Positions 1-53,170 of a DNA stretch of 53,170 nucleotides are shown one piece after another; the stretch's first letter is position 1; every line of letters begins with the position of its first letter. The notes under the pieces are model-generated. The model did not search any database. It was not told the DNA's origin and was given only the letters and a program-made list of their open reading frames with translations. The position numbers and the translations under genes are program-made. The DNA comes from Fundidesulfovibrio agrisoli. GTDB lineage: Bacteria > Desulfobacterota > Desulfovibrionia > Desulfovibrionales > Desulfovibrionaceae. Location of the stretch: contig NZ_JAKZKX010000025.1 of the NCBI RefSeq assembly GCF_022808715.1, positions 1-53,170 on the forward strand, written 5' to 3'.

Positions 1-567
1 GGCGCCTACGGCACCATCGGCGGCGAGACCATGCTCTCCATCGCCCAGCGCGTGCTGCCCAAGGCCAAGGCCGTCATCGCCTACGGCACCTGCTCCTCCT
101 ACGGCGGGCTGGCCGCGGCCGCTCCCAACCCCACCGGGGCCAAGGGCGTGGGCGACCTGGGCATCCTGGGCAGCGTCCCCCTCATCAACGTGCCCGGCTG
201 CTCGCCCAACCCCTACAACCTGGCCGGCGTGCTCACCACCTACCTGCTCAAGGGCACCCTCCCGGCGCTGGACGCCAACAAGCGGCCCACCTTCGCCTTC
301 GGCAAGACCGTGCACAGCCAGTGCCCCAGGCCCCACGGCTGCCTCGAGGACTACAAGTGCAGGGGCAAGGTCACCTACAACAATTGCCCCACCGCCAAGT
401 TCAACGACGGCACCTCCTGGGACATCCAGGCCAACCACCACTGCGTCGGCTGCTCCACCCCGAACTTCTGGGACGTTAACGCCCCGTTCTACAGCAGTAG
501 CTTCGGCACTCAGTACGCCGCGAGCAACCACAGCAAGATCCAGGCTGTCGCCGCCGGCGGCGACTAA
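1..567 (+). CDS. hydA: [NiFe] hydrogenase small subunit, 3' part
   Basis: This is the C-terminal part of the iron-sulfur electron-transfer subunit of a periplasmic [NiFe] hydrogenase; the 5' end, with any Tat signal, lies before the window. The frame is open from base 1. Visible family landmarks are GTCSSYGG and NVPGCSPNP (proximal cluster ligands), then HSQC, a C-x5-C pair in the PHGCLEDYKC region (distal cluster), and a Cys followed by HHCVGCSTPNFWD (medial cluster). There is no C-terminal membrane helix, so the enzyme is probably soluble in the periplasm and hands electrons to a cytochrome c3-like partner (family knowledge). The large-subunit gene starts 26 bp downstream, so the two are co-transcribed. 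Symbols for the two subunits differ between Desulfovibrio species. Confidence 0.93.
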   Translation, partial: GAYGTIGGETMLSIAQRVLPKAKAVIAYGTCSSYGGLAAAAPNPTGAKGVGDLGILGSVPLINVPGCSPNPYNLAGVLTTYLLKGTLPALDANKRPTFAFGKTVHSQCPRPHGCLEDYKCRGKVTYNNCPTAKFNDGTSWDIQANHHCVGCSTPNFWDVNAPFYSSSFGTQYAASNHSKIQAVAAGGD

Positions 568-593
568 CCTAATTTTTCAAGGAGAATATACTT

Positions 594-2360
594 ATGGCCA
601 CCACCGGTAGCGTTCTCACTGGCGCGGCTCCCGCCGCCAACACCGCAGCCACCACCGCTGCGGCCATGCAGCCCGCGCTCAACCTGCTCCTGACGAACAC
701 CACCAGCACCGGCGGCAGCGCCGGCGCCAGCATCACCCTGGACCCCATCAGCCGCATCGAGGGCCACCTGCGCATCGACGCCAAGGTCGGCACCAACGGG
801 ACCATCGAGTCGGCCTGGTCCTCGGCCACCCTGTTCCGTGGCATCGAGATGATCCTGGCCGGACGCGATCCCCGCGACGCGCCCCTGATCACCCAGCGTC
901 TGTGCGGCGTGTGCACCTACATACACCTGCAGGCCTCCACCACGGCCATCGAAAACGCCATGAAGCTGACCGTGCCCGCCAACGCGCAGATCGTGCGCAA
1001 CCTGCTCCAGGGCACCCAGTTCCTGCACGACCACATCGTGCACTTCTACCACCTGCACGCCCTGGACTGGGTGGACGTGACCAAGGCCCTCACCGCCGAC
1101 GTCGCCGCCACCGCGACCCTGGCGGCCCAGGTTTCCCCCTCGGCCCCGTCCATCGACTTCGCGGCCGTGCAGACCAAGCTCCAGGGCCTGGTCAGCTCCG
1201 GCCAGTTGGGTCCCTTCTCCAGCGGCTACTGGGGCCACCCGGCCATGAAGCTTTCGCCCGAGGCGAACCTGCTGTTCGTGGCCCACTACCTCCAGGCCCT
1301 GGCCCAGCAGGCCAACACCGCCAAGATGATGGCCCTGTTCGGCGGCAAGAACCCGCATCCCCACGTCACCATCCCCGGCGGCGTGACCAGCGGCAACGAG
1401 CTGGCCGTGGCGGCGAACATCACCAACTTCACCACCCAGCTCACCGCCACCAACGACTTCATCAAGAACTTCTACATCCCCGACGTGGTCTACCTGGCCA
1501 AGCAGTACCCCGAATGGGCCAAGATCGGCGGGTTCGACAACATGCTGGCCTTCGGCGAGTTCCCGGACACCTACGGCTCCGGAACCAACTTCATGCCCGG
1601 CGGCGTCATCATGGGCCGCAACGTGGGCAGCGTGGCCACCGTGAACACGGCCTCCATCACCGAGGACGTCTCCCGCGCCTGGTACAACACCTCCAGCCCG
1701 CTCAACCCGGCCTCTGGCGTCACTTCGCCCAACTACACCGGCTACAACCAGTCGGCCCAGTACTCCTGGCTCAAGGCCCCGCGCTACCAGGGCAAGCCCA
1801 TGGAGGTCGGCCCGCTGGCCCGCGTGCTGGTGGCCTACGGCAAGAACCACGCCCAGGTGAAGCCCGCCGTCGATTCGCTGCTCTCCACCCTGGGCCTGAC
1901 CATCAACGACATGTTCTCGGTCATCGGGCGCACCGCCGCCCGCGCCATCGAGACCCAAGTCATCGGCAACGCCATGGTCGGCTGGCTCAACACCCTGAAG
2001 AGCAACATCGCGGCCAACAACCTCGCCACCTACGCCAGCAACACCGTGCCCGCCAACAGCACGGGCGTCGGCCTGGGCGAGGCTCCGCGCGGCGCGGTGG
2101 GGCACTGGCTGTCCACCGACGCCTCCTCCAAGATCAAGAACTACCAGATGGTGGTGCCTTCGGCCTGGAACTTCGGCCCCCGCGACGCCCAGGGCGTCTC
2201 CAGCGCGGTGGAGTCCTCCATGGTGGGCGTGCCCATCGCGGACTCCAACAGCCCCCTGGAGATCCTGCGCCTGGTGCACTCCTTCGACCCCTGCATCGCC
2301 TGCGGCGTGCACCTGATCGACGCCGAGGGCAAGGCCGAGACCCTGGTCACCGTGCGCTGA
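594..2360 (+). CDS. hydB: [NiFe] hydrogenase large subunit
   Basis: This is the catalytic subunit that carries the Ni-Fe(CN)2CO centre and oxidises or produces H2. It has 588 residues, within the usual range. The N-terminal nickel motif is RLCGVC (Cys104, Cys107), preceded by RIEGH (54-58). The C-terminal motif is DPCIACGVH (Cys567, Cys570, His573), followed by a 15-residue tail (574-588) of the kind a maturation protease removes after His. All four nickel ligands are Cys, so this is not a [NiFeSe] enzyme. A Shine-Dalgarno sequence AAGGAG precedes the ATG. The first ~45 residues are an unusual Ala/Thr-rich low-complexity extension. No maturation protease gene follows: a strong terminator and an unrelated gene come next, so processing must be supplied from elsewhere. 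Confidence 0.96.
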   Translation: MATTGSVLTGAAPAANTAATTAAAMQPALNLLLTNTTSTGGSAGASITLDPISRIEGHLRIDAKVGTNGTIESAWSSATLFRGIEMILAGRDPRDAPLITQRLCGVCTYIHLQASTTAIENAMKLTVPANAQIVRNLLQGTQFLHDHIVHFYHLHALDWVDVTKALTADVAATATLAAQVSPSAPSIDFAAVQTKLQGLVSSGQLGPFSSGYWGHPAMKLSPEANLLFVAHYLQALAQQANTAKMMALFGGKNPHPHVTIPGGVTSGNELAVAANITNFTTQLTATNDFIKNFYIPDVVYLAKQYPEWAKIGGFDNMLAFGEFPDTYGSGTNFMPGGVIMGRNVGSVATVNTASITEDVSRAWYNTSSPLNPASGVTSPNYTGYNQSAQYSWLKAPRYQGKPMEVGPLARVLVAYGKNHAQVKPAVDSLLSTLGLTINDMFSVIGRTAARAIETQVIGNAMVGWLNTLKSNIAANNLATYASNTVPANSTGVGLGEAPRGAVGHWLSTDASSKIKNYQMVVPSAWNFGPRDAQGVSSAVESSMVGVPIADSNSPLEILRLVHSFDPCIACGVHLIDAEGKAETLVTVR

Positions 2361-2384
2361 CCGGAACCGGCAAACGATACTGAA

Positions 2385-2415
2385 GGGGGGCCTCCGCAGG
2401 GAGGCCCCCCTTTTT
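2385..2415 (+). terminator. Rho-independent terminator after the hydrogenase
   Basis: A perfect 10-bp GC-rich stem (2385-2394 with 2401-2410) and a 6-nt loop are followed directly by five T. It lies 24 bp after the large-subunit stop and ends the hydrogenase transcript. Confidence 0.9.
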
Positions 2416-2617
2416 CATTCCGCGCGTGCATGATGCTGTGGATGGCTGGCGGAGAGCGCGGGGAGATTGTCATGCATCGCGCGCACGCAGGCCCCGGGCG
2501 GGATTGCCATGAACGCCGCGCCGGGCTAGCGTCCTGGGTGATTTTGTCCAACACCCGCCCCCCGGGAGGCCGCCGTGGCAACCTCCCGGCGGGTCTGACG
2601 AAGCGAGGCGCAACCCT

Positions 2618-2980
2618 ATGCTCTTTATCAAACGCGTCTACGACGAGCCCTCCCCCGAGGACGGCAAGCGCTACCTTGTGGACAGGCTCTGGCCGCGCGG
2701 CATCGCCAAGGAGGCCCTGCGCCTGGACGGCTGGCTCAAGGACCTGGCCCCAAGCAACGCCCTGCGTACCTGGCTGCACCAGGACCCCGCCCGCTGGGGT
2801 GAGTTCGCCCCGCGCTACGAGCGGGAACTGGCCGCCCCCGACGCCGCAGCCCTGGCCGCCAGGATCGCCGCCGAAGCCAGGGAAGGCGCGGTCACGCTGC
2901 TCTACGCCGCGCGGGACAGGGAGCGGAACCACGCCCTGGTGCTGAAGGAGTATCTTGAGCGGCTGGGCGCAGGCGCCTAG
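2618..2980 (+). CDS. DUF488 family protein (YeaO-like)
   Basis: A 120-residue cytoplasmic protein of the DUF488/YeaO family. Hallmarks are the N-terminal IKRVYDEPSPEDGKRYLVDR stretch, the WPRG motif, the W-x-x-D/DLAPS region and the C-terminal LLYAARDRERNHALVL block. The length is typical and the gene looks complete. The biochemical role of the family is not established. The ATG at 2618 gives the conserved family N-terminus, although the upstream GAGGCG is only a fair ribosome-binding site. It stands alone between the hydrogenase terminator and a convergent secreted protein, so context does not add a role. Confidence 0.85.
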   Translation: MLFIKRVYDEPSPEDGKRYLVDRLWPRGIAKEALRLDGWLKDLAPSNALRTWLHQDPARWGEFAPRYERELAAPDAAALAARIAAEAREGAVTLLYAARDRERNHALVLKEYLERLGAGA

Positions 2981-3012
2981 CCCGGCCAGCCCTGCAACCA
3001 GCCCGGGGAGGG

Positions 3013-3534
3013 CTATTTTCCTTTCAGGATGCCCTGCAGGGTCCAGATTTTGCCGTCGACGCCATACCGGGCGTCGTCCATGACCCAGCGGCCCGACTCC
3101 TTGACCAGGACGAACACGTAGGGCTTTTGCCCCTTGCAGCCGTTTGTCACGGTCATCAGGTAGGAGTCCTTTTCCTGAGCCAAGCCCAAAATCTTAAGCG
3201 GCTTGCCGCACTCGTCCTGGGCGTTGAAGAAGAGGTCAAAGTCGAGCCGCCCCATCCCTTCCTTGTTCCTGAGGCGCTGTTCGGCCTTGAACAGCTTCTG
3301 CAACGCGGAGGAGAACATGTTCTTTTCCAGCGCGAATCCGACGGGATCTGAGGGCTGCGGCTTCAGGAACAGCCGAGAGTACTCCGCCAGCAGGGGCCGG
3401 TACACCTGCAGGATGGCTTCCGATTCGTCCGCCGCGCAGCGCCCGGGAACGGGGACGGCCAGGAGCAGAACAATCAGCGGAACCAGGCAGCCCAATGCCA
3501 ACCGGCGGAAATCGCGGCGTGCTCTCGGAATCAT
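3013..3534 (-). CDS. Secreted protein, possibly DUF3828-like
   Basis: The frame is open further upstream, but I start at 3534, where an Arg-rich n-region and a hydrophobic core (LALGCLVPLIVLLLAVPVPG) form a Sec signal peptide ending near RCAA. The mature part is about 140 residues. It has a helix-like start (ILQVYRPLLAEYSRLF), a Cys pair (DECGK and NGCKG) that could form a disulfide, and an end with beta-strand character (VLVKESGRWVMDDARY). The pattern recalls small periplasmic DUF3828 proteins, but I assign that from general resemblance only. It is convergent with the DUF488 gene and divergent from the rhodanese-YceI gene. Confidence 0.6.
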   Translation of the reverse strand: MIPRARRDFRRLALGCLVPLIVLLLAVPVPGRCAADESEAILQVYRPLLAEYSRLFLKPQPSDPVGFALEKNMFSSALQKLFKAEQRLRNKEGMGRLDFDLFFNAQDECGKPLKILGLAQEKDSYLMTVTNGCKGQKPYVFVLVKESGRWVMDDARYGVDGKIWTLQGILKGK

Positions 3535-3726
3535 GGGTGCAATCCTCACGTAAATCGGGTGACGGGTTCTGTTCCGCAGTTCATAGGGCGAATGCCCCCG
3601 CTTGCATAGAACGGATTCAGACCAGAGCGCGATAATGTTTCTACTTCCCCGCCGCTTCTCAAAACCCGGCCGTTCTGCTACAGAGCGCCCATCATCTCCA
3701 TCCCGGGCCATTCCCAGGAGGCATTC

Positions 3727-4659
3727 ATGAATAACGAGACCTTTCCCGAGCTGACGCTCGAGGAAGTCAAACTAGCGGTCGAATCCGGCGGCGCCATGCT
3801 CGTCGACGTGCTTCCCCCCGAACATTTCGAACGCCGCCACATCCACGGCGCGTTCAACGCCTGCGTGTACCAGGTCGTCTTCCTGGACATGGTCGCCAAG
3901 CTGGCGCCCGACAAATCCATGCCCATCATCCTCAGCGGCGCGGGCGCGGGTTCCATGGACGTGCACACCGCGGCCCAGAAGCTTCGCCGGGCCGGATACG
4001 CCAACATCTCCGTGTATCCCGGCGGCATCGAGGAGTGCGCCGAGGCGGGCTACTCCCTGGAGGGCAGCGCGGCCCAGTCGCTGGACCAGCCCTTCCCGGC
4101 CTTCGCCCCCGAGCCCAGACTCTACAAACTCACCAGCGGCGACGCGGCCATCCTCTGGACGGGCCGCAACCACAACATCAGCCACCACGGCACCCTCTCC
4201 GTCTCCAGGGCGGAGATGGACTTCACTCAGGGCGTGCGCAGCGGGTTCAAGGGCCTCTTCGAGATCGACATGACCAGCATCGCCGACAAGAACCTCGAGG
4301 GCGACCCCCTCAAGGACGTGCTGGAGGCCCACTTGGCCTCGGACGACTTCTTCTTCGTCTCCCTCTTCCCCACGGCCGTGTTCACGCTCACCGAGGCCAC
4401 CCCCGCCGCCGAGGGCACCGCCACCCGCCCCAACTACGTGATGACGGGCCAGCTCTCCCTGCGCGGCGTGGGCAAGACCATCTTCTTCCCGGCGCACCTG
4501 CGCATGCTTGGCGACGGCAAGATCGGCCTGCACGCCAACTTCGACTTCGACCGCACGGATTGGGGCGTGATCTACGGCTCGGCCAGGTTCTTCCGGCACC
4601 TGGGCATGCACGTGGTGTACGACCACATCTCCGTGGAGATCAGGCTCGTGCTGGAATGA
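3727..4659 (+). CDS. Rhodanese-like domain fused to a YceI domain
   Basis: A 310-residue two-domain protein. Residues ~5-110 are a rhodanese fold (MLVDVLPPEHFERRHIHGAF, then ISVYPGGIEEC). Residues ~130-310 are a YceI-like lipocalin barrel (TGRNHNISHHGTLSV, later LRGVGKTIFFPAHLRM). The catalytic loop that normally begins with Cys reads LSGAGAGS, so the rhodanese half cannot carry a persulfide on the usual residue and is probably a binding or structural module. YceI domains bind long isoprenoid or lipid-like ligands (family knowledge). There is no signal peptide, unlike many YceI proteins, so this one is predicted cytoplasmic. A strong AGGAGG lies 6 bp before the ATG, and a bidirectional terminator follows. 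Confidence 0.85.
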   Translation: MNNETFPELTLEEVKLAVESGGAMLVDVLPPEHFERRHIHGAFNACVYQVVFLDMVAKLAPDKSMPIILSGAGAGSMDVHTAAQKLRRAGYANISVYPGGIEECAEAGYSLEGSAAQSLDQPFPAFAPEPRLYKLTSGDAAILWTGRNHNISHHGTLSVSRAEMDFTQGVRSGFKGLFEIDMTSIADKNLEGDPLKDVLEAHLASDDFFFVSLFPTAVFTLTEATPAAEGTATRPNYVMTGQLSLRGVGKTIFFPAHLRMLGDGKIGLHANFDFDRTDWGVIYGSARFFRHLGMHVVYDHISVEIRLVLE

Positions 4660-4690
4660 GCCGGCATCCAGCCGACACCGCGCAATGAAA

Positions 4691-4719
4691 ACGGGGCCGG
4701 GTTCTTCACCCGGCCCCGT
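4691..4719. terminator. Bidirectional terminator between convergent genes
   Basis: A perfect 11-bp stem (4691-4701 with 4709-4719) with a 7-nt loop. It is followed by GTTTCC on the plus strand, and on the minus strand by TTTTCATTG. It lies between the stops of the rhodanese-YceI gene and the small secreted protein and can serve both. Confidence 0.8.
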
Positions 4720-4748
4720 CGTTTCCTGTCAGAAGCAGAAGCCCCGGC

Positions 4749-5006
4749 CTAGTTCCAGCCGGACTCCTTGTCGCACTCGGCCCGCTCCTTGGGATGGGTC
4801 TTCTCCCACTGGGTGATGGACTGGGTCTCGTTGTCGCTCATCTTGTTGTTCATGCAGGTGCAGTACTTGGTGATGACTTCGACGGGCACCTTGGCGTCCT
4901 TGTTGTCCTTGAGGCACTGGGCGATCCATTTGGCGTCGTCGGCGTTGGCGAAGGCCAATCCGGCGGAGAGGAGCAGCGCGAGGGCGACGGAGGCGAGAAT
5001 CTTCAT
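4749..5006 (-). CDS. Small secreted Cys-containing protein
   Basis: An 85-residue protein. The open frame extends 11 codons upstream, but I start at the ATG at 5006 because AAGGAG lies just before it and it opens a clean signal peptide (MKILASVALALLLSAGLAFA). The mature part, about 65 residues, is polar and has four Cys: CLKDNKD, a KYCTCMNNK pair and a final ECDKESGWN. They may form disulfides or bind a ligand or metal. I do not recognise the family with certainty. A good promoter sits upstream (5090-5118) and a terminator downstream, so it is a single-gene unit. Confidence 0.75.
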   Translation of the reverse strand: MKILASVALALLLSAGLAFANADDAKWIAQCLKDNKDAKVPVEVITKYCTCMNNKMSDNETQSITQWEKTHPKERAECDKESGWN

Positions 5007-5089
5007 CTTGAACTCCTTGGCGTTGTGGGGTTGACGCAATTCGGAACCGACTCATCAGTAGGAATGTCCGAGGGTTCCGACTTCTTCTT

Positions 5090-5118
5090 ATAATACCCCC
5101 AAACAATTCGCCTCACAA
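5090..5118 (-). promoter_or_regulatory. Sigma70-type promoter for the small secreted protein
   Basis: Read on the minus strand: -35 TTGTGA (5113-5118), a 17-nt spacer, and -10 TATTAT (5090-5095), five of six consensus positions. The predicted start is about 75 nt before the ATG at 5006. Confidence 0.5.
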
Positions 5119-5149
5119 GCAGATTGTCCCGCTTCCTTGGCGGCCCTGC

Positions 5150-6406
5150 TCAGTACCACGTACCCAGCAGCTTCTTCGCCCCCTCCTCCTGCAGCTTCCA
5201 ACCCATTCGCTTGATGAGCCTCTTGCTCATGGGGCTGGCCTTGCCGGTCAGCCACAGCTCCACGCCCCGTGCGGAGAGCTCCCGGGCCTTGTCCGCCATG
5301 GCCTCGATGATGGAGGCGTTGGTCCTGGTGCAGGCCAGGTAGTCCAGGGGGAAGGCCAGCACCAGCGTGCCGTCGTCGCGCTGCGCGCCCACGAACCGGC
5401 CCAGGCGAACGAAGCGCGCCAGGTTGGCCACGGTGTTGTCGTACCCGGCGTACATGCGGGCCATGCGCTGACGGAACAGGGCCACGTCCTGCTCCTGGGT
5501 GCCCGCCGCGAATTCCACGAAGTCGGCCACGCCCTGGGTACCCTGCATGGAGGTCAGCGCCTTGACGATGGAGGTCTGCTGGGTGGGGGTGAACTGCTCG
5601 TTGTTGATGAACAGCCTCGCCAGGGACTCGGGCACCCCGGCGTCGAGCAGCGCCTGCCGGTTCTGCCTTCGCAGGTCGGTGGGCGGCACGGAGACGTCGA
5701 TGTCGCCCAGCACGGCCGTGCCGCTCACGCCGGAGACCGCGATGCCCACCCCACCGGGGATCAGGGCCTGCAGCGCCGAGCCCGTGATGCTCCCGGCGTA
5801 GCCCGCCTCGGCCAGGGCGTTGAGCTTGTCCTGGAGCACGGGGTTGGTGGAGTAGGGGTCCACGCCGAACTGCTTGGCGTAGTCCCGCTTGGTCTGGGAG
5901 TAGCCGATGAGGTTCTGGAAGCGGTTGCCCTCGTACTTGCTGGGGGTGCTCTCCACCAGGCTCTCCTGGGCGCGCACGAACATCTTGCCCACGCCGGAGA
6001 GGGCCCCGCCCACGGTGTTCAGCGGGTCGGTGACCAGATTCACGGCGCCCTGCACGGTCTGCTTGCCCTTGTCCGCCAGGGAGGTGCCGAAGGCCGAGGT
6101 GCCCGCCACCTGCTCCATCTTGTCCATGGCCGCGATCTCCGCGATGCGCGTGTAGAGCAGCGCCGTGGATTCCGCGCGGAAATCCCCGAAGCGGGAGCGG
6201 ATGGTGTAGGCGTTGAGGTAGCCGTCGTTGGTCACGACGCTGTCCACATAATAGGACGGCCCCGAGAGAATGGCCTTGGGCAACACGGCCCGGGCCTCGA
6301 AGGTGGGGGGCGTTTCGGTTTCCTGGGCCAGGGCCGTGGCCGCGAGCAGGGCCGTGAGAGCCAGGGAGGCCAGCAGGGCCCCCCAGGCCGCGCGATGCGT
6401 CGTCAT
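5150..6406 (-). CDS. Secreted protein of unknown function
   Basis: A 418-residue protein with an N-terminal signal peptide (GALLASLALTALLAATALAQ). I do not recognise the fold. A Gly/Ala/Val-rich middle stretch (residues ~210-240, ALIPGGVGIAVSGVSG) could be a membrane-active or buried hairpin. The C-terminal ~120 residues look alpha/beta with a Cys in LAFPLDYLACTRTN, and the protein ends in a basic helix (SKRLIKRMGWKLQEEG). Its closest neighbour, on the same strand, is the GH63-like enzyme 62 bp upstream, so the two may be co-transcribed. A plausible AAGGA precedes the ATG. Confidence 0.75.
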   Translation of the reverse strand: MTTHRAAWGALLASLALTALLAATALAQETETPPTFEARAVLPKAILSGPSYYVDSVVTNDGYLNAYTIRSRFGDFRAESTALLYTRIAEIAAMDKMEQVAGTSAFGTSLADKGKQTVQGAVNLVTDPLNTVGGALSGVGKMFVRAQESLVESTPSKYEGNRFQNLIGYSQTKRDYAKQFGVDPYSTNPVLQDKLNALAEAGYAGSITGSALQALIPGGVGIAVSGVSGTAVLGDIDVSVPPTDLRRQNRQALLDAGVPESLARLFINNEQFTPTQQTSIVKALTSMQGTQGVADFVEFAAGTQEQDVALFRQRMARMYAGYDNTVANLARFVRLGRFVGAQRDDGTLVLAFPLDYLACTRTNASIIEAMADKARELSARGVELWLTGKASPMSKRLIKRMGWKLQEEGAKKLLGTWY

Positions 6407-6468
6407 TGTCCGCCTTTTCCTTGTGCAATGGGTTTATGCCGCAGGTGCATGCCGCCGGTCCGGGCGCG

Positions 6469-9213
6469 TCAGGCCCCGGCGTCCGAACCCTTCCGGAAGG
6501 CGCTGTGCTTGCCGCGCTCCAGGTAGGTTTCAGCGTCTATCAGCCCGAATATCTCGATGAGCTTGGCCACCAGGCCAGTCCACCCCGTCTGGTGGTTCGC
6601 CCCGATGCCCGCGCCGTTGTCACCATGGAAGTACTCGTAGAACAGGATGTTGTCGCGCCAGTGCGGATCGGCCTGGAATTTTTCCGCCCCGCCGAACACG
6701 GGCCTGCGGCTGTCCTCCCCGCGCAGGAAGATGCGCGTCAGCCGGGAGGCGATCTCCCGGGCGACCTCGAAGAGGTTCATCATATTCCCCGAACCCGTGG
6801 GGCACTCGATTGTGAAGGTGTCGCCGTAGTAGGTGTAGTAGTTGAGCAGGGCGCGCACGAGGAGGATGTTCACGGGCATCCACACCGGGCCGCGCCAGTT
6901 GGAGTTGCCCCCGAACATGCCCGAATCCGATTCGGCCGGGAGGTAGCCGACCCGGTACTCGTCGCCGTTGGCCCGGAACACGTAGGGATGGTCCTGGTGG
7001 TGGCGGGAGAGCGCCCGGATGCCGTAGGGGCTCAGGAACTCCTCCTCGTCGAGCATGCACGTGAGGATGCGCCGCAGGCGCTGCTCGTTGACCAGGGCGA
7101 TGATGCCGCGCCCGCCGTGGCCGTAGTGCCCCGGCCCCGTAAGGTGAATGCTCTCCAACAGCTCGGGCATGCGCCGCATGAGCCTGACGACTGACGATGC
7201 GGCCCGGGGCATGCGCTCGCGCTGCCAGGGCTCGATCACCGTCACCGCGCACAGGGGCAGCAGTCCCACCATGGAACGGACCTTGAGCCGCTGGGCCGAG
7301 CCGTCGGGCAGGCGCAGGATGTCGTAGTAGAAGCCGTCCTCCTCGTCCCACATGCCTTCCCCGCCCCCCTGGTTGACGGCGCTGGCGATCCACAGGAAGT
7401 GCTCCAGGAACTTGGTGCAGAGGTCCTCGTAGAAGGGGTCCTCCTCCACCAGCTCCGCGCAGATCTCGATCATGTTCTGGCAGAAAAAGGCCATCCAGGC
7501 CGTGCCGTCCGCCTGCTCGAGGTGCCCCCCCGTGGGCAGGGAGGCGCTGCGGTCGAACACACCGATGTTGTCCAGCCCCAGAAAGCCGCCTTCGAAGACG
7601 TTCTTGCCGAAGCGGTCCTTGCGGTTGACCCACCAGGTGAAATTCAGGGTCAACTTGCTGAAGCAGCGCCGCAGGAACTCCGTGTCGCCCTTGCCGTCCC
7701 TGGACTTCTCCGTGAGGTACAGGAACAGGGCGGCCCAGGCGTGCACCGGGGGGTTCACGTCGCTGAAGTTCCACTCGTAGGCGGGCAGTTGGCCGCTGGG
7801 GTGCATGTAGCTCTCGCGCAGCATGAGCTCCAGCTGCTCCTTGGCGAAGTCCGGGTCCGCGGAGGACATGGCCACGGTGTGGAAGGCCAGGTCCCAGGCG
7901 GCGTACCAGGGGTATTCCCATTTGTCGGGCATGGAGATCACGTGGTCGTTGACCATGTGGAACCACTCCCGGTTGCGGCTGGCGCGCTCCTGGCGGTGCA
8001 GGGGGTGGGCCTTGTGCTCGTCGAGCCATTTGTCCGCGTCGAAGTAGTAATACTGCTTGGACCAGAACATCCCGGCCAGGGCCTGGCGCAGCACGCGGGC
8101 CTCGTCCTCCCCGGCGTTCTTCGGGGTCTGGTCCGCGTAGTACTCGTCCGCCTCGCCCTCGCGCAGCGCGAACAGATCGTCGAAATCGTGTCCGAAGGGC
8201 TCCCCGGCCGCCCCGCCCACCCCGGCCTCACCGCTTGGCCGCAGCCGCACCCTGATGACGGCCCCGGCCCCGGGCTCCACAAGCACGCGGTAGCGCGCCG
8301 AGGCCTTGGTGCCGGTCAGGTCCGGGTTCACCGCATCCCGCTCGCCCTGCACCACGCTGCGGTGGATGCCGTCCTTGACGTAGGGCGATTCGTTGGGCTG
8401 GCCGTAGAGCCTGACGCGGTTGGTGTCGTTCTCGGTGAAGAGCAGTTCCGGCTCCGCCTCGCAGCAGAGGGCGAATTCGGGCAGGCTCTCCAGAAACAAG
8501 GGGTCGGTGTGGCGGGCCAGGATCTCTTTCCCGTGGCCCCTGTCCACGGCCCGGAGCTCCGGCCGCGAGCCCCCCTCCGGCCAGGACCAGGTGTTGCGGA
8601 ACCAGAGCGTGGGCAGCACGTCCAGCACGGCCGCCTCCGGCCCCCGGTTGCACACGGTGACCCGGATGAGGATGTCCTGGGGAGAGGCCTTGGCGTACTC
8701 CACGAACACGTCGAAGTAGCGGTCCTCATTGAAGACGCCGGTGTCCAGCAGCTCGTATTCGGGCTCCAGGCGGGTGCGCCCGGCGTTGGTGCGCACCAGG
8801 TCTTCGTAGGGGAAGGCCTGCTGCGGGTATTTGTAGAGGTACTTCATGTAGGAGTGCGTGGGCGTGCTGTCGAGGTAGAAGTAGTACTCCTTCACGTCCT
8901 CCCCGTGGTTGCCCTCGCTGTTGGTGAGGCCGAAGAGGCGCTCCTTGAGGATGGGGTCGCACCCGTTCCACAGGGCCAGGGCGAAGCAGAGCACCTGGTG
9001 GCTGTCACTGATGCCGGCCAAGCCGTCCTCGCCCCACTGGTAGGCGCGGGAGCGGGCCTGGTCGTGGCTGAAGTGGTTCCAGGCGTCTCCGTCCTGGCTG
9101 TAGTCCTCGCGCACCGTGCCCCACTGGCGCTCGCTGAGGTACGGCCCCCACTTCCTCCAGGGGACGCCCTCATCCCTGGCCTCCGACAGCCTGCGTTTCT
9201 CTTCGGTGGTCAT
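6469..9213 (-). CDS. GH63-like glucosidase (mannosyl-oligosaccharide glucosidase type)
   Basis: A 914-residue protein resembling the large bacterial GH63/MGH1-like glycoside hydrolases with an (alpha/alpha)6 barrel. It hydrolyses alpha-glucosidic bonds in small glucosides or oligosaccharides in characterised relatives. Landmarks are WGEDGLAGISD near the N-terminus, the barrel motif YEWNFSDVNPPVHAWAALF (candidate acid Asp), and the C-terminal block NSNWRGPVWMPVNILLVRAL typical of this clan. No signal peptide is seen, so it is cytoplasmic. The start is placed at the ATG at 9213, preceded by GGGAG; longer in-frame starts lack a good site. The length is near that of bacterial homologues annotated simply as 'glucosidase'. 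The substrate is not predictable from the sequence. Confidence 0.8.
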   Translation of the reverse strand: MTTEEKRRLSEARDEGVPWRKWGPYLSERQWGTVREDYSQDGDAWNHFSHDQARSRAYQWGEDGLAGISDSHQVLCFALALWNGCDPILKERLFGLTNSEGNHGEDVKEYYFYLDSTPTHSYMKYLYKYPQQAFPYEDLVRTNAGRTRLEPEYELLDTGVFNEDRYFDVFVEYAKASPQDILIRVTVCNRGPEAAVLDVLPTLWFRNTWSWPEGGSRPELRAVDRGHGKEILARHTDPLFLESLPEFALCCEAEPELLFTENDTNRVRLYGQPNESPYVKDGIHRSVVQGERDAVNPDLTGTKASARYRVLVEPGAGAVIRVRLRPSGEAGVGGAAGEPFGHDFDDLFALREGEADEYYADQTPKNAGEDEARVLRQALAGMFWSKQYYYFDADKWLDEHKAHPLHRQERASRNREWFHMVNDHVISMPDKWEYPWYAAWDLAFHTVAMSSADPDFAKEQLELMLRESYMHPSGQLPAYEWNFSDVNPPVHAWAALFLYLTEKSRDGKGDTEFLRRCFSKLTLNFTWWVNRKDRFGKNVFEGGFLGLDNIGVFDRSASLPTGGHLEQADGTAWMAFFCQNMIEICAELVEEDPFYEDLCTKFLEHFLWIASAVNQGGGEGMWDEEDGFYYDILRLPDGSAQRLKVRSMVGLLPLCAVTVIEPWQRERMPRAASSVVRLMRRMPELLESIHLTGPGHYGHGGRGIIALVNEQRLRRILTCMLDEEEFLSPYGIRALSRHHQDHPYVFRANGDEYRVGYLPAESDSGMFGGNSNWRGPVWMPVNILLVRALLNYYTYYGDTFTIECPTGSGNMMNLFEVAREIASRLTRIFLRGEDSRRPVFGGAEKFQADPHWRDNILFYEYFHGDNGAGIGANHQTGWTGLVAKLIEIFGLIDAETYLERGKHSAFRKGSDAGA

Positions 9214-9370
9214 GAAGCCTGCTCCCTGCATCGCGATTGGCGGAGGGGAAGCCCGTCGATCCGGTCTTCTTCCGCGGATTGTCCAGCCTGCCACGCGAGG
9301 CGCCCTCAGTACATGCCGGGGGCCATTTCAAGCGGAAACTTCGCCCTCGCAGCCGCCCAGCCCGGGCGGG

Positions 9371-11449
9371 CTACTGGTTCACCAGCAGCATCAGGGCCCC
9401 AGGAAGGGCGCGGTTGAGCCCCGGCTCCCTGAAGTTGGGGTTGGTGGTCCAGATCACGCCGTTGTCGCCCACGGCGAACAAGGCCTGCTGCTCCGGCGCG
9501 CTGGAGAGGTTGTAGATCATGGAGCTGAACCCGCCCTGCACCAGCTCGGCCGTACCGTTCTGGATGCGATAGAGATAGGCCTTGCCCCCGTCGGTGTAGC
9601 TGCCGCTGGTGATGAGCGCGGCCCAGAACACTCCGCCCCCCGCGTGGACCACGCTCCTGAAGAAGGCCAGGGGCCCGGCCTCCTGCGGCGGCCGCCGCGT
9701 GACGCCCGCCACCGGCTGCCAGTTGGAGCCGCCGTCGGTGGAGTAGAAGGCGGCCTGGTTCTCGCCCAGGGGCACCACCATGCCCGGGCCCGCCGCCACC
9801 GCGTTCAGGCCGTCCTTGGGGGAGAGGCCCTGCGCGCCCACCACGCTGGTGCTCCATGTCCCGTTGCGCCAGACGGCCAGGCGGCCCTCCTGCCCCACGG
9901 CGTAGACGCTCCCGTCCGGCCCGGCGGCGATATCGGCGTAGGTGTAGGAGTTCGGATCAAAGGGGTCCAGGCAGGTGGTGGAGGCCGCGCCCGCGAAGCA
10001 GGGCTGGCCCTGGCTGTTGGAGGCCAGCAGGATACCGTAGCCGCCCGTCGCCTTGGCCACCCCGGTGATGGCCTGGGGCAGGCCGAAGAAGCCGGGGGGC
10101 TGCCAGTCGGACCAGGCGGAGCCGTTGAAGCGCTTCAGGTAGTTGGCGCCGTCGCTGGAGGCCACGGCCGAGAACCAGACCTCGTTGGAAGCGAACACCT
10201 TGAAGGCCCGCAGGTAGCTGTCGCTCACGCCCGGGATGGGGTGGCTCTGCATCCTGCCCTTGCTCCAGGAATAGATGCCCGTGGCCTGGGAGATGTACAT
10301 GGGCGCGAGCCACAGCCGCGACCCCAGGCCCGCGCCGCCCCAGGCCAGGCTGTTCCCGGCGACGGTCTTGCTGGAGAGGGCCGTGCGCGCGGCCGTGGCC
10401 CCGTTGAAGGTTTCGATGAGCCCCAGCTCGCCCGCCAGGAGGTAGCTGTTGCCCGTGAGGCGGGTGATGGCGTGCCTGCCGTACAGGGGAACCGTGTCGT
10501 GGTTGGCCAGTTGGTCCACCGCGCCGGTCCAGTGGCGCAGTGTCCCGGCCAGGCCCGCGAGCCAGACGTCGTTCGGGCCGGTGCCGCTCATGGCCGCCAG
10601 GTCGTACCCGTTGAACAGCCCGCCGCCCTGGTTGACCATGCTCCAGGCCGGGGCCTGGGCGGTGTTGTCGAGCATGTACATCTGGCCGAAGTTGCCGCTG
10701 GCGAACACCGTCGCCGCACTGGGCCCCCAGACGCTCTCCAGCAGGTTGAAGGTGAAGGTGCCCCCGGAGCCGCCGTCCGTCTCGAACTGGGCCATGAGCT
10801 TCCAGCCCGAGGCGTCGCGGTGCAGCACCGTGCCGTAGGAGCCAGCGGCGTAGACGTCGGTGTCCGAGAAGCCGAAGATGGAGGAGCAGGAGAAGTCCGA
10901 CCGGGCGTTGGGGTGCGCCTGGTAGTCGATGACCAGATCCTCGAAGACCCACTTGTTCTGGCCCGTGTCGAAGCGCGCCGGGGCGTTGTTGTACTCGACC
11001 ACGGCGAAGGCGCCGCCCGTGGGGCTGACCCAGACCCCGTTGACCACGTAGTTCTGGGCCAGGCCCTGAATGCCCGGCGGGGTGGTGCGCGTCCAGCTCT
11101 GGCCGTTGTAGTGCAGCAGCACGCTGCGCTCCGGGTCGGTGCTGGACTCGGTGAAGGAGCTCCCCCCCACGGCCCAGATGTCGTTGGGCCCCGAACCGGA
11201 GACCCCGCGCAGCGGGGCCATGGTGCCCGTATCCATCAGCGAGAAGGCGGTGCCGGATTTCTTCACGATCACCCCGCCGTCGCCGGCGAAGTAGACCGTG
11301 GCCCCCGCGTCGGGAGTATAGGCCGACAGGAGCGTGTTGGCCGTCGGGGAGTAGTTGAGGAGCTTCCAGGGGGCATCGGCCCTGGCGGGGGCGGGGGCCA
11401 GGGCGACGAGCGTGACGAGCAGCGCGAGGAAGGCCGGTCGGGTGAACAT
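9371..11449 (-). CDS. Secreted beta-propeller protein
   Basis: A 692-residue protein with a signal peptide (LALLVTLVALAPAPARA). The rest is built of repeated blade-like units. Clear examples are GVSGSGPNDIWAVGG, MSGTGPNDVWLAGLAGTLRHW and late blades such as AVGDNGVIWTTNPNF, resembling BNR/Ycf48-like propellers that recur in secreted proteins. There are no catalytic signatures; a binding or scaffold role in the periplasm or outside the cell is the best guess. It lies divergent from the small gene at 11681 and shares a 230-bp upstream region with it. Confidence 0.78.
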   Translation of the reverse strand: MFTRPAFLALLVTLVALAPAPARADAPWKLLNYSPTANTLLSAYTPDAGATVYFAGDGGVIVKKSGTAFSLMDTGTMAPLRGVSGSGPNDIWAVGGSSFTESSTDPERSVLLHYNGQSWTRTTPPGIQGLAQNYVVNGVWVSPTGGAFAVVEYNNAPARFDTGQNKWVFEDLVIDYQAHPNARSDFSCSSIFGFSDTDVYAAGSYGTVLHRDASGWKLMAQFETDGGSGGTFTFNLLESVWGPSAATVFASGNFGQMYMLDNTAQAPAWSMVNQGGGLFNGYDLAAMSGTGPNDVWLAGLAGTLRHWTGAVDQLANHDTVPLYGRHAITRLTGNSYLLAGELGLIETFNGATAARTALSSKTVAGNSLAWGGAGLGSRLWLAPMYISQATGIYSWSKGRMQSHPIPGVSDSYLRAFKVFASNEVWFSAVASSDGANYLKRFNGSAWSDWQPPGFFGLPQAITGVAKATGGYGILLASNSQGQPCFAGAASTTCLDPFDPNSYTYADIAAGPDGSVYAVGQEGRLAVWRNGTWSTSVVGAQGLSPKDGLNAVAAGPGMVVPLGENQAAFYSTDGGSNWQPVAGVTRRPPQEAGPLAFFRSVVHAGGGVFWAALITSGSYTDGGKAYLYRIQNGTAELVQGGFSSMIYNLSSAPEQQALFAVGDNGVIWTTNPNFREPGLNRALPGALMLLVNQ

Positions 11450-11680
11450 GGCGGCGCTCCGCAGGGGTGTTTACAGCTTGGTTTGAACCGCAAACGCATG
11501 GGAACGGCTGGTCATGCTTGCTTCCGGCATAGCACTCCCGGCCCGGGCTGTGAATGGGAAGCTGCACACCCCGACGCCTTGGGGGAAGACCTGGGGGAAA
11601 TATTCGGCTAGGATCACGCCAGGATTCCATGCGCGCCGCCGCCCGGTTTCGGCGGCGCACCAGCGCCCCTGGAGGCCGCC

Positions 11681-11926
11681 ATGCCCAAAACCTACCTCCT
11701 CTACCGTTGCGGCGAAGCCGGTCACAGGACACCGGTGACGTTCTTCACGGCCGACTCCGAGCAGGAGGCCCGCGAGGCCCCCACCTGGCTCAGGCACCAG
11801 CACCCTGGCAGCGCCACGCTGCACCTGGGCCCCGGGGAGTTCTTCGAGATCATCGAGGAGGGCAGGTGCCCGCCGCAGGAGTGGGAAGAGGCAAAGGCCC
11901 TGCTGGATACCGGCGCGGCTCGGTAG
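11681..11926 (+). CDS. Small conserved-looking protein, unknown function
   Basis: An 81-residue acidic protein with a good ribosome-binding site (GGAGG) before the ATG. It has no signal peptide or membrane segment. It starts with beta-strand character (KTYLLYRCGEAGHRTPVTFF) and has an amphipathic C-terminal helix (EWEEAKALLDTG). It carries two Cys (CGEAGH near the start, RCPPQEW near the end). I do not recognise the family. It may be transcribed with purT, about 195 bp downstream on the same strand, but that gap could hold a separate promoter. Confidence 0.65.
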   Translation: MPKTYLLYRCGEAGHRTPVTFFTADSEQEAREAPTWLRHQHPGSATLHLGPGEFFEIIEEGRCPPQEWEEAKALLDTGAAR

Positions 11927-12122
11927 ACCCCGCGCCGGTTCGGCCCATGCCTCTTCGGCCACTGTATTCCGGCTCCCCTGTTCCGTCCCAAATATCCGGC
12001 CCTAATGCCCGGCCGATATGTTCCGGCCCACGCCGCTAGCCCGGGCATCGGGGCGGCGTATTGTCCTCCCCGCCGCTTCCGGGTAGGCTGCGCCCTTTCG
12101 AATTTCCCTTCAGGAGGTTTCC

Positions 12123-13304
12123 ATGGCCCGCATCGGCACGCCCAACACGGCTTCGGCCACCAGGATCATGCTGCTCGGCTCCGGCGAGCTGGGCAAGGAG
12201 GTGGCCATCGAGGCCCAGCGCCTCGGCGTGGAGGTCATCGCCGTGGACCGCTATCCCAACGCCCCGGCCATGCAGGTGGCGCACCGCTCCCACGTGGTGA
12301 GCATGCTCGACGCCGGGGCCCTGCGCGCCGTCATCGAGCGGGAGAAGCCCGACTTCGTGGTGCCCGAGATCGAGGCCATCGCCACCGAGGAGCTGCTGGC
12401 CCTGGAGGCTGAAGGCGTCACCATTGTGCCCACGGCCCGCGCCGCCCGCCTGACCATGGACCGCGAGGGCATCCGCCGCCTGGCCGCCGAGGAGCTGGGC
12501 CTGGCCACCTCGCCCTACCGCTTCGCGGACACGAAGGAGGAATTCCTGGCGGCCTGCGAGGCCGTGGGCTTCCCCTGCGTGGTCAAGCCGGTGATGTCCT
12601 CCTCGGGCAAGGGCCAGAGCGTGGCCCGCGACATGGCCGGGGCCGAGGCCTCCTGGGAGTACGCCCAGACCGCCGGGCGCGCCGGGGCGGGCCGCGTGAT
12701 CGTGGAGGGGTTCGTTGATTTCGATTACGAGATAACCCTGCTCACCGTGCGCCACGCCGGGGGCACCAGCTTCTGCGAGCCCATCGGCCACCGGCAGGAG
12801 AAGGGGGACTACCGCGAGTCCTGGCAGCCCCACCCCATGAGCGCAGCGGCCCTGGCCGAGGCCGAGCGCATGGCCAAGGCCGTGACCGGAGCCCTGGGCG
12901 GGCGCGGCATCTTCGGCGTGGAGCTGTTCATCAAGGGCGACACGGTGCTCTTCTCCGAGGTGTCGCCCCGGCCTCACGACACGGGCATGGTCACGCTCAT
13001 CTCGCAGGACCTTTCGGAGTTCGCCCTGCACGTGCGGGCCATCCTGGGCCTGCCCATCCCGGCCATCCGGCTCTACGGCCCGGCGGCCTCCCGCGTGATC
13101 CTGGCCGAGGGCGACAGCGCGGCCCCGGCCTTCGAGGTGGCCCCTGAGGCCCTGGCCGAAGCGGACACTTCCCTGCGCCTGTTCGGCAAGCCCGAGGTGC
13201 ACGGCACCAGGCGCATGGGCGTGGCCCTGGCCCTGGGCAAGGACGTGGAGGAGGCCAAGGCCAAGGCCATCCGCGCGGCCTCGCACGTCACGGTGAAACT
13301 CTAA
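12123..13304 (+). CDS. purT: Formate-dependent phosphoribosylglycinamide formyltransferase (PurT)
   Basis: An ATP-grasp enzyme that makes formyl-GAR from GAR, formate and ATP in purine synthesis, without needing formyl-tetrahydrofolate. At 393 residues it is nearly the same size as E. coli PurT. The N-terminal [17 protein letters not shown] loop, the central ATP-grasp stretch [17 protein letters not shown], and [10 protein letters not shown] / [15 protein letters not shown] near the metal site are all present. AGGAGG precedes the ATG. Use of formate fits an anaerobe with active formate metabolism, which is inference. A strong hairpin 12 bp after the stop probably ends the transcript. Confidence 0.95.
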
Positions 13305-13315
13305 TCGTTCATGCT

Positions 13316-13345
13316 GCCGGGGTGCGGGCCAGTCCGCGCCCCGGC
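13316..13345 (+). terminator. Strong hairpin after purT
   Basis: A continuous 12-bp stem with one G-T wobble (13316-13327 with 13334-13345) and a 6-nt loop begins 12 bp after the purT stop. There is no T-run, so it is terminator-like rather than a canonical intrinsic terminator. It also lies beyond the stop of the convergent TetR gene. Confidence 0.5.
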
Positions 13346-13418
13346 TTCACTGTGCGGGCTGGCCTCCACTTGGGGCCCGAAACTTGTACCCGCCCGCCGA
13401 TCGGAGCCCTGCCTCCAG

Positions 13419-14030
13419 TCATCCTTCGCCCCGGGCGGCCTTGAGCCCGCCCACGTAGTGCACCACCAGGGAGCGCGCCAGCTGCGCCGCGCTGCGCGCC
13501 GTGACCACCTCCAGCTTGCCGCTGGTGGCCAGGGAGCCGATGCCGTGCAGGCTGGCCCAGAGCACCTGGACGGCCTCCTCCACCCCGGCCGTGTCTTCGG
13601 GCGCGAACAGCGGCGCAAGAACCCGGGCCATGCGGGCCAGGATGGCCTCGATCCTGCCGGTGAACCACCGGGGCAGCTCGGAGCCCTCGCCCAGGCGGTA
13701 CTCGAAGAGCAGCTCCCACAGCCTGGGGTGGCGCTCCACGAAGCCGAAATAGGCCAGGGCCAGGGCCAGGGCGTCGGCCTGGGGGTCGCCCGTGGGGGCG
13801 GCCCCGGCGAGCTCGCCGTCCAGAAGCTCCAGGGTGCGCGCGTTCACGTGCACCACCAGGTCGTCCAGGTTCTTGAAGTGGTTGTAGAGCGTTCCCGGGG
13901 AGTAGCCCACGGCCTCGGCCACGCGCCTGGCCGTGAGGGCCTTGAAACCCTCGGCCTCCACCAGCCGCTGCGCCTCGCCAAGCACCAGTTCCGCCAGTTG
14001 CTCGCGTGTATGGTCCGACCGCCTGGCCAT
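13419..14030 (-). CDS. TetR family transcriptional repressor
   Basis: A 203-residue regulator. The N-terminal helix-turn-helix is at ~32-52 (LTARRVAEAVGYSPGTLYNH), and the C-terminal ligand-binding half is rich in hydrophobic helices, of the WHG-domain type. The open frame extends 23 codons further upstream into the operator region, but GGAGG lies just before the ATG at 14030 and the shorter form begins with the usual basic lead. It is divergent from the amidohydrolase/acyltransferase operon, with three matching palindromes between them, one overlapping a possible -10 (TATATT) of its own promoter. It therefore probably represses both itself and that operon; the inducer could be a fatty acid or lipid (inference from the neighbours). 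Confidence 0.92.
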   Translation of the reverse strand: MARRSDHTREQLAELVLGEAQRLVEAEGFKALTARRVAEAVGYSPGTLYNHFKNLDDLVVHVNARTLELLDGELAGAAPTGDPQADALALALAYFGFVERHPRLWELLFEYRLGEGSELPRWFTGRIEAILARMARVLAPLFAPEDTAGVEEAVQVLWASLHGIGSLATSGKLEVVTARSAAQLARSLVVHYVGGLKAARGEG

Positions 14031-14090
14031 GGCTTGCCTCCTGCCGCTTCCCGGCTCCGGGCCGGAATCTCGCGGTTGGATGAAAAATAT

Positions 14091-14108
14091 ATTGAACATT
14101 GTTCAGAA
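14091..14108. promoter_or_regulatory. TetR operator O1
   Basis: The 18-bp site holds the palindrome TGAACATTGTTCA (14093-14105). Read on the minus strand it is identical over all 18 bases to operator O3. It overlaps a TATATT that could be the -10 of the tetR promoter, and TTGAAC that could be a -35 of the plus-strand promoter. Confidence 0.8.
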
Positions 14109-14123
14109 GCAAGCTATTCCCGT

Positions 14124-14141
14124 TTCTGAACAGCGTTCAAT
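14124..14141. promoter_or_regulatory. TetR operator O2
   Basis: Palindrome TGAACAGCGTTCA (14127-14139) in the same 18-bp frame as O3, differing from it at two central bases. Its centre is 34 bp from O1 and 33 bp from O3, close to three helical turns each, so dimers on all three sites could face the same side of the DNA. Confidence 0.8.
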
Positions 14142-14156
14142 AAGCTTGCGGCGCTG

Positions 14157-14174
14157 TTCTGAACAATGTTCAAT
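14157..14174. promoter_or_regulatory. TetR operator O3
   Basis: The 18-bp site TTCTGAACAATGTTCAAT holds the palindrome TGAACAATGTTCA (14160-14172). It ends just before the AAGGAGG ribosome-binding site of the amidohydrolase, so a bound repressor would block transcription at or near initiation. Confidence 0.8.
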
Positions 14175-14189
14175 TTTAAGGAGGCACCC

Positions 14190-15605
14190 ATGCAGGCCAG
14201 ATCCTTGTTCACAGCCCTGTCAGCGCTGCTCATCCCGCTTGCCGCCGAGGCCCAGGCCGCGCCCCCCGCGAAGGCTCACGCGATCCCCCAGGAGAGCTCC
14301 CGGGCCATCCCTCAAGCCACTCCCCGGGGCCTCTCCGGCGGCCTTCCAGGGGACAGCTCGGCAAGCCTCCCCCCGCACGTCTCCAAGTCCATGCCCAGGC
14401 CAAGCGACAAGCGCCGGGACGCCGCTCCCCTGAGCCCCGGCGCGCAGGCCCTGGTTGAGCGCGCCTTCGCGGACCTGGGCGGCCGCAAGCCCCTGGACTG
14501 CCACGTGCACATCCTGGGCCTGGGCACGGGCGGCAGCGGCGTGTACGCCAGCCCGGCCCTGCGCAGCTGGCTGCGCCCCTGGTCCCGCCTCAAGGCTGGC
14601 GCGGTGCTGGCCGCATCGGGCGTCACGGACCCGGCCCGGGCCGACCAGCAGTACGTTGAGCGCCTGCTGTCCCTGGCCAGCGATTTCCCCGTTCCGCCCA
14701 GGCTGGCCGTGCTGGCCTTCGACTGCCGCCACACCCCCGGCGGCGAGCGCGACCTGGAGCGCACCGAGTTCCGCATCCCAGACGGCTACGTGCTGGACCT
14801 GGCCCGCAGCCACCCGGACACCTTCGTCCCGGTGGCCTCGGTGCACCCGCGCGACCCGCACGCCCTGGCCCGGCTGGAGAGCCTGGCCGCGCAAGGCGTG
14901 CGCGTGATCAAGTGGCTGCCCAACGCCCAGGGCATGGACCCCTCGGACCCGAGCTTCGACCCCTTCTACCGGGCCATGGCCCGGCTCGGCATGGCCCTGC
15001 TCTGCCACACCGGGCACGAGGCCTCGGTGGCCTCGGCCGACCAGCGCCTGGGCAACCCCCTGCTGCTGCGCCGTCCCCTGGACCTGGGCGTCACCGTCGT
15101 CATGGCCCACGCCGGGAACCGGGGATCAAGCGAGGACCTGGACCACCCCGGCCGCCGCGCCCGCAACTTCGAGCTGTTCCTGCGCATGATGGACGACCCG
15201 CGCTACGCGGGCCGCCTCTACGGCGACATCTCCATGCTGGCCCAGACGGCCCGCAGCACCGGCGACCTCAAGACCCTGCTGGAGCGCGCCGACCTGCACC
15301 CGAGGCTCATAAACGGCAGCGACTATCCGCTCCCCGCCGTTGACATCCTCGTGCAGCCGCGTGTTTTATGGCTGGCGGGTTTCCTGACCGAGCGCGAACG
15401 CCGTCAGCTGGACGAAATCCGCAGGGCCAACCCCCTGCTCTTCGATTTCGTGCTCAAGCGCACCCTGCGCCACCCGAAGACCGGGGCGCGCTTCCCGGCC
15501 TCCGTGTTCGTGGAGCACCCCGCGTTCGCCTGGCGCGACGCGCCCGAGTTTGAAGCGACCCCGGCCGTGACTTCGGCCTCGGCCCCCATCCCGGGAGGAT
15601 TGTAG
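14190..15605 (+). CDS. Secreted amidohydrolase family protein
   Basis: A 471-residue protein. I start at the ATG at 14190, 5 bp after AAGGAGG; an earlier in-frame ATG lies inside operator O3. A signal peptide (LFTALSALLIPLAAEAQA) and a ~60-residue Pro/Ser-rich linker precede a TIM-barrel amidohydrolase domain. Metal-site motifs are DCHVH (~103-107), CHTGHE, VMAHAGNRG and NGSDYPLPAVD near the end, matching the amidohydrolase-2 pattern (His-x-His, His, His, Asp). The substrate cannot be named. The stop is 1 bp from the acyltransferase start, so the two are translationally coupled and under the TetR operators, suggesting a shared lipid or acyl-derivative theme (inference). Confidence 0.85.
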   Translation: MQARSLFTALSALLIPLAAEAQAAPPAKAHAIPQESSRAIPQATPRGLSGGLPGDSSASLPPHVSKSMPRPSDKRRDAAPLSPGAQALVERAFADLGGRKPLDCHVHILGLGTGGSGVYASPALRSWLRPWSRLKAGAVLAASGVTDPARADQQYVERLLSLASDFPVPPRLAVLAFDCRHTPGGERDLERTEFRIPDGYVLDLARSHPDTFVPVASVHPRDPHALARLESLAAQGVRVIKWLPNAQGMDPSDPSFDPFYRAMARLGMALLCHTGHEASVASADQRLGNPLLLRRPLDLGVTVVMAHAGNRGSSEDLDHPGRRARNFELFLRMMDDPRYAGRLYGDISMLAQTARSTGDLKTLLERADLHPRLINGSDYPLPAVDILVQPRVLWLAGFLTERERRQLDEIRRANPLLFDFVLKRTLRHPKTGARFPASVFVEHPAFAWRDAPEFEATPAVTSASAPIPGGL

Positions 15606-15606
15606 A

Positions 15607-18600
15607 ATGAACGCAGGAATCACCCGCGTGCTCGGCAAGCGCAGCTTCTGGCCCCTGTTCGTCAGCCAGTTCCTGGGCGCGGCCAACGACAACGTGTTCA
15701 AGAACGCCATCGCCATCCTGGTGATCTACCGCCTGGGCGAGGCCTCGGCCATGCCCCCGCAGGTGCTGGTCAACATCGCCTCGGGCCTGTTCATGCTGCC
15801 CTTCTTCCTGTTCTCGGCCACGGCCGGGCAATTGGCCGACCGCTATGAGAAGAGCGGGCTCATCCGCCTGGTCAAGCTGGCGGAGGTGGCCGTGGTCTCG
15901 CTGGGGGCCTGGTCCCTGCTGGCCGAAAGCGTATCCGGGATGCTGGCCGTGCTCTTCCTGCTGGGGGCGCAGGCCACGTTCTTCGGGCCGCTCAAGTACG
16001 CCATCCTGCCCGAGCAGCTGCCCGAGGCGGAACTGGTGGACGGCAACGCGCTCATCGAGGGCGGCACCTTCCTGGCCATCCTGCTGGGCACCATCGCCGG
16101 GGGCATGCTGGTGCTGGAGCGGGGCGGCGTCGCCATCATCTGCGTCATGCTCGTGGGCTTCTCGGTGCTGGGCTTCGCGGCCAGCCTGCTGCTGCCCGAG
16201 GCCAGACCCGGAGACAAGACCCTGTCCGTGAGCCCGCACATCCTGCGGGAGACCTTCGCGGTCATGGGAATGGCCAAGAAGAAGCGGGACGTGTACCTCT
16301 CGGTGCTTGGCATCTCCTGGTTCTGGCTGGTGGGCATCACCTACCTCTCGCAGTTCCCGGCCTTCGCCAAGGACGTGCTCCACGCGGGCGAGCACGCCGT
16401 GACCCTCATGCTCACCGTGTTCTCCGTGGGCATCGGCCTGGGATCGGCGCTCTGCTCCAGGATGCTCAAGGGCGAGATCTCGGCCCGGCACGTGCCCCTG
16501 GCCGCCCTGGCCATGAGCGCCTTCGCTTTCGACCTCTGGCTCTCCTCCGCGCACTTCGCGCACCTGTCCGCCGAGGCCCCGGTCATGGGGCTCTCCGCCC
16601 TGCTGGCCATGCCCGGCGCGTGGCGGGTGCTGGCGGACCTGCTGCTGTTCTCCGTGGCGGGCGGCGTGTACATCGTGCCGCTCTACGCCATCCTCCAGGC
16701 CCGCAGCGAGGAGCACGAGCGGGCGCGCGTGGTGGCCGCCAACAACATCATGAACGCGGCCTTCATGGTGGCCGCCTCCCTGGCCGGGGCGGGCATGCTG
16801 GCCCTGGGCTTCGGGGTGGAGCAGGTCTTCCTGGCCGTGGCCGTGTCCACGCTGGCGGTGGCCGTGTACATCTGCAAGCTGCTGCCCGACGCCCTGTTCA
16901 AGGCGTTCTTCGTCTGGCTGCTCAGGTCGCTCTACCGCGTGGAGGTCCGGGGCGTTGAGAACCTGCTGGCCGCCGGCGAGCGGGCCGTGGTGGTGGTCAA
17001 CCACGTCTCCTTCCTTGACCCGGTGCTCCTGGCGGCCTTCCTGCCCGGGCGGCCCGTGTTCGCGGTGAACAGCTTCGTGGCCCGGCTCTGGTGGGTGCGG
17101 CCCTTCCTCAGGCTGGTGGAGGCCTACCCCATGGACCCCACCAACCCCATGGCCACCAGGGGCCTGATCCAGGCCGTGCAGGCAGGGCGGGTCTGCGTGA
17201 TCTTCCCCGAGGGGCGCATCACCACCACCGGGGCGCTGATGAAGGTCTACGCCGGGCCGGGCATGATCGCGGACAAGGCGGACGCGCCCCTGGTGCCCGT
17301 GCGCATCGAGGGCGCGCAGTACACGCCCTTCTCGCGCCTGGGCGGCAAGGTGCGCCGACGCCTGTTCCCCAAGATCACCATAACGGTCCAGCCGCCGCAG
17401 CGCTTCGAGCTGCCCGAAGGGGCCAAGGGGCGGGAGCGCCGCAAGGTCATCGGGCTTAAGCTCTACGACGTCATGTCGAACATGATGTTCGCCACCTACG
17501 ACCACCGGCGCACCCTCTTCGCCGCCCTGCTGGAGGCCCTGGGCACCCGTGGGCGCGGGGCCGTCGCCTGCGAGGACGTCAACCGCGCGCCCCTGAGCTG
17601 CGGCAGGCTCGCGGCCGGGGTCATGGCCCTTGGCAGGCGCGTGGCTGGCATGACGGCCCCGGCCGAGGCCGTGGGGCTGATGCTGCCCAACTCCAACGCG
17701 GCGGCGGTGGCCTTCTTTGGCTGCCAGGCCTTCGGGCGCGTCCCGGCCATGCTCAACTTCACCTCGGGCGTGCAGAACGTGCTCTCCGCCTGCGACACGG
17801 CGCGCATCGCCACGGTGCTGACTTCGCGCCGCTTCATCGAGCAGGCCGGGCTGAGCGTTCTCGCTGACGCTTTGGCCGCCAAGGTGAATCTCGTCTACCT
17901 GGAGGACCTCAGGGCGCGGATGGGCCTCGCCGACAAGCTGTACGGGCTGGCCGCGCCGCTCCTCCCCGGGCGGTTCGCTCCGGGGCTGCGCCTGTCCTGC
18001 GACGACCCGGCCGTGATCCTTTTCACCTCCGGCTCTGAGGGCGCGCCCAAGGGCGTGGCCCTGTCCCACGCCAACATCCTGGCCAACTGCGGCCAGTTGG
18101 CCGCGCGGGTGGCCTTCTCCGCCTCGGACGTGGTCTTCAACGCCCTGCCCGTGTTCCACTCCTTCGGGCTCACCGGGGGCATGATCCTGCCGCTGGTCTC
18201 GGGGCTGCGCACCTTCTTCTACCCCTCGCCCCTGCACTACCGCATCGTGCCCGAGATGGCCTACGACACCAACGCCACCATCATCTTCGGCACGGACACC
18301 TTCCTGGCCGGGTACGCCCGCGTGGCCTCGCCCTACGATTTCTACAGCGTGCGCTACGTGTTCGCGGGCGCGGAAAAGGTGCGCGACGAGACCCGGCGGC
18401 AGTGGATGGACTCCTTCGGGCTGCGCATCCTGGAGGGGTACGGGGCCACCGAGACCGCCCCGGTGCTGGCCGTGAACACGCCCATGCACTACCGGGCCGG
18501 CACCGTGGGCCGCCTGCTGCCGGGCATCGACTGCCGCGTGGAGCCCGTGCCCGGCGTGGACGAGGGCGGCCGGCTGTGGGTGAAGGGCCCCAACGTGATG

Positions 18601-19056
18601 CTCGGGTACCTGCGGGCCTCGCGCCCCGGCGTGCTGGAGCCGCCCGTCGACGGCTGGTACGACACCGGGGACATCGTCTCGGTGGATGAGGCGGGCTACG
18701 TGCGCATCCTGGGCCGTGCCAAGCGCTTCGCCAAGGTGGGCGGGGAGATGGTGCCCCTTGGCCGGGTGGAGAGCGAGATTTCCGCGCTCTGGCCCAAGCA
18801 GGCCCACGCCGTCGTCGCCCTGCACGGCGACAAGGGCGAGCGGCTGATCCTGGCCACCACACGGGCCGGGGCCACTCGCTCCGAGATACTGGCGCACTTC
18901 CGGGCCACGGGCCTGCCCGAACTCATGGCGCCCAAGGCCATCCAGGTGCTCCCGAAGATGCCTCTGTTGGGCAACGGCAAGACCGACTACGTGAGCGTGC
19001 AGGCTTTGATGGAGGCGGCCGAGGCCGCCAAGCGCGAGGGGAGCGGCGGCGAATAG
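15607..19056 (+). CDS. aas: LplT-like transporter / PlsC acyltransferase / acyl-ACP synthetase fusion
   Basis: A 1149-residue inner-membrane protein that joins three activities used to recycle lysophospholipids. Residues ~1-410 are a 12-helix MFS flippase like LplT (FLGAANDNVFKNA at the start). The acyltransferase domain has NHVSFLD (465-471) and FPEGR (533-537), the two PlsC motifs. The AMP-binding acyl-ACP/acyl-CoA synthetase has FTSGSEGAPKG (from 806), GYGATETAP and a C-terminal KVGGEMV / GNGKTDY pair with the catalytic Lys. E. coli uses separate LplT and Aas proteins; the fused form is known from other bacteria. GGGAGG precedes the ATG, which lies 1 bp after the amidohydrolase stop. Confidence 0.92.
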   Translation: MNAGITRVLGKRSFWPLFVSQFLGAANDNVFKNAIAILVIYRLGEASAMPPQVLVNIASGLFMLPFFLFSATAGQLADRYEKSGLIRLVKLAEVAVVSLGAWSLLAESVSGMLAVLFLLGAQATFFGPLKYAILPEQLPEAELVDGNALIEGGTFLAILLGTIAGGMLVLERGGVAIICVMLVGFSVLGFAASLLLPEARPGDKTLSVSPHILRETFAVMGMAKKKRDVYLSVLGISWFWLVGITYLSQFPAFAKDVLHAGEHAVTLMLTVFSVGIGLGSALCSRMLKGEISARHVPLAALAMSAFAFDLWLSSAHFAHLSAEAPVMGLSALLAMPGAWRVLADLLLFSVAGGVYIVPLYAILQARSEEHERARVVAANNIMNAAFMVAASLAGAGMLALGFGVEQVFLAVAVSTLAVAVYICKLLPDALFKAFFVWLLRSLYRVEVRGVENLLAAGERAVVVVNHVSFLDPVLLAAFLPGRPVFAVNSFVARLWWVRPFLRLVEAYPMDPTNPMATRGLIQAVQAGRVCVIFPEGRITTTGALMKVYAGPGMIADKADAPLVPVRIEGAQYTPFSRLGGKVRRRLFPKITITVQPPQRFELPEGAKGRERRKVIGLKLYDVMSNMMFATYDHRRTLFAALLEALGTRGRGAVACEDVNRAPLSCGRLAAGVMALGRRVAGMTAPAEAVGLMLPNSNAAAVAFFGCQAFGRVPAMLNFTSGVQNVLSACDTARIATVLTSRRFIEQAGLSVLADALAAKVNLVYLEDLRARMGLADKLYGLAAPLLPGRFAPGLRLSCDDPAVILFTSGSEGAPKGVALSHANILANCGQLAARVAFSASDVVFNALPVFHSFGLTGGMILPLVSGLRTFFYPSPLHYRIVPEMAYDTNATIIFGTDTFLAGYARVASPYDFYSVRYVFAGAEKVRDETRRQWMDSFGLRILEGYGATETAPVLAVNTPMHYRAGTVGRLLPGIDCRVEPVPGVDEGGRLWVKGPNVMLGYLRASRPGVLEPPVDGWYDTGDIVSVDEAGYVRILGRAKRFAKVGGEMVPLGRVESEISALWPKQAHAVVALHGDKGERLILATTRAGATRSEILAHFRATGLPELMAPKAIQVLPKMPLLGNGKTDYVSVQALMEAAEAAKREGSGGE

Positions 19057-19093
19057 CCGCACCGGCAATCCGAACGAAAAGAGGCCGCCCGGC

Positions 19094-19540
19094 TCAGGGG
19101 GCCGGATCGACGCTGTGCGTCACGGAGATCTTGGCCAGCTCGCGGTCCCTGGCGTCCAGGGCCTTGACCTGCACCTGCACCTGGCTCGGCTTCTCCTTGG
19201 GGCAGGGCATCTGGGCCGGGCCGTACATCGACCCCTTGGGCACCATGGCCTGGGCCCCGTTGATGTAGAGGCCCGTATTGGTGGTGGTGAAGCCGAAATC
19301 CTGGTTGAAGATCTCGGACCCGAACTCGAAGTTGAGCACCTTCACGTTGAGCTTCTTGGTTTCGGGCGGGATGTTGTCGATGTGCATCTCGGGGGAGACG
19401 TTCTGGCACATCTCCACGGCCTTGAAGCCGACCCTCACCCCGAAACCCTTGGCCGCGTCCACTCCGTCGCCGGTCTTAGGCGCGCAGCCCGCGAGAAGGG
19501 CCAGGGCGGCGAACATGACAGCAAGTCGAAACCCGTTCAT
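19094..19540 (-). CDS. Predicted lipoprotein, unknown function
   Basis: A 148-residue protein. GGAGG lies before the ATG at 19540, and a lipoprotein signal follows (MFAALALLAGC, lipobox LLAGC with Cys as first mature residue; the next residue is Ala, which favours outer-membrane sorting). The mature part is beta-rich (KKLNVKVLNFEF, QVQVQVKALDARD) and resembles a small Ig-like or FixG/DUF-type domain without a recognisable signature. It is convergent with the acyltransferase fusion with only 37 bp between stops. No function is assigned. Confidence 0.75.
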   Translation of the reverse strand: MNGFRLAVMFAALALLAGCAPKTGDGVDAAKGFGVRVGFKAVEMCQNVSPEMHIDNIPPETKKLNVKVLNFEFGSEIFNQDFGFTTTNTGLYINGAQAMVPKGSMYGPAQMPCPKEKPSQVQVQVKALDARDRELAKISVTHSVDPAP

Positions 19541-19813
19541 GGAGCCTCCACCGTTCAGCGGTTGTGTTTGAGCGGCCCTGGCCGGAGCCGGAATAGCCGC
19601 CGGTCGCCCGAACCGTAGCACGGGGCGGAGGCTCTTTGGAACTGGGAATCCACATGGAGGGGCGGCGTCACTTCTGGGGACGCTCGCCAGGGCGTGTATG
19701 AATATCCCCCGGCAAACATTGGCACATGCGCCACGACCGCGTTATGATCCGGCAGGCCCGGCCTGCGGACACCGCGCCCCGGCCGGCATCAACACAATCA
19801 AAGGAAGAAGCCC

Positions 19814-20209
19814 ATGGAAGTCACACGGAGCGGCGCTCAGCCGTCAATCAAGGGATCGGAAGAGAACTACACCGGGGCGGTGCGCATCGACCCGCAGTTC
19901 ACACCCGAGGAGCCCGCGCGCGCTGGCTGCACCCTGGTAACCTTCGAGCCGGGGGCCCGCACCCGCTGGCACTTCCATCCCCTGGGCCAGCACCTGATCG
20001 TCACGGCGGGCAGCGGCTGGGTCCAGCGCGAGGGCGGCCCGGCGGAGGCGATCCACCCCGGCGACGTGGTCTGGATCGCCCCGGGCGAGAAGCACTGGCA
20101 CGGAGCCACGGCCAGCACCGCCATGAGCCATATCGCCGTGCAGGAGAAGCTCGAGGGGAAGTTCGCCACCTGGTTGGAGCCCGTGAGCGCCGCGCAATAC
20201 CCCGGATGA
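19814..20209 (+). CDS. Single-domain cupin
   Basis: A 131-residue protein with a complete cupin barrel. Motif 1 is in RWHFHPLGQHLIVTAGSGWV (His53, His55, Gln59 as likely metal ligands). Motif 2 is HPGDVVWIAPGEKHWHGA (His94/His96). It resembles the QdoI/carboxymuconolactone-associated small cupins. It has no signal peptide. AAAGGAAG precedes the ATG. Members bind a divalent metal and act as enzymes or ligand sensors; nothing in the sequence narrows this down. Confidence 0.88.
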   Translation: MEVTRSGAQPSIKGSEENYTGAVRIDPQFTPEEPARAGCTLVTFEPGARTRWHFHPLGQHLIVTAGSGWVQREGGPAEAIHPGDVVWIAPGEKHWHGATASTAMSHIAVQEKLEGKFATWLEPVSAAQYPG

Positions 20210-20558
20210 CCAGGCGGCCCGGCTTTTTCCGGGCCGGGCCGGGCGGCAGCGGCGAGCCCGGCGGTCCGGAGGGATTTCCGCCCGGTTGTCTGCGACCGGC
20301 CCCATTGGTGTCCATCAGCGCGGCCGAATCCGCCCGGCCAATATTTCGGTTGCCACGTTGCCTCAAATTGATATGCATGGTCACTCAAACCCAAAGGGTT
20401 GTGGATAGCGCGCCGGAGCACCCTCGCGTGCCCGTTCCCGGAGGCGCGCCCGGAGCCCGGCCTGGCGGCTCCAGGCCGCCATGGGCTCGGCTCAACGCAG
20501 CGAACGTAACGGAGTAACTGCTTACCGGACAACCTCAACGCGTTGCGAGGGCGGATCA
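20210..20558 (+). other. 349-bp region upstream of the rhodanese operon
   Basis: No gene is supported here. An 8-bp perfect hairpin with a CTTTTT loop (20215-20236) follows the cupin stop and may end its transcript. A weak promoter candidate is TTGCCA (20350-20355), a 16-nt spacer and TATGCA (20372-20377), which would give a long leader before the rhodanese start at 20559. Confidence 0.35.
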
Positions 20559-21353
20559 GTGAAACATCTCACAGTCTTCCTGCTGGCGTTCCTGTTGTGG
20601 CCCCTCCCGGCGTCCGCCTTCGACCGCTTCGACATCGTGACCACCGAACAGGTCCGGGAGATGCTCGCCGCCCGCGAGGCGGGCACCGGCGAGGACTTCC
20701 TGCTGGTCAACACCCTGGACGACATCATCTACCACCACGAGCACATCCCCGGCTCCGTGAGCCTGCCCTGGACCCGCGTGGCCGAATACGAGGCCGTGCT
20801 CGGCGGCGACAAGGGCAAGTGCCTCGTCTTCTACTGAATGGGTTCAAGGTGAGTATTCGCCTACAAGGTGGCGGTCGCCATCAAGAACCAGGGCTACACG
20901 AACATCAAGATTTACAACGGCGGCATCAAGGATTGGAAGCAGGCCGGGCTGCCCGTGGCCTCCATCGAGCCCCTGCCGGAATACACCGGCGAAATGATCA
21001 CCTGCGAGGAGGTCTACGCCATCATGCAGCGCAGCGAGAACTGCCTGGACGAAAACGGCAACCCGCTGCTGACGATCCTAGACTTCCGCATCGAAAACTC
21101 GCTGGAGGAGGCGGCCGACGGCCTGAAGCGCATCAAGACGCGCTGCCCGGTGATAACCTGCCTGCTCGACGAGGTGCGCCTGCCCGAGCAGCGGGCCCGC
21201 ATCCCCAAGGAGGGGCTCGTGGTCACCATCACGGAGACGGGCAACCGGGACGATGTGGCCATGCGCTACCTGAGCGGGTTCGGCTACAGGAACGTGAAGG
21301 GTCTGGAGTTCGGCATGCGCGGGTGGATCAAGAGCAAGCTCCCCATAGAATAG
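20559..21353 (+). CDS. Tandem rhodanese with two in-frame UGA codons, probable selenoprotein
   Basis: Read through two TGA codons (20835-20837 and 20850-20852), this is one 264-residue protein starting at GTG 20559 with a signal peptide (TVFLLAFLLWPLPASA). Domain 1 (~25-125) has the rhodanese pattern: LLVNTLDDIIYHHEHIPGSV, the loop, then NQGYTNIKIYNGGIKDWKQ. The active loop reads VFY-(UGA)-MGSR-(UGA)-VFAYK, at codons 93 and 98. In the related rhodaneses with a Y-C-x-G-x-x-C loop, both positions are Cys. Domain 2 (~138-262) is a degenerate rhodanese with ETGNR in place of a Cys loop. There is no frameshift and no other stop. A GGUC-loop hairpin follows at the right distance. I infer selenocysteine at 93 and 98; the alternative is a pseudogene with two TGC-to-TGA changes. 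The GGDEF-EAL gene follows 13 bp later. Confidence 0.75.
20867..20882 (+). other. Candidate bacterial SECIS hairpin
   Basis: The 16 nt GGTGGCGGTCGCCATC fold into a 6-bp stem (one G-U wobble) with the tetraloop GGUC. The loop begins 20 nt after the second UGA and 35 nt after the first. As I recall it, the bacterial SECIS consensus asks for a G in the first two loop bases and 16-37 nt from UGA to loop, and E. coli SelB recognises GGU in the fdhF loop; both hold here. A short lower stem is possible (20860-20862 with 20890-20892). Confidence 0.6.
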
Positions 21354-21366
21354 CCGGGGGAATCCG

Positions 21367-23790
21367 ATGCATCTGCCGTCCATAGGTACCCGGCTGTACC
21401 AGCTTGTGGTTCTGATGTGCCTGCTCGTCGGGCTGGCCATCTCCATGCTGGTGCTCAAGAGGGTCGACTCCCACATCCAGGAGCGCACGCAGGAGGTGCT
21501 CCGGCTGGACAAGGCCCTGAGCAGCCTCGACGCCGACGAGGAGGCGGCCCTGCGCGGCGAGACCGTCGCGATGCCCTCCGGGCATCTGCGGATATCCGAG
21601 CACTTCAAGGGTCACCTGACCCCCGAGGTCGAAGGGATGCTGGTCACGCGCGGCGGCATTTTCGACCAGCTCCTTGTCCTGACCCGGCGCATGGAGAACG
21701 AGCACACCGAAGTCTTCTCCAAGCTGCTCGACATCACGGACGCCGTCCGCTACATCCACCAGCACCATGCCACCTTCCTCCAGAACCTGGTCAACCGCGA
21801 GGCCATCTCGGGGCCATCTCCCTCCGGCCGCGACCCCCAGCGCAAGCTGAACGAGTCCGCCAACACGGAGCTCTCCATCATCCGTGAATCCCTGAACATC
21901 TATACGTCACTCTTCGATATCCACGCCGTGTTCTTCAAGCTGCAGCAGGCCGGGCCCGAGGGCGTGGGCGAGCTGTTCCAGAAGCACATGGCCAAGTTCA
22001 ATGCCGCCATCACCGCCTTCGAGGACTACTCACTGGACGCGCAGGACGGCCTGCTGGTGGAGGAGCTGCTGCTCACGGGCAAGAACTTCGAGCAGTCCTT
22101 CTCCGGGCTGGTGGAGATGGCCCGGGAGCGCGTGCGTTTTCTCCAACTGCTGGACCAGAGCAAGGCCGCACTGAACGTGACCACGCAGAAGTTCCTGGCC
22201 GAGCAGGAGGCCGAGGTGCGCAAGGCCCAGCTCTGGTCGGACATCCTCCAGACCACCTTCATCGCCGTCATCGTGCTGTTCGCGGCCCTGTTCATCGCCC
22301 ACTGCTCCCAGATGTCCAGGGCGGTGAAGCGCATCGCCAACGAGGCCCACATGCTCCAGAAGGACCTGGGGCACCGCGTGGACACCGATTCGGCCTGGTT
22401 CGACGAATTCCAGGCCGTCTTCATGACCTTCAACACCATGGCCGGGACCCTGGGCCATCAGATGGGGCAGCTCACCTCCCTGGCCTTCAACGACACCCTC
22501 ACCGGGCTGCCCAACAGGACGCACCTGCTGCACCGGCTGGAATACGCCATCGCCGCCTCGCGCAAGACCCCGGACTACATCTTCGCGGTGGTCTTCCTGG
22601 ACCTGGACCGCTTCAAGATCATCAACGACAGCCTGGGGCACGAATGCGGCGACGAGGTGCTCAGGACCTTCGGGCGCACCCTCGTCGAGTGCATCCGCGA
22701 GGGCGACACGGTGGCCCGCCTGGGCGGCGACGAGTTCGCCATCCTGCTTGAGAACCTGCGCTCCCGGAGGGAGGTCATCCAGGTGGTCAAGCGCATCAAG
22801 GCCCGCATCGCGAAGCGCATCTCGGTGTCGGGCTTCGGTCTCATCGTCCAGGCGAGCATCGGCATCTCCATCAACCCCAAAGGGCAGAAACCCGAGGACA
22901 TCCTGCGCGACGCCGACATCGCCATGTACGACGCCAAGAAGAAGGGCGCGGGCAAGTTCAAGGTCTACACCCCGCGCCTGGGGGAACAGGCCCTGCGCGT
23001 ACTGAACATGGAGCTGGACCTGCGCCAGGCCATCGAAAGGGAGGAGATCGAGGTCTATTTCCAGCCCATCATGGAACTGGAAACCGGCAGGCTCCACGGC
23101 TTCGAGGCCCTGGCCCGGTGGAGCCACCCGGTGCACGGGGTCATCCCGCCCTCCAAGTTCATCCCCCTGGCCGAGGAGACCGGGCTGATCCTGCCGCTGG
23201 GGCGGCTGGTGCTGTCCCGGGCCTGCGGCTACGCGGGCCGCTGGCACGACACCCTCGGCCCCGGGGTGGGCCTGATCGTGCACGTGAACCTCTCCCCCAA
23301 GCAGTTCTGCGACGCCGGGCTGGTGCAGGAGGTGGCGCGGGAGCTGGGTACCCACGGGCTGCCCGCCCGGCTGCTGAACCTGGAGATCACTGAGACCATG
23401 CTCATGGCCAACGCCATCAACGCCCTGGGCATCATGAACCGGCTCAAGGATCTGGGGGTCGGCCTCTCCCTGGACGACTTCGGCACGGGCTATTCCTCCC
23501 TGGGCAATCTCCGCGACTACCCGGTGGACACCTTCAAAATCGACCGCTCATTCATCACCAGGCTCTGCCACGACCAGAAGACCGAGGATATGGTCCAACT
23601 GGTGCTGGCCATGTCCAGGACGCTGGGCAAGGAGGTGGTGGCGGAAGGGGTGGAGAACGCGGGGCAGGTCGCGCTGCTGCGCAGCCTGGGGTGCAGGCTG
23701 GTGCAGGGGTACCATTTCTCCCGCCCGCTCAGCCCCCGGGATATGGACGCCTTCATCGAGTTCGGAGTGCCGCGGTACCAGACGGCCTGA
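21367..23790 (+). CDS. Membrane GGDEF-EAL protein (c-di-GMP synthesis and breakdown)
   Basis: An 807-residue sensor. An N-terminal helix (LVVLMCLLVGLAISMLVL) and a second at ~298-312 (FIAVIVLFAALFIA) bracket a ~250-residue periplasmic, mostly helical sensor region. A short HAMP-like stretch follows. The GGDEF domain has an intact GGDEF (453-457) and an inhibitory RxxD five residues before it (REGD). The EAL domain has EAL (580-582), NLEITETMLM, LDDFGTGYSSL and a late AEGVE, so both activities look intact. The gene is 13 bp downstream of the UGA-containing rhodanese, so the two are probably co-transcribed; the periplasmic rhodanese may feed a signal to this sensor (inference). Confidence 0.93.
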   Translation: MHLPSIGTRLYQLVVLMCLLVGLAISMLVLKRVDSHIQERTQEVLRLDKALSSLDADEEAALRGETVAMPSGHLRISEHFKGHLTPEVEGMLVTRGGIFDQLLVLTRRMENEHTEVFSKLLDITDAVRYIHQHHATFLQNLVNREAISGPSPSGRDPQRKLNESANTELSIIRESLNIYTSLFDIHAVFFKLQQAGPEGVGELFQKHMAKFNAAITAFEDYSLDAQDGLLVEELLLTGKNFEQSFSGLVEMARERVRFLQLLDQSKAALNVTTQKFLAEQEAEVRKAQLWSDILQTTFIAVIVLFAALFIAHCSQMSRAVKRIANEAHMLQKDLGHRVDTDSAWFDEFQAVFMTFNTMAGTLGHQMGQLTSLAFNDTLTGLPNRTHLLHRLEYAIAASRKTPDYIFAVVFLDLDRFKIINDSLGHECGDEVLRTFGRTLVECIREGDTVARLGGDEFAILLENLRSRREVIQVVKRIKARIAKRISVSGFGLIVQASIGISINPKGQKPEDILRDADIAMYDAKKKGAGKFKVYTPRLGEQALRVLNMELDLRQAIEREEIEVYFQPIMELETGRLHGFEALARWSHPVHGVIPPSKFIPLAEETGLILPLGRLVLSRACGYAGRWHDTLGPGVGLIVHVNLSPKQFCDAGLVQEVARELGTHGLPARLLNLEITETMLMANAINALGIMNRLKDLGVGLSLDDFGTGYSSLGNLRDYPVDTFKIDRSFITRLCHDQKTEDMVQLVLAMSRTLGKEVVAEGVENAGQVALLRSLGCRLVQGYHFSRPLSPRDMDAFIEFGVPRYQTA

Positions 23791-23816
23791 TCGCCCGCCC
23801 GTCCTTCAGGCGCGGG

Positions 23817-24647
23817 TCAGGCCGCGCCGTTGCGGAAGGCCTCGATCATGTCCCAGGTGAGGCTCATCAGGGATTCGGCGGGGGGCAGTTCGTGCCGCCC
23901 GAACCAGCGCGCCTCGGCCAGCTCCTTGCCGTCCAGGGTCACGGCCGGGTCGCCGTCCAGATCCGCGAAGAAGCCCATCAGCAGGGAGTGGGAAAAGGCC
24001 CAGGGCTGGCTCTTGTAGTAGCGCGGGTTGGCGACCTTGAGCCCCACCTCCTCCATCACCTCGCGCGCCAGGGCGGCCTCCAAGGTCTCGCCCGGCTCCA
24101 CGAAGCCGGAGACCAGCCCATGGTAGCGGTACTCGCCCCGGGCGTTCTTCACCAGCAGCAGGGAGTCCCCGTGCACGATGCCCACGATGACCACGGGGTA
24201 GACGTTGGGGTACTTCACATCGCCGCACTCCGGGCAGGCCAGCGCGCGTTCGTCCCCCTTGGCCTGCATGGGCGCGGCGCACCGCCCGCAGTAGCGGTTC
24301 CTGCCGTACCAGCCCGCGATGTGCACCGCCGTGGCGCAGGCGAAGGCGAGCTGGGGCGGCTCCAGCCCGCGCAACTGACGCATGTTGGAGTAGGCGAACG
24401 GCCCGAAGGGCTCCGTTTCCCCGGCGCAGCAGTAGAACCCCGCGCCGTCCATGGAGAACATGTAGGTCAGCGCGTCCGGCCGGGCCTGGAGCGCGGGCGG
24501 CAGCGCGCCGAACACGGGGAGCGCCGGTTCCTCGCCCTGCCCGAGCAGGACCCGCCCGCCCTTGAGGAAGACCACATGGTCGTCGGCTTGCGGCGCGCCA
24601 TGGCCAGGGTCGTAGCTGATCGTGTGAGGATGGATATCCTGGAACAT
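23817..24647 (-). CDS. nudC: NAD(H) pyrophosphatase / RNA decapping enzyme NudC
   Basis: A Nudix hydrolase that cleaves NADH to NMNH and AMP and can remove NAD caps from RNA. It has 276 residues from the ATG at 24647, which has AAGG upstream; longer in-frame starts (such as 24674) lack a good site. The zinc ribbon Cys are at ~120, 123, 138 and 141 (CGRC, CPEC). The Nudix box GFVEPGETLEAALAREVMEE starts at 181, and the NudC signature SQPWAFSH follows at 213. It is the last gene of the minus-strand run, 170 bp after batD, and convergent with the GGDEF-EAL gene. Confidence 0.93.
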   Translation of the reverse strand: MFQDIHPHTISYDPGHGAPQADDHVVFLKGGRVLLGQGEEPALPVFGALPPALQARPDALTYMFSMDGAGFYCCAGETEPFGPFAYSNMRQLRGLEPPQLAFACATAVHIAGWYGRNRYCGRCAAPMQAKGDERALACPECGDVKYPNVYPVVIVGIVHGDSLLLVKNARGEYRYHGLVSGFVEPGETLEAALAREVMEEVGLKVANPRYYKSQPWAFSHSLLMGFFADLDGDPAVTLDGKELAEARWFGRHELPPAESLMSLTWDMIEAFRNGAA

Positions 24648-24818
24648 TCTTCGGCCTTGTATGAATTCAGGCATGGCCCGGCCCGGACGGTGAACCGCCC
24701 CGCGCCCGGCCGTCTGCCCCTGGCCCGCCCTTGTCGTCCCCCGGGGGGCTGGCGTCAAGGCCGGACGCAGCACGGAGAAGGCGTTCGGCATGTCCCGCCC
24801 GCCGGGCATGGGCCTTTC

Positions 24819-26141
24819 TCAGGGATTGAGCGGCCCGAGCGCATCGCGGCGGGCCGGGTGGGCATGGCTGCGTCGGCTGTTCCTGCGCGCCGCGGCGAAC
24901 CCCTTGGCGAGCAATTGCCCTGACCAGCTTTCTTTTTGCCTGCCGTAGAGGCAGGCTTCCAGGGCGGCGAATTGCCGCTCAAGCTCCGCGTCGCCGAATT
25001 GCGCGATGAACCCCAGGATGGTGCCCGGATGGCCCGCCGCATCGAACCAGCGGGACAACGCCCGCATCGTCCCGGCCTCTTCCTGGGAAGCAGCCGCGCG
25101 CGTGAATTGCCGGAACAATTGTTTCTCGTTCTCCTGCGCCGTTTGCCCGCCCTTCCCGCTACGCAGTACAGCGATCCCCGCGCCCGCCACGGCGAGAACA
25201 GCGAGCGCGGTTGCCCACAGCCAGGGTGAACGCGCCCCGCGCGCCCTGACCGCGCCTCCGGAGGAGCCCGCATCCAGCACGGGGGTCGGGGCCACATGGA
25301 GCGTGACGGGGGGCAGCGTCACCACCCGCAACGCCTCGACAGCGGGGTTCCACCACTGCACCCGCAGCTCCGGCAGGGTATATGTCCCCGGACTCTGGCA
25401 CACCAGGGAGAACGACTCCACGCGCTTCCCGATGAAATCCCCGCGAGCCATGTCGGTTCCGACCTGCGCCTGCCTGGCGTACACGGCCAGGCCGTCCATG
25501 GGCTCCATCCGCAAGGGGGGCATGGCCATGCCGGGCAGGCCGGCCGCCCGCATGATGATGGCCCGGGTGAAGGCGTCGCCCACCGCGGGCTTGTCCGGGC
25601 TGGGGTCCCAGCGGTCGTCGAGGGTGAAGTCCGTGGCGGTGACGAGCGGGAGCTTCCGGTCCGCCCCGGGCACATCCAGCACCGTGACCGTCGCGGCGGT
25701 GGTGGGCAGGGTCGCGTCCTGATCCTGCCCCGCGTCGCCCTTGTACCCGAATTCCACCTGGAAGGCGGGTACGGCCAGCGCGCCTGCCCGCAAGGGGAAG
25801 AGCGAGATGGAATACTGCTTCGTGAGGTAGGAGACGCCGTCGATGGTCGTCGAGCCCAGAACCGGGTGTGCATCGTCCGCGAACATGGCCAGCCCGGCGT
25901 CCTTGGGCAGGTCGAAGCGGGGAACCCCGGTGAAGGACTCGGTGGTGAAGAGGGTGACGCTCAGTTCGAGCCGCTGGCCGACCCACACCTTGCCCGGTTG
26001 CGACAGTTCGCTTCGCAGCAGGGCCTGCTCACCGGCCGCGAAACACGGGGCCACCGCAAGCCCGGCAGCCAGCGAGGCCGCACCCACGGCCGCCAGCAGG
26101 AACTTCATCCGCAGGGTGCGCAGGGCTGTCCGGGCGTTCAT
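24819..26141 (-). CDS. batD: BatD-like protein (oxygen-tolerance family)
   Basis: A 440-residue membrane-anchored protein. The start at 26141 overlaps the stop of the TPR gene (ATGA) and has GGAGG upstream. A signal sequence (FLLAAVGAASLAAGLAVAPC) leads into two or more beta-rich BatD repeats (VWVGQRLELSVTLFTTE; later TLPELRVQWWNP), then a C-terminal helix (WLWATALAVLAVAGAGIAVL) and a ~110-residue cytoplasmic tail. Bat proteins work with a MoxR ATPase in envelope stress or protein maturation; the 'aerotolerance' name comes from Bacteroides. The gene closes the moxR-bat operon. Confidence 0.85.
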   Translation of the reverse strand: MNARTALRTLRMKFLLAAVGAASLAAGLAVAPCFAAGEQALLRSELSQPGKVWVGQRLELSVTLFTTESFTGVPRFDLPKDAGLAMFADDAHPVLGSTTIDGVSYLTKQYSISLFPLRAGALAVPAFQVEFGYKGDAGQDQDATLPTTAATVTVLDVPGADRKLPLVTATDFTLDDRWDPSPDKPAVGDAFTRAIIMRAAGLPGMAMPPLRMEPMDGLAVYARQAQVGTDMARGDFIGKRVESFSLVCQSPGTYTLPELRVQWWNPAVEALRVVTLPPVTLHVAPTPVLDAGSSGGAVRARGARSPWLWATALAVLAVAGAGIAVLRSGKGGQTAQENEKQLFRQFTRAAASQEEAGTMRALSRWFDAAGHPGTILGFIAQFGDAELERQFAALEACLYGRQKESWSGQLLAKGFAAARRNSRRSHAHPARRDALGPLNP

Positions 26142-26809
26142 TCCAGCCCCTCCTGCCCCTGAGCCCCCGGAGCCTTCCGCGCGGCCTGATAGGCGAATTT
26201 GGCCCGCAGGAAATCCGCCGGGCTGGTCTGCACCCGGCGCAGCCACATGGCGCGCAACTCGGCGTCCGAAAGCCGCCGCTCCCCGCCCGCCACCGTCTCC
26301 TTCTGATCCTGCGGGGCGTTGGCGGCCTGCCTGTCGAAATCGATCTTGTCCGGCGGCAGTTCCCCTCCCGTGCCCTCATCCCCCTCGTCGGGCGGGTGGA
26401 GCCGTTTTTCCCGCTGGTCGGCCAGCTCCAGGTTGTCGGCCGCTTCCTTCCAGCCGGGCTTCAGGGCCAGGGCCTTGCGGTACCCGGCCATGGCCTCCTG
26501 GTAGCTGCCCAGCATGACCAGGGCGTTGGCCCGGTTGTAGACGGCCTCGGCGCTGTCGTCCTGCCCGAAGGCGGCGGCCGCGTCCTTGAAGTCGCCCGCG
26601 CGGTACAGGGCGGCCCCCCGGCGCATGGGGTCCTCGAATTCCCAGGCGGCCTTGTCGTACTCCTTGCGGGCCATGGCGATGCCGCCGCGCTGGTCCGCCG
26701 TGAGGAAGAGGCCCTCGGGCGACCAGTTGGCCAAATGCAGGGCCAGCACAAAGGCGCAGGCGCACAAGGCCAGCGTACCCGGCAGGATGTATTTTCCCCG
26801 GCTAGTCAT
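26138..26809 (-). CDS. batC: TPR protein of the Bat operon (BatC-like)
   Basis: A 223-residue protein with one N-terminal membrane helix (LPGTLALCACAFVLALHLA) and a TPR region at ~45-130 (AALYRAGDFKDAAAAFGQ, then NRANALVMLGSYQEAMAGYR). A charged linker follows (HPPDEGDEGTGGELPPDKID) and a helical tail that ends with SDAELRAMWLRRVQTSPADF, a motif typical of TPR partners of VWA proteins. It overlaps batB by 8 bp and batD by 4 bp, so translation is coupled. The TPRs probably hold the two VWA proteins and MoxR together (inference from the family). Confidence 0.85.
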   Translation of the reverse strand: MTSRGKYILPGTLALCACAFVLALHLANWSPEGLFLTADQRGGIAMARKEYDKAAWEFEDPMRRGAALYRAGDFKDAAAAFGQDDSAEAVYNRANALVMLGSYQEAMAGYRKALALKPGWKEAADNLELADQREKRLHPPDEGDEGTGGELPPDKIDFDRQAANAPQDQKETVAGGERRLSDAELRAMWLRRVQTSPADFLRAKFAYQAARKAPGAQGQEGLE

Positions 26810-27764
26810 AGCTGACCATCCAGCCGCGCCGGGCGAAAAACAGCCCTATCGCCAGCAATGCGGGCAACAGCCAGTAGCCTTCATCCTGCCAGCTTTGCCC
26901 CTGGCCCTCCTGGGCGGCGGCCATGCTGGACTGGATGCGCCCGGCCAGCTTCTCCACGTCCCCGTCGTCGACGCTCGCCACGGTCAGGTCGGCCCCCAGC
27001 GCCGAGGCCGCCTTTTCCCAGGCCTCCGGGTCCAGGGGCGGGGCCGGGGGGCTGTCCGCCGGGACGCGCACGCCCTTGGGCGCGGCCATGGCGTACAGGT
27101 GCAGCGCGATCCCCGCCTGCCTGCGCAGCTGCTCCATCCGGGCCAGTTGCGACGGCGGCAGGGAATCCGCGATGAGCAGGACCGAGCCCCCGATGTTCGC
27201 CTGCCTGAGAAGCGCGGCGGCCTGGCCGAACGCCGCGAGCGGATCGTCCCCCTCGTCCGGCATGACGTCCGGGTCCAGGGCCTGGGAGAACATGTCGATG
27301 ATGGCGGGGTCCACGGTGAAGGGCATGACCAGATGGCTCGACCCGGCATAGGCGATGAGCGCGGTTTTCGCGCCGGGGCGCAGCTTGAGCAGGTCGTGGA
27401 TTTTCTGCGAGGCCCTGACGAGCCGCGAGGGCTGGACGTCCTTGGCCGTCATGGTGGGCGTGACCTTGAGCACGACGGCCAGCCCGGCGGTATCCTGGGT
27501 GAAGGGCGAAGGCGTCTTCTTCCAGGCCGGTCCGGAGACGGCGAGGATGCCGAGGCCCCAGAAGGCGGCCAGCAGCATCAGCGGCAGCCGCCGCTTCCGC
27601 CGCCCCTCGCCCACCAGCAGATGCGCGAGCAGATGCCTGGCGATGAGCGTCTGCATGCCGCGCCTGCCGTCCTTATGCAGGGCGTACCCGATCAGCCCGG
27701 CTGCGGGGAGCAGCAACAACAGCAGCCAGGGGCGCAGGAAATGGAAATTGTGGAGGCTCTCCAT
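26802..27764 (-). CDS. batB: BatB-like VWA protein with degenerate MIDAS
   Basis: A 320-residue protein with N-terminal hydrophobic segments (LRPWLLLLLLPAAGLIGYAL and LPLMLLAAFWGLGILAVSGP), a periplasmic VWA domain (~90-280) and a C-terminal helix (WLLPALLAIGLFFA). The family MIDAS motif D-x-S-x-S is replaced by K-V-T-P-T (100-104), although the following KDVQPSRLVRA is conserved. Metal-dependent ligand binding in the usual way is therefore unlikely. The start overlaps the batA stop (TGATG). The longer open frame upstream is only a shadow of batA. Confidence 0.87.
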   Translation of the reverse strand: MESLHNFHFLRPWLLLLLLPAAGLIGYALHKDGRRGMQTLIARHLLAHLLVGEGRRKRRLPLMLLAAFWGLGILAVSGPAWKKTPSPFTQDTAGLAVVLKVTPTMTAKDVQPSRLVRASQKIHDLLKLRPGAKTALIAYAGSSHLVMPFTVDPAIIDMFSQALDPDVMPDEGDDPLAAFGQAAALLRQANIGGSVLLIADSLPPSQLARMEQLRRQAGIALHLYAMAAPKGVRVPADSPPAPPLDPEAWEKAASALGADLTVASVDDGDVEKLAGRIQSSMAAAQEGQGQSWQDEGYWLLPALLAIGLFFARRGWMVSYD

Positions 27765-28741
27765 CAGGCCGCCCCCCGCGTCCGCGCGATGCGCCCCGCG
27801 TGCAGCAGCATGCTGAGCAGGAGCGCCGCCCCCAGGGGCCAGTGATACAGGTCCGCCTTGGGCCGGTAGCTGACGCTCTGGACCTGGTGCGTGCCCAGCT
27901 TGTCGATATCCTTGTAGATGTTTTCGAGGCCCGCGCCGTCGCCGGCCCAGAAGTAGGAGCCCCCCGTGGTCGCGGCCACGTCCTTGAGCGTTCTGACGTC
28001 CAGTTTCTGCTCGCCCACGGCCGTGGGGTCGCCCACGGCCACCGTGTAGATCACGATGCGCTCGTCCTTGGCGATGGCCGCGGCCTTTTCCGGCGCCAGC
28101 CTGGAGCTGCTGTCGTTGCCGTCGGTGAGCAGGATCAGGAGCTTGTCCTTGACGGTGCTGGCCTTGAACATGTTGATGGCCACGCCGATGGCGTCGCCGA
28201 TGGCCGTCCTTGGACCGGCCATGCCCACCTGGGCCTCGCGGAGCAGTTCCCGGCAGGTTTCGAGGTCCTCGGTGAAGGGGGCCTGGATGAAGGGCGCGGT
28301 GCCGAAGAAGATGAGCCCCACCCGGTCGCCCTTGCGCCGCTTGAGGAAGTCGTCGAGCACGCCTTTGACCGCGTCCAGGCGGGTGCTCTTCCGGCCGTCG
28401 GCGGTGGTGAAATCCTCCGTCTCCATGGAGCTGGAGAGGTCCACGCCGAGGAGGACATCGCGCGTGGGGATCTCCCTGACGATCGGCGGCTCGACCCACT
28501 GGGGCCTGGCCATGGCGACCACCAGCAGGAGCCAGCACAGGCTGGCCACGATCTGCCTGGGCAGCGTCTGCGCGCGCACGACGGCCCCGTCCCCCGGAGT
28601 CTGGCCGGAGAGGGCCGCCAGTTCGTCGAAAAAGGGCACCAGCACCGCCGGGCGCTCCTCCCGATAGGGCCGGGAGAGCCACCGGACGACCAGCGGCAGG
28701 GGCAGGACGGCGAGCAGCCATATGTGGGCGAAGGTGAACAT
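27764..28741 (-). CDS. batA: BatA-like VWA protein
   Basis: A 325-residue membrane protein. Two N-terminal hydrophobic segments are followed by a VWA domain with an intact MIDAS (DLSSSM, Asp101-Ser103-Ser105; Thr in GPRTAIGDAIG; Asp in LLTDGND), so Mg-dependent ligand binding is expected. A C-terminal helix (WPLGAALLLSMLLHAG) anchors it. Paired VWA proteins, one functional and one degenerate, sit side by side here. It starts 3 bp after the DUF4381 gene. Confidence 0.9.
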   Translation of the reverse strand: MFTFAHIWLLAVLPLPLVVRWLSRPYREERPAVLVPFFDELAALSGQTPGDGAVVRAQTLPRQIVASLCWLLLVVAMARPQWVEPPIVREIPTRDVLLGVDLSSSMETEDFTTADGRKSTRLDAVKGVLDDFLKRRKGDRVGLIFFGTAPFIQAPFTEDLETCRELLREAQVGMAGPRTAIGDAIGVAINMFKASTVKDKLLILLTDGNDSSSRLAPEKAAAIAKDERIVIYTVAVGDPTAVGEQKLDVRTLKDVAATTGGSYFWAGDGAGLENIYKDIDKLGTHQVQSVSYRPKADLYHWPLGAALLLSMLLHAGRIARTRGAA

Positions 28742-28744
28742 GGG

Positions 28745-29284
28745 TCAGGCGGAGCCAGCTGTTGCGGCAACGGTCGGTTCGGGGCCGTCGCCCGCGCGGT
28801 GCCCGGCCAGCCACGCCCGCACCGCCCCGCACAGGCCTTGGGCCTGCGCCCGGCTGACGCCGTGGAGCAGCGTTTCCGGGCCGTAGGAGCACAGCAAAAG
28901 CAGCCTGCCGTTGTCCCCCGCGAACACGGGCCTGCCCAGGCGGGCATCCAGAAAATCGAGCCAGGGCTGCCCGCTCAGGGAGGCCGCCGCCTCGCGCCCG
29001 TAGGCGGCCAGGGCCGTGCGTTTGAGAAGTTCGGGAATGCGCGGCAGCAGAAGGTGGGCGGGCTGCTCCCCGGCCAGGCCGCTTTGCAGCCGCGCGAGCT
29101 CGGCCAGGGCCTCGCGCCGGTAGGCGTCGCACCGCCGGTGCCGCGCCAATGCGACGGCGCCCCAGATCATGAGCAGCGCCACGGTCAGGCCCAGCGCGTA
29201 CCAGCCCGGCGCGGGCGGCAGCCAGGGCGCTGGCCCGGGGACGATTATATCGTGCAGATCCTGCAGATCGATGGGGCTTGGCAT
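28745..29284 (-). CDS. DUF4381 family membrane protein
   Basis: A 179-residue protein with an N-terminal LQDLHDIIVPGPAPWLPPAPGW lead, then one membrane helix (YALGLTVALLMIWGAVALAR) and a cytoplasmic helical domain of ~120 residues. Proteins of this family are found almost only inside moxR-DUF58-VWA operons, as here. The biochemical role is unknown. It lies 113 bp after DUF58, the largest gap inside the operon, and 3 bp before batA. Confidence 0.85.
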   Translation of the reverse strand: MPSPIDLQDLHDIIVPGPAPWLPPAPGWYALGLTVALLMIWGAVALARHRRCDAYRREALAELARLQSGLAGEQPAHLLLPRIPELLKRTALAAYGREAAASLSGQPWLDFLDARLGRPVFAGDNGRLLLLCSYGPETLLHGVSRAQAQGLCGAVRAWLAGHRAGDGPEPTVAATAGSA

Positions 29285-29397
29285 GGGCGGTTCACCGGTT
29301 CATGTTGTGCAATACCTGTCTCCAGCCCTCTTCCAAGGCCGCAGCGCGGCATCCCGTCCCGCGCCGCGTGCGCCGGGATCTCCTCAGCGGGACATGC

Positions 29398-30399
29398 TCA
29401 GCGGGCTCCTTCCAGGGGGACTCTGACCGCCCGGACATGCTTGCCGGGCACAAGCCCCAGGGCGTCGCGCAGCTGCGCGGCCACGTCCCTCACCGTATCC
29501 AGGGGCAGCACGGGAACCCCCAGCCGGTTCAACGCCTCGCCCAGGGTCTTCAGGCGGCCTTGCAGAAATTCCGGGAAGCGCTCCTTGAATTGCCGGTCGT
29601 GGCTGTCCAGCCGGATCTGGCTCTTGCCGTCGCTGATGACCAGGTAGCCCTTTTCCGGCAGCTGTCGCGCCAGGGGGTCGTACACCGGGGTCAGCAGAAG
29701 ATCGTTGTGCCGGGCGAGCTCGGCGGCGTGGCGCAGGGTCGCGTCGTTCATGCCGAAAAAATCGCTGATGACGCAGACCAGGTAGTCGTGCCCCGCCAGG
29801 GACACGGCCTTTTGCAGGGCCTGGTTCAGCATCTCCGGGGAGGGCGCGATGCCCCGGTCGACGCCCAGGGCGTTGTTGCGCTCCACCACGGCCCGCAGGA
29901 TGCGCATCACGTTCTTCTTCGAGCGCTGGCACCGGATCACCCGCATGTCGCCGTCGCCGAAGATCATGGCCCCCACCCGGTCCCCGGCGGAAACCACGCG
30001 CCAGGCCGCGAGGGCCGCGGCCTGGGCGGCCGTGACCGATTTCATGTTGACCTGGGAGCCGAAAAACATGGAGAGGCGCTGGTCCACCACCAGCAGCACC
30101 GGCCGCTCCCGGTCCTCGGTGTAGACCCTGACCTGCGGCTGGCCGGTGCGCCGCGTGGCCTTCCAGTCCATGGAACGGATGTCGTCCCCGGGGCGGTACT
30201 GGCGGAGCTCCTCGAAATCGAGCCCCCTGCCGCGCAGGCGCGAGGCGTGCCTGCCGGAGAGCAGGCTGTGCACGGGCTGCCTGGGGAGGAGGCTGAAGCC
30301 CGACGCCTTGTGCTGGAGGCGCACCAGATCCTCCAGGGAGACGTAGACTCCGGGGCTGTTTTCGCTTGGTTCCGGCCGCATGTCGCCCTTCCCGGCCAT
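29398..30399 (-). CDS. DUF58 protein of the moxR operon
   Basis: A 333-residue cytoplasmic protein. The DUF58 core motif is RGLDFEELRQYRPGDDIRSM followed by DWKATRRTGQPQVRVY. A VWA-like alpha/beta region follows (VLLVVDQRLSMFF, with D-x-R-x-S instead of a full MIDAS). It starts 2 bp after the moxR stop. The ATG at 30381 (six codons in, with GGGAAGG before it) is an alternative start with a better ribosome-binding site. DUF58 proteins are thought to work with MoxR ATPases on protein or enzyme maturation. Confidence 0.9.
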   Translation of the reverse strand: MAGKGDMRPEPSENSPGVYVSLEDLVRLQHKASGFSLLPRQPVHSLLSGRHASRLRGRGLDFEELRQYRPGDDIRSMDWKATRRTGQPQVRVYTEDRERPVLLVVDQRLSMFFGSQVNMKSVTAAQAAALAAWRVVSAGDRVGAMIFGDGDMRVIRCQRSKKNVMRILRAVVERNNALGVDRGIAPSPEMLNQALQKAVSLAGHDYLVCVISDFFGMNDATLRHAAELARHNDLLLTPVYDPLARQLPEKGYLVISDGKSQIRLDSHDRQFKERFPEFLQGRLKTLGEALNRLGVPVLPLDTVRDVAAQLRDALGLVPGKHVRAVRVPLEGAR

Positions 30400-30401
30400 T
30401 C

Positions 30402-31367
30402 TCAGGCCACGGCCACCAGCTTCAGGATGGCGTCTATCACCTGGTCGGCGTTCACTCCGGCCGCGTTGGCTTCATAGCTCAGGATCAGGCGGTGCCGCAG
30501 GCAGTCGTGCACCACCGCCCGGACGTCGTCCGGCAGCACATGGTCCCTGCCGTGGAGCCAGGCGTGCACGCGGGAGCACTTGTCCAGGGCCAGGCTGCCC
30601 CGGGGGCTGGCCCCGACCTCCAGCCAGCCCGCGAGCTGCTTGTCGTATTTCTCGGGGTGGCGGGTGGCGCTCACCAGCGCGACCACATAGCGGTCGACGG
30701 CATCGGAGGAATAGACGGCGCTGATCTCCTCGCGGGCGGCGAACACGGTCTCCTGGGCGATGGCCTCCTGCGGGGGCTGCTGCCCCGCCCCCTGCTCGCC
30801 GCGCACCAGGCGTATGATCCCGAGCTCGTCCTCGTCGCCGGGGTAGCCGATCCTGACGTGCATGAGGAAGCGGTCCATCTGGGCCTCGGGCAGGGGGTAT
30901 GTGCCCTCCTGCTCGATGGGATTCTGGGTGGCCAGGACCATGAAGAACCGTTCCAGCTTGTGCGTCTTCCCGGCCACGGTCACCTGCCGCTCCTCCATGG
31001 CCTCCAGCAGGGCCGACTGCACCTTGGCCGGGGCCCGGTTGATCTCGTCCGCCAGGATCAGGTTGGAGAAGATGGGGCCGGGCTGGAATTCGAACAGGTC
31101 CTTCCCGCCGGAGGCGTAATACATCTCCGTGCCGGTGATGTCGGAGGGGAGCAGGTCCGGGGTGAACTGGATGCGGGAGAACTTGACGGAGAGGTTGGCC
31201 GCCAGGCTCTTGACCGCCCTGGTCTTGGCCAGGCCGGGCAGGCCTTCCAGCAGCAGGTTGCCGTCGGCCAGGAGGCAGACGATCAGCCGTTCGACGACGT
31301 CCGCCTGGCCGATGATGGATTGCTCCATCCGCGCCTGCAAATCCTTTATCGTATCACGTGTGGCCAT
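30402..31367 (-). CDS. moxR: MoxR family AAA+ ATPase
   Basis: A 321-residue ATPase with Walker A GLPGLAKT (42-49), Walker B LILADE (103-108), sensor-1 in FMVLATQNP and the arginine-finger region EAQMDRFLMHV. The C-terminal lid domain ends with LILSYEANAAGVNADQVI. MoxR ATPases act as chaperones for metal-cofactor insertion or activation of partner complexes, usually with VWA proteins. It leads the operon moxR-DUF58-DUF4381-batA-batB-batC-batD. The sulfatase upstream is separated by a hairpin. Confidence 0.94.
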   Translation of the reverse strand: MATRDTIKDLQARMEQSIIGQADVVERLIVCLLADGNLLLEGLPGLAKTRAVKSLAANLSVKFSRIQFTPDLLPSDITGTEMYYASGGKDLFEFQPGPIFSNLILADEINRAPAKVQSALLEAMEERQVTVAGKTHKLERFFMVLATQNPIEQEGTYPLPEAQMDRFLMHVRIGYPGDEDELGIIRLVRGEQGAGQQPPQEAIAQETVFAAREEISAVYSSDAVDRYVVALVSATRHPEKYDKQLAGWLEVGASPRGSLALDKCSRVHAWLHGRDHVLPDDVRAVVHDCLRHRLILSYEANAAGVNADQVIDAILKLVAVA

Positions 31368-31420
31368 GATGATTTCCTGGGCGATGCGACGCGGGTTGAG
31401 CCCGCACGCCTGCCCCGGAG

Positions 31421-31445
31421 ACCCGCCCGGCCTTGCCGGGCGGGT
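31421..31445 (-). terminator. Hairpin between sulfatase and moxR
   Basis: A perfect 10-bp GC stem (31421-31430 with 31436-31445) and a 5-nt loop lie between the sulfatase stop and the moxR start. No T-run follows, so it may attenuate rather than end transcription. It leaves open whether moxR is read from the sulfatase promoter. Confidence 0.45.
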
Positions 31446-31477
31446 GCTCCATGAGCCCGTGCGGTTGTCGGTTCAGG

Positions 31478-33043
31478 CTACCTCTTGGCGCCGGCGGCCT
31501 GTTCCAGCTGGAACAGCGCCTTCTTCACTCCGTCGATGGTGAAGCTCCCGGGGAGCTGCGCCGGAGGGTAGTCCTTGAAGGTCATCATGAACTGGCCGAG
31601 CACCTCCTGCAGCGGGTAGAGGAGGAAGATGTGGTCGAGGGTCCAGTCCCAATAGGTGTTGGAGGTGATGGGCGAGCGCTCGTACGGGTCGAGCCGCAGG
31701 TTGATCATGAGCGGGAAGCGCAGGTTGCGGAACTCACGCTGCCAGACGTCCAGGGTTCCCGGGGAGTCCTGCACCATGAAATGCAGCTTGTAGTTCCCGT
31801 AGCGGAGGGCCAGCAGGTCGAGGTCGTCCGAGAAGTACCAGAGTTCCTTGCGGCGGCTCTTGTCCTCCTGGCCGGTCAGGTAGGGGAGCTGGTTGTAGCC
31901 GTCCAGGTAGTTCTTGAAGTTCTTTCCGGCGGCGCTGTAGCCCTTCTTCAGCTCGTCCGCGATGTTGGGGTCGCCTGCCGCCGCGACCAGGGTGGGGAAC
32001 CAGTCCAGGCCGGAGAAGATCTCGTTGGAGACCTGCCCCGCCTTGATGTGCCCGGGCCAGCGGACCATGGCGGGAACGCGGAACGCGCCTTCCCAGCCGG
32101 AGTTCTTCTCGTTGCGGAAAGGCGTCATGGCGGCGTCCGGCCAGGAGTTCATGTGCGGGCCGTTGTCCGTGGTGTAGATGACGATGGTGTTGTCGGCGAT
32201 GCCCAGCTTGTCGATGGTCTCCAGGATGGCGCCGACGTTCTTGTCGTGGTCTATCATGGTGTCATGATAAAATCCCTGGTTCTCGCCCGCCTGGCCCACG
32301 CTCGCGGGCTTGGTGTGGGTGCGGAAATGCATGTGGGTGAAGTTCGTCCACAGGAAGAACGGCTTCTTCGCCTTGACCTGGCGCTCGATGAAATCCTGGG
32401 AGCGGGTCTGGATGTCGTCGTCGATGGTCTCCATGCGCTTCTTGGTCAGGGGGCCGGTGTCTTCGATCCTGCCGTCCGCGAAGGAATGGATAACGCCCCT
32501 GGGGCCGTACTTCTTCCTGAATTCCGGGTTCTTCGGATAATCGGGCAGCTCCGGCTCCTCCTCGGCGTTGAGGTGGTAGAGGTTGCCGTAGAACTCGTCG
32601 AAGCCGTGGTTGGTCGGCAGCATCTCGTCACGGTCGCCCAGGTGGTTCTTGCCGAATTGGGCCGTGGCGTAGCCGAGGTTCTTGAACACCTGGGCCATGG
32701 TGATGGTGGAATCCTGCAGGCCCTGCTTGGCGCCCGGCATGCCCACCTTGGAGAGGCCCGTGCGCGCGGTGCTCTGGCCGGTGATGAAGGTCGACCGGCC
32801 GGCGGTGCAGCTCTGTTCCGCGTAGTAGTCGGTGAACAGCATGCCCTCGTGGGCCAGCCTGTCGATGTTGGGCGTCCTGAAGCCCAGCAGCCCCTGCGAA
32901 TAGGCGCTGATGTCGGTGAGGCCGATATCGTCGCCGAAGATGACCACTATGTTGGGTTTGTCGGGGGCGGCGAGAGCGCTTCCAGCCACCAGGGCCAGTG
33001 AAATGATTATGGACGACGCAAAGGCGAACTTCCATCTATTCAT
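31478..33043 (-). CDS. Secreted arylsulfatase
   Basis: A 521-residue periplasmic sulfatase with a signal peptide (SIIISLALVAGSALA). The active-site motif is CTAGR (79-83): the Cys must be turned into formylglycine by a maturase, which is not in the window. Metal ligands fit the family (FGDDIG at 36-41; TDNGPHMN further on). It hydrolyses sulfate esters, releasing sulfate, a possible electron acceptor source for a sulfate reducer (inference). AAGGAGG precedes the ATG. It is upstream of moxR-bat on the same strand, and MoxR systems are known to sit next to enzymes that need maturation. Confidence 0.93.
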   Translation of the reverse strand: MNRWKFAFASSIIISLALVAGSALAAPDKPNIVVIFGDDIGLTDISAYSQGLLGFRTPNIDRLAHEGMLFTDYYAEQSCTAGRSTFITGQSTARTGLSKVGMPGAKQGLQDSTITMAQVFKNLGYATAQFGKNHLGDRDEMLPTNHGFDEFYGNLYHLNAEEEPELPDYPKNPEFRKKYGPRGVIHSFADGRIEDTGPLTKKRMETIDDDIQTRSQDFIERQVKAKKPFFLWTNFTHMHFRTHTKPASVGQAGENQGFYHDTMIDHDKNVGAILETIDKLGIADNTIVIYTTDNGPHMNSWPDAAMTPFRNEKNSGWEGAFRVPAMVRWPGHIKAGQVSNEIFSGLDWFPTLVAAAGDPNIADELKKGYSAAGKNFKNYLDGYNQLPYLTGQEDKSRRKELWYFSDDLDLLALRYGNYKLHFMVQDSPGTLDVWQREFRNLRFPLMINLRLDPYERSPITSNTYWDWTLDHIFLLYPLQEVLGQFMMTFKDYPPAQLPGSFTIDGVKKALFQLEQAAGAKR

Positions 33044-33588
33044 CAGGGTGCCTCCTTGTCTCGGCGGAATGTTTTCATCGGCGTTTACAGTGTTGCCATC
33101 CTTGATTCATGCATTCACCTTGCATCAAGGCATCTTGCGCTCTGCTGATGTAACCGATTCACAGCCCCGGACAAGCGGCAATCGACTTGGATGCTGCGCA
33201 TCCTCCCAGGCCCATGCTACGGGCGCATGTTTCCATGATTTCAAATGCGCGTCCCTTTCCCCCTGCGGCTTCACCTCGCCACCAACCCGAATGTGACCGC
33301 GATGCATTCCGGATCGTTTCGCTCGGGAACAATACTACAGGGTTCAAGACCATTGTTGCATACCCCAATCGAAACGCCAAGCAGGGAAAAGGAGGTTCTT
33401 CACATGCAGACACAGGGTGGGGCAAATCCACCGGGAGCCCCTCGCCTTATCGGCAAGCAGCGCCTCTCACCCTGGAGGGCTTTCCGACGCCCCGCCTGTC
33501 GGGCTGCACTTGGCACTCACTGAGACAAAGAGCGGTGCGGAGAGCAGGCGAGATGCCGACAAGGCAAGAACGGCTCAAAGGGAACCCA
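33044..33588 (-). other. 545-bp region between sulfatase and hydrolase
   Basis: No convincing gene. A 7-bp inverted repeat CCTTGAT/ATCAAGG (33100-33106 and 33124-33130) lies ~60 bp before the sulfatase start and could be an operator. The rest is likely upstream or decayed sequence. Confidence 0.3.
33404..33523 (+). CDS. Possible 39-residue ORF with a strong ribosome-binding site
   Basis: AAGGAGG lies 7-8 bp before this ATG on the plus strand, better than chance would give. The 39 codons encode a basic, Pro/Arg-rich peptide (ending CRAALGTH) that I do not recognise. It may be a small protein, a leader, or the 5' remnant of a lost gene; the following bases look decayed. Confidence 0.25.
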   Translation: MQTQGGANPPGAPRLIGKQRLSPWRAFRRPACRAALGTH

Positions 33589-34425
33589 TTACTGGGCGCG
33601 AGGCGGAACGGTTTCGTTCATCTCCAGGAAGGTCAAGACGATTCGGGAAAACTCCGAAGGAACCTCAAATTGCAGATGGTGCGTTCCATTCTTGAATTGC
33701 ACGAGCCATGCGCCGGGAATCAGGCGGGCCAGCGTTTGTGAGCTCTCCGTACCCACGATGTTGTCCGCGGTGCCGACCAGCAGCATGACCTGGTTTTTGA
33801 TGAGCGGCATCTTGTCCAATGGGGATTCCCAGTCCATCGCCGCCATCAGCTGCTTCTTGACCGTGGGATTGTCAGGCAGATCAATGCCCTTGAACGCCGC
33901 GGCAACGGCTTTTCCATTGATCGACGTGGCGTGGATGACGGCCTTGCCGACCCGCTCAGGATGGTAGAGGAGAAGGTTTTGCGTGGTGACGCTGGATTGG
34001 GAATACCCCAATACGTTCGTCTTCGCGACTCCAAGAGCGTCAAGCAGGCTGACGACGTCCTGGGCGAATAGCTCATAGCTGAACTTTGCGCCGTTGTCCG
34101 TGGTGTACCCCATGCCGCGATTGTCCATGACGATCAGCTGGTACTTTTTAGATGCCTCGTCGATGAACTCCGGGGTCCAGCGATCCATCGTGCAGCCGAG
34201 GCCGGTGAGCAGCAGGAGCGGATCACCGGAACCGATCAATTTGTACCCGATCCTGATCCCGTTCCCTTCAACCTGGTAAATGGCGCGGCCTTGAGCATCT
34301 GCGGCAATGTTCTCGCCAACGGGCGCTATGTCCTTGGCCGAAGCCACGGAAAGCGTGGCGACCAACGCGAGGGCCAACGCACACATGACGCGCATACCAA
34401 AGAATAGGGCGCTAATATTTCTCAT
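33589..34425 (-). CDS. Secreted alpha/beta hydrolase
   Basis: A 278-residue protein with a signal sequence (VMCALALALVATLSVASA) and a compact alpha/beta-hydrolase fold. The oxyanion loop is LLLTGLGCTMDRW. The nucleophile elbow is GYSQSS (Ser142), G-x-S-x-S rather than the usual G-x-S-x-G. The acid is probably Asp221 (GTADNIVG) and the base His249 or His250 (GTHHLQF). GAGGAAT before the ATG supports the start. It most resembles periplasmic esterase- or haloperoxidase-like hydrolases; the substrate is unknown. A terminator-like region is not visible downstream. Confidence 0.88.
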   Translation of the reverse strand: MRNISALFFGMRVMCALALALVATLSVASAKDIAPVGENIAADAQGRAIYQVEGNGIRIGYKLIGSGDPLLLLTGLGCTMDRWTPEFIDEASKKYQLIVMDNRGMGYTTDNGAKFSYELFAQDVVSLLDALGVAKTNVLGYSQSSVTTQNLLLYHPERVGKAVIHATSINGKAVAAAFKGIDLPDNPTVKKQLMAAMDWESPLDKMPLIKNQVMLLVGTADNIVGTESSQTLARLIPGAWLVQFKNGTHHLQFEVPSEFSRIVLTFLEMNETVPPRAQ

Positions 34426-34750
34426 GATATTCCTCGGATCGGGATTGAGCAGGCATGATCTTCATGAACGAATGCCATATCCACGAAAACGGTTTCCCGC
34501 AATTCTCGGCAAGGGGCGCAGGACAAGGCCATCCCCTGGGTGCCGGGCGGGATGCGGTGGACCGGGAGGACCCTGACGCCGGAAACTCCCTGCCCCCTAT
34601 GACCTTCTCCGGCTGTGCCAGCCCCCCCAGCCGAACACCATCCAAGCGGAATGTGGCGCGCGGACCGCTTCAAACGCCTTATCGCGTTTCGGGCAAACAG
34701 ACCGGTAACTTTCCCTATGCAAAGCGCCATCTGTTCATTATATTTGGGGA
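34426..34750 (+). other. 325-bp divergent intergenic region
   Basis: It separates the divergent hydrolase and GGDEF genes and must hold both promoters. I see no gene. The last ~30 bp are AT-rich (CATTATATTTGG) and a plausible -10 zone for the plus strand. Confidence 0.3.
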
Positions 34751-36535
34751 ATGAGCACAGCAACGTCATGCATACGTACTTGCCGGATTATTCGGCGGCA
34801 TGTTGAGGTTGCGCTGGCCATATCTCTGCTTGCCTTGTCTGCGCTGGCGGCATCAACCTCGCTGGCTGCGGATGTCCCCACGACGAAAATACTCTATATA
34901 AATTCCTACCACCGGGGATACTCCTGGAGTGACGGACTCGAGGACGGACTGCGCGAGGCCCTGGAGGCTTCCGGCAGAAAGTTCGAAATCTCCGTTGAAT
35001 ATCTGGACAGCCGCCGTTTTGCATACAATTCGCTGGTTGAGCCCCTGGCAAAATCCATGGAGGTAAAATACGCCTCCTACCGCCCGGATCTTGTCGTAGT
35101 TTCGGACAACGCCGCATTCGACTTCGCCCTCCAGTTTCGTGACCGCCTGTTCCCGGGCAAGCCCATTGTTTTTTGCGGATACAACGATTTTCGACCTGAG
35201 GTTCTCGACGGGATTCAGGATGTCACCGGCGTGAACGAGGAGATCGACGTGACAGGCGCGGTGGAAATGGCCATCAAGGTCCACCCCAAAACCCGCGCTC
35301 TGGCCTTTATCGTTTCCACGGGCGAAGCCAGCAGCAGTCGCATCGGCGAGATGGCCGAGCGCGATGTCTTCCCCAAATTGCGGGACCGGTTCGAGGTCGT
35401 GGTCATGAAGGACTTGTCCATCACGGAGTTGAGCGAACGTTTGGCGAAGTTGCCACCAGAGACACTCCTTTTTCTGTGCGGACAGGTCCGGGATGTGGGC
35501 GCGGGCCGGGCTTTGTCTCCAAGCGAGAACGGTCGCCTGATCACCTCCGTCAGCCCGTTCCCGACCTACACGTTCTGGGATTTCCATCTGAACCAGGGCG
35601 TGATCGGCGGCCATATCATCACGGGGCCGGATCAGGGCCGGGCCGCGGCTGATCTCGCCCTGCGCGTTCTTTCGGGAACTCCGGCCGGGCAGATTCCAGT
35701 CATAATGACTACTCCGCACGCAAATGTTTTCGATTACGAGGTCTTGGAAAAATTCGGCGTTTCAGAATCCAGACTGCCTCCCAACGCTCGAGTCATCAAC
35801 AGGCCGCATTCCTTATGGACGCAATACCGCATACAGATCATTGGCGTAGTCGTGCTGATGACTCTGGAAACCATCCTCATCGCCGTCTTGCTGCGCATGA
35901 TGCGCGAGCGTCGTTTAGCCCTGCAGGAGTTGAGCAAGGAACGTGAACTGCTGGAGCACAGAGTCGAGGAACGCACCTCCGAGCTGAAGATCGCCAACGA
36001 TCAACTCGCCGAGCTCAGCTTGAAAGACGCGCTGACAGGGCTGGCCAACCGCCGGCGGCTCGATGAGGCCCTCGAAGTCGAGTTCCGGCGGCTGCACCGT
36101 TCAGGCAAGCCACTTTCATTGATCATGCTCGACGTGGATCACTTCAAGAATTTCAATGACGCACACGGGCATGTGGCTGGAGACGAGTGCCTGCGCCGCA
36201 TCGGCACGCTGATCGGGGGCATGGTCTGCCGTTCCCCTGATCTGGCGGCGCGCTACGGAGGAGAGGAGTTTGCGATCATCCTGCCGGAGACCGGCTCCCA
36301 AGGCGCGGCAGGGATGGCCGAACGAATCCGCAAGGCTGTGGAGGACTTAAGAATTGAGCACGCGGACTCGCCAGTGGCTGGTTGGGTTACCGTCAGCCTG
36401 GGCGTGACCACTGTTTTCCCCTCCCGCATGGACTCGGCCCTGGAGGTTGTGACCAGGGCGGACGGCGAGCTTTACAACGCCAAGTCCGCTGGCCGGAACA
36501 GGGTATCAACCCTTTATTGCGAGACAACAAACTGA
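34751..36535 (+). CDS. Periplasmic ABC-binding-protein-like sensor with GGDEF domain
   Basis: A 594-residue diguanylate cyclase. A signal/anchor (EVALAISLLALSALAASTSLA) precedes a ~300-residue type-I periplasmic binding domain (KILYINSYHRGYSWSDGLED; PDLVVVSDNAAFDF; GKPIVFCGYNDF) like ABC-transporter substrate-binding sensors. A membrane helix (IIGVVVLMTLETILIAVLL) and a coiled coil (ERELLEHRVEERTSELKIAN) lead to the GGDEF domain. GGEEF is intact (503-507), with an inhibitory RxxD (RSPD) five residues before it. So ligand binding in the periplasm probably controls c-di-GMP synthesis. The start is the ATG after GGGGA; an upstream terminator is not evident. Confidence 0.9.
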   Translation: MSTATSCIRTCRIIRRHVEVALAISLLALSALAASTSLAADVPTTKILYINSYHRGYSWSDGLEDGLREALEASGRKFEISVEYLDSRRFAYNSLVEPLAKSMEVKYASYRPDLVVVSDNAAFDFALQFRDRLFPGKPIVFCGYNDFRPEVLDGIQDVTGVNEEIDVTGAVEMAIKVHPKTRALAFIVSTGEASSSRIGEMAERDVFPKLRDRFEVVVMKDLSITELSERLAKLPPETLLFLCGQVRDVGAGRALSPSENGRLITSVSPFPTYTFWDFHLNQGVIGGHIITGPDQGRAAADLALRVLSGTPAGQIPVIMTTPHANVFDYEVLEKFGVSESRLPPNARVINRPHSLWTQYRIQIIGVVVLMTLETILIAVLLRMMRERRLALQELSKERELLEHRVEERTSELKIANDQLAELSLKDALTGLANRRRLDEALEVEFRRLHRSGKPLSLIMLDVDHFKNFNDAHGHVAGDECLRRIGTLIGGMVCRSPDLAARYGGEEFAIILPETGSQGAAGMAERIRKAVEDLRIEHADSPVAGWVTVSLGVTTVFPSRMDSALEVVTRADGELYNAKSAGRNRVSTLYCETTN

Positions 36536-36951
36536 CTGCCGGCCTCGAAACCGTCCCGAACCAGCCGATAGATCAAGCACCCCCCTGATTTCTCCTCAGG
36601 AGGCGCTTTCCAAATCGATCATGCTCCGCTCCGTCTTCTCCGGAATCAAATCCCTAAACCCATCGAAAAGACGCAATAAAAGCCAACCTCTCGAAAACTT
36701 GCGAGGGGCCTTCTCCGGGCATGCTCAAAATGGGATGATTGCGCTTCGCCGGATCAGCTTGGCTTGGGGGGCCAACAACTTCCTGTTCCGGAACCAAGAA
36801 AGCCAAGTTTTTTTGGCTGGCCCCACTTTTCCAGCCCTTTTAATGCGGGTATGATCCGTCACAAACAACACCTCGGAACTCATTCTGGGTGAAAGCCATT
36901 CCAGGAGACGCACCCCAGCACCCGCCCCCGGTATCCGCAGAGGAGGCCGCC
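36536..36951 (+). other. 416-bp gap upstream of the beta-lactamase-fold gene
   Basis: No gene. It holds the terminator at 36758-36814 and a small 5-bp hairpin near 36584-36600. The first ~200 bp carry short inverted repeats (CTCG/CGAG near 36690) but no pattern I can name. Confidence 0.3.
36758..36814 (+). terminator. Terminator with T7 run
   Basis: The outer stem CTTGGCTT (36758-36765) pairs with AAGCCAAG (36800-36807) around a partly structured loop, and seven T follow (36808-36814). It is ~220 bp beyond the GGDEF stop, so it may end that transcript or an unseen one. Confidence 0.6.
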
Positions 36952-39042
36952 ATGACGAGCAACTCCGTCCTCGACTCTCACCTGTGCTCCCAGCCCGGTC
37001 GCGGCATGCATCCCGGCGATCCGCAGGCCGCCTACGCTGACACGATCTCCTCTTCCCGCGCCGAGATTCTGAAGGAACTGGACGGGAACGAGAGCAGGAC
37101 GACGGCGGTTTCCGTCGCCCTTGTCGACGGCGAGCGCACCCTCTGGGCCGAGGCCTTCGGCTCCATCGACCGGATACGAGGCGTGACGCCCACCACGCAA
37201 ACCCTCTTCTGCAGCGCCTCCTGCAGCAAGGTGATTGCCGCCGTCGCGACGATGATCCTGGTTGACCGGGGGATGGTCGAACTCGATGCCCCGCTGGCCC
37301 GCTACATGGCCGACTTCCGCATGGCCGACGGCGAACCCTGGCGCGACATCACCGTGCGCATGCTGCTCAACCACTCCTCCGGGCTGCCCGGCGTCCATTT
37401 CCCAAACGTCCTCACCGTCATGCCGTGCCCAGGCTATGCCGCCCAGGTCAGGGAGATGCTGTCCGCCGAGCGCCTCAAGCACGCTCCGGGGGAGATGGCG
37501 GTGTACGGCAGCGACGGCTTCCTGCTGGTCGAGCCGCTGGTCGCCGCCCTCACCGGCCAGACCTATGCCGGGTTTGTCGGGCAGGAGATCCTGGAGCCCC
37601 TCGGCATGAGCCGCAGCCGCTTCGCCCTGGCCCCCTTCCCACCCGGCGGCTTCGCGCCCACCCTGGATGAAGCAGGGCGGCCTGAACCCCAGGAATACGC
37701 CAACATCTTTTCCAGCGGGCTCTTTTCGACACCGGGCGAGCTTGGAAAATTGGCGATGATGTTCATCAACGGCGGCCGACTGGGGGACCGGAGAATCCTC
37801 TCCGAGGCAGCCGTGGCCGAGATGGGCCGGGACCAGACCCTGAACCTGCCGTTCAACCCTGTCACGGATCACCATGCCCATTTTGGCCTGGGCTGGGACG
37901 GTGTGCGCCAGGGCGGGCTCGCGGCGGCAGGGGTGAAGGCATGGCACAAGGCGGGTGACGCGGATCATTATCACAGCTATTTCATCGTCGCCCCCGACGA
38001 GCGCCTCGCGGCCGTGGTCATGGTCGCCAACCGCATGGGAATAGGGAGCATTGCCATCCCCCTGGCCGAACGGATCCTGCTCCACGCCTTGGCCGAGCGG
38101 GGGAGCATCACCCATGTCCCGGCGCCGCCCGAACCGGCCGCCCTCCCAGCCGTCCAGGCCAGTGACGGCGACCTGGCCGCCATCGCCGGAATCTACGCCA
38201 GCAGCTACGGCGTGCAGCGGCTGGACGCCTGTACGGACCACACGCTTACCCTCTCCAATTTCACCAGCGGCGGCTGGCAACCCGCCCTTGAAGGGCTCAG
38301 GCTCCGCCAGGATGGACGTTTCTCGGCCGACAGCAGCCCCGGCACGTCCTACCGCGTGTTTGCCGCAGCGGGCCGCCGTTATCTTGCTGTGCGCTTCCCC
38401 TTCGGGATGAGGCACTACACGATGGAGCTCCCCGCCGGTCATGAACTCCCCCCCGCTCCACCCTTGTCGGCCCGATGGCAGGCGCGCATCGGCAGACGCT
38501 GGCTGGCCGCCAGTGAACCGTACAGCGTCTTTCTGGCCCTGGGGCGGCAGCCCCCGCTGATCACCCTGGCAACGGTCCCGGGCTTGGAAGGCTACGTCGC
38601 GGTATCGCTCCGCTTGGCGGGGCTCGACTTGATGCAGATTGTGCATCCGGGCGGGAGTGACCATATAGCCCGCATGTGCCTCAGGATACCCATAGACAAC
38701 GGCTGGGGGCTCAGCGACCTGGTGGTCGAAGAGCGGGAGGGAGAGGAATGCCTCCTCTGGTTCGGCACCCGGTACCGCCCGCTGGAGACCGTCCCTGCGC
38801 TGGAACCAGGGCGGGGCGCGGTAACCATCGGCCCCGAAGGGCAGGGCGAGTGGTTCCGGTGGCCGGCGGTTGCCCCGCTCAGCCTGACCGGAGCGCGATC
38901 CTGGTACCTGTATGACGGCGGATTCGGCCTCAGGGGCTGGGGCATGGGGGAAAAGGCAGTCGTCGGCGCAACCGACGAGGGCGCGTACCTGCTGCTTTAT
39001 GGCGCGCCGGGTTCGGACATCGCGCTGACGGCGCAAGCGTGA
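36952..39042 (+). CDS. Beta-lactamase-fold serine hydrolase (class C-like, large)
   Basis: A 696-residue protein. The start at 36952 has AGAGGAGG upstream; an earlier in-frame GTG lacks a site. Residues ~40-380 are a beta-lactamase/penicillin-binding-like domain with the catalytic S-x-x-K as SCSK (90-93), Y-x-S as YGS (185-187) and an HKAGD motif near 327 in the place of KTG. About 310 further residues are beta-rich and unrecognised, perhaps a lipocalin-like or carbohydrate-binding domain. There is no signal peptide, so it is cytoplasmic, which is unusual for an antibiotic-resistance enzyme; an esterase or peptidase role is likelier. Confidence 0.85.
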   Translation: MTSNSVLDSHLCSQPGRGMHPGDPQAAYADTISSSRAEILKELDGNESRTTAVSVALVDGERTLWAEAFGSIDRIRGVTPTTQTLFCSASCSKVIAAVATMILVDRGMVELDAPLARYMADFRMADGEPWRDITVRMLLNHSSGLPGVHFPNVLTVMPCPGYAAQVREMLSAERLKHAPGEMAVYGSDGFLLVEPLVAALTGQTYAGFVGQEILEPLGMSRSRFALAPFPPGGFAPTLDEAGRPEPQEYANIFSSGLFSTPGELGKLAMMFINGGRLGDRRILSEAAVAEMGRDQTLNLPFNPVTDHHAHFGLGWDGVRQGGLAAAGVKAWHKAGDADHYHSYFIVAPDERLAAVVMVANRMGIGSIAIPLAERILLHALAERGSITHVPAPPEPAALPAVQASDGDLAAIAGIYASSYGVQRLDACTDHTLTLSNFTSGGWQPALEGLRLRQDGRFSADSSPGTSYRVFAAAGRRYLAVRFPFGMRHYTMELPAGHELPPAPPLSARWQARIGRRWLAASEPYSVFLALGRQPPLITLATVPGLEGYVAVSLRLAGLDLMQIVHPGGSDHIARMCLRIPIDNGWGLSDLVVEEREGEECLLWFGTRYRPLETVPALEPGRGAVTIGPEGQGEWFRWPAVAPLSLTGARSWYLYDGGFGLRGWGMGEKAVVGATDEGAYLLLYGAPGSDIALTAQA

Positions 39043-39237
39043 GCGTTCAGGGAGCACTGGGTGACGATTTCCGGCATCTCTCGTCGTCGACTCGCCGGGA
39101 TCGCGGATTTCGACTGGCACGGATAATGGGAGATTTACGCCGGGATGCCCAAACAAGGGCGATTGTGCTTCCCTGGGCCGGCTCAGCTTGGGGGGGGAAA
39201 CGGCTCGGGTCGGCGGGGGCGGCATCGTCAAAAGCAG

Positions 39238-39267
39238 AAGGGGTTAGATCTTGCGATCTAACCCCTT
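39238..39267 (-). terminator. Hairpin downstream of the tRNA-Ala fragment
   Basis: A perfect 13-bp stem (39238-39250 with 39255-39267) with the loop TTGC. On the minus strand it lies 8 bp beyond the tRNA CCA end and is followed by CTGCTTTTG. It is the probable native terminator of the tRNA locus and marks the host side of the junction. Confidence 0.75.
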
Positions 39268-39275
39268 GAAAAGTG

Positions 39276-39320
39276 TGGTGGAGCTGGACGGAATCGAACC
39301 GACGACCTCTTGAATGCCAT
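39276..39320 (-). other. 3' half of tRNA-Ala(GGC), likely integration site
   Basis: On the minus strand these 45 nt read from the anticodon loop (A-T-GGC-A-T) through the 3' stem half TCAAG, variable loop, T-arm GGTTCGATTCC and acceptor AGCTCCA to CCA. The 5' half is absent: bases before the loop (CATTC) do not pair with TCAAG, and there is no 5' acceptor strand. It is thus a tRNA 3' fragment of the length that tyrosine integrases duplicate. The intact copy should lie on the same strand at higher coordinates, beyond the window. Confidence 0.8.
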
Positions 39321-39371
39321 GAATGGGTGCCGATGCTATAACACCTTTAAATAGAACAATTTTTAAAAAGT

Positions 39372-39427
39372 GATGTCACCCGCCAAGTGGCAAAAAACGG
39401 CAGAAAGTAACGAAATAAGGTGACATC
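39372..39427. repeat. 9-bp inverted repeat next to the tRNA fragment
   Basis: GATGTCACC (39372-39380) and GGTGACATC (39419-39427) are exact inverted copies 38 bp apart, with an inner GCCAAGTGGC. Their place just inside the putative attachment site suggests integrase or excisionase arm-type sites, or an RNA hairpin. The stretch up to 39596 holds no gene. Confidence 0.4.
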
Positions 39428-39622
39428 GCCAGTTTTAGGCACCAGTTCAACGTTCCCCCCCACTGTTCGCTGGGCGGTTTGAGACCGAAGGAATACAGGT
39501 GGGGCCCGAAAAGTGAGAATCTAAAAGAGCCGAGTCCGAACTTATCCTTGGCATACCCGATAGGGTAAGGTCACTCAAGCGAGGAGGACGGTCTACTGAC
39601 CTGCCGGGTTTCTCCGGACCAC

Positions 39623-40503
39623 TCAATTCTTGAGGGCGGCCCTCCGGTTCAGGTTATTGCAGTTCATTGCCGCAAAGGCGCTTGGGGTCATTTTCCCCAG
39701 GCTCGAGTGAGGACGGACCTCGTTGTAGAGCCTGCGCCAGTCCTCAATGACGACCTTGGCCTCCACCCTGGAACGAAACCACTCCATGGAGAGGCACTCG
39801 TCCCGGAACTTCCCATTGAAGCTTTCGACCACCCCATTTTGCCAGGGCTTGCTGGGATCGATCAGGGCGATGCCCAGCGATTCATTCGTGGCCCAGCGCA
39901 GCAGCGCCTTGAACACGAACTCCGGTCCGTTGTCCGAGCGCAGGTAGCGCGGCGCTCCCCGCTCGCTGCAAGGCGCGACAGCACCTCAATCACCCGCCCA
40001 GAGCGAATGCTTCCGGCCACGTCGATGGCCAGACACTCCAGAGTAAATTCGTCAATGATCGTAAGGCATTTCAGCTGCTGCCCGTTGGCACAGGCATCAA
40101 ACACGAAATCGTAAGCCCATACCTCGTTGGCTCCGCTTGGCAGCTGGGGCCGGGGACGTGACCCTGCAACTCGTTTCCTGGGGCGTTTCTTTGGCACTTG
40201 AAGGCCCGCCTTACTCCAGAGCCTGAACGTCTTGTCAGGCCCAATGACATGGCACAGATGCTCCATGAACACCTGTATCCGGCGGTTTCCGTACCGAGGA
40301 TACAGGTTCGCCAAGCCGGTCATGGCTTCGATGAGTGGGCCGTCACGGGCTTCCATGCGCGACTCGTAGTGCAAAGCCGAACGGGAGGTGGACAACTGCG
40401 CACACGCCCTGCGTTGTGACAGTCTGCGGTTCAACGCGAACGCAATTTGCTGGCGGCGGACGAGTGCGCCTACCATTTTTTTTGCCGCGATCTCCTTCTT
40501 CAC
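39623..40503 (-). pseudogene. IS3-family transposase orfB, frameshifted
   Basis: The 5' part (40503 to about 39970) encodes a typical OrfB start (SQRRACAQLSTSRSALHYES, later NEVWAYDFVFDACANGQQLK with the first Asp of the DDE triad). A one-base shift near 39966-39972 moves the frame; the rest is in the other frame (IDPSKPWQNGVVESFNGKF with the catalytic Glu, ending at 39623). The protein is therefore not made whole. Confidence 0.85.
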
Positions 40504-40736
40504 CTCGATTTCGAGGTCACGCTCGACCAGCAGCTTTTTCAGCCTGGCGTTTTCTTGCTCCAGCAGCGGAGTTACTTCACGTCATCGGCGTTCATGCTGC
40601 TGACGCGCTGCCGCGACGTGTAAATGGTCTGTTCGCTGATGCCGTGCCGCTTGGACACCTGCGCCACCGGGTCACGGTCGGCTTCTCGCAAGATGTTCAC
40701 CATTTGTTCTTCTGAAAAGCGTGTCCTCCGTAGACT
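40504..40736 (-). pseudogene. IS3-family orfA remnant
   Basis: The HTH transposase reading RTRFSEEQMVNILREADRD, then SKRHGISEQTIYT, runs from ~40736 to a stop at 40572. A shifted frame then continues (EQENARLKKLLVERDLEIEV) into orfB. No ATG begins the frame. A run of eight A on the minus strand (40476-40483) near the orfA/orfB junction is the kind of site used for -1 frameshifting in this family. Confidence 0.75.
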
Positions 40737-40770
40737 CCCTCTTCGTCGTCGGGAGCCACCGTCTCAAGTT

Positions 40771-42981
40771 TCAGCTGGTCCGAAAAGTGCCGAGCAGGAC
40801 ATTTGCACAGGATTTGAGCATTCGTTTAAATCGACTATGGAAGGATTGTTCATCCTTAAGTTTTGTTAATTGGCAAATGACTTGAGGGTTATCCGGGGAA
40901 AAATTGAGAGCAATTAATGCTTCTTCGGTTGCCTCATGCATCTTACCTCGATGCATCAGTAAGTTGATGTAGCTTAAACGAAAATCATAATCATCTGGAA
41001 GTACAGAAATTGCCTTTTTATAATATTCTTCAGCCAGTTCAAATTCCGAAACTTTAAAATACAGATTCCCAAGATGGTGTAGTAGGTAAGGATGTTCGGG
41101 GACAATTTTAAGAGCAGCTAAGACCTCAGAAATGGCTCTTAGGGGTTTGCCTTGTTCACTTAACAGGTGACTGTAGCTTGCATGGAAATTAAAGTCGTTG
41201 GGGTATATGGAGATTGCTTTTATATAGCTGGCCTCAGCAGAAACAAAATCTTTTACGTTCCTGTAGAAGTTCCCGAGGTGATGATGAACATGAGGGTTTC
41301 CAGGGCCTAAGTCCAAAGCCAATAAAGCAATGGAGATTGCCTCGTGTGTTTTACCTTGTTCAAATAGTAGCAGATAGCTACTTATATAGTAATCTTGATT
41401 ATCAGAGTCGATTTGCAGCGCCCTGTTATAGCAGTTTTCAGCCTCGCAGAAATTTTTAACTTTTTGGAATAGAGTTCCAGTGTAGTGTTGGTTGCGAGCA
41501 TTTCCTGAATTTAGTTTTAGAGCAAGCAGGGCTTCATCGATCGCATCATAAATCTTGCCCTGAATATTTAGTAGTTGGCTGTAATTGATATAAAAGTCTA
41601 CGCAGCCAGGGCTAAGTTCAATCGCTTTTTTGTAATAGACCTCTGATAATGTATAATCTTTAACACGTCTATGAATGTTAGCCATGTGATTTATGATATG
41701 AGGATTTGCTGGGTCAATATCAAGCGCCAACATGACCTCGGCAATTGCCTCATCAACTCTTCCAAGTTCATTCAACAAATGACTGTAGTTAACATGAAAA
41801 CTAGCAACTCCTGCATTCAGAAATATTGCCTTTTTATAGCAGTCTTCTGCTAAAACATATGATTTTAATTTTCGATAAATTCCAGCCAAATGATGAAGTG
41901 TATGTGGATTATTTGGATCTAAATCAAGAGCCAATAGTACTTCAGCAATTGCTGCTTCAATTTTATCTAACTCAACTAAAAGTTGACTGTAATTGACATG
42001 GAACATTGGAATGTTTCTGTCAATTTCGATTGCTTTTTCTAAAAATTGTGAAGCCAAAAGAACATTGGTAGAGCGAACGATGCCCGCCGCATCTGCATAA
42101 AAATCAGCAGACATAGATAAATTTGACTCTAATACGGAGTGTGCGAATCGAATAGCAAGATCGCGGTCGAATTGACTAACAACCCTAAGGAAAGACGAGT
42201 CAAGGTGTTCGCGATTGGAATCAATTGTTTTGAATTCGTTCAATAAGAAATAATCATTGAAACTAACAGTAGTTTTATCAGAAAATAGACCCACTAATGT
42301 AGTGAATTTTGTATCGTTAACAACTTTGAATTCTTTAAAAATATCATCAGACCAGTTTTTATTATTGGAATTTGTCAGTGCATCAGATGATGGCGCAAGA
42401 ATGGTTTCGCGATGAAAGATATGTTCGGAATCACTCAACAAAGGGAAGCTACCACTGTCTGTAATCAATAATAGATCGAAATTTAATTCAGGCAATACGT
42501 GGCAAAGGGTCGAATACAACTCTAGTAAATCAGAATACAGTTCATTAGCACTATAAATTTTGTCAGCGATTTTTTCTTTCGGGAATTTCAAAATAAACAA
42601 AACTTTTTTGCCAGAATTTTTGAGATTTAAAAATTTCATCCAAAGATAGGCCTGGCGGGATATCAATTCGTCATCAGCACATTGAATCCGTTTGGCGCGA
42701 GTGTCTTCATTTAGATTTCCAAGGGTGGCGAATTGAACTCTACCATGGAATGCAACGCCAAAATCTGGATACATAAAAAAGTCTCTACCGTTGGGTTCAG
42801 ACTGCTCGGTCAAAAGATTCATGCCCGTCGAGAGGCATTTGACCAAAGATTTTAACGTAAAAACAGAGGCCCATCCAAAAAAACTAGAAGAATAAGAATG
42901 ACAGAATTTTCTAATTTTTGATGAAACTTCACAATTCAATCCCAAACTGATAAACGCATCATAATACTTTATGTCCTCCAT
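40771..42981 (-). CDS. DUF1796-like plus TPR protein, 3' end replaced by the IS
   Basis: A 736-residue cytoplasmic protein with GGAGGAAATTA before the ATG. Residues ~1-250 resemble the DUF1796 'putative papain-like cysteine peptidase' domain found near glycan genes (ISLGLNCEVSSKIRKF, SSFFGWASV with Cys17). From ~300 to ~720 there are about a dozen TPR helices in paired ~68-residue units (EAAIAEVLLALDLDPNNPH, then AEDCYKKAIFLN, and so on). The last nine residues (VLLGTFRTS) come from the inverted repeat of the IS, so the original C-terminus is lost. AT-rich codons differ from the host genes. TPR proteins of this type often partner with glycosyltransferases. Confidence 0.8.
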   Translation of the reverse strand: MEDIKYYDAFISLGLNCEVSSKIRKFCHSYSSSFFGWASVFTLKSLVKCLSTGMNLLTEQSEPNGRDFFMYPDFGVAFHGRVQFATLGNLNEDTRAKRIQCADDELISRQAYLWMKFLNLKNSGKKVLFILKFPKEKIADKIYSANELYSDLLELYSTLCHVLPELNFDLLLITDSGSFPLLSDSEHIFHRETILAPSSDALTNSNNKNWSDDIFKEFKVVNDTKFTTLVGLFSDKTTVSFNDYFLLNEFKTIDSNREHLDSSFLRVVSQFDRDLAIRFAHSVLESNLSMSADFYADAAGIVRSTNVLLASQFLEKAIEIDRNIPMFHVNYSQLLVELDKIEAAIAEVLLALDLDPNNPHTLHHLAGIYRKLKSYVLAEDCYKKAIFLNAGVASFHVNYSHLLNELGRVDEAIAEVMLALDIDPANPHIINHMANIHRRVKDYTLSEVYYKKAIELSPGCVDFYINYSQLLNIQGKIYDAIDEALLALKLNSGNARNQHYTGTLFQKVKNFCEAENCYNRALQIDSDNQDYYISSYLLLFEQGKTHEAISIALLALDLGPGNPHVHHHLGNFYRNVKDFVSAEASYIKAISIYPNDFNFHASYSHLLSEQGKPLRAISEVLAALKIVPEHPYLLHHLGNLYFKVSEFELAEEYYKKAISVLPDDYDFRLSYINLLMHRGKMHEATEEALIALNFSPDNPQVICQLTKLKDEQSFHSRFKRMLKSCANVLLGTFRTS

Positions 42982-43043
42982 TAATTTCCTCCACTGAAAC
43001 TTTAGAATGTTAACCCCTTAACACATTGACTTTACAGCTAAGG

Positions 43044-43421
43044 CTAAACATAATTTATGACTGTTTCGTAATTATCTGTGTCGATTATTGAACGTGGACA
43101 GAGACAAACAAAAGTTGTATTATTGGCGCAACTTATTTGATAAATAATTTTGTCTGGAATAACCTGAATAGGCTTTAGGCCAATAATTCGAAACAAAATT
43201 ATAAAATGAAGGCATAGTACTGCCCCTAGTTTGTTAAGCAGCCGCCAAATGAGTCCTCGGTAAAGAAGTTCAGCAACGAAAAGCCACTGGCGACATGTTG
43301 CCGAGGGCGAGTGCAGAGAGTTTGCATAGATGTCGTCGAACCAGGGATTCTGAGGCTTAATAAAGCCTCCCGGACTTGCAGACCAATTGTTCCAGACAAG
43401 CTTCTCCTTGAGTTTGCGCAT
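43044..43421 (-). CDS. Doubtful 125-residue ORF
   Basis: An open frame with Trp-rich segments and one hydrophobic stretch (LGAVLCLHFIILFRIIGL). It has no clear ribosome-binding site and no recognisable family. The 208 bp before it (43422-43629) are mixed in composition and may be decayed. It may be a remnant of a lost island gene. Confidence 0.3.
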   Translation of the reverse strand: MRKLKEKLVWNNWSASPGGFIKPQNPWFDDIYANSLHSPSATCRQWLFVAELLYRGLIWRLLNKLGAVLCLHFIILFRIIGLKPIQVIPDKIIYQISCANNTTFVCLCPRSIIDTDNYETVINYV

Positions 43422-43629
43422 AAAGCAGTCCGCGTCAGCTTTGCATTTGATAATTAAATAGCAGTTGAAAGATTGGGGGAAGCCAATTCACAGCAATCCC
43501 CCTTGATGCCTACCGCTATTGCGAAGCTGCCGCTGTCATCCTTAAGATTGAGGCCGGGTCCCTGCACGGTTGCAGGAACAGCAGGTTCACTGCTATGTCC
43601 AGGACCACTAGTCAGTGTCTATAATGTGG

Positions 43630-44415
43630 CTAACTAGCGACTACATCAAAGGCTGGATGGTACATAAAGTGGGAGTTATTAGACAAAAACAAAGGATGTT
43701 TGCGTTGGTGAAACATGCGAGTAATCTCCTTTGGAAATCCTTCAGACAACATAGAAAGCTTTTCACGATAGTAATAGCCAAAAAGGATAGGGACAAATAC
43801 AATTGTTTGATTTTCAGCAAACAAATGTGAAACTAGCTCCCAATCTTCGACACCTTTTACACGACCCGAAACAGAATACCCCCCCGCCGATAAAATGATT
43901 TCGGAATTAACCAAAGACATTGCATCGATATAATTTTTACAAAATAAGGACTCACAAATAATGTCATGGTTTGAAAGGGAGACAGGCTGACCATTTTCAA
44001 TCGTGATGATATTTCCATATACCATTGCAGCGTTGAATTTCAACGCTGTCGAATAGAAAGAATACATATTGAGAGGTGCAATAGAATTGTCAGCATCAAG
44101 CATGCAGCAGAATTTATAACGAGAACTATTTAAGGCGAGATTTCTTGAAGCTGGCAAGCCAAGATTATTTTCGTTGAAACAACACGATATGTTTATATCA
44201 GAGTATAGCGCTATTAATGAGCATATAAATCTCTGTGAACCGTCACGCGATGCATCGTCTACAATGATAATCTCAGATGGCACACCTAGCCTAGAAAGCT
44301 CACGACATGCTCGCACAGAACTGCCGACGCTTCTGGACAAATAAAATCTATGGTTCCAATTAGGTATAACAAATGTTATACCGTTCGTTTTATTTCGAAA
44401 ATTACGGCAATTCAT
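43630..44415 (-). CDS. Family 2 glycosyltransferase
   Basis: A 261-residue GT-A enzyme that should transfer a sugar from a nucleotide donor to a glycan or protein. Motifs are ITFVIPNWNHRFYL, EIIIVDDASRDGS (donor site), GLPASRNLAL and MLDADN (D-x-D). The C-terminal half holds VKGVEDWELVSHLF, an E-D-W motif common in this family. AGGGAGGGC precedes the ATG. It follows the large 945-residue protein by 37 bp in the same operon. The donor and acceptor are unknown. Confidence 0.88.
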   Translation of the reverse strand: MNCRNFRNKTNGITFVIPNWNHRFYLSRSVGSSVRACRELSRLGVPSEIIIVDDASRDGSQRFICSLIALYSDINISCCFNENNLGLPASRNLALNSSRYKFCCMLDADNSIAPLNMYSFYSTALKFNAAMVYGNIITIENGQPVSLSNHDIICESLFCKNYIDAMSLVNSEIILSAGGYSVSGRVKGVEDWELVSHLFAENQTIVFVPILFGYYYREKLSMLSEGFPKEITRMFHQRKHPLFLSNNSHFMYHPAFDVVAS

Positions 44416-44452
44416 TCGCCCTCCCTGTAATTATAAGAAGTTAAGCATTTAG

Positions 44453-47290
44453 CTAAGATTTCAGAGTGAAATTACAAATTTGAAGAGAAGAAATGTCGCA
44501 GCCAAAGGAATATGTTGAGATAATAATATGCCCTGAATTTTGCAGTCTCGACTTGAAAACATTCTGAAATGTGATGAAATTTGAACTAGCGACAACCCAA
44601 CCAGAATCGTAATCTGCATCACAAAAAGTCTCAGAGACAAATGGTCCGGCAAGAATTTTTATATATAAACTATCCGCTGGAGAAGTGACATAGAATGTAA
44701 TTTCGAAGCCAACTGTGTTGACAGGAAATGCAGATATAATGTGAGTAAACGAGATTTTGTTTGGCTCAAAACGCAATGGCAAGTCAGCAGTCCTAGTAAG
44801 GCATCCGTAGTTGTTATGAAATGCATTATACGGAAATGAAATCGATTTTGGAAGGCCAGACGGTGAGGTGAAAAGCGGAAGGGCTGGCCTGAAATAGTTC
44901 ACAAAAGAAACAACTGGATTAACGTACTCGAGGATGATGTTGTTAAAACGTGCCTGGGCGTAACGGCAATTTGAGTTTGATTTTGTAGCAAATACAAGAA
45001 AAAAATCAGAGTTGTATGGAGTGTTGAAGTTTAATTTTAATTTTTTTGAGGTATTGTGCTTAGTGATCTCTGCCCACGCAGAAGCCGATATCAAATGCTC
45101 AGAGCTTATGATATCATCAAAATTCATATTGGAAGGGTCAACAGAAATTGAAAGCAGACAAAACTCTACTCCTGGGGATAATTCATGACTAATAAAACAG
45201 TCGGCTTCGATCGCGACGACAGACATTTTGGTTTTTATAATAAATGAAGCATGTGTTACCGATGAAGGGATTGGATGAACAAGAATCTCATTCAAATCAC
45301 CATCGATTTGTATCATTTTCTTGTCACAGAGTACTTTATGCCGAGAATAGATACTTTTGGAATAGTCAGTGAGACTGAGAATGAACTTGTGACATCCGAT
45401 GTTTTCTTTGAATATACTATTCAATACTGAATCAGTATTATGGCTTTGGCTTTCCCCGGCTAAGGCAACGGCAGAAAGGAATAACTTGTTTTGATATCTC
45501 AGATGACTTGCTCCGAAATCGACAGCAATGAAAAGGAACTTTCCTCGGTCACTTGTCCTAATTTCGAGTGTTTGCGAACTAGAGTAGTCAAAAATTGTCC
45601 AATCAATGGAACTATCAGGAAAATCTGAACCAGGATAATTTGTAGCAAGGCCGTCATGAAAAAAGCACCCAACTTTCACATCTGATGATGGCTTTGATAA
45701 TTGAAACGACAACACAATTGAAGCAAAGCTAGAATATTCTGTAACATCTATTTTAAAATATTGTTTTCGAAATTCATTTGACACAAATACATAGGATTCT
45801 CCAGACTCACCCGTAGAAGAAGTGATCTTTTTGGAATTCACACCCAAAATGTTTATATTTAATTCCTTACGAACTAGAACAGCTGCAGGTGAAGAATGGC
45901 TGTCGCAAGTAGCTATATCAATGCCGACAACATCGAGCCATTGATTTGCATTTGTTTTGTGCGTAGTCTTGCTATAAATCACTAAATTACATTTTTTGAC
46001 GATCAATTGACTAGTACAAATACTTACAGTAGTATTTTCGAAACCAGTAGGGACATTAGTCCAGCCAGAAGAGGCCGAATTTAGTGCCCGTGAGGTTTTA
46101 TCAAAATCAAAATCTGGGGGAAGAATTTCACATAAGATCTCAGCACAACTTGAATTTTTGTGCGAGATTCTAGCAGTAATATCAATCCCAGAAATGTGCG
46201 CATTAAACTCTAGAGGAACAATAGCTGATGTCACACCAGACCGAGGAGGATGCACTCTAATTTGTTGATTCATTTTGTTAATGGAAAAATATTTAGGCTG
46301 ACTCTCATTGGAAGACAGATGCTTCGAATAATACGCCCTTTCACAAGCTTTCTTAATATATCTTCTGGGAGAATTAAGAATGGCACTAAAACACTGAGAA
46401 ACATGCTCTTCAAATAACCCGAAATCAGTGAAAAAATCGAGACTTGCAACATAAGACTCGAGAATTCCTGTTGAATTTATCGCTTGATACGCATGTTCGA
46501 CATCTGAATAAACCCAAGGGAAATCACTGAAATGTTCGTACGTTCCTTTGCTTATCCGAACAGGAACACAATGATTTTTGAGACAAAAAAGAGTTCGCAA
46601 GGCTTCATGGTGCGGGAAAGAGTGGTGTGAAGACCAAATATTTAGATTCGAAGAAGATAAGATCTCAAAATATTTTTTAAAGCCAATGGTTTTTGTTGAA
46701 TCGTTAACATTGCGAAGATTGGGAAGAAAAAAGAAACCATCAGCACCAAACCTTTCGACAGAATCATATATGTCACGAGTCCTTTCGAGTGAATAATGGC
46801 CGACATAGCTCCACGTAATTTTTTTTGGGTGAACATCGTTCTTTATAGAGGCGATATCTAACGTAGAAAAGGATTCCTGCAGGAACAAAAAAGGCACAGA
46901 GAATGAACTTTTATTGTAATCCTGTGGGGCGACCCCATAGTCAACAGCAGCCAACCATTCGATTCCATACTTAAACTGATTTTTAAACCAGCTTGAAGAA
47001 ATAGATTCTGCCGAGATCAATATGTTTGACTGGAAACTTTTGGCGACTTCAACTAATCTTGATCGAGCTGTGCTTGACATTGAGCTCATAACACACTCAT
47101 CAAAATTCACCCACAGGTTAGTCCCGTTTATGAAACGAGAAGGAAATCTGCGAAATATACGAAGGAAATCGCTCGCCTGAATTAATTTCACATCGCCCTG
47201 AAAAGCAGAGGCAAGCGAATTTGTGATCTTTTGAGAAATAAAGCTATAGTACCAGTTTATACCAGGAGAGATAATGTTTATTCTTTTCAT
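44453..47290 (-). CDS. Large protein: CgeB-like transferase domain plus repeated beta-sandwich modules
   Basis: A 945-residue protein. Residues ~1-330 look like a GT-B glycosyltransferase of the CgeB/Glyco_trans_1_2 kind (WSYVGHYSLERTRDIYDSVE, then SSSNLNIWSSHHSFPHHEAL and LRTLFCLKNHCVPVR). The remaining ~600 residues are beta-rich. At least two segments repeat: IRVHPPRSGVT...ISHK (from ~344) and ILVHPIPSSVT...ISHE (from ~669). A middle (~478-612) and a final block (~840-945) have a similar layout. I read this as three or four tandem beta-sandwich, carbohydrate-binding-like modules. It starts 5 bp after the upstream gene, without a visible ribosome-binding site. Confidence 0.75.
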   Translation of the reverse strand: MKRINIISPGINWYYSFISQKITNSLASAFQGDVKLIQASDFLRIFRRFPSRFINGTNLWVNFDECVMSSMSSTARSRLVEVAKSFQSNILISAESISSSWFKNQFKYGIEWLAAVDYGVAPQDYNKSSFSVPFLFLQESFSTLDIASIKNDVHPKKITWSYVGHYSLERTRDIYDSVERFGADGFFFLPNLRNVNDSTKTIGFKKYFEILSSSNLNIWSSHHSFPHHEALRTLFCLKNHCVPVRISKGTYEHFSDFPWVYSDVEHAYQAINSTGILESYVASLDFFTDFGLFEEHVSQCFSAILNSPRRYIKKACERAYYSKHLSSNESQPKYFSINKMNQQIRVHPPRSGVTSAIVPLEFNAHISGIDITARISHKNSSCAEILCEILPPDFDFDKTSRALNSASSGWTNVPTGFENTTVSICTSQLIVKKCNLVIYSKTTHKTNANQWLDVVGIDIATCDSHSSPAAVLVRKELNINILGVNSKKITSSTGESGESYVFVSNEFRKQYFKIDVTEYSSFASIVLSFQLSKPSSDVKVGCFFHDGLATNYPGSDFPDSSIDWTIFDYSSSQTLEIRTSDRGKFLFIAVDFGASHLRYQNKLFLSAVALAGESQSHNTDSVLNSIFKENIGCHKFILSLTDYSKSIYSRHKVLCDKKMIQIDGDLNEILVHPIPSSVTHASFIIKTKMSVVAIEADCFISHELSPGVEFCLLSISVDPSNMNFDDIISSEHLISASAWAEITKHNTSKKLKLNFNTPYNSDFFLVFATKSNSNCRYAQARFNNIILEYVNPVVSFVNYFRPALPLFTSPSGLPKSISFPYNAFHNNYGCLTRTADLPLRFEPNKISFTHIISAFPVNTVGFEITFYVTSPADSLYIKILAGPFVSETFCDADYDSGWVVASSNFITFQNVFKSRLQNSGHIIISTYSFGCDISSLQICNFTLKS

Positions 47291-47295
47291 AGCTA

Positions 47296-49056
47296 TTAGG
47301 GATAAAGTTGTAAAAAATCATTAACCCACACGTCAACAATTCGCCGCATCACAGTATCAAGACAGTGTTCACTTTTTACATAATCAAATGCATGCCTCCT
47401 CATACTTTCAATAACATCTTGACGCACTTGGCTGGCTGTTCTAATCGCCAGTTCAAAACCATTTATATCACAAGGTTGCACTAGATACCCAGTGTTGTCA
47501 TTCAGTAGGTCCGGAATTGATGACACGTTGGAAGAGAACAATGTACATCCCCGAGCAGCTCCCTCAAGTAATATTACGGGCAAGCCATCTAAATCGCCAT
47601 CGTTTGCTTCTTTGCATGGCAACAAAACCCCACCTGCACGGTTAAGAGTTGCATAAACTTCATTGTGCGAAATTTTTCCGCAGTAAAGTGCGAGGTTAGG
47701 TACGGAACCAGCTCTTGATGCAACTTCTTCCTCCAAAACACCGTAACCATAAAGTTCAAATTGAAGATTTAAGTCTTGGCATCGTTGCGCGATTTCAATG
47801 AAATCGAATACCCCTTTCTTTTCAACAAATCGAGAGACAAGAACTATCGGACTCAATGGCTTAAAAAAATCAGGCGAATCATCAAACCAACTAGTGGGTA
47901 CACTGCATCCTACCCTAGTAATCTTGCTCTTTGAAACACCGTTATTGATGTAGAAATTTTCATGGTAGGATCCAATCGCAAAAATTCGCTTACAAAATGT
48001 TGACTTTGAAATAGCTAACAATTCAACACGATTTCTGTTTCCTTTACTAAAGACATCAATCCCGTGTGGCATTGTTGTAAAAGGTATTAGAGCATTTTCC
48101 GCTGCTGGCCAACCAAGTTTTGTAGTTTGAGGGTAACCAAAATGAGCATGTAGCAGATTCCTGCGATGAATCTTTGCCAAGGAACTTAGATGTTCATATG
48201 AGTCGATTTTATAATGCGGAACTTCAAAATCTAAATTAGCAGCGGGATTTGCTTCTTCCCGATAATAAACAACCACATCAAACCCACTGCAAACCAGCCA
48301 AGAAAGTTCGTTATGAACGAACATCTGTGAAGAAGCCGGAAAATCCCATAATACATAACCAACTCTGAGATTGCGACTTCGAAATTTAGACACAGCAAGT
48401 TTTGTAGGAGCCCACGGCCTTATTCTGTCTTCAGAATGTGTAATGCCACCCGCCCCTCTATAGTAAATATATAAATGCTCATTTATGAAAAAGAAAGAAG
48501 TGAACTCGGAAGCTCGAAGCATCATTTCATAGTCTACCCAGCGGAATAAATTCTCATCGAAATTTCCGGCGAGTTGAATCAGGCTAGATTCAATAACAAA
48601 TCCATTTAAGTCTAGAAGAGGCTGATGAAACATCAATGCTTCGGAGTATAGAGGGGGTATCGTTCCCCGAAGACTGTCCTTATCATACAAATACCCATTG
48701 CAGTAAAACACTCTAAATTTCGAAAAGTTATTTTGTATGGCATCATGGAATTTTTCCAAGAAGTTGCACTTCCACTCATTGTCTGCATCCAAAAAAGCTA
48801 TGTACTTGCCTTTCGAATTTTTTATGCCAACGTTTCTCGCAGCCGAGACGCCTGAATGTTCAATTTTTTTAATTATAAATCGATCATCATCAATTTCAGC
48901 GAGGACTTCAATGGTGTTATCCGAGGAACCATCATCAATAACAATCAATTCATAGCTATCGAATGTTTGCGAAAGCACAGATCGTATAGCCCTATTGATT
49001 GAATCAGCCTGATTAAAGGTAGGCATAATAACGGAAAAAAAAGGGTCACTCTTCAT
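47296..49056 (-). CDS. Two-domain glycosyltransferase (GT2 plus GT4)
   Basis: A 586-residue enzyme with two transferase domains. The GT2 half (~8-230) has FFSVIMPTFNQ, LIVIDDGSSDNTIEV and AFLDADNEW. The GT4 half (~245-580) has HAHFGYPQTTKLGW, VLVSRFVEKKGVFDFI and GLPVILLEGAARGC, the donor-binding E-x7-E region. It could add two sugars in sequence. CGGAGAAACAG before the ATG supports the start. It belongs to the same minus-strand operon as its neighbours. Confidence 0.9.
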   Translation of the reverse strand: MKSDPFFSVIMPTFNQADSINRAIRSVLSQTFDSYELIVIDDGSSDNTIEVLAEIDDDRFIIKKIEHSGVSAARNVGIKNSKGKYIAFLDADNEWKCNFLEKFHDAIQNNFSKFRVFYCNGYLYDKDSLRGTIPPLYSEALMFHQPLLDLNGFVIESSLIQLAGNFDENLFRWVDYEMMLRASEFTSFFFINEHLYIYYRGAGGITHSEDRIRPWAPTKLAVSKFRSRNLRVGYVLWDFPASSQMFVHNELSWLVCSGFDVVVYYREEANPAANLDFEVPHYKIDSYEHLSSLAKIHRRNLLHAHFGYPQTTKLGWPAAENALIPFTTMPHGIDVFSKGNRNRVELLAISKSTFCKRIFAIGSYHENFYINNGVSKSKITRVGCSVPTSWFDDSPDFFKPLSPIVLVSRFVEKKGVFDFIEIAQRCQDLNLQFELYGYGVLEEEVASRAGSVPNLALYCGKISHNEVYATLNRAGGVLLPCKEANDGDLDGLPVILLEGAARGCTLFSSNVSSIPDLLNDNTGYLVQPCDINGFELAIRTASQVRQDVIESMRRHAFDYVKSEHCLDTVMRRIVDVWVNDFLQLYP

Positions 49057-49173
49057 CTGTTTCTCCGAAAATAGTATTTAATCTTAATATGATTGGCACA
49101 ACTGCTATTTATTTATCCGTAATCACCAGGAGATATCCGTCAATGCACAGCCATTATGCAGGCGCAAAACAAT

Positions 49174-49761
49174 TTACTTAGTTACCCTTCCAACCTCAAC
49201 ATCCACTAGCCTTTGAAAGATTGATTCGTGGAGATCAAGAATGCTTAAGCATGTTGCGTTGAATGTAATATCGCAAATTTTACGAAATTTGCACACAAGA
49301 TCTTCGTACGTGTCGTTATAAACCAAGATGAAATTTGTATTGCATAGTGCAGGATGAAATTGAGACGAAAATGCAAAAGTATTATGCATTTTCTGCTGAC
49401 CCAAGGCAAACAATTCATCAATTGAGAACGCGCGCGGAGAATTAAACAAAAAACAAGGCGTCCCTTCAGGCGGCCTCACATTTGTATGAAGGTAAGAATT
49501 ATAATCCGCAAAAAAAACTTGCGCATGCGCAGCTTTATCCACGTTAACGCGAAAGCCAATTTCGTTCAATTTTTGTTCTATGGATGACATTGCAGCTGAC
49601 AAGCAAAAGTCAAGGCCGAGAAATTCCCAGCCATTCTCTTTAGCTAAATACAAAGCGATGGATGTGTCAAGTGGACTAAGATTTTGTATGCCAAAATCTG
49701 CAATAAAACAGTGCACAATTTTTTTGATGTCTGAAAAAGTCTGCAGACCCCTAGTTGCCAT
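49174..49761 (-). CDS. Unknown protein, perhaps SRR1-like
   Basis: A 195-residue protein. GGGGAGAG lies before the ATG at 49761; the frame runs further upstream into a hydrophobic stretch without a site. The order FIADFGIQNLSPLDTSIALYL, then SIEQKLNEIGFRV, then a Phe/Asp-rich segment and a Leu-rich end recalls the SRR1-like domain by pattern, but the match is weak. It sits between two glycosyltransferase genes. Without a search I leave the role open. Confidence 0.6.
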   Translation of the reverse strand: MATRGLQTFSDIKKIVHCFIADFGIQNLSPLDTSIALYLAKENGWEFLGLDFCLSAAMSSIEQKLNEIGFRVNVDKAAHAQVFFADYNSYLHTNVRPPEGTPCFLFNSPRAFSIDELFALGQQKMHNTFAFSSQFHPALCNTNFILVYNDTYEDLVCKFRKICDITFNATCLSILDLHESIFQRLVDVEVGRVTK

Positions 49762-50012
49762 CACTGCTCTCCCCCTTTTATGTTGACAGTAACATATACA
49801 TATTGACACGACTGTTACAATCACAACACCATCAACCAAGATTATAGTAGCATTATTGCTTCAGGCAGATATAAAGTTGACAATTTTACAATTTCAATTT
49901 ACCGCCTTGACCATTTCAAACTTTGAAATTTAAATACCATGACTTTCATAATTAGTAAATAATAAAATTTAATTGTCAAGTAAAATGAAGCAGACAACTA
50001 GAGCGACCTTTT

Positions 50013-51737
50013 TTACATCATTTTTTTGGAGGTCGAAGCCGGCAATGTATTTGCGTCAGAGATTTTGCACGGGATGTAAGGCTGTTGCCCATGACGAAAC
50101 GCTTTCTGGAGTCGATTCACGCGTAGTCGTGTAAACCAGAGGCCGAGGAGGCGCGTGTCGCTAGATAAGCCGTGTGAGCTCGGTGAAGAAGGCCCGGATA
50201 GTTCGAATACAATGTCGACAAAATCTGAAATTATGTCCTTTGGGTGGACGATGAGTTCGAAATTGCGAATCAGACCTGCCTTATCCATTTTGAATCTCGC
50301 AATCGCTCGCCCGCAAAACAAGACACGGACCCCTATCTTTCTACATCCCCCTGCTAGAAAGGGACGTGCCTCAAACTCAATTACAAGTCCATCCGAAAAC
50401 TCTTTGGGGAGGGTCATGACCACACGCGCACGGTTGCCAATTGTCCAACGCCCTTCTCCTTCACCAACTCCCCAGCCTTCTTTGAGGAACTCAACGCAGG
50501 CTAGGTCGTTACCCATTTGGATGTTGACCCCAAAAGGCGATTCGTTCGGCGGTCGATACGTAGCACGACAAGGGTAACACATAGTAGACGCGGTAATTCT
50601 GTCTGTCAGACAAGCTATCAATTGCGAGTAGTCCTGAATCATGCGCTTAGCCGAGAAAAGGCACTGAGCCCTGTTGCGAGCCGATTTACCAAGAAGCAAC
50701 CTATAGGCTGGATCTGTCGCCAACGTGGTCAATGCCTGAGCAAGCGCTGAAACAATGGAGTCGGGATTTTGCACTGGGTCGGGCAAGAGGATACCGGTAC
50801 GTCCAATTTGTTCTGGAATACCGCTTACTGCTGTCGCAACAATTGGTAGTGCCTGCCCCATGGCCTCTATGATGCTAAGAGGCATGCCTTCAGACTCTGA
50901 TGCGAGAATGAAGATGTCCGACACTGATAGCCAGTCACGTACATCGTCGCGTTGACCGAGGACAAGGACACGAGAGGAAATACCCAAATTGGCAAGGTCA
51001 CGAGTGACCCTTTCCTGCTCATTGCCAATGTCATGACCGATCCAAGCAAAACGAAGCTTACAACCCACGGGATGATCCTTCAGTGCAGTTGCAGTCTTCA
51101 TAATATATTGATAACCTTTTCTATGTTCAAACCGAGCCACAGTTGTACACAATACAGCGTCCGCTTCAAGCCCAATGACTCGCCGCATGCTTTCGCGTTG
51201 CTCGTATGGTTGCATTTGAAAATAATTTTGCGGCCTTCCATTATAGATAACGCTAGACTTATTTTTTGAAACATAACCGTGTTTTTGCAACAAATTTAAA
51301 TTGTCTGTAGAGACTGCAACTACGTGCAATGCCCCAGCCATAGCTATTATCGCTTCTTTTTTGTACCAAGATTCTTTTTTTAGTACAGATGCTGCTATGT
51401 AGTTCACAATAATGACATACGGGATTCCCCAGTCTCTACAGACCTTTTTTGCTGCTAAGCTTGAATCATATGCACTGTCACAGAAAACAACGAGGTTAGG
51501 CTTAGCCGTGAGAAATACAGCCTCAGGTTCGTTGCGACTAAACGCCCCCTTGGCGGAATTTTGTAGTAGTCCATTTTCAATGGGAATATGTCGCAGGCCT
51601 TCAGGACTACCAGACACCTGTGGATAGCAGGCAATTGTAATGTCATACCCCTCCTCCAAAAGGCCTGTTGACAGTAACTTCGCGTTGCCCCATGTGCCCC
51701 CTACTCCTGGATCATCGCAATATATCATTACGTGCAT
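50013..51737 (-). CDS. Family 4 glycosyltransferase with C-terminal beta-sandwich
   Basis: A 574-residue enzyme. The ATG at 51737 (MHVMIYCDDPGVGGTWGNAK) is preferred; eight codons earlier an in-frame TTG could also start. The GT4 part (~1-385) has the N-terminal glycine-rich loop, TTVARFEHRKGYQYI, LVLGQRDDVRDWL and SESEGMPLSIIEAMGQALP (E-x7-E). The last ~170 residues form a separate beta-sandwich (FLKEGWGVGEGEGRWTIGN) with no enzyme signature. This is the first gene of the minus-strand glycan operon. Base composition is somewhat higher than in its neighbours but below the host. Confidence 0.88.
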   Translation of the reverse strand: MHVMIYCDDPGVGGTWGNAKLLSTGLLEEGYDITIACYPQVSGSPEGLRHIPIENGLLQNSAKGAFSRNEPEAVFLTAKPNLVVFCDSAYDSSLAAKKVCRDWGIPYVIIVNYIAASVLKKESWYKKEAIIAMAGALHVVAVSTDNLNLLQKHGYVSKNKSSVIYNGRPQNYFQMQPYEQRESMRRVIGLEADAVLCTTVARFEHRKGYQYIMKTATALKDHPVGCKLRFAWIGHDIGNEQERVTRDLANLGISSRVLVLGQRDDVRDWLSVSDIFILASESEGMPLSIIEAMGQALPIVATAVSGIPEQIGRTGILLPDPVQNPDSIVSALAQALTTLATDPAYRLLLGKSARNRAQCLFSAKRMIQDYSQLIACLTDRITASTMCYPCRATYRPPNESPFGVNIQMGNDLACVEFLKEGWGVGEGEGRWTIGNRARVVMTLPKEFSDGLVIEFEARPFLAGGCRKIGVRVLFCGRAIARFKMDKAGLIRNFELIVHPKDIISDFVDIVFELSGPSSPSSHGLSSDTRLLGLWFTRLRVNRLQKAFRHGQQPYIPCKISDANTLPASTSKKMM

Positions 51738-52244
51738 ATAAATCGCCTGACTTTCATTCAATCATGCCTAGATTTACATTCTAAACTTGCTGACCTCAAA
51801 CAGGACTTTATAGTTGACTATATTCGCTTTGTTAGACATGTACTTGTTTCTTACAAATGCCAGAACAATCCGTATCATTTGAGACCCTGGAATCTCGCTA
51901 GCCTGTTTTGAAGAACCCCAAAATGCTCTCAAGGCAATTGATTTGACTATGCTGAAGGGGAAACTCATTCTCTACAGGTTGCCTAGAAACTGCATTCTAT
52001 ACCAGGTCAATGCGGCCGTTGTTATATAGCAAACCATCTGAAGGAGGGTGATACTCCGACTACCCCCACTTCATAAAGCATCCACAACAGGAACTCTTGC
52101 CATCGCGCAAGTCATCAACGCCATATAATATATAGTGCTAACTATACAAAGACGTTTTGTCCTGTTAATTATTGTAATTTAAGCCTGGCATCCACTAATA
52201 CAATCAACAACCTATTGTCTATCGGGATTCGGGTAAGCCTCCAC
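51738..52244 (-). other. 507-bp AT-rich gap at the right end of the glycan genes
   Basis: The promoter of the minus-strand glycan operon must lie here or within it. A 64-codon minus frame (51774-51968, MSFPFSIVKSIALRAFW) has no good ribosome-binding site and is probably noise. Beyond it, to 52244, I see no gene. Confidence 0.35.
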
Positions 52245-53170
52245 CTATTGAACAGCTTTCCTTCTAATCATACAAACTAAAGATTCAAGAGCATCGTCAT
52301 GACTGATGGACTGTAGACACTCGCCGTTACGCACTTCCGCAACCGACCCACCCTGCACGAAGGTGCCTGAGTAACAGATGTCATAGGCTTGCTCTGCCCA
52401 GCCTTTTAACCGTGCCACGAAGCCCAGTAGCGGCATACCCTTGCCACGCGACCCGCAGAACTGGGGTGCCGCCGCCCAGGGGGTCAGACGCCCGTCGTGG
52501 GAAATGGCGGCGTATTCCAGAGCGTCGGGCTCCAGGCCTTCGGCGAGCATGGCCACGGCCTCGAGGTGCAGTTTGGAGCCGGGCAGGCCCGCGGGCTGGC
52601 CGTCCTCGGCCACCTGGTCGCCGATGTTCTGGATGTGACAGGCCAGATGCAGCTTGACGCCGGTGGCCGCCTGGGGCTGCTGCCCGTACATCGGCATCTG
52701 GGGAGCCTGGGGGGCCTGGGGCTGAGCGAAAGGAGCGGCCTGAGGCTGCTGTGCGAACATGGGAGCCTGGGAAGCCGCCTGGGGCTGCTGCCCGAACGTG
52801 GGAGGCTGGCACTGGGCGAAGGGGGCCGCCTGGGGCTTCTGCCCGAACATCGGAGTCTGAGGAGCCTGGGGAGCGGCCTGAGCCTGGCCGAAGGGAGCCG
52901 CCTGGGGCTGCTGTCCGAAAATCGGAGCCTGGGGAGCCTGGGGAGCGGCCTGGGGCTGGCCGAAGGAAGCGCCCTGCACGGCCGCCTGATGCCTGCGGAC
53001 TTCCAAGTGCATGCCCGTGGTGGGGTAGTCGCCGGGGCGCAAAGTCAAAAACTGCACGATGGCGCCGCGCTCGCCCACGGTGACGGCCACTTCCTGCCCT
53101 GGGGAGGTCAGCCAGGCCACTTCGCCGGATTCGAAAGCCACCGAGCCGGAGCCCATGAGGGGCAAAATAC
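52245..53170 (-). CDS. Repeat protein with ChW-like domain, 5' part missing
   Basis: The frame is open to the right edge, so the true start is outside. The visible N-terminal part is VAWLTSPGQEVAVTVGERG and similar. A ~110-residue Pro/Gln/Ala low-complexity region follows, built from units like FGQQPQAAPFAQ. The next ~45 residues (LHLACHIQNIGDQVAEDGQP, then GSKLHLEAVAML) match the order of a ChW (clostridial hydrophobic W) repeat, a cell-surface or tail-protein module, although the central Trp is missing. A Cys-containing end follows. The gene is GC-rich up to about 52.4 kb; the last ~150 bp are poorer in GC, so its 3' end is near the island boundary. Confidence 0.65.
   Translation of the reverse strand, partial: ILPLMGSGSVAFESGEVAWLTSPGQEVAVTVGERGAIVQFLTLRPGDYPTTGMHLEVRRHQAAVQGASFGQPQAAPQAPQAPIFGQQPQAAPFGQAQAAPQAPQTPMFGQKPQAAPFAQCQPPTFGQQPQAASQAPMFAQQPQAAPFAQPQAPQAPQMPMYGQQPQAATGVKLHLACHIQNIGDQVAEDGQPAGLPGSKLHLEAVAMLAEGLEPDALEYAAISHDGRLTPWAAAPQFCGSRGKGMPLLGFVARLKGWAEQAYDICYSGTFVQGGSVAEVRNGECLQSISHDDALESLVCMIRRKAVQ

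Follow-up and report, generated by a model that had tools for sequence, protein, structure and literature searches.

Organization of the Locus

The window, that is, the whole stretch of 53,170 nucleotides of Fundidesulfovibrio agrisoli analysed here, contains a gene for a secreted two-domain rhodanese with two in-frame TGA codons (20559..21353, 264 amino acids with TGA read as Sec). The gene of a partner receptor of 807 amino acids begins 13 nt downstream (21367..23790); by Pfam and alignment this receptor has an N-terminal membrane/periplasmic helical domain followed by GGDEF and EAL. All the features of the pair described below lie on the forward strand.

The rhodanese frame runs from GTG at 20559, which is aligned to ATG in the copy of the same genus, to TAG at 21353. 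Of its 264 codons exactly two are internal stops. The original prediction had been of one frame, free of frameshifts, interrupted only by TGA at codons 93 and 98, and the translation confirmed it. By alignment with homologues, TGA 1 (20835..20837, codon 93) occupies the catalytic position of the rhodanese loop and TGA 2 (20850..20852, codon 98) the sixth position; with TGA as Sec the loop reads FYU-MGSR-UVFAYK. In rhodanese chemistry the nucleophile is provided by the first residue of the loop. The sixth residue, in most cases Ser or Thr, points towards the bound sulfur. A signal peptide was recognised by eye in residues 1-20 (20559..20618), which end in LPASA and are followed by F.

It had also been claimed that the family sequence continues past both stops. 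When these are read as residues, a single Pfam Rhodanese domain (PF00581) indeed spans both of them, at residues 55-128, with 55.9 bits versus a cut-off of 22.2. Alignment and model place a second rhodanese-like domain at 20988..21350, for which the Pfam scan of the protein gave no separate match; E-T-G-N-R-D is found where its catalytic loop should be, so that this C-terminal domain has no nucleophile there, neither Cys nor Sec. An AlphaFold2 model based on 18 aligned rows had a mean pLDDT of 88.3, and Foldseek returned 113 PDB matches at E ≤ 0.001, with the two-domain rhodanese 6mxv at the top. The best 50 of these 113 were rhodaneses, thiosulfate and mercaptopyruvate sulfurtransferases, and the ergothioneine enzyme EanB. 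In the same 50 the whole-chain TM by query was only 0.32-0.41 with a large rmsd, which indicates that the folds agree domain by domain; the two domains of the model are probably arranged otherwise than in the matched rhodaneses. By PF00581 and by fold the protein is a member of the rhodanese superfamily, with a sulfurtransferase activity that is only putative.

The same-genus copy (L019) is 92% identical to the window's rhodanese. No other close relative was found to carry the gene. Both TGAs are kept in this copy, and it showed no sign of the decay that would have spoken against a functional reading. The dN/dS between the two was 0.16 after TGA 2 and 0.51 before TGA 1, the segment in which the signal peptide falls, and 0.22 for the partner gene. 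Judged by these ratios, the rhodanese sequence after TGA 2 is under purifying selection.

Selenocysteine Machinery

The machinery was looked for in the window's genome only (G000, 3.94 Mb, 52 contigs), and all the components that the original prediction called for were found there: selA (C24:38307; SelA, 535.9 bits), selB (C24:41044; 366.8 bits versus a cut-off of 242.25), the tRNA-Sec (selC) with anticodon tca, and selD. The last has itself one in-frame TGA, read VRAAG-TGA-AAK, and this G-TGA-AAK context agrees with the UxxK motif with which SelD is listed in Table 1 of a 2026 review (PMC13188914). We infer that both TGA codons of the rhodanese are translated as Sec; as read from the sequence, the double selenocysteine is well supported.

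Members of the Family and State of the Two Loop Sites

Eighteen members were gathered: L010-L017, the window (L018), L019, L021-L023, L033, L036, L038, L042, and L043. L010-L017 were found with six peptide patterns, all outside the loop, and the others by whole-sequence searches in which Cys was written at both sites and stops were read through. Eight sequences were left out as the same genes (L028-L032, L034, L035, and L037, equal to L010, L012, L011, L013, L015, L021, L022, and L017), and L039 as another piece of the gene of L042. L044 was also left out, taken as a second piece of the L043 gene; its overlap with L043 differs by at least one residue, and it may be another copy. In five of the 18 members (L016, L017, L038, L042, and L043) the gene is incomplete or carries a frameshift in its contig. 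L020, a piece of a rhodanese with a single domain and the loop C-GFVK-C, was left out, and L040 and L041 were counted apart as distant relatives.

Site 2 was TGA in 18/18 members, and site 1 was TGA in nine and Cys in nine. Neither TAA nor TAG was seen at either site among the 18, so that all 27 in-frame stops at the two sites are TGA; this bears out the earlier argument that random decay would hardly produce such a pattern. The best tree, made from columns outside the loop, requires six changes in the state of site 1, two of them forced by well-supported branches. The expectation that relatives would have Cys at both columns held for site 1 in nine members and needs correcting for site 2, which is never Cys in the 18 members. 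Cys at both columns appeared only in more distant relatives, that is, in L040 (C-LGTQ-C) and in the single-domain L020. The other distant relative, L041, has the loop C-MGTL-TGA, and taking L041 and L040 together both columns can be read as Cys/Sec columns. L020 (L020:1500-1710) lies in a genome of the window's genus, G094, and is 41% identical over 69 residues.

The Sec rhodanese was found in 2/7 genomes of the window's genus (a third match was L020), 2/149 of its taxonomic family, and 4/395 of its phylum, the window's own genome being counted each time. Further genome sets gave 14/389 positives, two of them the distant relatives, and 2/46; an additional search returned the same 14 positives as the 389-genome set and added none. 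The Cys-Sec form is carried by Desulfosarcina alkanivorans PL12 and Desulfogranum japonicum DSM 18378. TsoB, the double-Sec rhodanese discussed below, was above its cut-off in 21/395 genomes of the same phylum. The family is thus rare and patchy, and rarer than TsoB in the phylum. Spread by mobile elements was considered and rejected: none of five candidate stretches in viral contigs was a relative, and plasmids gave weak rhodanese matches only (15 records, 26-42% identity).

Candidate SECIS Hairpins

In the published model of the bacterial SECIS, a stem of 4-16 bp carries a loop of 3-9 nt with G in the first two positions, located 16-37 nt after the UGA, with an MFE ≤ -7.5 kcal/mol (PMC13188914, section 5). 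By fold, covariation and agreement with this model in the window, the main SECIS candidate is the downstream hairpin at 20867..20882 (hairpin 2), with the loop GGUC at 20873-20876. It has 6 bp plus a loop-closing pair and an energy of -9.1 kcal/mol in a 26-nt piece. The loop is 20 nt from TGA 2 and 35 nt from TGA 1, the latter still within 16-37 nt, so that one element could serve both TGAs.

Hairpin 2 was present in 18/18 members, with the loop GGUC or AGUU at 20 nt after TGA 2. Its energy in the 26-nt piece ranged from -5.3 to -11.1 kcal/mol and was ≤ -7.5 in 11/18. The loop-closing pair, A-U in 11 members and G-C in seven, corresponds to the N1...N2 pair of the published model (PMC13188914, section 5). 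In the alignment 95.2% of the cells were paired, and 16 changes were double-sided. None of 500 shuffles, which ignore relatedness, reached the covariation score of the two-helix structure as a whole; the pairs with a double-sided change were three, which is no excess, this number being reached by 363/500 shuffles. Compared with 1000 synonymous recodings of each member, hairpin 2 was among the most stable 5% in 11/18 members (range 0.001-0.166).

A second, upstream hairpin at 20847..20862 (hairpin 1) has the loop GUAU at 20853-20856 and contains TGA 2 in its 5′ arm; the evidence for it is suggestive only. Its loop starts 15 nt after TGA 1 (16 nt in L023, where the register differs). An energy ≤ -3 kcal/mol was found in 9/9 members with TGA at site 1 and in 2/9 members with Cys (L013 and L036), the ranges being -3.5 to -8.0 and -0.3 to -5.2, respectively (Mann-Whitney p 0.0025, 9 versus 9). 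Among 1000 synonymous recodings of each member it was within the most stable 5% in 7/9 TGA members and 1/9 Cys members. These data are suggestive of a tie between hairpin 1 and TGA at site 1. The link is not significant when relatedness is allowed for, there being two well-supported independent pairs, and the presence of hairpin 1 is confounded with a following Ala or Ser residue. Helix 1 had no double-sided changes on the member alignment.

Rfam at its gathering thresholds gave no match in the window, hence no SECIS assignment comes from it. In 11/12 TsoB genes (L061-L072) the second TGA likewise sits on the 5′ arm of a short hairpin (UGAGUC...GACUC), an arrangement comparable to hairpin 1 here; against synonymous recodings, hairpin 1 of TsoB was among the most stable 5% in 0/12 genes and hairpin 2 in 1/12.

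The Partner Receptor and the Pairing of the Genes

A receptor with the same sensor region as the window's was found directly downstream of the rhodanese in 18/18 loci; in the broken copy L052 there are about 300 nt between the two frames. Among 20 neighbourhoods (the window, L014, L016, and L017 included) only two protein clusters recurred in at least three loci, and these were the rhodanese and the signalling proteins. A profile of the sensor region matched the loci of all 17 other members. Fifteen of these had gone into its building; the remaining two, L058 and L017, scored 234 and 362 bits.

The output part varies. Fourteen receptors were scanned with Pfam (L017, L044, L045, and L058 left out), and ten were hybrid histidine kinases (L014, L016, L046, L047, L048, L049, L050, L054, L055, and L057). 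L053 had PAS and a HisKA below its cut-off, L056 a HisKA at the contig end, in L052 no domain was called, and the window's receptor had GGDEF-EAL. In the reverse search the sensor was found in 9/215 genomes, in eight of them directly beside the Sec rhodanese. The ninth, G662, is also outside the positives of the 389-genome rhodanese search. Its sensor-kinase (L080:435-2957) belongs to the same sensor family, and no rhodanese was found in any frame on its contig piece of 2957 bases, which suggests that the sensor may act alone; it is a possible ancestral or orphan form.

The distant relatives are placed in a similar way. The C-x4-TGA rhodanese of two domains L041 lies directly before a HAMP-PAS-histidine kinase (L059:8127-10894), and the C-x4-C rhodanese of two domains L040 directly before a HAMP-MCP chemoreceptor (L060:2709-5517). 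Neither receptor matched the sensor profile, i.e., they have other sensor domains. This arrangement indicates that the pairing of rhodanese and receptor exists without Sec too.

The conserved sensor region comprises residues 1-330 of the partner (21367..22356) and was delimited by alignment and profile, with the motifs YIHxHH and EDYSLDAQDGLLVEELL. These 330 N-terminal residues align across the loci, the motifs extending to YIHxHHIAYLKN and FEDYSLDAQDGLLVEELL; the alignment is poorest for L048, which has 13% identity to the region of the window. No named family was found for it in Pfam (14 receptors) or in NCBIfam (the window's region). The model is an all-helical bundle (pLDDT 86.1). Its top PDB match in Foldseek was a coiled coil, followed by TorS sensor domains, alone and with TorT; five TorS sensor chains were among the 50 matches listed (E 2e-3 to 4e-2, TM by query 0.41-0.53), as were the receptors McpS, PilJ, and McpZ. 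No PDB match reached E ≤ 0.001, and helical bundles match promiscuously. The sensor profile against PDB sequences gave a best E of 0.34, and no TorS at E up to 10. A haem-c-like CxxCH motif was seen in 4/18 sensors (L046, L047, L016, and L044) and in the lone sensor L080; it was not seen in the others, two of the 18 (L058 and L017) being incomplete. As far as a motif can tell, this suggests that the receptor may have a ligand of its own.

Comparison with Known Systems

A 2026 review catalogues 119 families or subfamilies of prokaryotic selenoproteins and reads most of the uncharacterised ones as redox proteins (PMC13188914). Its Table 1 gives rhodanese forms 1-4 with one Sec (motifs UxxS, UxxG, CxU, and UxxG) and form 5, TsoB, with two Sec in UxxxxU. 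A UxxxxU double-Sec rhodanese is therefore already known, and TsoB is the precedent. As in our family, the rhodanese loop of TsoB has two TGAs at this spacing (YU-AGL[AT]-U in 12 TsoB loci), and the sequence after TGA 2 can be folded into a hairpin. TsoB reportedly goes back to Haft and Tolstoy in 2025.

The TsoB model NF045694, described as rhodanese/DsbD fusion-like, was the best NCBIfam match of the window's rhodanese, at residues 24-137. The score, however, was 60.5 bits versus a cut-off of 805, and the members L010 and L023 also remained below it, with 53.6 and 53.8 bits. Only positions 43-160 of the 572 of the profile are covered, without the DsbD-like part, in whose place the window's protein has the second, nucleophile-free rhodanese domain. 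The low score and the missing DsbD part rule out membership in TsoB. The genetic context also differs, since the sensor was found in 0/12 TsoB loci (flanks of about 1.5 kb at most) and in 18/18 here. Taking into account the scores, the rarity and the receptor context, we consider this a new family within the Sec rhodaneses, separate from TsoB. With forms 1-4 it shares a rhodanese domain with Sec in a listed motif, whereas these have one Sec each and here the motif is UxxxxU or CxxxxU (PMC13188914, Table 1). The window's protein also scored low with the LYCAU selenoprotein rhodanese NF041203 (40.7 bits versus a cut-off of 115). The BH2092 rhodanese (PDB 3o3w) has the loop C-W-G-P-A-C aligned to U-M-G-S-R-U, i.e., Cys at both positions instead of Sec; its chains (3o3w and 3nhv, of the same name) have 126 and 144 residues.

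By its arrangement the pair recalls TorT-TorS and AioX-AioS, in which a secreted protein works with a membrane receptor. TorS senses through the periplasmic protein TorT. The rhodanese and its receptor are likewise encoded together, in 18/18 loci. The sensor model resembles TorS weakly, at E 2e-3 or worse, and by sequence no match to TorS was found. AioX differs in being a periplasmic-binding protein without Sec and not a rhodanese, and we take TorT to be likewise a periplasmic-binding protein, neither rhodanese nor with Sec. Judged by titles and the openings of abstracts, no description was found of a selenoprotein or a rhodanese paired with such a receptor.

Proposed Role and Alternative Explanations

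The original prediction was of a double-selenocysteine sulfurtransferase. Sec and the rhodanese fold stood; the sulfurtransferase part did not fare so well, as the pairing with a receptor in 18/18 loci points to signalling. We consider it fairly likely that the periplasmic rhodanese with two Sec provides the input of a signalling pair formed with the adjoining receptor, and probably it is the selenium-based part of a periplasmic sensor, beyond a plain sulfur-transfer enzyme. With the nucleophile-free second domain and the dedicated receptor, it is simplest to read the rhodanese as a periplasmic sensor protein that works as TorT does with TorS. In such a pair, Sec would occupy the catalytic and sixth positions of the loop in the N-terminal domain, the C-terminal domain contributing no nucleophile. 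Both UGAs would be decoded by SelB with the SECIS hairpin just downstream of UGA 2, and the upstream hairpin containing UGA 2 may help UGA 1. A Sec residue in the sixth position would bring a selenol next to the nucleophile, which suits a Se-S or Se-Se bridge or a relay of sulfane sulfur or selenium. The loop would then react with periplasmic redox-active or sulfur/selenium species by Se-S, Se-Se, or per-sulfide/selenide chemistry. The receptor encoded by the next gene would read the state of the rhodanese with its helical periplasmic domain, with an output through GGDEF-EAL in the window and through the hybrid histidine kinase in 10/14 receptors scanned.

A signalling pair responsive to redox state or to sulfane sulfur is what we would expect with reasonable, not high, confidence; physical contact, chemistry and ligand are all proposed. 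The fuller picture is tentative, and we would give it slightly less than equal weight against its failing at some point: a Sec-Sec or Cys-Sec loop would sense an oxidant or a sulfur/selenium species and switch a receptor domain joined to kinase or c-di-GMP outputs, a thiol (Cys-Cys) relative standing beside a chemoreceptor, and two overlapping hairpins would enable one short stretch of mRNA to decode both UGAs, which are 15 nt from each other, UGA 2 lying within the stem that serves UGA 1. Several observations weigh against a signalling pair. Genes that share an operon may encode proteins that never meet: the receptor might respond to some other stimulus, and the rhodanese might be the enzyme that produces or clears the signal. 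The family is patchy even in the window's genus (2/7 genomes), Foldseek matched the sensor weakly, and four sensors and L080 have CxxCH.

The most serious alternative, in our opinion unlikely, is that the rhodanese works as an enzyme proper, a Sec sulfurtransferase or reductase of the periplasm, and that the adjoining receptor senses its substrate or product without direct contact. A rhodanese fold with Cys or Sec at the nucleophile position of 18/18 members is what such an enzyme would have, the two-gene operon fits it equally well, and the G662 sensor stands without a rhodanese on its contig piece. Yet an enzyme of this kind has to be reconciled with 20 loci where no other neighbour gene recurs and only the rhodanese and signalling clusters reach three loci, with a pairing that stays constant though the output class changes between kinase and GGDEF-EAL, and with distant relatives that also lie directly before receptors (the HAMP-PAS-kinase of L059 and the HAMP-MCP of L060). 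These points speak against it.

It is very improbable that only TGA 2 is Sec, TGA 1 being a recent stop or a poorly decoded codon and the main product truncated or regulatory. Site 1 is Cys or TGA in 18/18 members and never TAA, TAG, or another residue. Its six changes, two of them forced, are as expected of interchangeable Cys and Sec; dN/dS is 0.16 after TGA 2 in the double-TGA pair, and a double-TGA loop occurs in TsoB as well. This explanation draws on the constancy of TGA 2 in 18/18 members, with TGA 1 in nine, and on hairpin 2, well spaced for TGA 2 (20 nt), with TGA 1 near the far limit (35 nt versus 16-37 in section 5 of the review). As for a pseudogene, a sequencing error or a reassigned stop codon, which two in-frame stops in one gene might bring to mind, we give them almost no credence: the gene is kept in 18 genomes or contigs with TGA only, it shows purifying selection and a covarying hairpin in a genome with the Sec machinery, and the adjoining partner is an open frame without stops. 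On the continuous frame, the same-genus copy, dN/dS and hairpin covariation, we reject pseudogene, frameshift and code change.

If the signalling pair is real, signal transduction would be added to the roles of selenium; the receptor domain is defined, and the two named Cys-Sec strains allow this role to be tested. Nine Sec and nine Cys members at one catalytic position would be a natural experiment on the benefit of Sec. With UGAs 15 nt apart, the second within a hairpin that possibly serves the first, the decoding of neighbouring Sec codons is directly testable. A further feature of the locus lies upstream of the pair, where window positions 15607-19056 encode a major-facilitator, acyltransferase and AMP-binding fusion; in the genome of the same genus (L045), a protein that agrees with it in length and start lies close to the pair.
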